Shown here: piece after piece, positions 1-37,565 of the stretch
Position numbering within the stretch: position 1 is the stretch's first letter
How the letters are laid out: every line of letters starts with the position of its first letter
NCBI GenBank assembly: GCA_021794835.1
Contig: JAJYQA010000005.1
Location: 29,296-66,860 of the forward strand
Reading direction: 5' to 3'
DNA: 37,565 nt
Origin: Actinomycetes bacterium
Lineage (GTDB): Bacteria; Actinomycetota; Aquicultoria; Aquicultorales; Aquicultoraceae
Notes under the pieces: model-generated
Told to the model about the DNA's origin: nothing
The model's database searches: none
What the model saw: only the letters and a program-made list of their open reading frames with translations
Translations under genes and position numbers: made by a program

Positions 1-617
1 ACCGGCTCCTCTTGCGATCAGACAACGCTGACACCAGGCTTACTAAGCTTGGCTTTGAGCTTGGCCTGGTTGATGAGGAAAGATATAGAAAAGTTAAAGA
101 GAAGGAAGAGTTTATTGGGAGGGCTATGCAGGAGCTTTCCTTGATTGTTCTGCCACCAACCGACCGCATAAATGATCGCCTTGCTGCATTGGGGACTACC
201 CCTATTGTTGGGCAAGTGTCCCTGCTTGAGCTATTAAGGAGGCCAGAGGTTGAAGTTAACCTCCTCCAGGAGTTTTATCCCGCACTGACTATGCTACCGG
301 AAGAACTTAAAAAACAGCTTGAGGTTGAGGTAAAATATGAGGGCTATATAAAACGTCAGCAGTCGCAGGTTAAGCAGTTTAAGCGGCTTGAAGGCAAGAA
401 GATCCCGACAAATATTGATTACAAAGGTCTAAACGGACTGACCATTCAGGCGCGAGAAAAACTTGATCGGGTAAGGCCGCAGTCAATCGGACAGGCCTCC
501 CGAGTATCCGGCGTATCACCCGCCGACATAAACGCGCTTCTAATCCATATAGAGCAAATAACCAGGGGAAATGATAAGGAAAATGCCGACAGAGACACCA
601 TCCCAACTCTTAGTTGA
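1..617 (+). CDS. mnmG: MnmG (GidA), C-terminal part; 5' end outside window
   Basis: This is the 3' part of the gene for the FAD-dependent subunit that, with MnmE, makes the carboxymethylaminomethyl group at U34 of certain tRNAs. The open frame runs into the window edge. Its first residues, RLLLRSDNADTRLT, are the family's conserved motif, so the TTG near base 12 is internal and not a start. Downstream are the C-terminal helical domain motifs, including YEGYIKRQ and a segment on TNIDYKGLNGLTIQAREKL, which match the MnmE- and tRNA-binding region. The stop overlaps the start of rsmG, an arrangement common in Firmicutes. MnmG is usually absent from typical actinobacteria, so its presence here is informative for phylogeny. 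The family assignment is firm. Confidence 0.95.
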   Translation, partial: RLLLRSDNADTRLTKLGFELGLVDEERYRKVKEKEEFIGRAMQELSLIVLPPTDRINDRLAALGTTPIVGQVSLLELLRRPEVEVNLLQEFYPALTMLPEELKKQLEVEVKYEGYIKRQQSQVKQFKRLEGKKIPTNIDYKGLNGLTIQAREKLDRVRPQSIGQASRVSGVSPADINALLIHIEQITRGNDKENADRDTIPTLS

Positions 618-1311
618 AGGCATAGCTGCTATGGGTCTAGATATTGATAGGGCAAAGGCAAGCCTTTTCATGCATTATCTTAAGGACCTTAAAGCCTGGA
701 ACAAGCAGTTTAACCTAACCTCGGTAACCGATGAACGGGATATTGTGGTCAAGCACTTTTTAGACTCCATATCTATCCTGAGCAAGTTCAACATTCCAAA
801 AAATTGCCTTGCGGTAGATATTGGTACTGGCGCGGGATTTCCCGGCATCCCCATAAAAATAATGCGCCCTGACATCCAGATGACGCTGATAGAGTCGTCC
901 CTAAAAAAGACCCGGTTTTTAAAGCACCTCATCAAGGCTTTTGCATTAGAGGGTGTCAATGTATACACCGGGCGGGCTGAGGACTTTGGCCGCGAAAAAG
1001 AAAACCGCGAAATTTTTTCGCTAGCCGTTTCCCGGGCGGTTGCCAGTATCGCAATCCTCGTAGAGTACGCCCTTCCCCTGCTAAAGGTAGATGGGCGGTT
1101 TGTTTGTTATAAGTCGACAGGTGTTTTAGGTGAGGTATCGGGAGCCCAGAAAGCCATAAATTTACTAGGCGGTCGCGTTGAAGAGATAGCCAAGGTTGTG
1201 GTACCATTTCTTAAAGCAGAGCGGTATTTGGTATCGGTAATCAAGGTGGCACCCAGCCCGCACAGCTATCCCCGAAGAGCCGGGGTGCCAGCTAAAAAAC
1301 CGCTGGTATAA
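571..1311 (+). CDS. rsmG: 16S rRNA (guanine-527-N7) methyltransferase RsmG
   Basis: RsmG makes m7G527 in the 530 loop of 16S rRNA using SAM. The 246-residue length fits the family. The SAM-binding Rossmann motif DIGTGAGFPGIPIKI is clear, as is the upstream segment KDLKAWNKQFNLTSVTDERD with the following HFLDS typical of RsmG. The gene overlaps the end of mnmG by 47 bases, suggesting coupling. Two in-frame ATGs compete, at 571 and 583. AGGGGAA at 564-570 sits too close to the first and somewhat far from the second, so the N-terminus is uncertain by four residues. A 54-base gap leads to parA, so this is likely one operon. The C-terminal tail of about 15 residues is basic and unconserved. Confidence 0.95.
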   Translation: MIRKMPTETPSQLLVEGIAAMGLDIDRAKASLFMHYLKDLKAWNKQFNLTSVTDERDIVVKHFLDSISILSKFNIPKNCLAVDIGTGAGFPGIPIKIMRPDIQMTLIESSLKKTRFLKHLIKAFALEGVNVYTGRAEDFGREKENREIFSLAVSRAVASIAILVEYALPLLKVDGRFVCYKSTGVLGEVSGAQKAINLLGGRVEEIAKVVVPFLKAERYLVSVIKVAPSPHSYPRRAGVPAKKPLV

Positions 1312-1365
1312 GCAATAGTAAGAGCAACTTTCGAAAATCAAGACGGAAATATCAGGCAGGGCATA

Positions 1366-2250
1366 ATGGCAATAGGCCTTTTCTCACGTCGCTTGCAGCA
1401 ACTGGAAGTAGATATTAAAGAAGAAAAAGCTCCGGCAAATAACTTGTTCTCCCAAGAAATACCCTCGGGGGAAAGGGGACTGACTCTTGCCGTTGTAAAC
1501 CAAAAGGGAGGCGTCGGAAAGAGCACCACGGCCATTAATCTAAGTGCGTACTTAGCCGACATGGGGCACCGGGTTTTGCTTGTCGATTTCGATCCCCAAG
1601 GAAACACCAGCAGTGGCCTTGGCATTGATAAAAAGGCACTTAAGCACTGTATTTACGATGCAGTTGTGGATGAAAAATCTGCTACCGACATAGTAATAAA
1701 AACCAACATAAAGAACCTCTTCCTTATTCCCGCAACTACGCAGCTAGCTGGTGCCGAGATAGAGCTGGTAGCTGCCTTATCTAGGGAATATAGGCTAAGG
1801 CGGGCTATTGAGTTGCTTAAACACCAGTACGAATTTATCATCATAGACTGCCCGCCGTCTCTGGGGCTTTTAACCGTAAACGCGCTTACCGCGGCCGACG
1901 AACTTATAATTCCCGTGCAGTGCGAATTTTATGCCCTTGAGGGGCTGAGCAAACTTCTAGAAAGCGTTCGCTTAGTAAAAGCGCATCTTAACCCAGAGAT
2001 AAAAATTGCTGGCGTGCTTATGACTATGCATGACATAAGGACCAGGATATCGCAGCAGGTAATCGAGGAAGTAAAGAAATTTTTCCGTGAGTTGGTCTAT
2101 GAATCCGTTATACCAAGGACAGTGCGCCTAAGTGAGGCACCCTCTTTTGGCGTTCCGATAAATCGGTATGATGCAGAATCAAAAGGTGCACAAGCCTATC
2201 AACAATTAGCAAGGGAAGTGGTCGAGCGTGCAGAAAAAAGGACTAGGTAG
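1366..2250 (+). CDS. parA: Chromosome-partitioning ATPase ParA/Soj
   Basis: ParA is a deviant-Walker P-loop ATPase that moves ParB-parS complexes during chromosome segregation. The Walker A motif QKGGVGKSTTAINL lies at about residues 46-59 with the signature lysine of the MinD/ParA class. DFDPQGN follows around residue 76, and the Walker B region IIDCPPSLG is present. The start leaves about 38 residues before the first strand, longer than the short N-terminus of Bacillus Soj and more like actinobacterial ParA. A TTG at about residue 27 would be an alternative start. parB begins inside its 3' end. The location next to rsmG points to the replication-origin region. No parS site (TGTTTCACGTGAAACA type) was recognised nearby. 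Confidence 0.95.
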   Translation: MAIGLFSRRLQQLEVDIKEEKAPANNLFSQEIPSGERGLTLAVVNQKGGVGKSTTAINLSAYLADMGHRVLLVDFDPQGNTSSGLGIDKKALKHCIYDAVVDEKSATDIVIKTNIKNLFLIPATTQLAGAEIELVAALSREYRLRRAIELLKHQYEFIIIDCPPSLGLLTVNALTAADELIIPVQCEFYALEGLSKLLESVRLVKAHLNPEIKIAGVLMTMHDIRTRISQQVIEEVKKFFRELVYESVIPRTVRLSEAPSFGVPINRYDAESKGAQAYQQLAREVVERAEKRTR

Positions 2251-3118
2251 GGGCCTGGAGGCTTTAATACCTAACTTTAGCCCCAGTTTGGGAACACCGT
2301 TAATTGTCGAAGACGAACCAGATGTTCTTCTCCAAAATATACCGGTCTCTAAGATAGTCCCAAATCCAAATCAGCCGCGTAAGCATTTTGACGAGGAGGC
2401 CTTCACCGACCTTGTGATATCGGTAAAGGAGCATGGGCTTCTACAGCCAGTGGTCGTCAGGGAGATAGGTGCGATCTTTGAGCTGATCGTGGGCGAGAGG
2501 CGCTGGCGTGCTGCAAAGGAGGCAGGTTTAGAGCAGGTTCCGGCAATTATTAAAAATACCTCCGATGTCGAGGTAATGGAGCTTGCAATCATCGAAAACG
2601 TGCAGCGGCAAGACCTCAATGCTCTGGAGGAAGCAACTGCCTATTATCACCTTGTTGAGGACTTCGGCTTAAGCCAAGAACAGCTTGCTAAGAGGGTTGG
2701 TAAGAGCAGGAGTGCAATTGCAAACACCTTAAGACTTTTAAACCTTCCCGATGCGGTTAAAGAATATGTCTTAGACGGTAAGATTACAGCAGGTCATGCA
2801 AGAGCCATTCTCTCCTCCCCAAGAGAAGATATGCAGATAAAGCTAGCAGAACGCATAGTAAGCGACGGTCTGTCCGTGCGTCAGGCGGAAGCGATCGCAA
2901 AACTTTGGCAAAGTCCGAGCCAGAAAAAACTTGCGCAGCCGGCCCCGCTTTATCACAAGAGCATGGCAAGAAGCATCTCGAAAAAGCTATCTGTAAAGGT
3001 GCGCATAAAGGCGCAGGGCGAAAAAGGACGCCTAGAGATTCATTTTAAGTCAGAAGATGAGTTGAAGCGGATTTATACCCTCTTGACAGGTAGGGAACCG
3101 GCCGATTTAATGATTTGA
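2228..3118 (+). CDS. parB: Chromosome-partitioning CTPase ParB/Spo0J
   Basis: ParB is a parS-binding clamp that hydrolyses CTP and nucleates the partition complex. The GTG start at 2228 lies within parA (23-base overlap) and gives the N-terminal KKGLGRGLEALIP motif that stimulates ParA ATPase. NQPRKHF is at about residues 48-54, the CTP-binding GERRWRAAKEAG at 89-100 and ENVQRQDLN at about 123-131. A central HTH region (residues 155-200, KRVGKSRSAIANTLRLL) and a C-terminal dimerisation region complete the protein at 296 residues, the normal length. It is the last gene of the operon, and the next gene has its own promoter. Confidence 0.95.
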   Translation: MQKKGLGRGLEALIPNFSPSLGTPLIVEDEPDVLLQNIPVSKIVPNPNQPRKHFDEEAFTDLVISVKEHGLLQPVVVREIGAIFELIVGERRWRAAKEAGLEQVPAIIKNTSDVEVMELAIIENVQRQDLNALEEATAYYHLVEDFGLSQEQLAKRVGKSRSAIANTLRLLNLPDAVKEYVLDGKITAGHARAILSSPREDMQIKLAERIVSDGLSVRQAEAIAKLWQSPSQKKLAQPAPLYHKSMARSISKKLSVKVRIKAQGEKGRLEIHFKSEDELKRIYTLLTGREPADLMI

Positions 3119-3123
3119 ACTCC

Positions 3124-3152
3124 TTGGTAAATTAACCGATCTCGGTTAAAAT
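3124..3152 (+). promoter_or_regulatory. Promoter of the YtxH gene containing an 18-bp palindrome
   Basis: TTGGTA at 3124-3129 and TAAAAT at 3147-3152 are separated by 17 bases. The spacer and the edge of the -10 carry a perfect palindrome at 3132-3149, TTAACCGA-TC-TCGGTTAA. A dimeric repressor bound there would block RNA polymerase. The sequence facts are direct; promoter and operator function are inferred. Confidence 0.5.
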
Positions 3153-3185
3153 ATGCATAGAGGGCACGTTTGGAGGGAGTCTAGT

Positions 3186-3488
3186 ATGAAAGAAAAGCGA
3201 TTTGGTGTAGCCGAGTTTAGTCTGGGTCTTTTGCTGGGCATGATTGTCGGGGCATCGGTTGGTCTCTTGATGGCGCCAAGGTCTGGGGTCGAGATCAGAG
3301 GCAATATTGCAAGTCGCGCGACAGATTTTAGATCCGTGGCAGCAAGCTTGATCGATCAGGCAAAAAACGGCTTTGGGGCCGCCGCCTCGCAAATTGAGAG
3401 GGCTGTCGGGCTCCAAGAGAGAAACCTGAGGCGAAAACTTGACGACATCAAAGCTCAACTTGACGAATATCATCTAAACGAGGCCTAG
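3186..3488 (+). CDS. YtxH-family membrane-anchored protein
   Basis: This small protein has one N-terminal hydrophobic, glycine-rich segment (LGLLLGMIVGASVGLLMAP), the APRSG box typical of YtxH/DUF883-like proteins, and an amphipathic, charged C-terminal half that is probably helical. The ATG at 3186 is chosen because GGAGGG at 3172-3177 lies 8 bases upstream. An in-frame ATG at 3153 overlaps the predicted promoter and is unlikely. YtxH proteins are associated with general stress and envelope stress in Firmicutes; the precise role is unknown. A second YtxH gene lies at 18743. The stop overlaps that of the convergent gene on the other strand. The palindrome within its promoter suggests specific repression. 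Confidence 0.8.
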   Translation: MKEKRFGVAEFSLGLLLGMIVGASVGLLMAPRSGVEIRGNIASRATDFRSVAASLIDQAKNGFGAAASQIERAVGLQERNLRRKLDDIKAQLDEYHLNEA

Positions 3489-4081
3489 TTGTCCCTTGCT
3501 TTTTTTACCACCTTGCTTGCAATATAAACCCCCAAAGCGGCTAGGGCAAACAACCCTAAGGCTAACCCACCCAGGACTTTTGCAATTGCAACAATGCTTG
3601 TGGTTGCAATTGCAGCCAGAAATCCCGCAGCAATCGCTCCTAAGAGGATTGAGGGTAGCGCGTATTTAAAATCAACGTCGAAGAGATAGGCAAGCAGTGA
3701 CCCTGACCAGACTCCGGTTCCGGGAAGCGGTACAGCTACAAATATGAATAGGCCGATTGCGCCATAGCGATCGATTGTTTTTGAGTGCCTGCGCCTAGTA
3801 TGTTCGAAGAGCCAGCTTAAAAAGACATCCATGGCCCGGGACTTTTTTGCCAGCCACTTGGAGACCGGTCCTAGAAGCAACAGAATTGGCGTTGCCGGCA
3901 ACATCATCCCAATGCTTGAGATGGCAAAGGCCTTCCAGATAGGCATGTGGTACTTTGCTATTGCAAGCGGCACGCCGGTTCTTTCAAGAATTGGAAGTGC
4001 GGATATAATCAGCACGACCATCTCTTTTGGAAGGCTTGAAATTAATTCTATAATTTTTGCGGCGATGTCAGTTTTAACCAC
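3485..4081 (-). CDS. Small multidrug export-type membrane protein (COG2426)
   Basis: This 198-residue polytopic protein has about five hydrophobic stretches. Two features recall the family named putative small multi-drug export protein (PF06695): an N-terminal re-entrant type segment (ISALPILERTGVPLAIA) and PLPGTGVWSGSLLAY in the second half. The two halves resemble the DedA-like inverted topology. The export role of the family is a name rather than an established function. The gene is convergent with the YtxH gene, and their stop codons overlap (3485-3488). Upstream lies the AT-rich 446-base gap shared divergently with the FBPase gene. Confidence 0.75.
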   Translation of the reverse strand: MVKTDIAAKIIELISSLPKEMVVLIISALPILERTGVPLAIAKYHMPIWKAFAISSIGMMLPATPILLLLGPVSKWLAKKSRAMDVFLSWLFEHTRRRHSKTIDRYGAIGLFIFVAVPLPGTGVWSGSLLAYLFDVDFKYALPSILLGAIAAGFLAAIATTSIVAIAKVLGGLALGLFALAALGVYIASKVVKKARDN

Positions 4082-4143
4082 TGGCTGTTATTCCTTATTG
4101 TTCAAAAGCATTCAATATAAATTACCATACACGAAGACAAACT

Positions 4144-4181
4144 TAAAAGCTAAAAGCGACCAAAAATATTTTTAGCTTTTA
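4144..4181. repeat. 12-bp perfect inverted repeat, AT-rich
   Basis: TAAAAGCTAAAA at 4144-4155 is matched by its exact reverse complement at 4170-4181, with 14 bases between. It sits about 65 bases before the start of the divergent membrane-protein gene. It could be an operator or a weak bidirectional terminator; it lacks the GC-rich stem of a standard terminator. Confidence 0.6.
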
Positions 4182-4465
4182 TTAAATCAACCTTCATTAC
4201 GATTAGAAGGTAGTAACTTGACCGTCACCCAATGTTTTAAATTTTAGGTTTAGCGTGGTCTGTTTAGTGGAACAACCATACTCAGTAAACAACCGGGAAC
4301 TAGCATGGACAACAACTATTGCTGGTTAATTTCCTATACTGTTGCCGCATATTTGCTAGTTTTGTGGTATATTGTAAGTTAGGCAGCGGGACAAACATAA
4401 TTCGGTATACTAGCTCTCTTGCACTAGGAAACCCCCTATCCATAATAAGGGCAAGTAATAAATAC

Positions 4466-4496
4466 CTACATAAAAAGCATTTTGCTTTTTATGTAG
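4466..4496. promoter_or_regulatory. Perfect 14-bp hairpin just upstream of fbp
   Basis: CTACATAAAAAGCA at 4466-4479 and its exact reverse complement at 4483-4496 flank a 3-base loop. The hairpin ends 31 bases before the fbp ATG and about 18 bases before its Shine-Dalgarno. No U-tract follows, so it is not a standard terminator. It may be a 5'-UTR stem that affects mRNA stability or translation, or a dimer-binding operator. The repeat is direct sequence fact; the role is inferred. Confidence 0.6.
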
Positions 4497-4527
4497 TCAG
4501 TATGCATAAGCTTACAAGGAGGTTTAT

Positions 4528-5640
4528 ATGTCAGGAAAAATAACGCTAAGCGTCATTAAAGCCGACGTTGGAGGATATGTCGGCCACAGCGATGTCCACC
4601 CCGAACTTTTAAAAAAGGCCGAGAAGGAACTTGAGGCTGCCAAGAAAGAGGGATTACTCATCGACTACTCACGCCAGAAAGTCGGCGATGATATTGCACT
4701 GATTATGACCCACAAGCAGGGCATGGACTCGGTCGATATCCATAAGTTTGCCTGGGAAACCTTTGAGGCGGTAACTGAAGTAGCAAAAGAGCTCGGCCAG
4801 TACGGTGCCGGCCAGGACCTACTTGCCGACGCTTTCTCGGGCAATGTCAAGGGAATGGGGCCCGGCTGCGCCGAGATGGAGTTTAAGGAGAGGAAAAGCG
4901 AGCCGGTTCTCGTTTTCTTAGCGGATAAGACCGAGCCGGGCGCGTGGAACTTCCCGATTTATAAAATGTTTGCCGATCCGTTTAACACAATTGGGCTTAT
5001 CATCGACCCCAACATGCACGACGGCTTTGTCTTTGAGGTGCATGATTTAATCGAGGAGAAGCGCATCTTCTTCAAGGCTCCGGAAGAGCTCTACGATATG
5101 CTGGTTTTTATTGGGGCACCCGGACGCTATGTTGTTAAAAACGTCTTCCGCAAGTCAGACATGGAGCCGGCTGCCGCAACCTCGACCCAGAAGCTATTTT
5201 TTATAGCTGAGCGGTATGTTGGCAAAGATGACCCGGTCATGATTGTTCGCTGCCAGAGTGGCCTACCGGCTGTTGGTGAGGCGCTAGAGCCGTTTGCGTT
5301 CTCACATACAGTATCCGGCTGGATGCGCGGCTCACACCGTGGTCCGCTCATGCCGGTTTCCGTAACCCAGGATACACCAACTCGCTTCGATGGCCCGCCG
5401 CGCGTGGTTGGTTTAGGTTATCAGATTTCCAAGGGCAGGTTAATTGGACCAAGGGATATGCTGGGCGATATTAGCTATGATAACGCTCGCCGGATGGCCC
5501 TTAATATGGCCGACTATTACCGCGCACATGGCCCGTTTGAGCCGCATCGCCTACCGCTTGACGAGATGGAGTACACCACCATGCCAGACGTTATGGAAAA
5601 ACTGGCAGAGCGATTTGAGAGCACAAAGGTGGTTGATTAA
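4528..5640 (+). CDS. fbp: Fructose-1,6-bisphosphate aldolase/phosphatase (type V)
   Basis: This bifunctional gluconeogenic enzyme condenses triose phosphates to FBP and dephosphorylates it to fructose 6-phosphate. The full-length 370-residue protein begins with SVIKADVGGYVGHSDVHP, carrying the metal ligands of the phosphatase site around residues 13-22. ERYVGKDDP places Tyr230 and Lys233 with the same spacing as the Tyr229/Lys232 pair described as the Schiff-base site in the archaeal enzyme. The start is supported by AAGGAGG at 4515-4521. The family is typical of archaea and deep-branching, often thermophilic bacteria. The gene appears monocistronic and is flanked by two long inverted repeats. 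Confidence 0.95.
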   Translation: MSGKITLSVIKADVGGYVGHSDVHPELLKKAEKELEAAKKEGLLIDYSRQKVGDDIALIMTHKQGMDSVDIHKFAWETFEAVTEVAKELGQYGAGQDLLADAFSGNVKGMGPGCAEMEFKERKSEPVLVFLADKTEPGAWNFPIYKMFADPFNTIGLIIDPNMHDGFVFEVHDLIEEKRIFFKAPEELYDMLVFIGAPGRYVVKNVFRKSDMEPAAATSTQKLFFIAERYVGKDDPVMIVRCQSGLPAVGEALEPFAFSHTVSGWMRGSHRGPLMPVSVTQDTPTRFDGPPRVVGLGYQISKGRLIGPRDMLGDISYDNARRMALNMADYYRAHGPFEPHRLPLDEMEYTTMPDVMEKLAERFESTKVVD

Positions 5641-5744
5641 TCAATCCACCAAGGGAATTTCCTTGCCGGCTTTGGCAGAGAAGAAATAAGCGATTAGATT
5701 ATTTGTAAAAAAGTGGCTGTAGAATAACCAAATATTATAGTAAA

Positions 5745-5780
5745 ATAGTAGCTGTGCTGTTTTGCGGGCACAGCTACTAT
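5745..5780. terminator. 13-bp perfect hairpin downstream of fbp
   Basis: ATAGTAGCTGTGC at 5745-5757 is repeated as its exact reverse complement at 5768-5780, with a 10-base loop. It lies 105 bases after the fbp stop and 46 bases before the deacetylase start. A short T run (GGTTTTTC) follows about 11 bases later. It may terminate fbp transcription, but the missing immediate U-tract leaves operator or mRNA-processing roles open. Confidence 0.45.
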
Positions 5781-5826
5781 CAGTAGGCTTGGTTTTTCGG
5801 TATTGAGTTTAGGAGATAAATATTAG

Positions 5827-6702
5827 GTGAAAAGGGCAAGCCACATTGTTTCTAACACTATAGTGATATTGCTGATCGGTTTGGTTGCGGCGGTTATACT
5901 ACGTCAGCCAAGCTTCTTGGACAGGCTTCTAGACCTTGATTTTACGGAAATATTGCTTTTTCTAGGATTACCGGTTGTGGGCTTCCTACTTGTATTTGTC
6001 AGCTACTTTGAGTACCACGGAATTGGCTCTCAGGACGGGGTTATGCGACGGGGGCCCCATGAGAACATTGTAGCAATCACGTTCGACGACGGTCCAAATC
6101 CGATCTATACTCCACAGATTCTTGATATTTTAAAAGAAAAGGACGTCAAGGCGACTTTCTTTGCCGTGGGTCTACATGTTAAAAAGTACCCCGAAATTGC
6201 CAGAAGAATCGTTGCTGAAGGACATGATATTGGAAACCATACCTATACACATAAAGATCTTGTCCCCTCGACCCGAAGGATGGTTCTTGCGCAGGTCCAT
6301 AAAACCGACCATGTAATAAAACATGTAACCGGCGTGGCTACGAACCTGTTTAGACCGCCTCGCGGAATTTACAGCAGTGCGGTAAGAAAGCTTCTTGTTG
6401 ATGAGGAAAGGTACCACTTTATATTATGGTCGGTAAGTAGTACTGATTGGCGCAAGATAAGCCCAGGCAACATCTTAAAAAGAGTTGCCAGGTATACCAG
6501 ACCAGGGGCAATATTGCTCTTCCACGACAGCGGCGCGCTTATTCGGCGCGAGGGCGGAAGCCGAGGAAACACCGTTGAGTCGCTCGGAATGGTCATCGAT
6601 TACTTAAGGGGCAAGGGCTATGAAATTGTGCCGATTACCGAGATGATAAGGCGCATAGAAGAGGAAGAGATGGAAGCTGCCGGCATCTGGGAACAGGCAT
6701 AA
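5827..6702 (+). CDS. Membrane-anchored polysaccharide deacetylase (NodB domain)
   Basis: This is a CE4-family metal-dependent deacetylase that probably acts on peptidoglycan or another N-acetylated polymer outside the membrane. Two hydrophobic segments (about residues 10-26 and 42-60) precede the NodB domain. The catalytic motifs are complete: TFDDGP at about 85-90 with the base and metal Asp, HDIGNHTYTH at 133-142 with the two metal histidines, FRPPRG near 176 and LFHDSG near 230. The GTG start at 5827 follows AGGAG at 5811-5815. The gene stands alone, bounded by the fbp hairpin upstream and a terminator downstream. The substrate cannot be told from sequence. Confidence 0.9.
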   Translation: MKRASHIVSNTIVILLIGLVAAVILRQPSFLDRLLDLDFTEILLFLGLPVVGFLLVFVSYFEYHGIGSQDGVMRRGPHENIVAITFDDGPNPIYTPQILDILKEKDVKATFFAVGLHVKKYPEIARRIVAEGHDIGNHTYTHKDLVPSTRRMVLAQVHKTDHVIKHVTGVATNLFRPPRGIYSSAVRKLLVDEERYHFILWSVSSTDWRKISPGNILKRVARYTRPGAILLFHDSGALIRREGGSRGNTVESLGMVIDYLRGKGYEIVPITEMIRRIEEEEMEAAGIWEQA

Positions 6703-6738
6703 ATCAGAAGCCAGAAGCCAGAAGACAGGAGTCAGAAG
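6703..6738. repeat. Short tandem CAGAAG-type repeat
   Basis: Immediately after the deacetylase stop, a degenerate 7-8-base unit of the CAGAAGC/CAGGAGT type is repeated about five times. Similar tracts occur at 20656, 24723, 26554 and 31621, all in gaps between genes. Confidence 0.6.
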
Positions 6739-6742
6739 TAGC

Positions 6743-6770
6743 GCAGCCCTAAAGGGCTGCTTTAATTTTC
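6743..6770 (+). terminator. Rho-independent terminator
   Basis: GCAGCCC at 6743-6749 pairs with GGGCTGC at 6754-6760 around a 4-base loop, followed by TTTAATTTTC. It ends the deacetylase transcript. Confidence 0.8.
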
Positions 6771-6831
6771 GGCTGTTAAAACAAGTGGTTTTAGTCGGGC
6801 TCGTTATGGTTATTATATTTTTTGATTTGGC

Positions 6832-7959
6832 ATGAAAGTGATCATTGCGCCGGATAAATTTAAAGGTACGCTAGTTGCTAAAGATGTCGCCAAGGCAATT
6901 GAAGCGGGCATTAAAAAAGTCGCGCCCGATGCGCAGACTGTTCTTATACCAATAGCCGATGGTGGCGAGGGCACCGTTGATGCGATACTTACAGCAGCTG
7001 GTGGTGCCCGCCATGAGGTGGTAGCAACCGGCCCGCTAGGTGAATCCGTTCGGGCCGGGTTTGGAATATTGCCGGACGGGACGGCGGTTATCGAGATGGC
7101 ACAGGCATCCGGTTTTGCACTGGTACCGCCGGATAAGCGCGACCCTACAGTTACCACAACCTACGGCACTGGTGAGCTGATTGAGGCCGCACTTGATTTT
7201 GAGGCCAGACGTTTCTTAATCGGTATTGGCGGCAGCGCAACCTGCGATGCTGGTATTGGTGCCGCACAAGCCCTCGGCATCAAGATATACCGGGAGGACG
7301 GACTTGAAATCGGCTTTGGTGGAGCTGAGCTTATTAAAATAACGGGGATCGATAGATCAACCATCGATTCCCGAATAAGTGGGACTGAGTTTTTGGTTGC
7401 ATCTGACGTAAATAATCCTCTTTACGGGCCCTATGGCGCGGCGCATGTGTTTGCACCGCAGAAGGGTGCTTCAGCCGATCAGGTAAACCTACTTGATCAG
7501 GGTCTAATAAATTTTGCCAGGGTTGTTGAGAAAGACTTAGGCGTCGATATCTCAAACATCCCGGGCGGCGGGGCGGCGGGTGGCCTTGGGGCTGGCCTGG
7601 TTGCCTTTCTTGGAGCGAGCATTAAGCCGGGCGCCGAGCTTATTATTGAGGCGGTCGGCCTACGGGAAAAGATAAAAGGGGCGGACCTTGTCATTACGGG
7701 CGAGGGGCAGATAGATGCGCAAAGCGTCTACGGAAAAGCGCCAGTTGGAGTCACCCGTCTTGCAAAAAAGAATTCAGTTAAGGTAGTAGCAATCGCAGGT
7801 CGCCTCGGCCAGGATTACGAAAAGGTTTTTGATGCTGGAGTAGAGCAGGTATTTTCGCTTGCGGAGATAGCCGGCACGGCAGATGAGGCAATGAAAAATC
7901 CAACCCCATATATTGAGGCGGCTGCCTCAAGGATAGCCAAGGAGTTTCTTCTTAACTAA
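6832..7959 (+). CDS. Glycerate kinase (GlxK/GarK family)
   Basis: This enzyme phosphorylates D-glycerate with ATP; members of this family mostly give 2-phosphoglycerate. The 375-residue length is normal. It opens with KVIIAPDKFKGTL, followed by IADGGEGTVDAI at about 42-53, and has the C-terminal motif ITGEGQIDAQSVYGKAP. The glycine-rich segment near residue 245 (PGGGAAGGLGAGL) is also family-typical. The ATG has no strong Shine-Dalgarno. It lies in the same neighbourhood as the phosphoglycoside phosphatase and glycosyltransferase at 8661-11097. It could recycle glycerate released from glucosyl- or mannosylglycerate, but a role in serine or glyoxylate metabolism is equally possible. Confidence 0.93.
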   Translation: MKVIIAPDKFKGTLVAKDVAKAIEAGIKKVAPDAQTVLIPIADGGEGTVDAILTAAGGARHEVVATGPLGESVRAGFGILPDGTAVIEMAQASGFALVPPDKRDPTVTTTYGTGELIEAALDFEARRFLIGIGGSATCDAGIGAAQALGIKIYREDGLEIGFGGAELIKITGIDRSTIDSRISGTEFLVASDVNNPLYGPYGAAHVFAPQKGASADQVNLLDQGLINFARVVEKDLGVDISNIPGGGAAGGLGAGLVAFLGASIKPGAELIIEAVGLREKIKGADLVITGEGQIDAQSVYGKAPVGVTRLAKKNSVKVVAIAGRLGQDYEKVFDAGVEQVFSLAEIAGTADEAMKNPTPYIEAAASRIAKEFLLN

Positions 7960-8097
7960 CCTAACTATCAGCACAAGACTTCTTTTGTTGCACTATCGCT
8001 TATCTATACATCGGAGATGTAATGGCGTATTATTGTTAATTAATAGTTAACAACGCTGCTCACAGTTACCGTAGTATGTATAGGTTGCGATGGCTAA

Positions 8098-8670
8098 ATG
8101 TTAGAACTTCTTTTTAGATCAAAGGTTATAACCAAGTTAATCGCCTATTTCGTAAACCATTCCGGAAAAGAGGTTTACCTTAGAGAGATTAGCCGCGAGA
8201 TCTCTGAGCCGGCGAATGCCGTGCTGCGCGATTTGGAGAAACTTGAGGAGTTCGGTCTGCTTCGCTCAAGAAGGCACGGCAACCATAAATACTTTAGCGT
8301 AAGAGAAAACCTCCCGGTTCTTCCCGAGCTAAAAAGTCTAGTTTTAAAGACCGACGGGGCGGTTGATTTTCTTAAAGACCAGCTTAGCAGTTTAAGCGGT
8401 GTGCAGCTTGCCTTTGCCTTCGGCAGCTTTGCCGAAAAACCAACTCTTGAAGCAGCTGAAATAGGGCTAGTTATAGTTGGCTTGTCAAACGGAGATGGTC
8501 TTAACCGATTAGTAGCCGATATACAGGCAAAGCTGGGAAGAAGGGTGTACTACGCTTACTATACACCGGATGAGTTTAAGAGCTTGCTTAAAACAAAAGA
8601 CCCTGCGCTTAACAAGGCACTAAGCGGCAAAAAAATCGTTTTGGTAGCTAATGTTGAAAATTACCGGTAG
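8098..8670 (+). CDS. HTH protein with degenerate nucleotidyltransferase domain
   Basis: The 190-residue protein starts with a winged-helix domain (about residues 5-70; KEVYLREISREISEPANAVL is the helix-turn-helix). It is followed by a MNT-type nucleotidyltransferase fold. The GS of the glycine-serine motif is kept (FAFGSFAEK at about 107-113), but the place where active members have SDIDLxV reads AEIGLVIVG. Both catalytic Asp positions are therefore lost. A paralogue with the full motif lies at 26984-27546. The likely role is a DNA-binding regulator using the fold as a pseudo-enzyme sensor. The end overlaps the convergent HAD gene by 10 bases. The start ATG has only a poor upstream purine stretch. 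Confidence 0.75.
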   Translation: MLELLFRSKVITKLIAYFVNHSGKEVYLREISREISEPANAVLRDLEKLEEFGLLRSRRHGNHKYFSVRENLPVLPELKSLVLKTDGAVDFLKDQLSSLSGVQLAFAFGSFAEKPTLEAAEIGLVIVGLSNGDGLNRLVADIQAKLGRRVYYAYYTPDEFKSLLKTKDPALNKALSGKKIVLVANVENYR

Positions 8671-9572
8671 AGTCGGCGGATCAAAAAGCCGACCGCCTCG
8701 GCCCATCCTAGCCCCATTGATTCTTTGGTTATAAACACGTTTGGGTAATCCTTTATCATGTCTAGAATCTCTGGGCTTTCCGTAACGGCATTTCTAACTA
8801 AAAACAAAGCCCCGACCTCTCCGGCTATTTCAAGATCGCTAATAGAGTCGCCTATTGCAGCACACATATTTTTGGGGACACCCCGCGTTTCACGATCTTT
8901 GCGCACGGCGGATGCTTTGCCGCTTTCCTTAGGAAGTAGATGATAAGCGTGGGCATTTATAATCTGCGGGTCAAGCCCGTCGCTTTTTCGCTTGACCTGA
9001 CCGTTATCGATAATTTTGAGCTGCCCAAAATCTGCATCCTCAAGGAGAAGGTTTACCTCATCGACATCAACTAAGCCTCTGAAGATATGGGTGCACTCCC
9101 GGTTTTCAGACCAGGGATAGTGGTATTCAAGGCGACCCCGGTATTTCTTAAGTAGAAGCTCCGGGGCACCGCTCTCCCTTATCGTCTGCCAAACAGTATC
9201 CTTACTAATCGGGAAGTTGCCGATGTTTAACATGACCACCTCGCCCATATTGTAGACCAACTGGCAGCCCAGCTCGGCGATCCAGTTCTTAAAACCGAGA
9301 AGCCGGGCGTCGCCGTGGAGCTGGCGGCTGCCTCTTCCTGAGACCAAAACGATGTCGATATAATGCAGGTGGCATTCAAGGATCGCCTGGGCAGGAAGGC
9401 TTGTAAAGTTGTGATTTGAATCTTTAAACAAGCAACCGCCAGGCCCAAGAAGCGTGCCGTCGACATCACTGTATATTACCTTTACCTCGGGAAGCACGAT
9501 GTCTACAAGCTTCTCCGGCCACGGTTCGGCTAAATCAAATAATGATAATCCTTCCAGCAAACTTAAGCCCAT
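8661..9572 (-). CDS. HAD-IIB phosphatase, likely glucosyl/mannosyl-3-phosphoglycerate phosphatase
   Basis: This haloacid dehalogenase-type phosphatase belongs to the Cof/MPGP-like subclass. Motif I is IYSDVDGTLLG, with nucleophile Asp36 and acid Asp38. SGRGS matches motif II, and GDSISDLEIA matches motif IV near residue 243. A 160-residue C2 cap lies between. The divergent neighbour is a GT-A glycosyltransferase with features of the phosphoglycerate glycosyltransferases, so the two probably form a synthase-phosphatase pair making a glycosylglycerate. The substrate is inferred from this pairing; other sugar phosphates remain possible. An N-terminal extension of about 28 residues before the first strand is unusual, and a later start near residue 23 cannot be excluded. 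Confidence 0.75.
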   Translation of the reverse strand: MGLSLLEGLSLFDLAEPWPEKLVDIVLPEVKVIYSDVDGTLLGPGGCLFKDSNHNFTSLPAQAILECHLHYIDIVLVSGRGSRQLHGDARLLGFKNWIAELGCQLVYNMGEVVMLNIGNFPISKDTVWQTIRESGAPELLLKKYRGRLEYHYPWSENRECTHIFRGLVDVDEVNLLLEDADFGQLKIIDNGQVKRKSDGLDPQIINAHAYHLLPKESGKASAVRKDRETRGVPKNMCAAIGDSISDLEIAGEVGALFLVRNAVTESPEILDMIKDYPNVFITKESMGLGWAEAVGFLIRRLYR

Positions 9573-9654
9573 CGGTTAAAAACCTTTCTATTGAATGTAT
9601 GGCGACATTGAAACTATCCTGTAAACACCATTTTAGTATCGTTTGGTAAATTTT

Positions 9655-9697
9655 TAAACCCGGTGGCAACCGCCTTCCTAAACCCGGTGGAGTTGCC
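9655..9697. repeat. Two 12-bp direct repeats with overlapping inverted repeat
   Basis: TAAACCCGGTGG occurs at 9655-9666 and again at 9679-9690, a 24-base period. GGCAAC (9665-9670) and GTTGCC (9692-9697) form an inverted pair around the second copy. This lies between the divergent phosphatase and glycosyltransferase genes and may be a regulator-binding array or a structured leader. Confidence 0.55.
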
Positions 9698-9825
9698 TAT
9701 TTTATATTCTTTAAAAATGTTTTATTGTTCGTATTGTATGCAGGCTTTACAAGTAGAATGATTCGTGCGGCTATTTAAAAATAGCAAATATCCGATTTAT
9801 TAAGAAAAAATTTATAGGTGGTTGC

Positions 9826-11097
9826 ATGTTGGAAAAAACCGTGCTTCGGCCTGAGGTGCTCGACCGTGTAGCTGCCTTGGACGAGGCCGATATAATTGTG
9901 GGCGTCCCAAGCTTTAGGAACGCAGGCACAATCGCTCATGTAGTTGAAATAGCCGCACTGGGCATGACCCAGTACTTCCCGGAACTAAAACCGGTTTTAG
10001 TAAATGCGGACGGCGGCTCTGACGATGGCACAAAAGAAGTTGTGCTTGGAACTGAGGTGCCAAAGTCGGTTGAGAAAATCGTTACCGACTACCAGGGTTT
10101 GGCAGGAAAAGGGAGCGCGTTTCAAACTATATTTGAAATTGCCGACCGCCTACGCGCCAAGGTCTGTGTTGTTGTTGATTCAGACTTGCGAAGCATCACT
10201 CCTGAGTGGATAAAATTGCTTGGCGAGCCGATATACCGATTCAACTATGGATTTGTAACGCCACACTATTTCAGATATAAGTACGATGGAACAATTACTA
10301 ACTCAATTGCCTATCCTTTAACAAGGGCTCTTTATGGTCAGAGGGTTCGCCAGCCGATAGGCGGCGACTTCGGGGTAAGCTGGGCGCTAGCGAAAGTTTT
10401 CAGCCAAGAAGATGCCTGGAGTGACAAGAACATCCACCGCTTTGGCATCGATATCTGGATGACGACCACTGCGATAAACGAGGGATTTAGGATATGCCAA
10501 TCGTCAATGGGGGTTAAGCTTCACGATGCAAAAGACCCTGGGGCGGATTTGGGACCAATGTTTCGTGAGGTGGTGGGGACAATCTTCAACCTCATGAAAA
10601 AGTACGAGATCAAGTGGAAAGTCGTACAAAAAAGTATGCCGGTCGATATTTATGGCAAAGCCATCAAGGCCGAGCCCGAACAGTTCGCGGTTGACCTACA
10701 TCGGATGATCGATAGCTTTAAGCGGGGCTTTTCGGCAAAAAAGGGCTTGCTCAAAAAAATTCTACCCTCAGAGACTTTTAAAGAAGTAAAAGCGCTAGTA
10801 CCGCCACCTGAGGATATTTTCCATTTTTCCCATGAGCTCTGGGTAAAGGTTGTTTACGACTTTGCCGTTGCCTACAATTTTAGCAGAATTGATAAGCGTG
10901 AGGTTATTGAAGCCCTCATGCCCCTGTATTTGGGGCGGACCGGCTCGTTTGTTATTGAGACTGAGGTTATGAACAATTCCCAGGCCGAGAGGCAAGTTGA
11001 AGACACCGCCAGGGCCTACGAGGAGCTAAAGCCTTATCTGCTCAGCCGTTGGGAAAAAGAGAAAACAAGGTTTAAGCTGACATCTGCCGTAAGTTAA
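9826..11097 (+). CDS. GT-A glycosyltransferase, likely glucosyl/mannosyl-3-phosphoglycerate synthase
   Basis: The N-terminal domain is a GT-A fold. ADIIVGVPSFRNAGTI is at about residues 21-36, VNADGGSDDGT at 59-69 and GLAGKGSAFQTIF at 91-103. The metal-binding DxD is VVDSDLRSITPEWI, with Asp118 and Asp120. This pattern resembles the phosphoglycerate glycosyltransferases (GpgS/MpgS type) that couple NDP-sugar to 3-phosphoglycerate. The C-terminal 150 residues are helical and longer than in mycobacterial GpgS. AGGTGG sits 4 bases before the ATG. The divergent HAD phosphatase supplies the expected second step. The sugar donor and exact acceptor are not determined by the sequence. Confidence 0.75.
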   Translation: MLEKTVLRPEVLDRVAALDEADIIVGVPSFRNAGTIAHVVEIAALGMTQYFPELKPVLVNADGGSDDGTKEVVLGTEVPKSVEKIVTDYQGLAGKGSAFQTIFEIADRLRAKVCVVVDSDLRSITPEWIKLLGEPIYRFNYGFVTPHYFRYKYDGTITNSIAYPLTRALYGQRVRQPIGGDFGVSWALAKVFSQEDAWSDKNIHRFGIDIWMTTTAINEGFRICQSSMGVKLHDAKDPGADLGPMFREVVGTIFNLMKKYEIKWKVVQKSMPVDIYGKAIKAEPEQFAVDLHRMIDSFKRGFSAKKGLLKKILPSETFKEVKALVPPPEDIFHFSHELWVKVVYDFAVAYNFSRIDKREVIEALMPLYLGRTGSFVIETEVMNNSQAERQVEDTARAYEELKPYLLSRWEKEKTRFKLTSAVS

Positions 11098-11228
11098 TAA
11101 AGTAACTTTAAATCATTCAGGTTAACATAAACGCAAGCTTATCGTTACGTCACGCCGTTTAGTGGTATCAAAAGTATAGCTAGGAGAATTTCTTTTGGAC
11201 CCAGGTATCTACAAGGGAAGGAGAACAC

Positions 11229-11594
11229 GTGTTATCTATAAGAACGATAACCAACAAAGAGATACCAGTAATTGAGGTAAAAGGCGAACTTAAGGTGGGT
11301 AATAAAACCGAGATAGAAGAAGCCGTTAACTCAGTACTTACTCCGGGAAGTAGGCAGTTGATTTTAGACTTAACTGGGATTACGAGTTTAGATGCAGATG
11401 AGACCCAAGCTATCATCGAGGCAGTCCACCGGTCGCTTGGCCAAGGTGGAAGGCTGGCCTTAGTTATTTCTGAAAAGGATAAAGAAAACGCGTTAAGAGA
11501 AGCAAGGATTTTAGACGACCCCGGGGTAATGATCTTTCCGGATGCCAAAAAAGCGTTTGTGTATCTTGGTGAGCGAGGAATTGATATGGCGTGA
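11229..11594 (+). CDS. STAS-domain protein (anti-sigma-factor antagonist-like)
   Basis: This single STAS domain of 121 residues is like SpoIIAA/RsbV, which normally bind and are phosphorylated by an anti-sigma kinase. Strand and helix order fit: IPVIEVKGELKVGNKTEIEEAV, then LILDLTGITSLDADETQAII. In classical members the last segment reads DSSG, with the second Ser phosphorylated. Here the aligned residues are Asp55-Ala56-Asp57-Glu58, so the acceptor is an Asp. The GTG start at 11229 follows AAGGAG. No anti-sigma factor or sigma gene is adjacent. It may be a constitutively off antagonist or a STAS module with another partner. Confidence 0.8.
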   Translation: MLSIRTITNKEIPVIEVKGELKVGNKTEIEEAVNSVLTPGSRQLILDLTGITSLDADETQAIIEAVHRSLGQGGRLALVISEKDKENALREARILDDPGVMIFPDAKKAFVYLGERGIDMA

Positions 11595-11722
11595 TGATTT
11601 AATTATTTTCTCTCTGCAGGCATGCATCTGATCTATCTTTTAACTAATTTCTTTATCTTATCTCCTGCTTCTAGACTATTTAAACGGGTGTAACTTCGTT
11701 GCGGGATAGCGTAAATATTTAT

Positions 11723-11750
11723 TTGCTTCTAAGCTTAGTCAATTTATAAT
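11723..11750 (+). promoter_or_regulatory. Putative sigma-70 promoter for the ABC exporter
   Basis: TTGCTT at 11723-11728 and a perfect TATAAT at 11745-11750 are separated by 16 bases, 58 bases before the GTG start of the ABC ATPase. Confidence 0.5.
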
Positions 11751-11807
11751 AGGATAGGTGGCCACCAATCTTAGCGGGGCCATATTATTCAAATTTGGAG
11801 ATGGTTT

Positions 11808-12737
11808 GTGGGCTCGATTATTGACATAAGCAATCTTGTAAAGACATATGGGGATGTCCGTGCTGTTGACAATGTCTCGCTTGCAGTTGAAAGCGGCGAG
11901 GTATTCGGCATCCTAGGACCAAACGGCGCCGGCAAGACAACTACCCTTGAGATGATCGAGGGGCTGCGCAAGCCGGATGGCGGCACCATAACTATAGACG
12001 GCATTCCCGCCTGGCCCAATCCAAACAAAATCAAGCATCTTATCGGGGTGCAGCTTCAGGCGACCGCATTAATGGATTTTCTTACCGTGCGCGAGATGGT
12101 CCGTCTTTTTGCGTCCTTCTACGGGATTCGAATGGGTAAGTCCAAGGCCGATGAGCTTTTAAATGAAGTGGCACTTGTTGAGAAGGCAGGCTCGATGATC
12201 AACCAGCTTTCCGGGGGGCAGCAGCAGAGACTCTCCATCGCTCTTGCTCTTGTAAATGATCCCAAGGTTATATTCTTAGATGAGCCGACAACCGGTCTTG
12301 ACCCGCAGGCAAGACGCAAGCTCTGGTCGGTTGTTGAGAGAATAAATGCCGAGGGCAAAACCGTTGTTTTAACGACGCATTACATGGAGGAGGCTGAAGT
12401 TCTCTGCTCTCGGGTTGCGATAATGGATAACGGGCGCGTAATTGCCTTAGATACGCCGGAGGGATTGATCAACTCGCTTGAGTCCGACGTAAAAATAACT
12501 TTTACTGCAAAGCACCCGCTTGACATGCAAAAGCTTGCCAAAATCTCCTCGGTCTCCAAGCTGTCGCAAGTGGATTCAAGCTATAGTTTCTATGCCGGTG
12601 ATGTGCAAAAAAGCATTATGAGTCTTCTGCGCCTGGCCGATTCGCAGGAAGTTAAAATTGAAAACCTCAATGTCGCTGGCGCAGATTTAGAGGATGTCTT
12701 TTTGCACCTTACTGGAAGGGGGCTTCGTGAGCAATGA
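11808..12737 (+). CDS. ABC exporter ATP-binding protein (DrrA/CcmA type)
   Basis: This is the ATPase subunit of an ABC-2 type exporter. Walker A is GPNGAGKTTT at about residues 37-46. The Q-loop region is GVQLQATAL, the signature LSGGQQQRLSIALAL, Walker B VIFLDEPTTGLDP, and the H-loop TTHYMEEAE. A C-terminal domain of about 85 residues, ending LEDVFLHLTGRGLREQ, is typical of the DrrA/NatA subfamily. The GTG at 11808 has GGAG 7 bases upstream. The permease gene overlaps its stop by 4 bases. The substrate (drug, lipid or polymer) cannot be inferred. A second, separate pair of this type is at 24772-26519. Confidence 0.92.
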   Translation: MGSIIDISNLVKTYGDVRAVDNVSLAVESGEVFGILGPNGAGKTTTLEMIEGLRKPDGGTITIDGIPAWPNPNKIKHLIGVQLQATALMDFLTVREMVRLFASFYGIRMGKSKADELLNEVALVEKAGSMINQLSGGQQQRLSIALALVNDPKVIFLDEPTTGLDPQARRKLWSVVERINAEGKTVVLTTHYMEEAEVLCSRVAIMDNGRVIALDTPEGLINSLESDVKITFTAKHPLDMQKLAKISSVSKLSQVDSSYSFYAGDVQKSIMSLLRLADSQEVKIENLNVAGADLEDVFLHLTGRGLREQ

Positions 12738-13819
12738 GATTTGCCGCAATGGTTGTTGCTAACATTAAGACAACTGCTCGAAACAAACAAGCACTCTTTT
12801 TCCTATTCATATTCCCTATCCTCTTTATGGCTCTCTTTGGCCTGGTTTTCGGGAAAAGCCAGGATGTTGCAAAAATAGCGGTTGTTAATCAAGATAAATC
12901 CACGCTGGCCAAATCCATTACTAAGAGTCTGAGTAAAATCGACAAACTTCAAGTTGAGAAAGATGGCCAAGGCGATGGAATGGAGAAGCTAAAGAAGGGC
13001 AAGGTCGATGCAGTCCTTGTTTTAGAGAAAGGCTTTGCAAAGAACTTTCCCCGGCACCCGGCCTCCATTGACCTGTATTATGACCCGACCTCGACCCGCT
13101 CGCAAATGATGCGCGGAACTATCGGCGCGGTATTGGGCGGCATCGAGAGATCCATGATTAAAACACCGCCCCTTATCACCGTAAAAAGCAAAAGTGTGCA
13201 GTCAAACCAGCTTACCTACATAGATTTCTTGCTCCCCGGCATTCTTGCAATGTCTCTGATGAATAGCGGCCTGTACGGATTGGCCACCGCAATGGTAACG
13301 AGGCGCGAGAAGGGGGTGCTGCGCCGCTTAAAGCTTACGCCGCTGCCGCTTAGCCAGTATATAGGGGCAGGAATTATAAACCAGCTTCTGGTTTCTCTCG
13401 TGCAAGCGGCCCTTCTGGTCTTAATAGGGCACTACATCTTCGGCGTGAAAATTATCGGTGCGCTAACCTCGTTGGCTATACTGGTCATTGTGGGGAGCCT
13501 GTGCTTTATAACCATCGGCTTTGTTATAGCAAGCTTTGCCAAAACAACCGAGGCTGTTGCAACTCTTGGCAACTTAATAGGAATGCCTATGATGTTTTTA
13601 GGCGGCGTTTTCTTCCCGGTTGATAATGTGCCTAACTGGGTTAAGCCTATCGTAAAGGCCATGCCCTTAAAATACTTGGCCGATTCACTTCGCTCGGTCA
13701 TGGTACAGGGACAACCGCTTTCATATGTGCACGACGACGTATTGGTTCTTCTAGCAGTAACCTTCGCTGCGTTTCTTCTAGCAGTAAAATTCTTCCGTTG
13801 GGAATCAGATAAGCGGTAG
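12734..13819 (+). CDS. ABC-2 type exporter permease
   Basis: This 361-residue membrane subunit pairs with the preceding ATPase. One transmembrane helix (about residues 20-40) is followed by an extracytoplasmic domain of about 120 residues. Five or six helices follow in the second half, with the ABC-2 signature region around VTRREKGVLRRLKLTPLPLSQYI. This is the YhgE/NatB-like long form rather than the short DrrB form. The ATG at 12734 overlaps the upstream stop, so translation is coupled. The next gene has its own start region after a 111-base gap. Confidence 0.9.
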   Translation: MRFAAMVVANIKTTARNKQALFFLFIFPILFMALFGLVFGKSQDVAKIAVVNQDKSTLAKSITKSLSKIDKLQVEKDGQGDGMEKLKKGKVDAVLVLEKGFAKNFPRHPASIDLYYDPTSTRSQMMRGTIGAVLGGIERSMIKTPPLITVKSKSVQSNQLTYIDFLLPGILAMSLMNSGLYGLATAMVTRREKGVLRRLKLTPLPLSQYIGAGIINQLLVSLVQAALLVLIGHYIFGVKIIGALTSLAILVIVGSLCFITIGFVIASFAKTTEAVATLGNLIGMPMMFLGGVFFPVDNVPNWVKPIVKAMPLKYLADSLRSVMVQGQPLSYVHDDVLVLLAVTFAAFLLAVKFFRWESDKR

Positions 13820-13930
13820 AACTGACAGGTAGAGCTGGCTTCCCTTTAATTCTATCCTAAGAAGTGCTAAAATTATTTTTCTAACCGCCAACTAAATTGA
13901 CGAACAGTTTTTTCATATAGGGGTGACAGC

Positions 13931-15859
13931 TTGGTTATTAGGCTAAGGGTTTTGGCCTTCATGCTTGCCTGTACAGTGGTTTTATCTTTAATACCGGTAT
14001 TTGAGGTTTCTGCGGGGAGCCCTACCCTATCGGCGTCAAATCCGGTTACGAGCCGCGATGCTGCTCCCGGCGAGATTCTTGTTAAGTTTAAGCCCCGTGT
14101 GGGTGTGGCTTCGGTGCAGAGCGCCAACAACCGTGTGGGCGCGCAAAAAACCAATGAAATTAAAAAGCTTGGAATCCAGCAGGTTAAACTGCCACCAGGC
14201 ATGAGGGTAAGCGAGGCAATTGCCAAATACAAGAAGATGGCGGATGTCGAATATGCTGAGCCAAACTACGTTCGGAAGGCCTTCGCAGTTACGCCGAATG
14301 ACCCCTACTACAGCCAGCAGTGGGGATTAAATAATATCAACGCCCCAGGAGCGTGGGATACAACCACCGGCAACCCGAATGTAGTTATAGCTATTATTGA
14401 CACCGGCGTTGATTATAATCATGAGGATCTAGCTGGTAAGGTGATTCTGGGTCCCAATTATGTTAATACTGATAGCGCCGGCAATCCGACCTACGATCCA
14501 ATAGATGATAACGGCCACGGCACGGAGGTTGCTGGAATCGCCGCCGCTGTCACTAATAACAGCATTGGTATTGCCGGTGTATCATGGGGATCAAAAATCC
14601 TTGCCATTAAAGCCCTTGATAAGTCAGGCACCGGATATGACTCCGATATTGCAAAGGGCATCGTCTACGCCGCCGACCATGGTGCAAAAATTATAAACCT
14701 AAGTCTTGGTGGGCCTAATAACTCACGGGTCCTTGCTGATGCGATAGAGTATGCCCATGAAAACAACTGTGTGATAACTGCCGCCGGGGGTAACGAGGCG
14801 CAAAGCGGCAATACGGTTGAGTACCCAGCGGCATACCCGGGCGTAATCGCCGTTGCTGCAACAGGTAGCAATAACGATTGGGCGTCGTACTCAAACTACA
14901 AATGGTATATAGACGTTGCGGCTCCGGGTGGCGACGGCTATCCCAACGATTCGAGCCATGGCATCTTAAGCTGCTACCCAGACTATCTAGGGCCTAAGTA
15001 TCTCAGCGACCAGGGCACATCGATGGCCACCCCATTTGTCTCCGGGCTTGTCGCACTTGTTGCAGCAGAATATCCGGATCGAACCGCTGATCAAATCACT
15101 AGATCGATCGAGGAGCTTTCAACCGATCTAGGCACCCCCGGCCGGGACGACTATTTTGGCTACGGCTTAATCAATGCACAAAAAACTGTAGGGCAGAATA
15201 TCAACAGCAAGGAAGACGCAGATGCCAGCATAGCATATACCGGCAACTGGAGTTCGTATTCGTCAACCCACGCAAGCGGGGGAGAGTATAAATCCTCAAG
15301 TACCGCTGGAAGCAGTGCAGTGTACTCTTTCTACGGCACGGGCGTAACCTGGGTCGCAAAGAAAAGCCCGTCTTCCGGCATCGCTAAGGTTTATATAGAT
15401 GGTGGGTTGGAAGGAAACATCGATCTATATTCTCAGAACGATATCTGGCAGTACCTAGCTTATAAAATAGATGGGCTCACTTTAGGTATGCATACCATAA
15501 AGATTGAAGTTACTGGAACCAATAATGCTAATCCATCGGGAACTGAAGTAAACATAGACGCACTCGATATGTTTACGCCAATCATTCCCCTCTACCGCCT
15601 ATACAACAAATACAGCGGTGACCATTTCTATACCACCAGCTCTGACGAAGTAATTTTTGCCGAAAATGTGGCTGGATACACTTACGAGGGAGTAGCTGGC
15701 TACGTTTCCAGTACGAAAACAGCCGGTACTACAGAGCTCTACCGCCTATACAACAAATACAGCGGTGACCATTTCTATACCACCAGCTCTGACGAAGTAA
15801 TTTTTGCCGAAAATGTGGCTGGATACACTTACGAGGGAATAGCTGCCTATATATGGTAG
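13931..15859 (+). CDS. Secreted subtilisin-like protease with C-terminal repeats
   Basis: This extracellular S8 serine protease has a signal peptide at residues 1-28, ending near FEVSAGS. A fervidolysin/I9-like propeptide covers about 45-120. The catalytic domain has Asp157 (IIDTGV), His196 (NGHGTEVAG), oxyanion Asn288 (AAGGNE) and Ser364 (GTSMATP). A beta-sandwich-like domain spans about 425-550. Two copies of a repeat (LYRLYNKYSGDHFYTTSSDE, about 554-587 and 603-636) resemble the DUF5648 type found in surface proteins. The TTG start follows AGGGG. The two repeats are identical at DNA level over 102 bases. Probable roles are nutrient proteolysis or surface-protein processing. Confidence 0.9.
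   Translation: MVIRLRVLAFMLACTVVLSLIPVFEVSAGSPTLSASNPVTSRDAAPGEILVKFKPRVGVASVQSANNRVGAQKTNEIKKLGIQQVKLPPGMRVSEAIAKYKKMADVEYAEPNYVRKAFAVTPNDPYYSQQWGLNNINAPGAWDTTTGNPNVVIAIIDTGVDYNHEDLAGKVILGPNYVNTDSAGNPTYDPIDDNGHGTEVAGIAAAVTNNSIGIAGVSWGSKILAIKALDKSGTGYDSDIAKGIVYAADHGAKIINLSLGGPNNSRVLADAIEYAHENNCVITAAGGNEAQSGNTVEYPAAYPGVIAVAATGSNNDWASYSNYKWYIDVAAPGGDGYPNDSSHGILSCYPDYLGPKYLSDQGTSMATPFVSGLVALVAAEYPDRTADQITRSIEELSTDLGTPGRDDYFGYGLINAQKTVGQNINSKEDADASIAYTGNWSSYSSTHASGGEYKSSSTAGSSAVYSFYGTGVTWVAKKSPSSGIAKVYIDGGLEGNIDLYSQNDIWQYLAYKIDGLTLGMHTIKIEVTGTNNANPSGTEVNIDALDMFTPIIPLYRLYNKYSGDHFYTTSSDEVIFAENVAGYTYEGVAGYVSSTKTAGTTELYRLYNKYSGDHFYTTSSDEVIFAENVAGYTYEGIAAYIW
15590..15838 (+). repeat. Perfect 102-bp direct duplication inside the protease gene
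   Basis: Bases 15590-15691 and 15737-15838 are identical, with a 147-base (49-codon) period that keeps frame. Identity at silent positions points to recent duplication or gene conversion. Confidence 0.95.
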
Positions 15860-15870
15860 AAAAATAAATG

Positions 15871-15943
15871 TGCCCCCGGCAGGAATCGAACCTGCGGCAC
15901 CAGGTTTAGGAAACCTGTGCTCTATCCCCTGAGCTACGAGGGC
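15871..15943 (-). tRNA. tRNA-Arg (anticodon CCU)
   Basis: The reverse strand folds into a full cloverleaf: acceptor GCCCTCG/CGGGGGC with A73, D-stem GCTC/GAGC, anticodon stem CAGGT/ACCTG with loop TTCCTAA, T-arm GCAGG-TTCGATT-CCTGC. The anticodon CCT reads AGG. No CCA is encoded. It lies alone, convergent with the protease gene. Confidence 0.97.
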
Positions 15944-16066
15944 ATAAAATTGCCTGAGAAAATTAAATTTTTAACATAAACAGTATAGATTCTATACTCC
16001 GATGGCGTCAAGGCCGATAAAAAACGTAGTGGCTATGTTAGCCCAGCTTATGGGGTCGGAGTTGGT

Positions 16067-16095
16067 TTGACTTTACCACCTCTCTCCTCTATCAT
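16067..16095 (+). promoter_or_regulatory. Sigma-70 promoter for the T-box leader
   Basis: TTGACT at 16067-16072 and TATCAT at 16090-16095 are spaced by exactly 17 bases. Transcription would start near 16102, just before the T-box RNA. The 15944-16066 stretch upstream shows nothing else recognisable. Confidence 0.7.
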
Positions 16096-16124
16096 AGTAG
16101 CTTAAATAAAGATAAATAGCTGTG

Positions 16125-16370
16125 CTTAGATGGGAAGAGTACGGTAAAACCAAGGTTGAAGAGAGCCGGGTAAGCTGAGAGCCGGTACCGGGCTTGATGC
16201 GGAAAGCCGTCCCAGAGCAGTTGGGCTGAAGTATGTAAGTCTAACCGGTGGTACCGTTATAGCCGGGGTCGTGTGACTCCACGAGGCCGATAACCGCAAG
16301 GTTATGGCGAAGATGGGTGGTACGCGAGCGGAAAACAGTCGCCTCTCGTCCCGTTGGGATGAGGGGTTTT
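16125..16370 (+). promoter_or_regulatory. T-box riboswitch leader, probably tRNA-Ala specific
   Basis: A T-box RNA senses uncharged tRNA and permits read-through. At the base of Stem I, TGGGA (16131-16135) pairs with TCCCA (16210-16214). AGAGTAC follows the 5' strand and GGAAAGCCG precedes the 3' strand. This is the same nine-base length as the specifier loop of the B. subtilis glyQS leader, which puts the specifier at GCC (16206-16208), an Ala codon. AGAGAGCC and TGAGAGCC distal motifs follow. The T-box is TGGGTGGTACGCG (16314-16326), slightly shortened from the usual GGAACCGCG form. Its UGGU would pair with a tRNA ending ACCA, consistent with A73 of tRNA-Ala. T-box identity is firm; the specificity is inferred. 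Confidence 0.88.
16342..16370 (+). terminator. T-box attenuator terminator
   Basis: CCTCTCGTCCC (16342-16352) pairs along 11 positions, with G-U pairs, to GGGATGAGGGG (16356-16366) and is followed by TTTT. The antiterminator would use the T-box sequence upstream. Confidence 0.85.
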
Positions 16371-16419
16371 GTGTTATGCAAGCGGTTATTTATTGGGCCT
16401 TCTAGGCGAAAGGAAAAGT

Positions 16420-17694
16420 GTGACGGAGCTTAGGTTTGACCAATGGACAAATCTATACGCTTCACGGGTTAGCAAGATGCGCTCGTCGGAAATCCGCGAG
16501 ATGATGGCTGTGACCGGGCGTCCGGATGTTATCTCTTTTGCTGGCGGGTTGCCGGATACCCGTGTGTTCCCAGTCAACCAGATCGTCGAGGCAACCCAGC
16601 GGGTCATGCTTCGCGAGGGTCCCGAAGCCCTGCAGTACGGCACAACCGAGGGACATGAGCCGCTGAAGCGCCATATTGTTGGGATGATGTCCGAGTGGGG
16701 CGTTGATGTTGGAATCGATGATCTTATCATCACCGATGGTGCACAGCAGGCGCTTGAGTTTTTAGGAAAGATTTTTATAAGTAGAAATGATGTCATTATC
16801 GTTGAGGCACCGAGCTATGTGGGTGCATTGCAGGCCTTTTCGGGCTATGAGCCAACCGTTGTTGCTATCCCGCTTGATGGGTCCGGAATGCGAACCGATA
16901 TTTTAGCTGAAAGGCTTGAAGAGCTCGCTAAGCTTGGCAAGCAGCCCAAGTTCTTATATACAATCCCCAATTTCCAAAACCCGGCTGGCGTAACTTTGAT
17001 TGAGGAGCGCCGCCGGGAAATCGTAAAATTATCCGAAATATATGGTTTTATCGTTATCGAGGACGATCCCTACGGTAGGCTTCGCTTTAGCGGAGACGAT
17101 GTACCTCTTTTGCGGTCCATGGACGAGAGCGTCATATATCTAGGGACTTTCTCCAAAATATTTGCGCCAGGCATGCGCCTTGGCTGGGTAATCGCGCCTA
17201 AAGCTGTCCTAGAAAAATTAATTCTTGCTAAGCAGGCGGCGAACCTTTGTTCGAGCTCGTTTGTGCAGCGGGTGACTGAGGAGTACATGAGCCAATTTGA
17301 CTGGCGGCAAAACGTCGAAGTCTTAATTGACCTCTACCGGGAGCGACGTAATGCAATGCTTGCGGCCCTGGAGGAGTTTTTCCCGGAGGGGGCAACCTGG
17401 TCACACCCTCAAGGGGGACTATTTATTTGGGCTAGTTTACCAGAAGGGCTAGACTCCGGCGAGATGCTTGCCGAAGCAATTAGGGAAGCCAAGGTGGCCT
17501 ACTTATCCGGGCGGGCCTGCTACGTTGGAAAAGGTGGAGATAACAGCATGCGCCTAAACTTTTCATATTGCTCAACGGAGACCATTGAAGAAGGAATCAA
17601 ACGTCTGGGAGCTGTGATTAAGGGACAGCTTGTGCTTTACAGGTCGCTTCTTAAAGGATATTCACCTGAGCCAAAGCAGGGGGAGTCAAAATAA
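16420..17694 (+). CDS. PLP-dependent aminotransferase, class I/II (LysN/AlaT-like)
   Basis: This fold-type I aminotransferase resembles the LysN/aromatic 2-aminoadipate group. The N-terminus matches that group (FDQWTNLYASRVSKMRSSEI, then DVISFAGGLPDTRVFP). The PLP lysine lies in YLGTFSKIFAPGMRLGWV, and NFQNPAGVT and EDDPYGRL are the cofactor and substrate motifs. GTG at 16420 is chosen because AAAGGA lies 5 bases upstream. The longer frame from TTG 16369 would start inside the T-box terminator. If the T-box senses tRNA-Ala, the enzyme likely makes alanine from pyruvate. The broad specificity of this group leaves other amino acids open. D-Ala-D-Ala ligase follows in the same operon. Confidence 0.9.
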   Translation: MTELRFDQWTNLYASRVSKMRSSEIREMMAVTGRPDVISFAGGLPDTRVFPVNQIVEATQRVMLREGPEALQYGTTEGHEPLKRHIVGMMSEWGVDVGIDDLIITDGAQQALEFLGKIFISRNDVIIVEAPSYVGALQAFSGYEPTVVAIPLDGSGMRTDILAERLEELAKLGKQPKFLYTIPNFQNPAGVTLIEERRREIVKLSEIYGFIVIEDDPYGRLRFSGDDVPLLRSMDESVIYLGTFSKIFAPGMRLGWVIAPKAVLEKLILAKQAANLCSSSFVQRVTEEYMSQFDWRQNVEVLIDLYRERRNAMLAALEEFFPEGATWSHPQGGLFIWASLPEGLDSGEMLAEAIREAKVAYLSGRACYVGKGGDNSMRLNFSYCSTETIEEGIKRLGAVIKGQLVLYRSLLKGYSPEPKQGESK

Positions 17695-17727
17695 ACGGGA
17701 GCTCTTTAGGAAACGGAGGAGAAGGAA

Positions 17728-18669
17728 GTGAAGGAGAAAATAGCGGTCCTCATGGGAGGCCGCTCGCTTGAACGAGACGTGTCGCTTAAAAGCGGTCACC
17801 GTGTCTACGAGGCACTGCGAGAAAAAGGTTTTGAGGTTATTAAATTTGATGTAGACGAGAACCTAATTGCAAACCTTAAACAAAACCCGGTTGACCTTGT
17901 CTATATCGCTCTCCATGGGAAATATGGCGAAGATGGCACAGTGCAAGAGCTTCTTGAGATAATGGACATCCCGTATACAGGTCCCGGCGTTTATGCAAGC
18001 ACGGTAAGTTTTGATAAAGCTCTCTCCAAAGAGATATTTCAGAGAAAAGGTATCCCGACGCCGGATTACTTCACACTTACTGCGGCAAGTTTTCGTGAGA
18101 TGGGTGCAGCGGCAGTACTGGAAAACGTGGTGGACCGGTTAGGCCTTCCAATAGCGGTTAAGCCTGCCTGCCAAGGCTCGGCTTTAGGGATAAAAATAGC
18201 GCACACGAAGGAAGAGCTACCCAGCGCGCTAATCGGGGCCTTGAGTTACGACGACAAAGTTATCCTCGAGAAGTTTATAAACGGAAAAGAGGTAAGCGTA
18301 AGCGTTATCGGGGATAAGGAGCCTGAGGCACTACCGGTAATTGAGGTTAAGCCACCGAAAGAGTTTTTCGACTTTGAGTCGATGTACTCGATGGGCCAAA
18401 CTGAGTATTATGTGCCGGCAAGGCTTCCCAAGGAGCTTTTGAAAGAAGTCCAAGAGATCGCGATAAAGGCGCACAAGGTTCTTGATTGCCGTGACGTCTC
18501 AAGGATCGATATCATGGTAAGCGATGGAAATGAGCCCTATGTGCTTGAGTTAAACTCGAGCCCGGGCATGACTGAGACCAGCCTACTTCCAATGGCGGCG
18601 GCGGCAAAGGGCATAGAGTTTAGCGACCTTGTTGAAATGCTGGTCGGCTTTGCGCTAAAGCGCAGGTAA
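17728..18669 (+). CDS. ddl: D-alanine--D-alanine ligase
   Basis: This ATP-grasp enzyme makes the D-Ala-D-Ala dipeptide for peptidoglycan. The 313-residue protein has the N-terminal VLMGGRSLERDVSLKSG motif and HGKYGEDGTVQELLE. ATP-grasp lysine loops are around LPIAVKPACQGSALGI, with EKFINGKEVSVSVIG next, and the C-terminal metal site is YVLELNSSPGMTETSLLP. The GTG at 17728 has a strong GGAGG/AAGGA ribosome site. It lies 33 bases behind the aminotransferase, so the T-box would also control this gene. That fits a scheme in which alanine supply and its main cell-wall use respond together. Confidence 0.95.
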   Translation: MKEKIAVLMGGRSLERDVSLKSGHRVYEALREKGFEVIKFDVDENLIANLKQNPVDLVYIALHGKYGEDGTVQELLEIMDIPYTGPGVYASTVSFDKALSKEIFQRKGIPTPDYFTLTAASFREMGAAAVLENVVDRLGLPIAVKPACQGSALGIKIAHTKEELPSALIGALSYDDKVILEKFINGKEVSVSVIGDKEPEALPVIEVKPPKEFFDFESMYSMGQTEYYVPARLPKELLKEVQEIAIKAHKVLDCRDVSRIDIMVSDGNEPYVLELNSSPGMTETSLLPMAAAAKGIEFSDLVEMLVGFALKRR

Positions 18670-18742
18670 ACTGTTTAAAAGAAGTGCAGTTGGGTATAAA
18701 CTTAAATCTAGTGATTAGTTTTGTTGTTAGGGGGTTCTTGGT

Positions 18743-19126
18743 ATGGCTGAGAAAAGAAAAGGTGGATTTGCCCGGTTGGCTGCTTTTATCTTGGGCGGCG
18801 CTATCGGCGCAATAGGTGGTTTGCTCTTTGCGCCGCGCTCAGGTAAAGAGACGCGGGAGCGGTTCAAAGAGCGGGCCGAGGAGATGGTGGAAGAGGGCCG
18901 TAAAAGCTACGAGGAGCAGCGTGGCCGGGTCCTTGAGTTGGCGTCGGAGAAGGGTCAGGAGCTGAAAGGCCGCATTGAGGAGGCTAGGGAGCGTTTGACC
19001 GCAGGTGTTGAGTCCGCATCCAAAGCGGTAAGAGAGAGAATAGAGCAGGTTGGCGGAAAAGCTGAAGAGACCGCTGAGAAAACCAAGGAAAAAGCCGAAA
19101 GGGAAGCCGAAGAAAAAACTGAATGA
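18743..19126 (+). CDS. YtxH-family protein with long coiled-coil tail
   Basis: A glycine-rich membrane segment (LAAFILGGAIGAIGGLLFAP, about residues 11-30) ends in the APRSGKETRERF box typical of YtxH. About 90 residues of highly charged Glu/Lys/Arg-rich helix follow, probably coiled coil. It resembles LEA-like, stress-linked YtxH proteins. ATG 18743 lies after GGGGG 13 bases upstream. This is the second YtxH gene in the window; the first (3186) is shorter and less charged. Function is unknown. Confidence 0.8.
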   Translation: MAEKRKGGFARLAAFILGGAIGAIGGLLFAPRSGKETRERFKERAEEMVEEGRKSYEEQRGRVLELASEKGQELKGRIEEARERLTAGVESASKAVRERIEQVGGKAEETAEKTKEKAEREAEEKTE

Positions 19127-19181
19127 AGTGGTGAGCTTAAAGCTTATCGCTTCCAAAGTGCCGAAGTTGATTTTCACCCCA

Positions 19182-19200
19182 CCTCCCCCTTGAGGGGAGG
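19182..19200. repeat. Palindromic CCTCCCC/GGGGAGG element
   Basis: CCTCCCC at 19182-19188 and GGGGAGG at 19194-19200 flank a 5-base loop. The T-tract is absent, so termination is doubtful. Similar CCTCCCCCTTGAGGGGAGG elements are common as dispersed intergenic repeats in many bacteria. Confidence 0.6.
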
Positions 19201-19314
19201 AACTTATCCTGTTCACTCGTTCACCCGTTTTATATTTGATAAAACTTGCAGTCCGGTGGATAAAGCATAAAATCAATTACAGGAAGAATTGTTTTTAAGT
19301 TTTAAGGACATGGC

Positions 19315-19911
19315 ATGCGCAGGAAGATTGTGCCGGCAACACCAAAAAGCCTTGCACGCACTGGCTTGACATGCCGGGAGTGCACCCGCTGGGAGAGTAC
19401 ATCTGATAAAGGAGATGTGCGGAGCACCAAGGCGCAAAGCATGAGCCGAATCATCAAAGAGTGGGGCGAGTGCGGAAAGATTGTTTATTTGGATAAAGAG
19501 GCGGTTGCTTTCGCCCAGTACGGTCCGGCAAAGTACTGGCCGGGGCTAAAGCGTTTTCCATCTGGTCCGATTAGCGAAGATGCGGTTTTTCTAGCGTGTC
19601 TGTGCGTGCTGCCTTATGCGCAAGGAAGGGGATTAGGCCGGGTTTTGCTGCAATCGATAGAGGCCAATATGGTCAAGCGAAAAATAAAGGCGATCGAGAC
19701 TTTTGCGACAAGAGGTACCGCGCATCCGCCGGGGCCCATTGAGTTTTACCTGCAGAATGGTTTTTATATCTTGCGAAACGACCCACATTACCCGCTTCTT
19801 AGGCTTGAGCTAAAGACGCTGGTTGGCTGGCAAATCAATATCCAGTTTGCATTGGATAGGATTAAAATCCCAGCCAGGGGCGCCAGCGCGCCCACGTCGA
19901 CTTCTATCTAA
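19315..19911 (+). CDS. GNAT-family N-acetyltransferase with N-terminal Cys motif
   Basis: This protein of about 198 residues has the acetyl-CoA motif LCVLPYAQGRGLGRVLLQSIE (motif A, RGLGR) at about residues 96-116. The segment after it (RGTAHPPGPIEFYLQNGFY) is the family's motif B. Near the N-terminus, TCRECTRWE (about residues 18-26) has the CxxC pattern of a frequent but uncharacterised GNAT subgroup. The start is ATG 19315. The last 12 residues (ARGASAPTSTSI) are low-complexity. The downstream metallophosphoesterase gene begins 24 bases after the stop. Confidence 0.8.
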   Translation: MRRKIVPATPKSLARTGLTCRECTRWESTSDKGDVRSTKAQSMSRIIKEWGECGKIVYLDKEAVAFAQYGPAKYWPGLKRFPSGPISEDAVFLACLCVLPYAQGRGLGRVLLQSIEANMVKRKIKAIETFATRGTAHPPGPIEFYLQNGFYILRNDPHYPLLRLELKTLVGWQINIQFALDRIKIPARGASAPTSTSI

Positions 19912-19935
19912 TCCAGTTGGTTTGTTGGTGGTTGG

Positions 19936-20653
19936 ATGTCTACTGAAGTACTTAAAAAGATTTTTTCGCATTGGTCAGCTGCGCTGGCACTGGCAGTTGT
20001 CGGGAGCATCATACATCCACAATAATCCGGCAGCTATCGATCTTATCAAAAAGGTTGTCCGGGATTTTCACATAGACCTGGTGATCGATACAGGAGATAT
20101 TACGGATTTTGGCACGCCGGTTGAGACGAGCCTTATTGATGGTATATCGAAACTTCCGGTGCCCTACGTTTTTGTCCCGGGAAACCACGAGTCGCCAAAG
20201 ACCGTTGCGTTTATGAGAGGGGTGAAAAACGTCACCGTCCTTGACGGTAAGGAGGTCGATATTAAAGGAATAACGGTAATTGGATTTGCGGACCCGGCTT
20301 CGGCAAATCCTAGGCCAGCTCTGATTGACGACAAAGCAAAGGCTGCCCTCAGAGCCCAGATTATAGGCACGCTGAAACCGCTTCCGGCGGGGCCGCTCAT
20401 TCTTGCGGTACATAATCCAAAGGCGGTAAATGGACTATTGGGTCGGGTGCCAATCATCCTAGTCGGCCACACTCATAAGGCGGATTTGATAGAAAGGGAC
20501 GGCTTTATTGAAAACAATGCCGGAACGACTGGTGCGGCGGGTCTGCGCACTAGCCTAGAAGTGACCGGCACGCAGGGGGAGTTTCGCCTTGAGCGAAATT
20601 TAATTAAAGGGAAGGCGGCCTCTAAGAGCGAATTAGGGATGCTAAGCAGATAG
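19936..20653 (+). pseudogene. Membrane-anchored metallophosphoesterase gene with internal break
   Basis: The start expected from a GGTGG site 4 bases upstream is ATG 19936. It encodes MSTEVLKKIFSHW and a hydrophobic helix, then stops at 20023-20025. The calcineurin-like domain is in another frame, entered near 20018. The domain keeps VIDTGDITDFGTP, VPGNHESP, AVHNPKA and VGHTHKAD, i.e. metal motifs II to V. The first motif, expected as SDIHNNPAAID, reads SYIHNNPAAID, so the first metal Asp is gone. Related actinobacterial proteins have a longer membrane N-terminus before the DIHNN strand. An internal deletion that fused the first helix to the catalytic domain out of frame explains all this. 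Confidence 0.6.
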
Positions 20654-20655
20654 GT

Positions 20656-20690
20656 GAATCAGAAACCAGAAATCAGATAACAGAGAACAG
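20656..20690. repeat. CAGAAA-type short repeats
   Basis: About four degenerate copies of a CAGAAA/CAGATAA unit follow the phosphoesterase stop, related to the tract at 6703. Confidence 0.5.
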
Positions 20691-20764
20691 GCGGTAGCCT
20701 AGAATGTATAGTAATATCTTGTTTCTTGTCGCTGACTCGGGTGAAAGGGTTAAATAGGTAAAAT

Positions 20765-21637
20765 TTGCGCAGTGTTTTTAAGTTTCTATTGGACGTCTAT
20801 AACAAGTTTAATGAGCACCGCGGCTTTCTTCTTGCGGCGGGTATCGCCTTTTTTGCTTTTTTCTCCCTCTTCCCGCTTCTTCTATTTACCGGTATTGTTC
20901 TGGGCTATGTGCTGGAGGGGTCTAGCGCGCGCGAGCAGATCTTAGGCTATGTTTTTAGAAATTTTCCGGCGCTGGGCGGGTTTGTAAAAGACAGCATAGA
21001 GGCCCTTATCGTGTCAAGATCGCGGGCCGGCGTTATAGCACTAATTGCTCTTCTCTGGTCAGGAACAAATGTTTTTGGGGGATTTGCGGTTGGGCTAAAT
21101 GCCGTCTACGAGGTAAAAGAGACCAGAAATATCATCATGCAAAAGCTTATCGCGCTTGGTGTGTTTTTGATAATAATCATACTTCTTTTTGTCTCGTTCG
21201 GTGCCTCGACGCTTGCCTCAACGTTTAGAACCTCGGTCTTAAGCTTGTTTTTCCCGGCGAGGGTGGTCTCAGATGCCTGGACAGCTTTCACCGCGATTCT
21301 TGGTATTGTCTCTACGCTTTTGGCTTTTTTACTTGTTTACCGGTTGGTTCCTAACGTTAAGCTTACTGTCAAAAATATTTGGCTAGGCACGCTTGCTGCG
21401 GGGTTTACCTTTGAAGTTGCAAAGTACATCTTCGCAATTTACCTAAACGATTTTGCGCGCAAAGGGTATGGTCTGGTATACGGATCACTTGCGACAGTTA
21501 TCTTACTTATGTTTTGGCTTTATATTTCGGCGGTGCTTCTTTTGATCGGCGCCGAGATAAATGTCCTCTACAGACAACGGATTTTAGGTGGTGTAAAGGC
21601 GTTTGAACCGCGAAAAGGCAGCAATGAGAGTATCTGA
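20765..21637 (+). CDS. YihY/UPF0761-family membrane protein
   Basis: This polytopic protein of 290 residues has about six transmembrane segments. The N-terminal AAGIAFFAFFSLFPLLL is the YihY hallmark, and further family features are LLWSGTNVFGGFAVGLNAVY and GYGLVYGSLATVILLMFWLY. Members were once called ribonuclease BN, but the name is not supported and the function remains unknown. The TTG start at 20765 follows AGG by about 6 bases. The downstream PAP2-like gene starts inside its stop region, so the two are translationally coupled. Confidence 0.88.
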   Translation: MRSVFKFLLDVYNKFNEHRGFLLAAGIAFFAFFSLFPLLLFTGIVLGYVLEGSSAREQILGYVFRNFPALGGFVKDSIEALIVSRSRAGVIALIALLWSGTNVFGGFAVGLNAVYEVKETRNIIMQKLIALGVFLIIIILLFVSFGASTLASTFRTSVLSLFFPARVVSDAWTAFTAILGIVSTLLAFLLVYRLVPNVKLTVKNIWLGTLAAGFTFEVAKYIFAIYLNDFARKGYGLVYGSLATVILLMFWLYISAVLLLIGAEINVLYRQRILGGVKAFEPRKGSNESI

Positions 21638-22190
21638 TATACTTAACCCCTATTACTCATCCGCCCCATTTTTTCTTCTTATAGTTATCGCATCAACAAA
21701 AAGCCTTATGGCGGGCATTATCTACTATGTGGTTTTAGTGTTGTTTTTTAGCATGCTTCCCATGTGGGATATAAACCGGCGAATAAAACAAGGCTCGGTA
21801 AGTGATACGCATATCGACCGGCGGGAAGACAGGATAAAACCATTTCTTTTTTCGCTTGCCTGTGCAGTTGCCGGACTTGCTGCTGTTTATATAGTCGGAG
21901 CCCCAGCGGCAATAAAAGCTGTCTCTTGGTCTGTGGTTGTTACAGGAGCTATAGTTACCATAACTACCGCTGTCTGGAAAGTTAGCCTTCATGCCGCCGG
22001 GATATCGGCAATCGCCCTTATTTTAGTCGTCCTTTTCGGATGGGTCGCACTGCCTGTCGTCTTCTTTGTACCGCTTGTCTATTGGGCAAGACTTACATTA
22101 AACAAGCACACGCCCGCCCAACTCTTGGCCGGTAGTTTAATAGCGGTTGGGGTTACTGCAGGGGTTTTTAGATGGTTTAGGTTGATTTAA
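21624..22190 (+). CDS. PAP2-superfamily-like membrane phosphatase
   Basis: This protein of about 188 residues has five or six hydrophobic segments. KVSLHAAG and WARLTLNKHTPAQLLAGS match the last two PAP2 phosphatase signatures (SxHAA and RxxxxxHTxxQ). The first signature (KxxxxxxRP) is represented by RREDRIKPF near residue 75. Substrates could be undecaprenyl pyrophosphate or another lipid phosphate. ATG 21624 is favoured over the upstream TTG at 21603. It has AAAGG nearby and overlaps the yihY-like stop by 14 bases. The stop overlaps the convergent cyclo-ligase gene. Confidence 0.75.
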   Translation: MRVSDILNPYYSSAPFFLLIVIASTKSLMAGIIYYVVLVLFFSMLPMWDINRRIKQGSVSDTHIDRREDRIKPFLFSLACAVAGLAAVYIVGAPAAIKAVSWSVVVTGAIVTITTAVWKVSLHAAGISAIALILVVLFGWVALPVVFFVPLVYWARLTLNKHTPAQLLAGSLIAVGVTAGVFRWFRLI

Positions 22191-22773
22191 TTTTCCGGCT
22201 CTCCCGCGCATTAATCACGAGCGACTCAGTTATTATTTTATCGACTGGAAGATCATATTCTTCTTTGGGGATCTTCGGAACAACCTGCACGTCAAAGGCG
22301 ATCCCTATTTTGGGTATCGATGGTTTTAGTTTTTTGAGAAAGCGGTCGTAGTAGCCGCCACCGTAGCCGATCCTGTGGCCATAGGGGTCAAAGGCAATCC
22401 CCGGCACGATAACGAGATCGATTAGGCCGGGCTCGTAATGAAGCGTGTTTTCCGGGCTAGGCTCGGGGATACCATATTTGTTTTTCTCAAGACTGCTTAG
22501 GTCACGTACCTCGCGCAGTATAAGGTGCTTTTTCTCAACGTCGGTGATGGGAAGGATTATCTTTTTCCCCATCTCAATAGCTTCTTGCATCATCCCATGC
22601 GTCGGCACCTCGCTGCCAAAGGCGGCGTAAAAAAGTATTGCGTGCGCGCCCTTAAACTCTGGCAGATTGAAAAGCCTCTTTTTAATCCGCCGGGCCTTCT
22701 CTTTCCGTTTGCTCTCGGATAGCGCATCTCGCTTCTCCCTAACAATTTGCCTTAAAGCCCGTTTTGGCGACAT
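22177..22773 (-). CDS. 5-formyltetrahydrofolate cyclo-ligase
   Basis: This enzyme converts 5-formyl-THF to 5,10-methenyl-THF with ATP. The 198-residue length is standard. Motifs are an N-terminal KRALRQIVREKRDALS, FYAAFGSEVPTH, PGIAFDPYGHRIGYGGGYYDRFL (the ATP/substrate loop, near 130-152), and the C-terminal GIAFDVQVVPKIPKEEYDLPVD. ATG 22773 has no perfect Shine-Dalgarno but conserved residues begin right after it. The 3' end overlaps the PAP2-like gene by 14 bases on the opposite strand. Confidence 0.93.
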   Translation of the reverse strand: MSPKRALRQIVREKRDALSESKRKEKARRIKKRLFNLPEFKGAHAILFYAAFGSEVPTHGMMQEAIEMGKKIILPITDVEKKHLILREVRDLSSLEKNKYGIPEPSPENTLHYEPGLIDLVIVPGIAFDPYGHRIGYGGGYYDRFLKKLKPSIPKIGIAFDVQVVPKIPKEEYDLPVDKIITESLVINARESRKIKST

Positions 22774-22883
22774 GTAAAGCTCTTTCTTGGTCCTTCTCTG
22801 GGAAATATCCTTATCAAAAAGCTGAAAAGCGGTTAAACTTAAAAGAATGTACTAGGACGTTATAGAAATTTTTATAGTGGAGG

Positions 22884-23330
22884 TTGTTGCTCGCCTTGAT
22901 TTTCTTACAGATATTGCAGACATTTCGTCATCTTGCAGTTAACGCGCTCCCGCTATTTATTATAGCACTTGCAGTGTCCGCCGTGTCGGTAAAGCATTAC
23001 CCGGTTCGCTCATATGATAGGCTGCTTAAACAGAACCGCGAACGCACTGTTTTGATATCGGGCCTCTTTGGTGTGTTGCTTCCGGCAACGCCGGCCCTGC
23101 GCATTCCTATGGCTATGCTGGCCAGACAGGGCGGTGCGAAGTGGGCCCAGACGATTGCCTTTATCGCAGGGGCCGGGGCCGGAGCTTCTTCGCTGATTTT
23201 AACACTGATGTTGGGCTTTAAGATTGTAGTTTTAAGGATAATAATAGGCTGCTTTCTTGGCGGCCTTTTATTTGGTCGCCTCGGCGATCGGTATGCTCTT
23301 AAATTATATAAGCATAAAGTGATAATATAG
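22884..23330 (+). CDS. Half-size permease, YraQ/COG0701-like
   Basis: This 148-residue membrane protein has four hydrophobic segments. The centre, SGLFGVLLPATPALRIPMAMLARQ, resembles the middle of the YraQ/ArsP-type permeases. The Cys-containing motif of that family (PLCSCG) is replaced by PATPAL. Full members have two such halves and 300 residues or more, so this is a half-size form or a diverged relative. The start is uncertain: GGAGG at 22879-22883 precedes TTG codons at 22884, 22887 and 22896. Substrate unknown. Confidence 0.5.
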   Translation: MLLALIFLQILQTFRHLAVNALPLFIIALAVSAVSVKHYPVRSYDRLLKQNRERTVLISGLFGVLLPATPALRIPMAMLARQGGAKWAQTIAFIAGAGAGASSLILTLMLGFKIVVLRIIIGCFLGGLLFGRLGDRYALKLYKHKVII

Positions 23331-23396
23331 CAAAAACCACTCCGGTATTATTTGTTTAGTTGATAGTTTAGTTGATATCTAAGCGAGGAGGTATAG

Positions 23397-24713
23397 ATGC
23401 GAATCACAGCTAAATTGGCTGGCAAAATTGAAAACGTTTCACCCGATAAGATACTACACGTAATAGTTAAGCTGCGCCTGATTGAAAAAGAGATCATCTC
23501 AGAGATGATTCAGCGACCGCAGACAAGTATACGGCAGGTGGTAAAGATGGCGAAGTCAATCTCGCTTGCCATCCCCGCCGGGCAGATTGAGCGTCTATCT
23601 CGCGAGCCGTGGGTAGAAAGAATTGAAGAAGACGAGAAGGTCTATGCGGTTCTTGATGAATCAGTTCAGACGGTGGGCGCTCACACTGCTTGGGACCTTG
23701 GCTTTACTGGAAAGAAGGTTAAGATTGCGGTTATAGACACTGGAATTGACCGGGCGCACCCCGATTTTGCAAAACGCATCGTGGCAACCAAAGACTTTAC
23801 GCTTGAGGGATTTAAGGACAGCAATGGACATGGAAGCCATGTCGCTGGAATTGCCGCCGGTGCCGGTATCTCGTCCAAGGGTAGATACCAGGGGATAGCC
23901 CCCGAGGCACTTATCCTTTCTGGAAAAGTTTTAAGGGTTGATGGAAGTGGGCGTATGAGTGATGTCATGGCGGCTGTTGAGTGGGCGGTAAATCTAGGGG
24001 TGGATATCGTAAACCTTTCGCTCTCAACCAGCGGTGCACCTGATGGCGCCGACGCCCTGTCCGAGATATGCGACACTGCGGTCGAAGCTGGCGTAGTGGT
24101 CTGTGCTGCGGCTGGAAACGATGGCCCGGAGAGGCGAACCATCGGCAGCCCGGCCGCAGCACGCCGGGCAATTACCGTAGGTGCCGCAACCGCAAACGGG
24201 CTGGTGGCAGAATTCTCATCTCGGGGTCCAACTGCCGATGGCCGGCTAAAGCCCGAGGTCGTTGCCCCCGGCGTAGATATAATCTCGGCCCGCGCCAAGG
24301 GAACGCGGGCCGGAAAGCCGCTTGATTCTCGATACACCTCGGCTACGGGAACAAGCATGGCGGTATCGCATGTTAGCGGTGTGGTTGCGCTTCTTCTTGA
24401 GGCCAACCGAAAGGCCTCCCCACAGCTCATCAGAGAGGCCCTCCTAAACACAGCGGTTGATCTTAAGGTAGATGACTATGCGCAGGGCGGGGGTATGATC
24501 TCAGCCGAAGCTGCACTTCGCTATGTGCAGACCCACGAAAATCCGTCTGAGCCGATCGACCAGTCACCGCCTCGTTCGGCAACGCTTAGTAAGATAGCCG
24601 ATTTATATGAGTCGATCACCAAAGGAAGGCACAATAAGAGAAAAGGAGCAGGGGCCGCTGCAGAAGATACAGGCTTCTTCGATGAGGCACCGGATGTGAA
24701 CTTTTTGGATTAA
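23397..24713 (+). CDS. Intracellular subtilisin-like protease (AprX-like)
   Basis: This S8 protease lacks a signal peptide. An N-terminal domain (1-88) resembling a propeptide is followed by the catalytic domain. Catalytic residues are Asp114 (IDTGID), His145 (NGHGSHVAG), Asn241 (AAGND) and Ser320 (TGTSMAVSHVSG; the usual Pro after Ser-Met-Ala is a Ser-containing variant). The 438-residue length and architecture match B. subtilis AprX, a cytoplasmic subtilase. The C-terminal 60 residues are charged and unconserved. AGGAGG 7 bases before the ATG supports the start. It is probably transcribed alone; the ABC exporter starts 58 bases later. Confidence 0.9.
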   Translation: MRITAKLAGKIENVSPDKILHVIVKLRLIEKEIISEMIQRPQTSIRQVVKMAKSISLAIPAGQIERLSREPWVERIEEDEKVYAVLDESVQTVGAHTAWDLGFTGKKVKIAVIDTGIDRAHPDFAKRIVATKDFTLEGFKDSNGHGSHVAGIAAGAGISSKGRYQGIAPEALILSGKVLRVDGSGRMSDVMAAVEWAVNLGVDIVNLSLSTSGAPDGADALSEICDTAVEAGVVVCAAAGNDGPERRTIGSPAAARRAITVGAATANGLVAEFSSRGPTADGRLKPEVVAPGVDIISARAKGTRAGKPLDSRYTSATGTSMAVSHVSGVVALLLEANRKASPQLIREALLNTAVDLKVDDYAQGGGMISAEAALRYVQTHENPSEPIDQSPPRSATLSKIADLYESITKGRHNKRKGAGAAAEDTGFFDEAPDVNFLD

Positions 24714-24722
24714 GAAACCATG

Positions 24723-24745
24723 GGTAGAAGCTAGGAGTTAGAAGA
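24723..24745. repeat. GTAGAAGCTAGGAG-type repeat tract
   Basis: Three degenerate TAGAAG/TAGGAG units follow the AprX-like gene, related to the CAGAAG tracts elsewhere in the window. Confidence 0.4.
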
Positions 24746-24771
24746 ATTAAATTACAGAATTATCAATTACT

Positions 24772-25761
24772 GTGGGATCAAAGACGACCATTGAAGTTAA
24801 CGAACTTAAGAAAGAGTATAACGGGCTTGCTGCAGTAAGGGGCATCTCGTTTAATGTTGCGCGGGGCGAGGTGTTTGGCTTCCTTGGGCCAAACGGCGCC
24901 GGCAAGACAACGACCATCAGTATGCTCTGCACTCTTCTAAGACCCACCTCGGGGCATGCAACAGTAAACGGATTTGACGTCACCAGAGATAAGCTTGCCG
25001 TGAGAAGGTCCATCGGACTTGTCTTTCAAGACCCAAGTCTTGATGAGCGGCTTACCGCGCTTGAAAACCTTAAGTTCCACGCCATGATCTACGGCGTTCC
25101 CAAAGCCGACCGTGGCAAACGTATTCCTGAGGTCTTAGAGCTGGTTGAGCTTGCCGGGCGACAAAACGATCCGGTAAAAACATTTTCCGGCGGCATGAAA
25201 AGAAGGCTTGAACTGGCGCGCGGTCTTCTCCACCGACCAAAAGTTCTTTTCCTGGATGAGCCGACCCTGGGTCTTGATCCGCAAACCAGACATCGTATCT
25301 GGGAATATGTTAAACAGCTAAAGATAGAAGAGGGAATATCTATCTTCCTTACAACCCACTACATGGACGAGGCCGAGAACTGCGACCGTATTGCAATAAT
25401 CGACCATGGCCACATTATTGCAATTGATACGCCAGAAGAGCTAAAAGAAAACATCGGCGGCGAAGTTATTATGCTTGCAACTAAGGACAACAAAAAAGCC
25501 GCTGCCGAGATTAGAGAGAGATTCGGCATCTCCGCCGTTGAGGTAAACGGGGACCTCTCGCTGCAAGTTGCCGACGGCAATCATTTCATGCCAAGACTGA
25601 TAAGGGGACTCGAAACTGAGATCACCTCGATCTCGCTTAGAAAACCCACGCTTGAAGATGTCTTTCTTAAGATGACCGGGCGAAGAATAAGAGACGAGAA
25701 AATGGAAGGCATAGATCAGGCTAAAACGCGGGTGCGGGCAAAAAGGGGTCGCTCAAGGTGA
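24772..25761 (+). CDS. ABC exporter ATP-binding protein (DrrA-type)
   Basis: This ATPase of 329 residues has Walker A GPNGAGKTTTIS at about 42-53, the Q-loop GLVFQDPSLDE typical of the DrrA/NodI subfamily, signature FSGGMKRRLELARGL, Walker B VLFLDEPTLGLDP and the H-loop TTHYMDEAE. The C-terminal extension ends in a basic stretch, RVRAKRGRSR. The GTG start 24772 lacks a clear Shine-Dalgarno. The permease gene starts within its stop codon region (GTGA overlap), so the two are coupled. The sequence is distinct from the pair at 11808, indicating a separate exporter. Confidence 0.92.
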   Translation: MGSKTTIEVNELKKEYNGLAAVRGISFNVARGEVFGFLGPNGAGKTTTISMLCTLLRPTSGHATVNGFDVTRDKLAVRRSIGLVFQDPSLDERLTALENLKFHAMIYGVPKADRGKRIPEVLELVELAGRQNDPVKTFSGGMKRRLELARGLLHRPKVLFLDEPTLGLDPQTRHRIWEYVKQLKIEEGISIFLTTHYMDEAENCDRIAIIDHGHIIAIDTPEELKENIGGEVIMLATKDNKKAAAEIRERFGISAVEVNGDLSLQVADGNHFMPRLIRGLETEITSISLRKPTLEDVFLKMTGRRIRDEKMEGIDQAKTRVRAKRGRSR

Positions 25762-26519
25762 AAGCTGCTCTTATGGGAATCTACACCCTTTGGCTGCGAG
25801 ATATTACTCGTTTCTTGAAGGATAAACCAAGAATAGTAAGCTCGGCGGCCCAGCCGCTTCTTTGGCTATTTGTCCTGGGCATGGGCCTTTCCACGGCATT
25901 TGTGCGCGGCGGAGGCGGCAGCCCGCAGTATCTTCGCTTTATATATCCGGGGATTATCTCGATGTCGGTTCTCTTTACGTCGATCTTCTCCGCCGTCTCG
26001 ATTATCTGGGATAGAGAATTCGGGTTCTTAAAAGAAGTTTTGGTCGCCCCGATACCCCGCTGGTCGGTTGCCATTGGGCGCGCCCTTGGCGGGAGCACGG
26101 TTGCGGTTTTGCAGGGTGCGATAATACTTCTTTTCGCACCTATCGTTCACGTATCGTTTAGCGCGTTGCAGCTCATGTCCGCGTTTTTGGTTATGTTTAT
26201 GATCGCCTTTTCCATGACGTCCTTTGGCATATTGATTGCCACACGCATGCAGACGCATGAGGGATTTCAGGTGATCACAAACTTTATCATCTTGCCAATG
26301 TTCTTCCTCTCGGGCGCGATGTTTCCCACTGGGCGGTCGCTTCCCGCCTGGATGCGAGCTTTGGTTCACATTAACCCATTAAGTTACGGTGTTGATGCTC
26401 TGAGGGGAACCTTAGTGGGCATGAGAGGGTTCTCAATCTGGCTTGATCTTTTGATCGTCATCGGCTTCGGCGCAATCATGCTTACAATTGGAGCCTACTA
26501 CTTTGAAAGAACCGAATAG
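25758..26519 (+). CDS. ABC-2 type exporter permease (DrrB-type)
   Basis: This 253-residue protein has six predicted transmembrane segments and the ABC-2 signature VLVAPIPRWSVAIGRALGGS between helices two and three, followed by INPLSYGVDALRG near the C-terminus. It forms the transporter with the preceding ATPase. A GTG overlapping the upstream TGA starts it. Homologues export antibiotics, lipids or polysaccharides; the substrate is unknown here. Confidence 0.92.
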   Translation: MKAALMGIYTLWLRDITRFLKDKPRIVSSAAQPLLWLFVLGMGLSTAFVRGGGGSPQYLRFIYPGIISMSVLFTSIFSAVSIIWDREFGFLKEVLVAPIPRWSVAIGRALGGSTVAVLQGAIILLFAPIVHVSFSALQLMSAFLVMFMIAFSMTSFGILIATRMQTHEGFQVITNFIILPMFFLSGAMFPTGRSLPAWMRALVHINPLSYGVDALRGTLVGMRGFSIWLDLLIVIGFGAIMLTIGAYYFERTE

Positions 26520-26553
26520 CGTGGTTCTTAACAGAACTCAATTTATTCGCTAT

Positions 26554-26580
26554 AATCAGAAGTCAGAAACAAGATACCAG
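26554..26580. repeat. CAGAAG-type short repeats
   Basis: Three degenerate CAGAAG/CAGAAAC units follow the ABC permease, related to the tract at 6703. Confidence 0.45.
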
Positions 26581-26663
26581 ATGTATAGATCTGGTATGTA
26601 GGTTAAATTATTGTTGCGAGCATGCTATGAATTGACACAGGGATTTTGCATTTCGGCTCTTTT

Positions 26664-26733
26664 GTCATTGCGGGGAGCCGATCCCATTCGACTTCGCTCA
26701 GGGCAGGCTCCGGGAGGCAACGTGGCAATCTCA
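26664..26733. repeat. Composite dispersed palindromic repeat
   Basis: The outer part reads GTCATTGCGGGGAGC and CGGGAGGCAACGTGGCAATC. Both are pieces of the widespread CATTGCGAGGAGC...GCAATCTC type of intergenic repeat. Between them, CATTCGACTTCGCTCAGGGC resembles another widely dispersed motif. GGAGCC (26674-26679) pairs with GGCTCC (26706-26711), and ATTGC pairs with GCAAT further out. It looks like one repeat inserted in another. No transposase is nearby. Confidence 0.55.
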
Positions 26734-26786
26734 ATCTGGTTTCTGAAGGGCCGGTAGGCCTGGTCATATTTCTGGTATCTAATCCT

Positions 26787-26859
26787 GCGGGCATAGCTCA
26801 GTTGGTAGAGCATCAGCTTCCCAAGCTGAGGGTCGCGAGTTCGAGTCTCGTTGCCCGCT
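26787..26859 (+). tRNA. tRNA-Gly (anticodon CCC)
   Basis: A complete cloverleaf: acceptor GCGGGCA/TGCCCGC, D-stem GCTC/GAGC, anticodon stem TCAGC/GCTGA with loop TTCCCAA, and T-arm GCGAG-TTCGAGT-CTCGT. The discriminator is T73, as typical for tRNA-Gly. No CCA is encoded. It is followed 20 bases later by a terminator. Confidence 0.97.
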
Positions 26860-26878
26860 CAAAGTTTTAGCAGGTAAG

Positions 26879-26906
26879 AGAAGGTGCCCCTAAAGGCACC
26901 TTCTTT
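26879..26906 (+). terminator. Rho-independent terminator after tRNA-Gly
   Basis: AGAAGGTGCC (26879-26888) pairs perfectly with GGCACCTTCT (26895-26904) around a 6-base loop, with a TTCTTT tail. Confidence 0.85.
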
Positions 26907-26983
26907 AATGCCACCCACCTTTCGGACATTCAGACTGTAAACTAAATGTTGGCAACTGTATACCATAAGTTTACACTGCACCT

Positions 26984-27546
26984 ATGGTTAATTTAATGAG
27001 CAAAACAAAACAGAGGATATTGGGGCTCCTGTTCGCCAACGAAGACCGAGAATTCTACATAAGGGAAATTGCCAGATTAATTGGTGCGTCTCCCGTGGGC
27101 GTGCAAAAAGAGCTCGTGAAGCTTGAACAGGCAGGCATCGTCATTTCTCAAAAAAAGGCATCCAGAAGTTCTACTCGGTAGACAAAGAGAACCCGACTTA
27201 TACAGAGCTCAAAGGTTTGGCTATTAAGTCTTTTGGTGTTGCTCGGATATTAAAAGAGGTTCTTGGCGACATTGAAGGAATCGAGGAAGCTTTTATTTAC
27301 GGCTCTTTTGCCAAGGGAGAAGTAGACGCAAAAAGCGATATCGACCTTTTTGTCATTGGTGACATCGATTATAATGCTTTAAGTAAAGCCGCTCGTACAG
27401 CAAAGGACGTATTAGGTAGGGAAGTTAACTTCGATTTATTTAGCGAAAAAGAATTTTTTGAGAAGCAAAAAGAAGGCAATCCCCCTATAAAGGATATAAC
27501 CAGCGACAAGAGAATTGAATTAATCAAAAATGGCCAAAGAATTTGA
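26984..27546 (+). CDS. HTH-nucleotidyltransferase gene split by a -1 frameshift
   Basis: The first frame gives a 65-residue winged-helix domain (FYIREIARLIGASPVGVQ is the HTH) ending at TAG 27179-27181. The -1 frame gives an MNT-type nucleotidyltransferase with the full active site GSFAKGEVDAKSDIDLFVIG. The frames meet at C-AAAAAAA-GG (27149-27158), where the zero frame reads A AAA AAG. After a -1 slip there, translation continues as GIQKFYSVDKENPTYTELKG into the second domain, giving about 187 residues. The uninterrupted paralogue at 8098 has the same two-domain layout. Whether this is programmed frameshifting, a recent one-base deletion or a sequencing error in the A run is undecided. ATG 26996 is an alternative start. 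Confidence 0.7.
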
Positions 27547-27658
27547 CTTTAGTTTATTGAAGAAGCAAACCGTAGATTAGTTTTAGGTGAAAGATTCGAG
27601 GATATTACTGCGACATTTAATATTGGTTTAATATTGGCTCTGATCGGGCGACTTTAGG
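27530..27658 (+). pseudogene. Possible remnant of a partner gene (HEPN-type?)
   Basis: An ATG at 27530 overlaps the end of the nucleotidyltransferase and encodes only MAKEFDFSLLKKQTVD before a stop. In another frame the following bases continue open as FIEEANRRLVLGERFEDI and on to a stop at 27655. MNT nucleotidyltransferases are commonly followed by a HEPN partner, and this could be what remains of one. The evidence is weak. Confidence 0.25.
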
Positions 27659-28510
27659 CTATTTCTTTTGGCCTGGAAGCTTTTCACCCAGGTCAACAGT
27701 ACTTGTATCATTATTAGCTGCGCCGGGTTCGCCCCTACTTATGATATCCCTTAAAACGACGATCTCGACACGGCGGTTTTTAGCTCGGCCTTCCGGTGTG
27801 TCGTTTGGGGCCACTGGTCTATACTTGCCATAGCCGGATGCCGAAAGGTGGTCACTTGCCTGGGGATATTTTGATATCCAATACATAATAACACTGACCG
27901 CTCTATCTGTAGATAGCTGCCAGTTAGACGGGTATTTGTCGGTGTGGATCGGGACGTTGTCGGTATATCCCTCAACCTTTATGTACTTGTTAGAAGTAAG
28001 AAGGATTCCCGCGAGGTCGTCGAGTATTGCTTGGGCATCTGGCGAGAGGTCAGCTTTGCCCGACGCAAATAAGATTTTATCAGAAAGGTTTATTACAATG
28101 CCTCGGGCATCTTCTTTTACCTTTAGACCAGCCGATATACCCTTGGCCTTAGCATATTCCTGTATCTTGTTTAGCATGTTGGCAAATTCATGCTCTTCTT
28201 TAGCATTTCTTACGTTTAAGACTTGCTCTTTAGGTACCGTTGCGCCGTTTTTGTTCTTTGCGGCAGTATCTTTTGATTTTCCGCCGGCCATAGTGTTGGG
28301 GATAAAGGATGTGTTGCTTGGCGCAAGGCCCAAAGCCGATTTTAGCGATTGGGCCAACGCCTGGTATTTAGATGCATCAACGCTTGACATAGCATACATA
28401 ATGACAAAAAAAGCCATTAAAAGGGTGATTAGGTCGGCGTAGGTAAGGAGCCATCGCTCCATGCCAGCAGAGCCGGATCCATGTTCTTCGTTTTTTTTGG
28501 GTCTTCCCAT
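27659..28510 (-). CDS. motB: Flagellar motor stator protein MotB
   Basis: MotB anchors the stator to peptidoglycan and forms the ion channel with MotA. The 283-residue protein has the single helix WLLTYADLITLLMAFFVIMY, with the ion-binding Asp at about residue 26. A linker follows, then an OmpA/MotB domain with ILFASGKADLSPDAQ, VEGYTDNVP and NRRVEIVVL. AAGGAG lies 7 bases before the ATG. It follows motA after 18 bases. No other flagellar gene is in the window, so this is an orphan stator operon. Confidence 0.95.
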   Translation of the reverse strand: MGRPKKNEEHGSGSAGMERWLLTYADLITLLMAFFVIMYAMSSVDASKYQALAQSLKSALGLAPSNTSFIPNTMAGGKSKDTAAKNKNGATVPKEQVLNVRNAKEEHEFANMLNKIQEYAKAKGISAGLKVKEDARGIVINLSDKILFASGKADLSPDAQAILDDLAGILLTSNKYIKVEGYTDNVPIHTDKYPSNWQLSTDRAVSVIMYWISKYPQASDHLSASGYGKYRPVAPNDTPEGRAKNRRVEIVVLRDIISRGEPGAANNDTSTVDLGEKLPGQKK

Positions 28511-28528
28511 CTGCTACTCCTTCGCAGC

Positions 28529-29308
28529 TTATACCGTAACCACTTGTTCGTCGCTTTTGCTCCGATCGACCGGCGGCAAGAACGACTTAAGCCTGTCCTC
28601 GATGATGCGAGGGCTCTCGCCAGCCTGGATTGAGAGTACTCCCTCAATGATGATTTCTCTTGCGATCGACTCTTGGTTGCTGCGAACTTTGAGCTTTGAT
28701 GAGATTGGTAGCCAGAAGATGTTTGCGGAAGATACACCATAAAATGTTGCGATAAATGCGGTAGCTATTGCTTGGCCTAGGTTTCCGTCACTTAGCTGTC
28801 CAAGGACGTGAACCAGACCCATAACCGTGCCGATAATTCCCATCGTGGGAGCGTAACCGCCCGCCGATTCGAAGAATTTGATACCGGTCTGGTGTCTTTC
28901 CTGCATTAGGTCGAGTTCAGTTCTAAGTATTGATTTGGTAACCTCGTAATCGGTGCCGTCGACGATGAGGGTGACTCCCTGCCTTAGGAAATCGTCCTCA
29001 AGATCTTCGAGCATATTCTCAAGTTTTAGAATCCCCTCGCGCCTAGCTGTTTCGGCCAGCTCAACGATAGCCCTAATTATTTCGCTGGAATCTTTTTGCC
29101 TCTCCCTAATAGCTACCTTTAGCCAAGCTGGCAGCTTCATGAAATCCCTGAGGGGAAAACAGGTCATGGTGGCGCCGAGCGTGCCACCAAAAACAATTAT
29201 CGCGGCCGATATGTTGACGAGTGAGACTAGATGCCCACCCTCTATTACAACGGAGAATAGCAACGAAAAAACAGCGAGAACTACCCCGATAATTGTTGCT
29301 AGGTCCAT
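28529..29308 (-). CDS. motA: Flagellar motor stator protein MotA
   Basis: MotA is the torque-generating stator subunit. The 259-residue protein has four transmembrane segments. The cytoplasmic loop (about 70-150) has the charged residues that interact with FliG (LLRTELDLMQERHQTG region). The second half carries SAGGYAPTMGIIGTVMGLVHVLG, the conserved MotA/ExbB/TolQ segment with the proline near TM3. ATG 29308 is preceded by GAGAGGAC 5 bases away. It heads the motA-motB operon, with a sigma-28-like promoter 70 bases upstream. Confidence 0.95.
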   Translation of the reverse strand: MDLATIIGVVLAVFSLLFSVVIEGGHLVSLVNISAAIIVFGGTLGATMTCFPLRDFMKLPAWLKVAIRERQKDSSEIIRAIVELAETARREGILKLENMLEDLEDDFLRQGVTLIVDGTDYEVTKSILRTELDLMQERHQTGIKFFESAGGYAPTMGIIGTVMGLVHVLGQLSDGNLGQAIATAFIATFYGVSSANIFWLPISSKLKVRSNQESIAREIIIEGVLSIQAGESPRIIEDRLKSFLPPVDRSKSDEQVVTV

Positions 29309-29377
29309 TAATTGTCCTCTCTAAAGATATGTATTTAAAGGTATTAAACCTGGTAGTATAGCTACATTACATATGCT

Positions 29378-29405
29378 ATATCGGCAATTAGGGGTTTATC
29401 CTTGA
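29378..29405 (-). promoter_or_regulatory. Putative sigma-28 (SigD/FliA-type) promoter for motAB
   Basis: On the minus strand, GCCGATAT (29378-29385) exactly matches the -10 of Bacillus SigD-type promoters. TCAA (29402-29405) lies 16 bases upstream, near the TAAA -35. The site is about 70 bases before motA. Consensus is from the known SigD regulon; function here is inferred. Confidence 0.5.
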
Positions 29406-29491
29406 GGGTCCTAATAGCTAATTTTACCTGGGATTCCTTGCCATAAATTGTCATATAATACCAGTTGAGGTAGAATCTATATAGAGGGGTT

Positions 29492-29647
29492 GTGAAGTTG
29501 CCGATTGTTCAAATAAATCCAGCTAAATTAAGTCACCTGCATGTTTACTTGCTGCTTGGGATACTGGCGGCCCAGTGGATTGTCGTGCCGTTCGGGGCTG
29601 CCTTATACCGCTACTATATAGCCCGCAGAACTAAGAGGGGGATATAG
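29492..29647 (+). CDS. Small single-helix membrane protein (51 residues)
   Basis: This short gene starts with GTG after AGAGGGG and encodes MKLPIVQINPAKLSHLHVYL, then a hydrophobic helix (LLGILAAQWIVVPFGAALYR) and a basic end, YYIARRTKRGI. A TATAAT box at 29454-29459 sits 38 bases upstream, without a good -35. The gene is divergent from motA and convergent with the PASTA kinase gene. No family is recognised. The ribosome site, the amphipathic composition and the basic tail support translation. Confidence 0.5.
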   Translation: MKLPIVQINPAKLSHLHVYLLLGILAAQWIVVPFGAALYRYYIARRTKRGI

Positions 29648-29675
29648 CTATAAGCTTACAACTAGCGCGGTTTGT

Positions 29676-31511
29676 CTACTGCCTACCTATGTAGATTGTT
29701 ATATTTGCATTGCTCTTTTTTTCTTGCGTACCGGCGTTGGGGTTTTGAGTTACAACCATACCAACATCTTGTGACGTTGGGGCTGGGATGTCGTTAGAAA
29801 CTACGGTAAAGCCCGCACTTTGTAGGATGTTTGTGGCATCGGCTTCGGACTTACCGATAACATTGGGAACACTTATCATCTCCGGTCCTTCGCTTATGAC
29901 CACGGTAACGTTTGAGCCCTTCCTGGCCTCGCTCCCGCTTGCCGGAGATGTCCTTATTACGTTACCTTTGGAGACGGTATCACTATATTCCTCAGAGGTA
30001 GTAACCTTAAATCCTGCCTGCTGAAGGGCATTTTGAGCATCGGTAGAGCTATCTCCGTAGACGTCCGGAATTTGCTCTATCGCCGGCCCTTTGCTTACGA
30101 TAAGAACGACCTGGGTACCTTCCACAACCTTTTGCCCGGCAGCTGGGTCGGTACGGATCACCAGCCCCTCCGAGACGACATCACTGTTTTCGTATTTTGT
30201 GTCGCCAACGTTAAGGCCCGCCTTGATCAGCCTAGATGTTGCCCGAGATTCTCCTTCTCCACCTACATCGGGGATAATTTTCATATTCTTGCCCTTGCTT
30301 AAGGTAACGTAGATGATACTTCCTGCATCTTTTTTATCGCCGGGGTTTGGGTCTTGGCTTATAACCAAGCCTGGCTTTACTATATTGCTATATTGACGCT
30401 CCCTCTCTTTAATTTTAAAACCGGCCGCTTTCAAGGTCTTCTTGGCCTTAGCAAAAGTATCGCCCTGTATATTAGGGACTTCAACGACCTTCTTACCGTT
30501 AATGATGTGTGCAAAGGCAAGCCAGCCGCCTAATGCAAAAATTAGAATAATCGCTACGGCAAGTAGAGACCCGCGACCTCGCCGCTTAGGCTTTTGCTTA
30601 GATTTTTCCGCAAGGGAAGGTTGCTCAATACGGGCGGTCCGGTCGGGCGCCATCAACATTGTTTCTTGCTCCTCGGGAGCGGTTGCGGTAATTGGCATAC
30701 CCTCCATCAGCCGCATGATATCGTTGCGCATCTCAGATGCGTTTTGGTACCTGCTTTCCGGGTTTTTAGCCATTGCTTTTTGTATGATAACCTGCAATGC
30801 CTCCGGAATGCTGGGGTTTAGCTCGCGGGGCGGAGTTGGATACTCGTGGACATGCTTTAAGGCAATGGCGACCGGGTTGTCTCCCACAAAAGGAATCTTG
30901 CCGGTGACCATTTCGTAGAGCACTATCCCTGTTGAGTAGATATCCGAGGTGATGCCAACATCTTGGCCACGGGCCTGCTCGGGGGAGAGGTAATGCGCCG
31001 TGCCCAGGATTGTGCCGGTCTGCGTCATAGTTGAAGTGCCGGCACGCGCTATCCCAAAATCAGTGACTTTTACTTCACCCTCGCGGGTCAAGATTATGTT
31101 GTGCGGTTTGATGTCGCGGTGTACTATCTGGTGCTTGTGTGCAAAGCTTAGTGCCGAAAGCACCTTCTTGGCTATTTCCATTGCCTCTCTGGGGGGAATT
31201 GTCCCGTTCAGGCTAATGTATTTTTTCAAGCTTTGACCCTCAAGGAGCTCCATGACGATAAAATAGGTGCCGTTCTCGCTTCCCCAGTCGTAGATGTTTA
31301 CGATGTTGGGGTGGTTCAGGCTGGCCGCAGCCTGGGCCTCGCGCCTGAAACGGGATACAAAATCCTCGTCCTCGGCGAAGTATTTATGAAGGACTTTTAC
31401 CGCCACAGGTCGGTCCAAGACAGTATCGATGGCCTTATAGACATCGGCCATACCACCGGATCCGATCTTAGCGATAATTTTATACCTGTCGTTGAAGACC
31501 TGTTGCTCCAT
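29676..31511 (-). CDS. pknB: Ser/Thr protein kinase PknB with four PASTA domains
   Basis: This membrane kinase senses peptidoglycan fragments or lipid II and phosphorylates division and wall-synthesis proteins. Kinase residues are IGSGGMADVYKA (P-loop, about 16-27), Lys39, HRDIKPHN (Asp133), DFG at 151-153, an activation loop with several Thr (TSTMTQTGTILGTAHYLSPEQ region) and TSDIYSTG. A cytoplasmic linker leads to one transmembrane helix at about 316-339. Four PASTA repeats fill residues about 342-611. In mycobacteria the orthologue is the last gene of the fhaA-pknB cluster, as here. A 192-base gap separates it from the PBP gene, so it may have its own promoter. Confidence 0.95.
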   Translation of the reverse strand: MEQQVFNDRYKIIAKIGSGGMADVYKAIDTVLDRPVAVKVLHKYFAEDEDFVSRFRREAQAAASLNHPNIVNIYDWGSENGTYFIVMELLEGQSLKKYISLNGTIPPREAMEIAKKVLSALSFAHKHQIVHRDIKPHNIILTREGEVKVTDFGIARAGTSTMTQTGTILGTAHYLSPEQARGQDVGITSDIYSTGIVLYEMVTGKIPFVGDNPVAIALKHVHEYPTPPRELNPSIPEALQVIIQKAMAKNPESRYQNASEMRNDIMRLMEGMPITATAPEEQETMLMAPDRTARIEQPSLAEKSKQKPKRRGRGSLLAVAIILIFALGGWLAFAHIINGKKVVEVPNIQGDTFAKAKKTLKAAGFKIKERERQYSNIVKPGLVISQDPNPGDKKDAGSIIYVTLSKGKNMKIIPDVGGEGESRATSRLIKAGLNVGDTKYENSDVVSEGLVIRTDPAAGQKVVEGTQVVLIVSKGPAIEQIPDVYGDSSTDAQNALQQAGFKVTTSEEYSDTVSKGNVIRTSPASGSEARKGSNVTVVISEGPEMISVPNVIGKSEADATNILQSAGFTVVSNDIPAPTSQDVGMVVTQNPNAGTQEKKSNANITIYIGRQ

Positions 31512-31620
31512 CTACTGCTCTAAGACTCCCGTAATAAAAAGCTTCGTCTCTTGACCTAAGTTTCCTGCGATATCAAGCTTATCAGATTTCCGATAACTAA
31601 CATATTATCATAAACCGGAA

Positions 31621-31640
31621 GTAGCCAGAAGCCAGAGGGA
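31621..31640. repeat. CAGAAG-type short repeat
   Basis: Two CAGAAGC/CAGAGGG units lie in the pbpA-pknB gap, related to the tract at 6703. Confidence 0.4.
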
Positions 31641-31703
31641 ATTCAAATTCTTCTCCCCTTTTGGCCCTTTCTTGCCGATATAAATTGGGCCGCTATATTT
31701 CTT

Positions 31704-33107
31704 TTAATTCTTTGGCTTTTTAAGTGCTTCCTGCATGATTTCTCTGGCAATTGGGGCGGCGGTACGCCCCCCGATGCCGCCGTTTTCAATAATTACCGCA
31801 ACTAAAACTTGCGGGTTCTCGGCTGGGGCAAATCCCACAAACCAGGCGTGCGGATTGTCTTTGCCGACTTCGGCGGTCCCCGTCTTGCCGGCCACCTGCA
31901 CGCCAGGTATTTTTGCCGCTTTTCCTGTACCTTCGTTTACCACCCTTTCCATGAGGGACTTTACGATTTGCGAGGTCCCATGTTTCATCGGGGAAAGCCA
32001 CACCTTGGGACTTGCCTCATAGACGGTATTGCCGCCCGCGTCCTGGATTTTTTTGACCAGATAAGGTTGCATAATCTTGCCGTCGTTTGCGACAGCCGCG
32101 CCGATCAGAGCCATGGTAAGCGGCGTTGCCTGGACCCTGCCTTGCCCAACCGAGCTCCAGGCGACCTCGAGGGGGTCCATCTCGGAGGCCTGTGGGATGC
32201 GGCTTTCCGATGCCGGCAGGTCAAACGGGGGTTTTTCGCCAAAACCAAAGGCTCTGGCAGCATCAACAAGCTTCGGCCCACCTAGGCTCTTGCTAACCTG
32301 GGCAAATACCGTGTTTACTGATTTTGCAAAGGCGTCGGCAAAGGTAATCCTACTGTAGTTTTCACCCGCGAAGTTGGTGACCTTACCGCCGTATATTTTA
32401 ATGGTACCCGGCGCGTCAAAAACGGTACCGGTGGTAGCAGATGCGTTTTCCAAGGCTGCGGCTGCGGTTACCATTTTAAAAGTAGAACCTGGTGTAAAAC
32501 GGCTCTGAGTTGCCCGATTTAGCATTGGCCCATTCGGGTCGTTGATGAGTGTGTTCCAATTCTGGTCCACGTTGTTTGGGTTGTAGCTAGGGTGGCTTGC
32601 CAGGGCAAGCACTGCACCCGTTTTTGGATTAAGAACAACTATTGCGCCCTTTCTTGACCCGAGCAGGCGGTCTGCCGTCTTCTGAATATCCATATTAACA
32701 GTGAGGGATAGGTTATCCCCCGGGACGTCTTTCCCTAAGAGTCGCTTTATATAATCTTCGGGCGATGATACCTTAGTTTGACCCGAGAGGTACTCATCAA
32801 AGGTAAGCTCAAGGCCGGCCCGGCCATATTCTGTCGAGTAGTATCCAGTAATTGGGGAGGCAAGTTCACCCTCTGGATAATATCTTTTATACGTGTCTCC
32901 AACTTTGCGGCTGGTCGCAAGGACCTGTCCATCAGCGGATATGATGTCTCCGCGCCTAATCTTCTGCTTGTTTAAAGTTGGTCGGATGTTCTCTGGCTTT
33001 GCAGTTAGCTCGCTTGCCGCAATGAACTGCAGGTAAGTTAAGTTAACGATAATCACAATAAAGGCCGCTGTAATAATTATGCCAAGTCGCCCAATTCGCT
33101 TATTCAA
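31704..33107 (-). CDS. pbpA: Penicillin-binding protein, class B (PbpA)
   Basis: This is a class B transpeptidase that cross-links peptidoglycan with the RodA glycosyltransferase. The protein has 467 residues from the TTG at 33107, chosen because AAGGAGG lies 9 bases upstream and because the frame then begins NKRIGRLGIIIT before the single transmembrane helix (8-30). Catalytic motifs: Ser208-x-x-Lys211 in TPGSTFK, Ser262-Val-Asn264 (KSVN), and KTGT at 408-411. The longer frame to ATG 33149 lies wholly within rodA. The start overlaps the rodA stop by 8 bases, so they are coupled. The length and lack of PASTA domains match mycobacterial PbpA. Confidence 0.95.
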   Translation of the reverse strand: MNKRIGRLGIIITAAFIVIIVNLTYLQFIAASELTAKPENIRPTLNKQKIRRGDIISADGQVLATSRKVGDTYKRYYPEGELASPITGYYSTEYGRAGLELTFDEYLSGQTKVSSPEDYIKRLLGKDVPGDNLSLTVNMDIQKTADRLLGSRKGAIVVLNPKTGAVLALASHPSYNPNNVDQNWNTLINDPNGPMLNRATQSRFTPGSTFKMVTAAAALENASATTGTVFDAPGTIKIYGGKVTNFAGENYSRITFADAFAKSVNTVFAQVSKSLGGPKLVDAARAFGFGEKPPFDLPASESRIPQASEMDPLEVAWSSVGQGRVQATPLTMALIGAAVANDGKIMQPYLVKKIQDAGGNTVYEASPKVWLSPMKHGTSQIVKSLMERVVNEGTGKAAKIPGVQVAGKTGTAEVGKDNPHAWFVGFAPAENPQVLVAVIIENGGIGGRTAAPIAREIMQEALKKPKN

Positions 33108-34362
33108 CTTGGGTCGCCTCCTTTGCGGATATAACAAGAAGCAAGGCAAGCAGGATGAAGTTCATAAGAATCGAGCTTCCGCCGTAGCTCATGTAGGGAA
33201 GGGTTACTCCGGTTAGCGGTATAAGTTTCGTTGTGCCGCCAATAATGGTAAAGCTTTGCAGAGCAAAGACGCTTGCCAGGCCCACCGCAACCAGGCGGCC
33301 GAAATCGTTTTTTGCAAGTAGCGCGATTTTTAGCCCACGCAGGGTAAAGAGCAAGAAGGAGAGAACAACTGCAACACCACCAAGAAGCCCCAGCTCTTCA
33401 GCAATGCTTGAGAAGATAAAGTCGGTCTGCACCGCCGGAATTAGCGTAGGGTGGCCAAGTCCCAATCCGGATCCGGTAAGCCCTCCGCTTGCAATTGCAA
33501 AAATTGACTGGACTATTTGATATCCCCTGCCCGATGGGTCGATCCAGGGATCAAGCCAAATATCGACCCGCGCCTGCACGTAGCTAAAGGCAAAGTAGCT
33601 CGCGGTTACCCCAGCAATAAATAAGATAAATCCGAGCGAGACGTACACCGGCCGACCGGTTGCAACGTAGAGCATCACCAGGAATAGTCCAAGGAAAAGG
33701 AGCGATGTACCAAGGTCTCGCTCTAGAATCAGTGTCACGAGCGAGATAAGCCACATCGCAATTAAGGGACCCAGGTGTTTTAGCTCGGGCAACCAGAATC
33801 CGAAGACACGCTTGGTTGAAATTGAGAGAAGCTCACGCTTCTCGCCAAGGTAGGCAGCTAGGAAAAAGACAAAGAAAATCTTGGCTATTTCGGCTGGCTG
33901 AAACGAGACCGGTCCGAAACTAATCCAGAGTTTAGCGCCGCCCCTCTCCACCCCGATAAAGGCTGGGGCGAAAAGAAGGATAATTCCGACGATTGCCCAG
34001 GTATATTTGTAATCTTTTAGCCACTGGTAGCGTCTCAGGGTGGAAAACACGACAAGTATGGCAATTGTTCCCGCTGAGATCCAAATTGCCTGCGCAATTG
34101 CAAGGTCCGGTTTGAGCCGCCAAATCATAACCAATCCCAGCCCAGATAAAAAAGCCGAGAGTGGAAGAAGCGTTGGATCGGCTTCACGGACAAAGTAGCG
34201 GTTTGCGGCATGAAGAACAATAAACATGGATGAGAGAAGGCCGGCAATCCTAAGCGCGCCCGCGATTGGCTGCGCGGTTGTCTGCGAAACTAAAAAGAAA
34301 CCTACAAATATGGGTACCAGCGCAAAAAATAAAAGAAGTAATTCGATGTTTCGGCGGCTCAG
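33100..34362 (-). CDS. rodA: RodA/FtsW-family peptidoglycan glycosyltransferase; start unusual
   Basis: This SEDS polymerase extends glycan strands with its PBP partner. It has about eleven transmembrane segments and the typical IVQSIFAIASGGLTGSGLG and PYMSYGGSS motifs. The first ATG in frame (34227) gives 375 residues but cuts off the family's first helices. Upstream in the same frame lies SRRNIELLLLFFALVPIFVG, clearly homologous to the N-terminus of actinobacterial RodA. No standard start codon precedes it; CTG at 34360-34362 is the nearest near-cognate. ATG 34373-34375 would give MVIRLSRRNIEL if one A were removed from ATTAAGG. So either a CTG start or a one-base change is involved. pstP ends 6 bases upstream. 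Confidence 0.85.
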   Translation of the reverse strand: MSRRNIELLLLFFALVPIFVGFFLVSQTTAQPIAGALRIAGLLSSMFIVLHAANRYFVREADPTLLPLSAFLSGLGLVMIWRLKPDLAIAQAIWISAGTIAILVVFSTLRRYQWLKDYKYTWAIVGIILLFAPAFIGVERGGAKLWISFGPVSFQPAEIAKIFFVFFLAAYLGEKRELLSISTKRVFGFWLPELKHLGPLIAMWLISLVTLILERDLGTSLLFLGLFLVMLYVATGRPVYVSLGFILFIAGVTASYFAFSYVQARVDIWLDPWIDPSGRGYQIVQSIFAIASGGLTGSGLGLGHPTLIPAVQTDFIFSSIAEELGLLGGVAVVLSFLLFTLRGLKIALLAKNDFGRLVAVGLASVFALQSFTIIGGTTKLIPLTGVTLPYMSYGGSSILMNFILLALLLVISAKEATQVE

Positions 34363-34368
34363 CCTTAA

Positions 34369-35118
34369 TCACCATCCAATTCTAAGCAAGCGGCCAATAT
34401 GAGAGGTTGGGCCACTATCTGGCTCAAACAAAACCACGGTAATGTTGTCTTTACCTCCACGGTCATTTGCCCAACTTATAAGCTCGCGGGCAGCTTCGTC
34501 CAAATCTTCTTTGTCCCGTAGGACCTCGGCGATCTCGTTGTCGGAAAGCATTGCGTTAAGCCCATCAGTGCAAAGTAAAAACCTGTCGCCGGGGAGTATG
34601 TCCTCAATACTTAAATCTACCTCTACATCGATCTCGCTTCCAATTGCCCTTGTAATTATGCTTCTCTGGGGGTGAACTTCCGCTTCTTCTGGTTTTAAGT
34701 GTCCGCTTTGCACCATCTGTGCAACGAGAGAGTGGTCGTTGGTAAGCTGAGAGAGCTTGCCGTCTCGCAACAGATAAAGCCGCGAGTCGCCAACGTGTCC
34801 TATGTATAGTTTATCACCATTTGGCATAGCAACGGTTAAAGTTGTGCCCATGCCGCGCATATCCAAATCTTTCAAGGCTCTCTTGTAGATATCCTGGTTG
34901 GCCTGCTTTACCGCCCTGATTATTCTATGTTCAAGTGTTTCCTTGCTACGTTTGGTTAGGCCCGTTTTTAAAATATCGAGCGCGGTGACGCTTGCGACTT
35001 CACCCGCACGGTGGCCTCCCATACCATCGGCAACGGCAAAGATACTGCCGTCTGCGATATAGCTATCTTCGTTTAGATTTCGTTTTTTACCAACATCGGT
35101 GATTGCGTAATACTTCAT
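34369..35118 (-). CDS. pstP: PP2C-type Ser/Thr phosphatase PstP
   Basis: PstP reverses phosphorylation by PknB. The 249-residue protein is a single PPM domain with the metal motifs DVGKKRNLNEDSY (about 8-20), VADGMGGHRAGE (32-43), GHVGDSRLYLL (106-116) and DRGGKDNITVVLF (near 226-238). Mycobacterial PstP has an extra transmembrane and extracellular part. This one stops after the catalytic domain, so it should be cytosolic. ATG 35118 begins 3 bases after the fhaB stop. The operon order matches the mycobacterial one. Confidence 0.95.
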   Translation of the reverse strand: MKYYAITDVGKKRNLNEDSYIADGSIFAVADGMGGHRAGEVASVTALDILKTGLTKRSKETLEHRIIRAVKQANQDIYKRALKDLDMRGMGTTLTVAMPNGDKLYIGHVGDSRLYLLRDGKLSQLTNDHSLVAQMVQSGHLKPEEAEVHPQRSIITRAIGSEIDVEVDLSIEDILPGDRFLLCTDGLNAMLSDNEIAEVLRDKEDLDEAARELISWANDRGGKDNITVVLFEPDSGPTSHIGRLLRIGW

Positions 35119-35121
35119 TTT

Positions 35122-35535
35122 TTACTCATTAAACTGAAAAGTGCTTGCGCCTATTTTAAATTTACTTCCTCTTGTTAGTCTTACGGAATCTTTAATCTTG
35201 CGGTCACCCATTGTCGTGCCATTTGTGCTTTTTAAATCCTCCAGCCAAAAGCCAGCATCGGTGGCGTAGACCCGGGCATGATGCGCTGAGGCAAACGAGT
35301 CTTCCAAGACTATATCGCAATCGGGCGCCCGGCCAATCAATATCTGGTCTACCAGTGGGTAATCAACTTTCCCATCCGGCCCACCTTTTAATATGGTGAT
35401 CCGCGGGAATCTCTCTTCAGTTGCCCCTTTTGCCAAGGAGAAGTCCCTTGAGACAACCCTAATGGCTAAAAACAAAAAGGCGTATATTGCTATAAGAAGT
35501 GCGATATGGAGTAATAGTGTTAACTCGTTAAACAT
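35122..35535 (-). CDS. fhaB: FHA-domain protein FhaB (FipA-like)
   Basis: This phosphothreonine-binding adaptor has an N-terminal transmembrane helix (NELTLLLHIALLIAIYAFLF) and a C-terminal FHA domain. Its phospho-binding residues are in LIGRAPDCDIVLED, followed by SAHHARV and LKSTNGTTMGD. ATG 35535 is chosen because it has AGGAGAG upstream and overlaps the fhaA stop by 8 bases; the longer frame to 35577 lies in fhaA. In mycobacteria the orthologue links PknA/PknB phosphorylation to the division machinery. About 137 residues, the usual length. Confidence 0.92.
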   Translation of the reverse strand: MFNELTLLLHIALLIAIYAFLFLAIRVVSRDFSLAKGATEERFPRITILKGGPDGKVDYPLVDQILIGRAPDCDIVLEDSFASAHHARVYATDAGFWLEDLKSTNGTTMGDRKIKDSVRLTRGSKFKIGASTFQFNE

Positions 35536-36259
35536 CGCTTTCTCTCCTAAACTGAAGCTTGGTAGTCCCGATGACAATAACGTCCCTATTTTTTAAGACA
35601 TACTCGTCAACCGCTGCCCCGTTTATAAAAGTTCCATTGGTGCTACTTAAGTCCTTGAGCAGGTATCGCGAGCCCTGGTTCTCAATTTGGGCGTGATGTC
35701 GTGACACATTTGGGTCACGAATGACGATGTCGTTATCCGATGCCCGCCCAATTTTAGTGAAGGGTGTGGCAAGCAAGAGTCTTGTCTCTTTACCTGCATC
35801 GAATTTTACAAGATAGGCGCCTTCTTTTGTATCCGGGCCGGCATTTAGCCTTAACATTTTAGTTACGCCTGTCTTTGCGGCTTCGACCTCTCGGCTCTCA
35901 AGGCTGCTCTCAATTACAAGCTCGCCCAGCGAGAGCTTGGATAAGCTTTTGAATTCAATTTGCGGAAGACCCACAAGCTCATATCCCTCTTTTTTCGCAT
36001 GTGAGACAAGAAAGCTCTGAAATTCAGGTATGAGCGTCTTCTCGAAGGGTTTAAGTTTTTCGGCATCCTCTTCGCTGGTGATGATGACATAATGGTTTGG
36101 GACATAGACCTTCGATACGCTGATGGAGCGGTGTGCATCCATCTCGCGCACCAATTTTTTTGCTATCTCAACCGGTTGGACACCTGACTTAAACTGCCTG
36201 GTGAAAAAACCTTCCAGCAGGGATTCTATCCTCAGTTCAAATTCCCTCAGTAAGCTCAA
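35528..36259 (-). CDS. fhaA: FHA-domain protein FhaA (DUF3662-FHA)
   Basis: The 243-residue protein has an N-terminal DUF3662 domain (FELRIESLLEGFFTRQFKSG through about residue 115) and a C-terminal FHA domain. FHA motifs are FTKIGRASDNDIVIRDPNVS, RHHAQIE and LKDLSSTNGTFING. Mycobacterial FhaA binds the phosphorylated pseudokinase domain of MviN and regulates lipid II flipping. The mycobacterial protein has a long disordered linker between domains; here the linker is short, about 40 residues. It lies 17 bases behind the kinase gene. Confidence 0.93.
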   Translation of the reverse strand: MSLLREFELRIESLLEGFFTRQFKSGVQPVEIAKKLVREMDAHRSISVSKVYVPNHYVIITSEEDAEKLKPFEKTLIPEFQSFLVSHAKKEGYELVGLPQIEFKSLSKLSLGELVIESSLESREVEAAKTGVTKMLRLNAGPDTKEGAYLVKFDAGKETRLLLATPFTKIGRASDNDIVIRDPNVSRHHAQIENQGSRYLLKDLSSTNGTFINGAAVDEYVLKNRDVIVIGTTKLQFRRESDV

Positions 36260-36276
36260 AATATTCCCCCAGAGAA

Positions 36277-37565
36277 CTACTCTACGAGCTTATCTATCTT
36301 GGCTTCTGCGTCCACGTTTTTGGCCGGGGGCCGAAAGATAGGTAGCAACAATAATATTATAAGAGAAAAAGACAGAGCCTGCATCAACCCGCCCGAGCCA
36401 AGCTTCTCGCCGTAAAGTTTTACCATTAGGCCCTGGTATCCTGCAAAAAGAATTGTAAACCCAGCAAGTATTGCGGAAAACCATCTTCTTGTCCCGCTTA
36501 CCACAGATGCCACCCCCGCGACAATCGCCCACAGGATTGGTTGGGCAAGCAACAGTTTATCCTCAAGAAACGGCCCACTTACAAGTTGGATAATGTAAAT
36601 AGGGTTGGATTGGCCTTTGATAAGCGACCACAAACCGTAGGATTTGACAAGCTCGGGCAGCGTGCTGCTCCTTAAAAAGATGTTCATTAGCTCAAATACT
36701 ATACAGCCAAGGCCCGACACCATAGCGGCTACTACCGGCTTGGTTAAAAGACCGACCAGCACCGGAAAGATAAATGGCACTTTCAAAAGGCCAAAAGCCG
36801 CTCCGCCTGCCGGGGAAACGGAAAGAAGGGGCCATCTTCGGGCGATCAAAAACCAGTAAGGAATAAGTACGAAAATCATAACAAAAAAGAGTCCCAACGA
36901 GTACTTGGTCGCCAAAAGCGACAGCAGGAAGAAGGCGGCTGCCGTGCCGTATTCTGGCCGCAGAAGAACCGTAATATATACCGCAGATGCTCCCAAGAGG
37001 GAAATGCTTCTCGGCATTCCGTACCAGTAGCGAAGCATCGGAAAGAATGGGGCACCTAGAAACAAGGCGGTTGGGGTTCTGGTTATTGATGCCTTATGTT
37101 CCGTAAAGAACTTCCAGAATCTGCCTTGCCAGCCGGTCTCCTCAATCCAGGTTGGCCCAGCATCGATATCTAAGTATCTATTTATGAGATTTGTGAGCAC
37201 CCGCTCGGCGGTCTTACCGGGGCCGCGGAAGCACTCAAGAGCTTTGCGAAACTCGCCTGCCGATTCATAACGGTATTCCGGGCTCTTGGCAAGGGCAGTA
37301 AGCACACACGTATCTAGGTCTTTGCTAAGGGCCGGGTTTAACTCACTTGGTGGAAAGGGCTCTAAGTTCTGAACGAAGTTCATCGTCTCGGCGACCGACT
37401 CTCCACTAAACGGTATGCAGTCAGTTAAAAGCTCATAAAGTACTGTACCAAGAGAAAAGATATCGCTTCTCTCATCGACCGTATCACCGCGCGCCTGCTC
37501 GGGAGACATATAAGCAAAAGTGCCGGTTATATCATTGCTTGCCGTGCTGCCTACTCCTTTAAGTC
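36277..37565 (-). CDS. Ser/Thr kinase fused to a polytopic membrane domain; N-terminus outside window
   Basis: The frame is open to the window edge, so the N-lobe, catalytic loop and DFG motif are not visible. What is seen begins in the activation segment (LKGVGSTASNDITGTFAYMS), then SPEQARG and DERSDIFSLGTVLYELLT, and the rest of the C-lobe to about 130 residues from the edge. A linker follows, then a region of some 280 residues with about nine hydrophobic segments and no PASTA domain. It stands at the head of the fhaA-rodA-pbpA-pknB series. The transmembrane part is not recognised as a known transporter. The visible activation-segment and APE-region motifs are intact, suggesting an active kinase, but this needs the missing part. 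Confidence 0.85.
   Translation of the reverse strand, partial: LKGVGSTASNDITGTFAYMSPEQARGDTVDERSDIFSLGTVLYELLTDCIPFSGESVAETMNFVQNLEPFPPSELNPALSKDLDTCVLTALAKSPEYRYESAGEFRKALECFRGPGKTAERVLTNLINRYLDIDAGPTWIEETGWQGRFWKFFTEHKASITRTPTALFLGAPFFPMLRYWYGMPRSISLLGASAVYITVLLRPEYGTAAAFFLLSLLATKYSLGLFFVMIFVLIPYWFLIARRWPLLSVSPAGGAAFGLLKVPFIFPVLVGLLTKPVVAAMVSGLGCIVFELMNIFLRSSTLPELVKSYGLWSLIKGQSNPIYIIQLVSGPFLEDKLLLAQPILWAIVAGVASVVSGTRRWFSAILAGFTILFAGYQGLMVKLYGEKLGSGGLMQALSFSLIILLLLPIFRPPAKNVDAEAKIDKLVE

Follow-up and report, generated by a model that had tools for sequence, protein, structure and literature searches.

The gene that heads a cell-wall cluster in the window, a stretch of 37,565 nucleotides of Aquicultoraceae DNA, would in our reading encode a receptor Ser/Thr kinase with a new membrane input domain, acting as the second kinase of clusters that have no PknA and feeding a second input to peptidoglycan synthesis; we hold this reading with moderate confidence. 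The head kinase apparently represents a real, widespread and unnamed lineage of receptor kinases, and its membrane domain probably makes it a membrane receptor of a new kind. The support is sequence-based and consists of intact catalytic motifs, a constant gene order, a grouping apart from PknA and PknB, a complementarity with PknA within our sample and a modular use of the membrane domain; from there we infer the sensing, the kind of signal, the substrates and the topology.

The window ends where its contig ends (contig C20, 66860 bases), and the kinase frame (36277..37563, minus strand) is open up to that point and stop-free upstream. This 3' part of the gene codes for 428 amino acids. Pfam Pkinase matches fragment residues 9-95 at model positions 154-248 of 263, which is the kinase C-lobe (37279..37539, minus strand), and a hydrophobic tail of ~290 residues follows, which contains the polytopic membrane domain (36331..37074, minus strand). 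An earlier sequence-only reading had described just such a C-lobe with a polytopic tail, and this description stands. The N-terminal part was sought and obtained from C40, another contig of this genome (locus L038, 8350-10017, plus strand), which terminates inside the same kinase gene and overlaps the window in a dovetail of 1209 bases, 1183 of them identical (98%). Read from C40, the first 556 kinase residues include the glycine loop GRGGF, VAIK, HRDIKPEN, DFG and SPE, so that all five hallmarks of a Hanks-type Ser/Thr kinase (ATP lysine, catalytic loop, DFG, glycine loop and S/APE) are present, with a Pfam Pkinase match of E 6.1e-53. A pseudokinase, which would have overturned the earlier reading, was rejected, since the catalytic motifs are found both in the C40 read and in relatives. 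A gene duplication in the window's genome was also rejected, as the second copy amounts to the overlapping contig ends, which are 98% identical. The overlap is best taken to reflect two strains whose versions of a single locus the assembler split, because a single tail match was found in each of ten further genomes from the GTDB family of the window. The assembly break itself lies within the kinase gene, at window position 37565 and at the end of L038, and the 1.2 kb overlap with 98% identity is read as a strain mixture. In the window's genome a STAS-domain gene (L038:7840-8202) precedes the kinase; it was rejected as a kinase partner, since among the loci compared it recurs only in the nearest relative, L131.

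The Fha/PstP/RodA/PknB module is a control center of cell-wall growth that has been studied in mycobacteria, and the signal sensed by PknA is, to our knowledge, unclear. In the window the genes follow each other on one strand in the order tail-kinase, fhaA, fhaB, pstP, rodA, pbp and pknB. The first possible start of FhaA (FhaA_N and FHA domains; 35528..36259, minus strand) is found 17 bases past the kinase stop and is followed, all on the minus strand, by FhaB (FHA; 35122..35577), PstP (PP2C; 34369..35118), RodA (FTSW_RODA_SPOVE; 33100..34227), a transpeptidase of the penicillin-binding protein A type (PBP; 31704..33149) and a PASTA kinase of the PknB type (29676..31511). No kinase was found in the window between pbp and pknB, which is the position of PknA. 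According to the accessible parts of two papers, the mycobacterial cluster contains both pknA and pknB (PMC6554272, PMC11898655), and FhaA and FhaB recognize phosphothreonine (PMC11898655).

Tail profiles were searched against one phylum, Actinomycetota, and against viral contigs. The phylum is taken as Actinomycetota because one of its genomes, G152, has a PknB kinase domain nearly identical to the one in a named Streptomyces. The first profile (A1, from 22 tails) had matches in 42 of the 296 genomes searched, and a second one (A5, from 43 tails) matched 119 of 396 (30%), including 32 of the 36 genomes in the window's class. Kinases with polytopic tails had been thought to be rare, and at least for this phylum that view has to be given up. 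In 202 stretches of viral contigs no relative was found. A scan of contigs from named organisms gave mostly ordinary kinases among the matches listed and at least one carrier, a Thermoleophilia MAG (L051). For the analysis of gene order 104 loci were collected: 43 of the 45 A1 match places (the two in the window's own genome were excluded), 40 FhaA_N places picked for family spread from a search that matched 259 of 296 genomes, 20 A5 places picked for paralogs and weak families, and L051. The 87 loci that contain fhaA form a cluster sample that is partly selected for the tail, and the counts given here are loci and not independent events.

Within this sample tail-kinases head 54 of the 87 fhaA clusters, and the head position that had been claimed for the window's gene is thus a recurrent one. 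The stop of the kinase lies -73 to +60 nt from the fhaA frame in 40 of 45 kinases labelled as head; the exceptions are L143, at 4.2 kb from fhaA, and L185, L187, L203 and L204, in which the script called a long or displaced fhaA frame. Two kinases stand ahead of fhaA in L244. The linkage between kinase and fhaA is not obligatory, because in family f31 tail-kinases occur without fhaA within the 14-18 kb that were fetched (nine loci: L164, L169, L171 and L230-L235). Among the 54 clusters, 43 contain a PBP followed by exactly one kinase; in the other 11 no kinase was counted after a PBP, because the locus or contig stopped short, the PBP had no label or the cluster was broken up (L162). The other 33 fhaA clusters divide into 17 with one kinase after the PBP, 10 with a second kinase in PknA's place, 2 with none there, 2 with too little upstream DNA, and 2 with a head kinase that has no same-frame profile match (L187 and L195). 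In L187 (9504-12094, genome G107) kinase and tail are in separate frames, which points to a frameshift or a sequencing error. The head kinase of L195 (3195-4928, family f40) has a hydrophobic tail that the profile missed, and the rodA/pstP order differs there; unlike in L195, the tail in another f40 genome (L241) was matched by the profile.

A second kinase in PknA's place was seen in none of the 43 clusters with a head tail-kinase, whereas 10 of the 27 comparable clusters that lack a head kinase have one. Because the remaining 17 of these 27 have no PknA either, a second kinase in the cluster is dispensable. The head tail-kinase looks like the second kinase of clusters without PknA rather than an extra kinase beside PknA. 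The earlier proposal of a second input sensor can therefore be kept in part: the fusions of the tail to cyclases, GGDEF and AAA+ domains speak for an input domain, but an addition to PknA is what the kinase looks less like (0/43).

The tail is a module that is shared with other signaling proteins. A kinase-only tail profile (the 43-row alignment, from which the AAA+ row was taken out after aligning) was run against the 11,819 frames of the loci and found 68 kinase frames and six others. These six comprise the L187 frame, which holds the tail but not the kinase, one frame of 184 residues with a weak score (19.3 bits), and four fusions. In L225 (6132-8501) and L226 (6535-8166) the membrane domain is N-terminal to a Pfam Guanylate_cyc domain, in L227 (5669-7801), from a genome of the window's class, it is joined N-terminally to GGDEF, and in L166 (7444-10119) it is N-terminal to two AAA+ domains. 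The genomes with the GGDEF and AAA+ fusions also encode head kinases (L228 and L162, respectively). The four fusions score 47-69 bits with the kinase-only profile and 34.6-42.5 bits with A1, whose alignment contains none of the four. Among 1720 tails shuffled locally the top score was 24.9 bits. When the kinase tails (A1) were aligned by hhalign to the cyclase and GGDEF tails (A6), a probability of 98.3 and an E of 1.9e-14 over 224 columns were obtained. The A6 profile matched 43 of 149 genomes in the class of genome G155, and all 19 fetched A6 loci (L252-L270) show the domain followed by a stretch that resembles the L226 cyclase domain (116-317 bits). The kinase-only profile matched all 19 cyclase fusions at 22-67 bits; three of these scores (22, 24 and 25 bits) do not stand out from what a shuffled tail can reach, and the assignment there depends on A6, the profile from the cyclase side, which gives 94-148 bits.

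The sharing of a domain among several signaling outputs is a hallmark of an input domain, as in the reasoning on MASE-type domains. Since kinase, cyclase, GGDEF and AAA+ outputs all use the tail, its distribution suggests a new MASE-like input domain. The earlier view that the membrane domain is not recognizable as a known sensor family was supported by the HMM search, in which Pfam gave no consistent family and no MASE model for the tails. As known membrane families, DUF5518 (the best match, E 0.0032, with three members matched in a set of 22 and three in a set of 43) and DUF2628 (window E 0.07-0.11, under its cut-off) were both rejected as weak and inconsistent. Among PDB sequences nothing better than E 0.2 was found for the tail, a single chance match, and for four proteins NCBIfam gave only kinase models among the matches listed. 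A structure prediction of the tail from a two-row alignment reached a pLDDT of 40. In the open PMC literature on cluster kinases, polytopic kinases and membrane sensor domains, no title or start of an abstract describes the head kinase or its tail; an earlier description elsewhere is possible.

One alternative explanation is that the tail is a mere anchor or scaffold, which keeps the kinase beside RodA and the PBP and senses nothing. The 43-row alignment has no ligand-site signature, and the tail drifts fast, with a mean column identity of 26% and only P69, P133 and W211 nearly invariant; both points agree with an anchor. Yet a unit of 290 residues that is kept on four types of output is hardly expected of a bare anchor, and L166, L225, L226 and L227 have neither RodA nor fhaA in the fetched stretch. 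Single-sequence peak counts range from 2 to 8 in the head kinases with a tail match, and for the PknA and PknB rows the same method gives only 0 to 2 spans. We therefore regard a pure anchor as unlikely.

The topology of the tail was analyzed by hydropathy only. The family average shows about six hydrophobic stretches, two of which are long (~49 and ~41 residues, with room for three and two spans), and when the long ones are split by eye at their dips (residues 65, 85 and 143) nine segments result. The nine helices counted by the sequence-only reading are thus a fair by-eye description of the segments, but the number of membrane spans is probably even. Because the domain comes after kinases but before cyclases, both ends of the tail would be cytoplasmic and the spans even in number, provided that the orientation does not change. 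The charges per sequence were compared with this arrangement: loop 4-5 (1.57 K+R vs 0.41 D+E), loop 7-8 (2.82 vs 0.50) and the C-end (2.11 vs 1.32) are positive and the N-side weakly so (4.55 vs 3.50), and the long loop 6-7 is not positive (2.73 vs 2.89). Loop 1-2, which is outside in the proposed topology, is slightly positive (0.80 vs 0.52) and counts against it. The simplest fit would be eight spans and a re-entrant segment at residues 118-140, which contains the PFxFP motif (36742..36810, minus strand) and is read in this way from the positive charge of both flanking loops. The long loop, read as outside, and the following span with a conserved LLLQ..LWA motif are at 36496..36672 (minus strand).

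Long loops and proline-rich re-entrant segments occur in transporters, and another hypothesis is that the tail is a transporter-like or lipid-carrier-like protein, for example for an envelope precursor, that was fused to its regulator. The long loop, the possible re-entrant PFxFP segment and the position of the gene near rodA would suit such a protein. However, a stand-alone copy of it is not seen among the A5 matches listed, where six frames are shorter than 400 aa and all six are at contig ends (a short frame from the A6 search, of 181 aa in genome G434, is outside this tally). A signaling output accompanies the domain wherever the neighborhood was fetched, and a consistent Pfam family or a PDB chain better than E 0.2 is missing from the searches above. 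We find a transporter origin quite improbable.

In 69 tail-kinases the ATP lysine and DFG are each found in 68 and H[R/L]DxKxxN in 65 (HRD in 52), which speaks for the receptor kinase; the lower numbers for S/APE (57) and the glycine-loop pattern (54) speak against it. HLD replaces HRD in the catalytic loop of 13 of the 69, for example in L033, which may make them independent of activation-loop phosphorylation. The head kinases of family f23 (L165, L167, L168, L170 and L185) have a short kinase domain, of which ~200 residues match; in L165 and L170 the Pfam Pkinase match stops near position 194 of 263. The nearest solved kinase structure is PknB (PDB 1mru, E 1.7e-62, 214 bits, as against 174 bits for PknA), yet the window kinase has no Pfam match to PASTA repeats, and the NCBIfam model PknB_PASTA_kin gives 111.7 bits for the fragment and 315.7-339.3 bits for three relatives, below its cut-off of 450.

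In a tree of 152 kinase domains, which skipped 12 kinases of odd cut-out length including five f23 head kinases, 20 PknA rows fall on one branch (support 97) together with L186, a row that bears the label PknB and comes from a contig on which a single kinase is seen. The head kinases lie apart from PknA and PknB and form two neighboring groups with the midpoint root between them. An 86-row tree, in which 10 rows with long branches or doubtful labels were left out, PknB was sampled, near-copies were dropped and three unlinked f31 kinases were counted as head, puts the head kinases on one side of a branch with an SH-aLRT of 95 (PknA 100). With the skipped rows and L184 restored and again 10 rows left out, a 94-row tree gives 94 for the head kinases and 98 for PknA, and its PknB rows are scattered (4 changes). 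Because the trees split the head kinases from both PknA and PknB, we conclude that they would form a third lineage and not a relocated PknA, with support that is good and not decisive (94-95 in quick trees with SH-aLRT values and no bootstrap). None of the three marks of PknA, which are a placement in its clade, a position between pbp and pknB and a single transmembrane helix, was found in the head kinase. That it is PknA, moved to the cluster head and provided with another tail, agrees with the complementary distribution of the two within the same cluster but is very improbable given the separation in the trees and the closer match to PknB.

The receptor kinase is preferred here because the tail is common to several outputs and because, in the accessible parts of two papers, polytopic anchors of class III cyclases are reported as receptors (PMC4821796, PMC12505454). 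In the proposed mechanism a cytoplasmic PknB-like kinase domain would be followed by the membrane input domain, with eight spans, a re-entrant segment and both ends inside. This domain may bind a membrane-borne or envelope-derived signal, and the binding would alter the activity or the pairing of the kinase. The kinase would then phosphorylate proteins whose phosphothreonines may be read by FhaA and FhaB, as their linkage suggests, and peptidoglycan synthesis by RodA and the PBP would thereby gain a second input besides the PASTA kinase. It is likely that the head kinase stands in for PknA in part of the Actinomycetota, with a signal and substrates that we infer.

The complementarity in our sample suggests that the second input of the Fha/PstP/RodA/PknB module was solved in two ways, by a polytopic receptor kinase or by PknA. 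The membrane domain appears to be a widespread unnamed sensor, with profile matches in 119 of 396 genomes of the phylum and, in its cyclase-fused form, in 43 of 149 genomes of one class. The natural cyclase fusions, together with tail swaps, offer a direct handle for finding its signal. A more far-reaching and rather doubtful option is that the domain is an undescribed receptor for an envelope signal dissolved in the membrane, such as a lipid-linked wall precursor, and that the actinobacterial Fha/PstP/RodA module originally had it as its second sensor, putatively later replaced by PknA in Actinomycetes; the domain would also have been wired to cyclase, c-di-GMP and AAA+ outputs.

Several known systems can be compared with the head kinase. 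The PASTA kinases (PknB, StkP and PrkC) resemble it in that PknB is the closest solved kinase domain and is encoded in the same cluster, whereas the head kinase has no PASTA repeats, carries a polytopic extra domain within the membrane and scores below the PASTA-kinase cut-off. MASE-type sensor domains, and also the MHYT and 7TMR types, are found on GGDEF proteins and histidine kinases. Like the tail, MASE-type domains are polytopic, have no known catalytic motif and are shuffled among signaling outputs; the tail differs by having no consistent Pfam match, by its main output, which is a Ser/Thr kinase, and by its place C-terminal to the kinase. The hexahelical anchors of class III adenylate cyclases (Rv1625c and others) are likewise polytopic and stand ahead of a nucleotidyl cyclase, and they are reported as receptors in the accessible parts of the two papers cited above (PMC12505454, PMC4821796), whereas the tail, set apart from them by description and not by sequence comparison, has more than six hydrophobic segments. 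PknA of the Mycobacteriales and of Corynebacterium is, like the head kinase, the second Ser/Thr kinase of the fhaA-fhaB-pstP-rodA-pbpA-pknB cluster and has an intact kinase domain. Its gene lies between pbp and pknB, and the protein crosses the membrane once and forms its own clade, whereas the head kinase precedes fhaA and carries a polytopic tail, and the two never occur together in one cluster of our sample.
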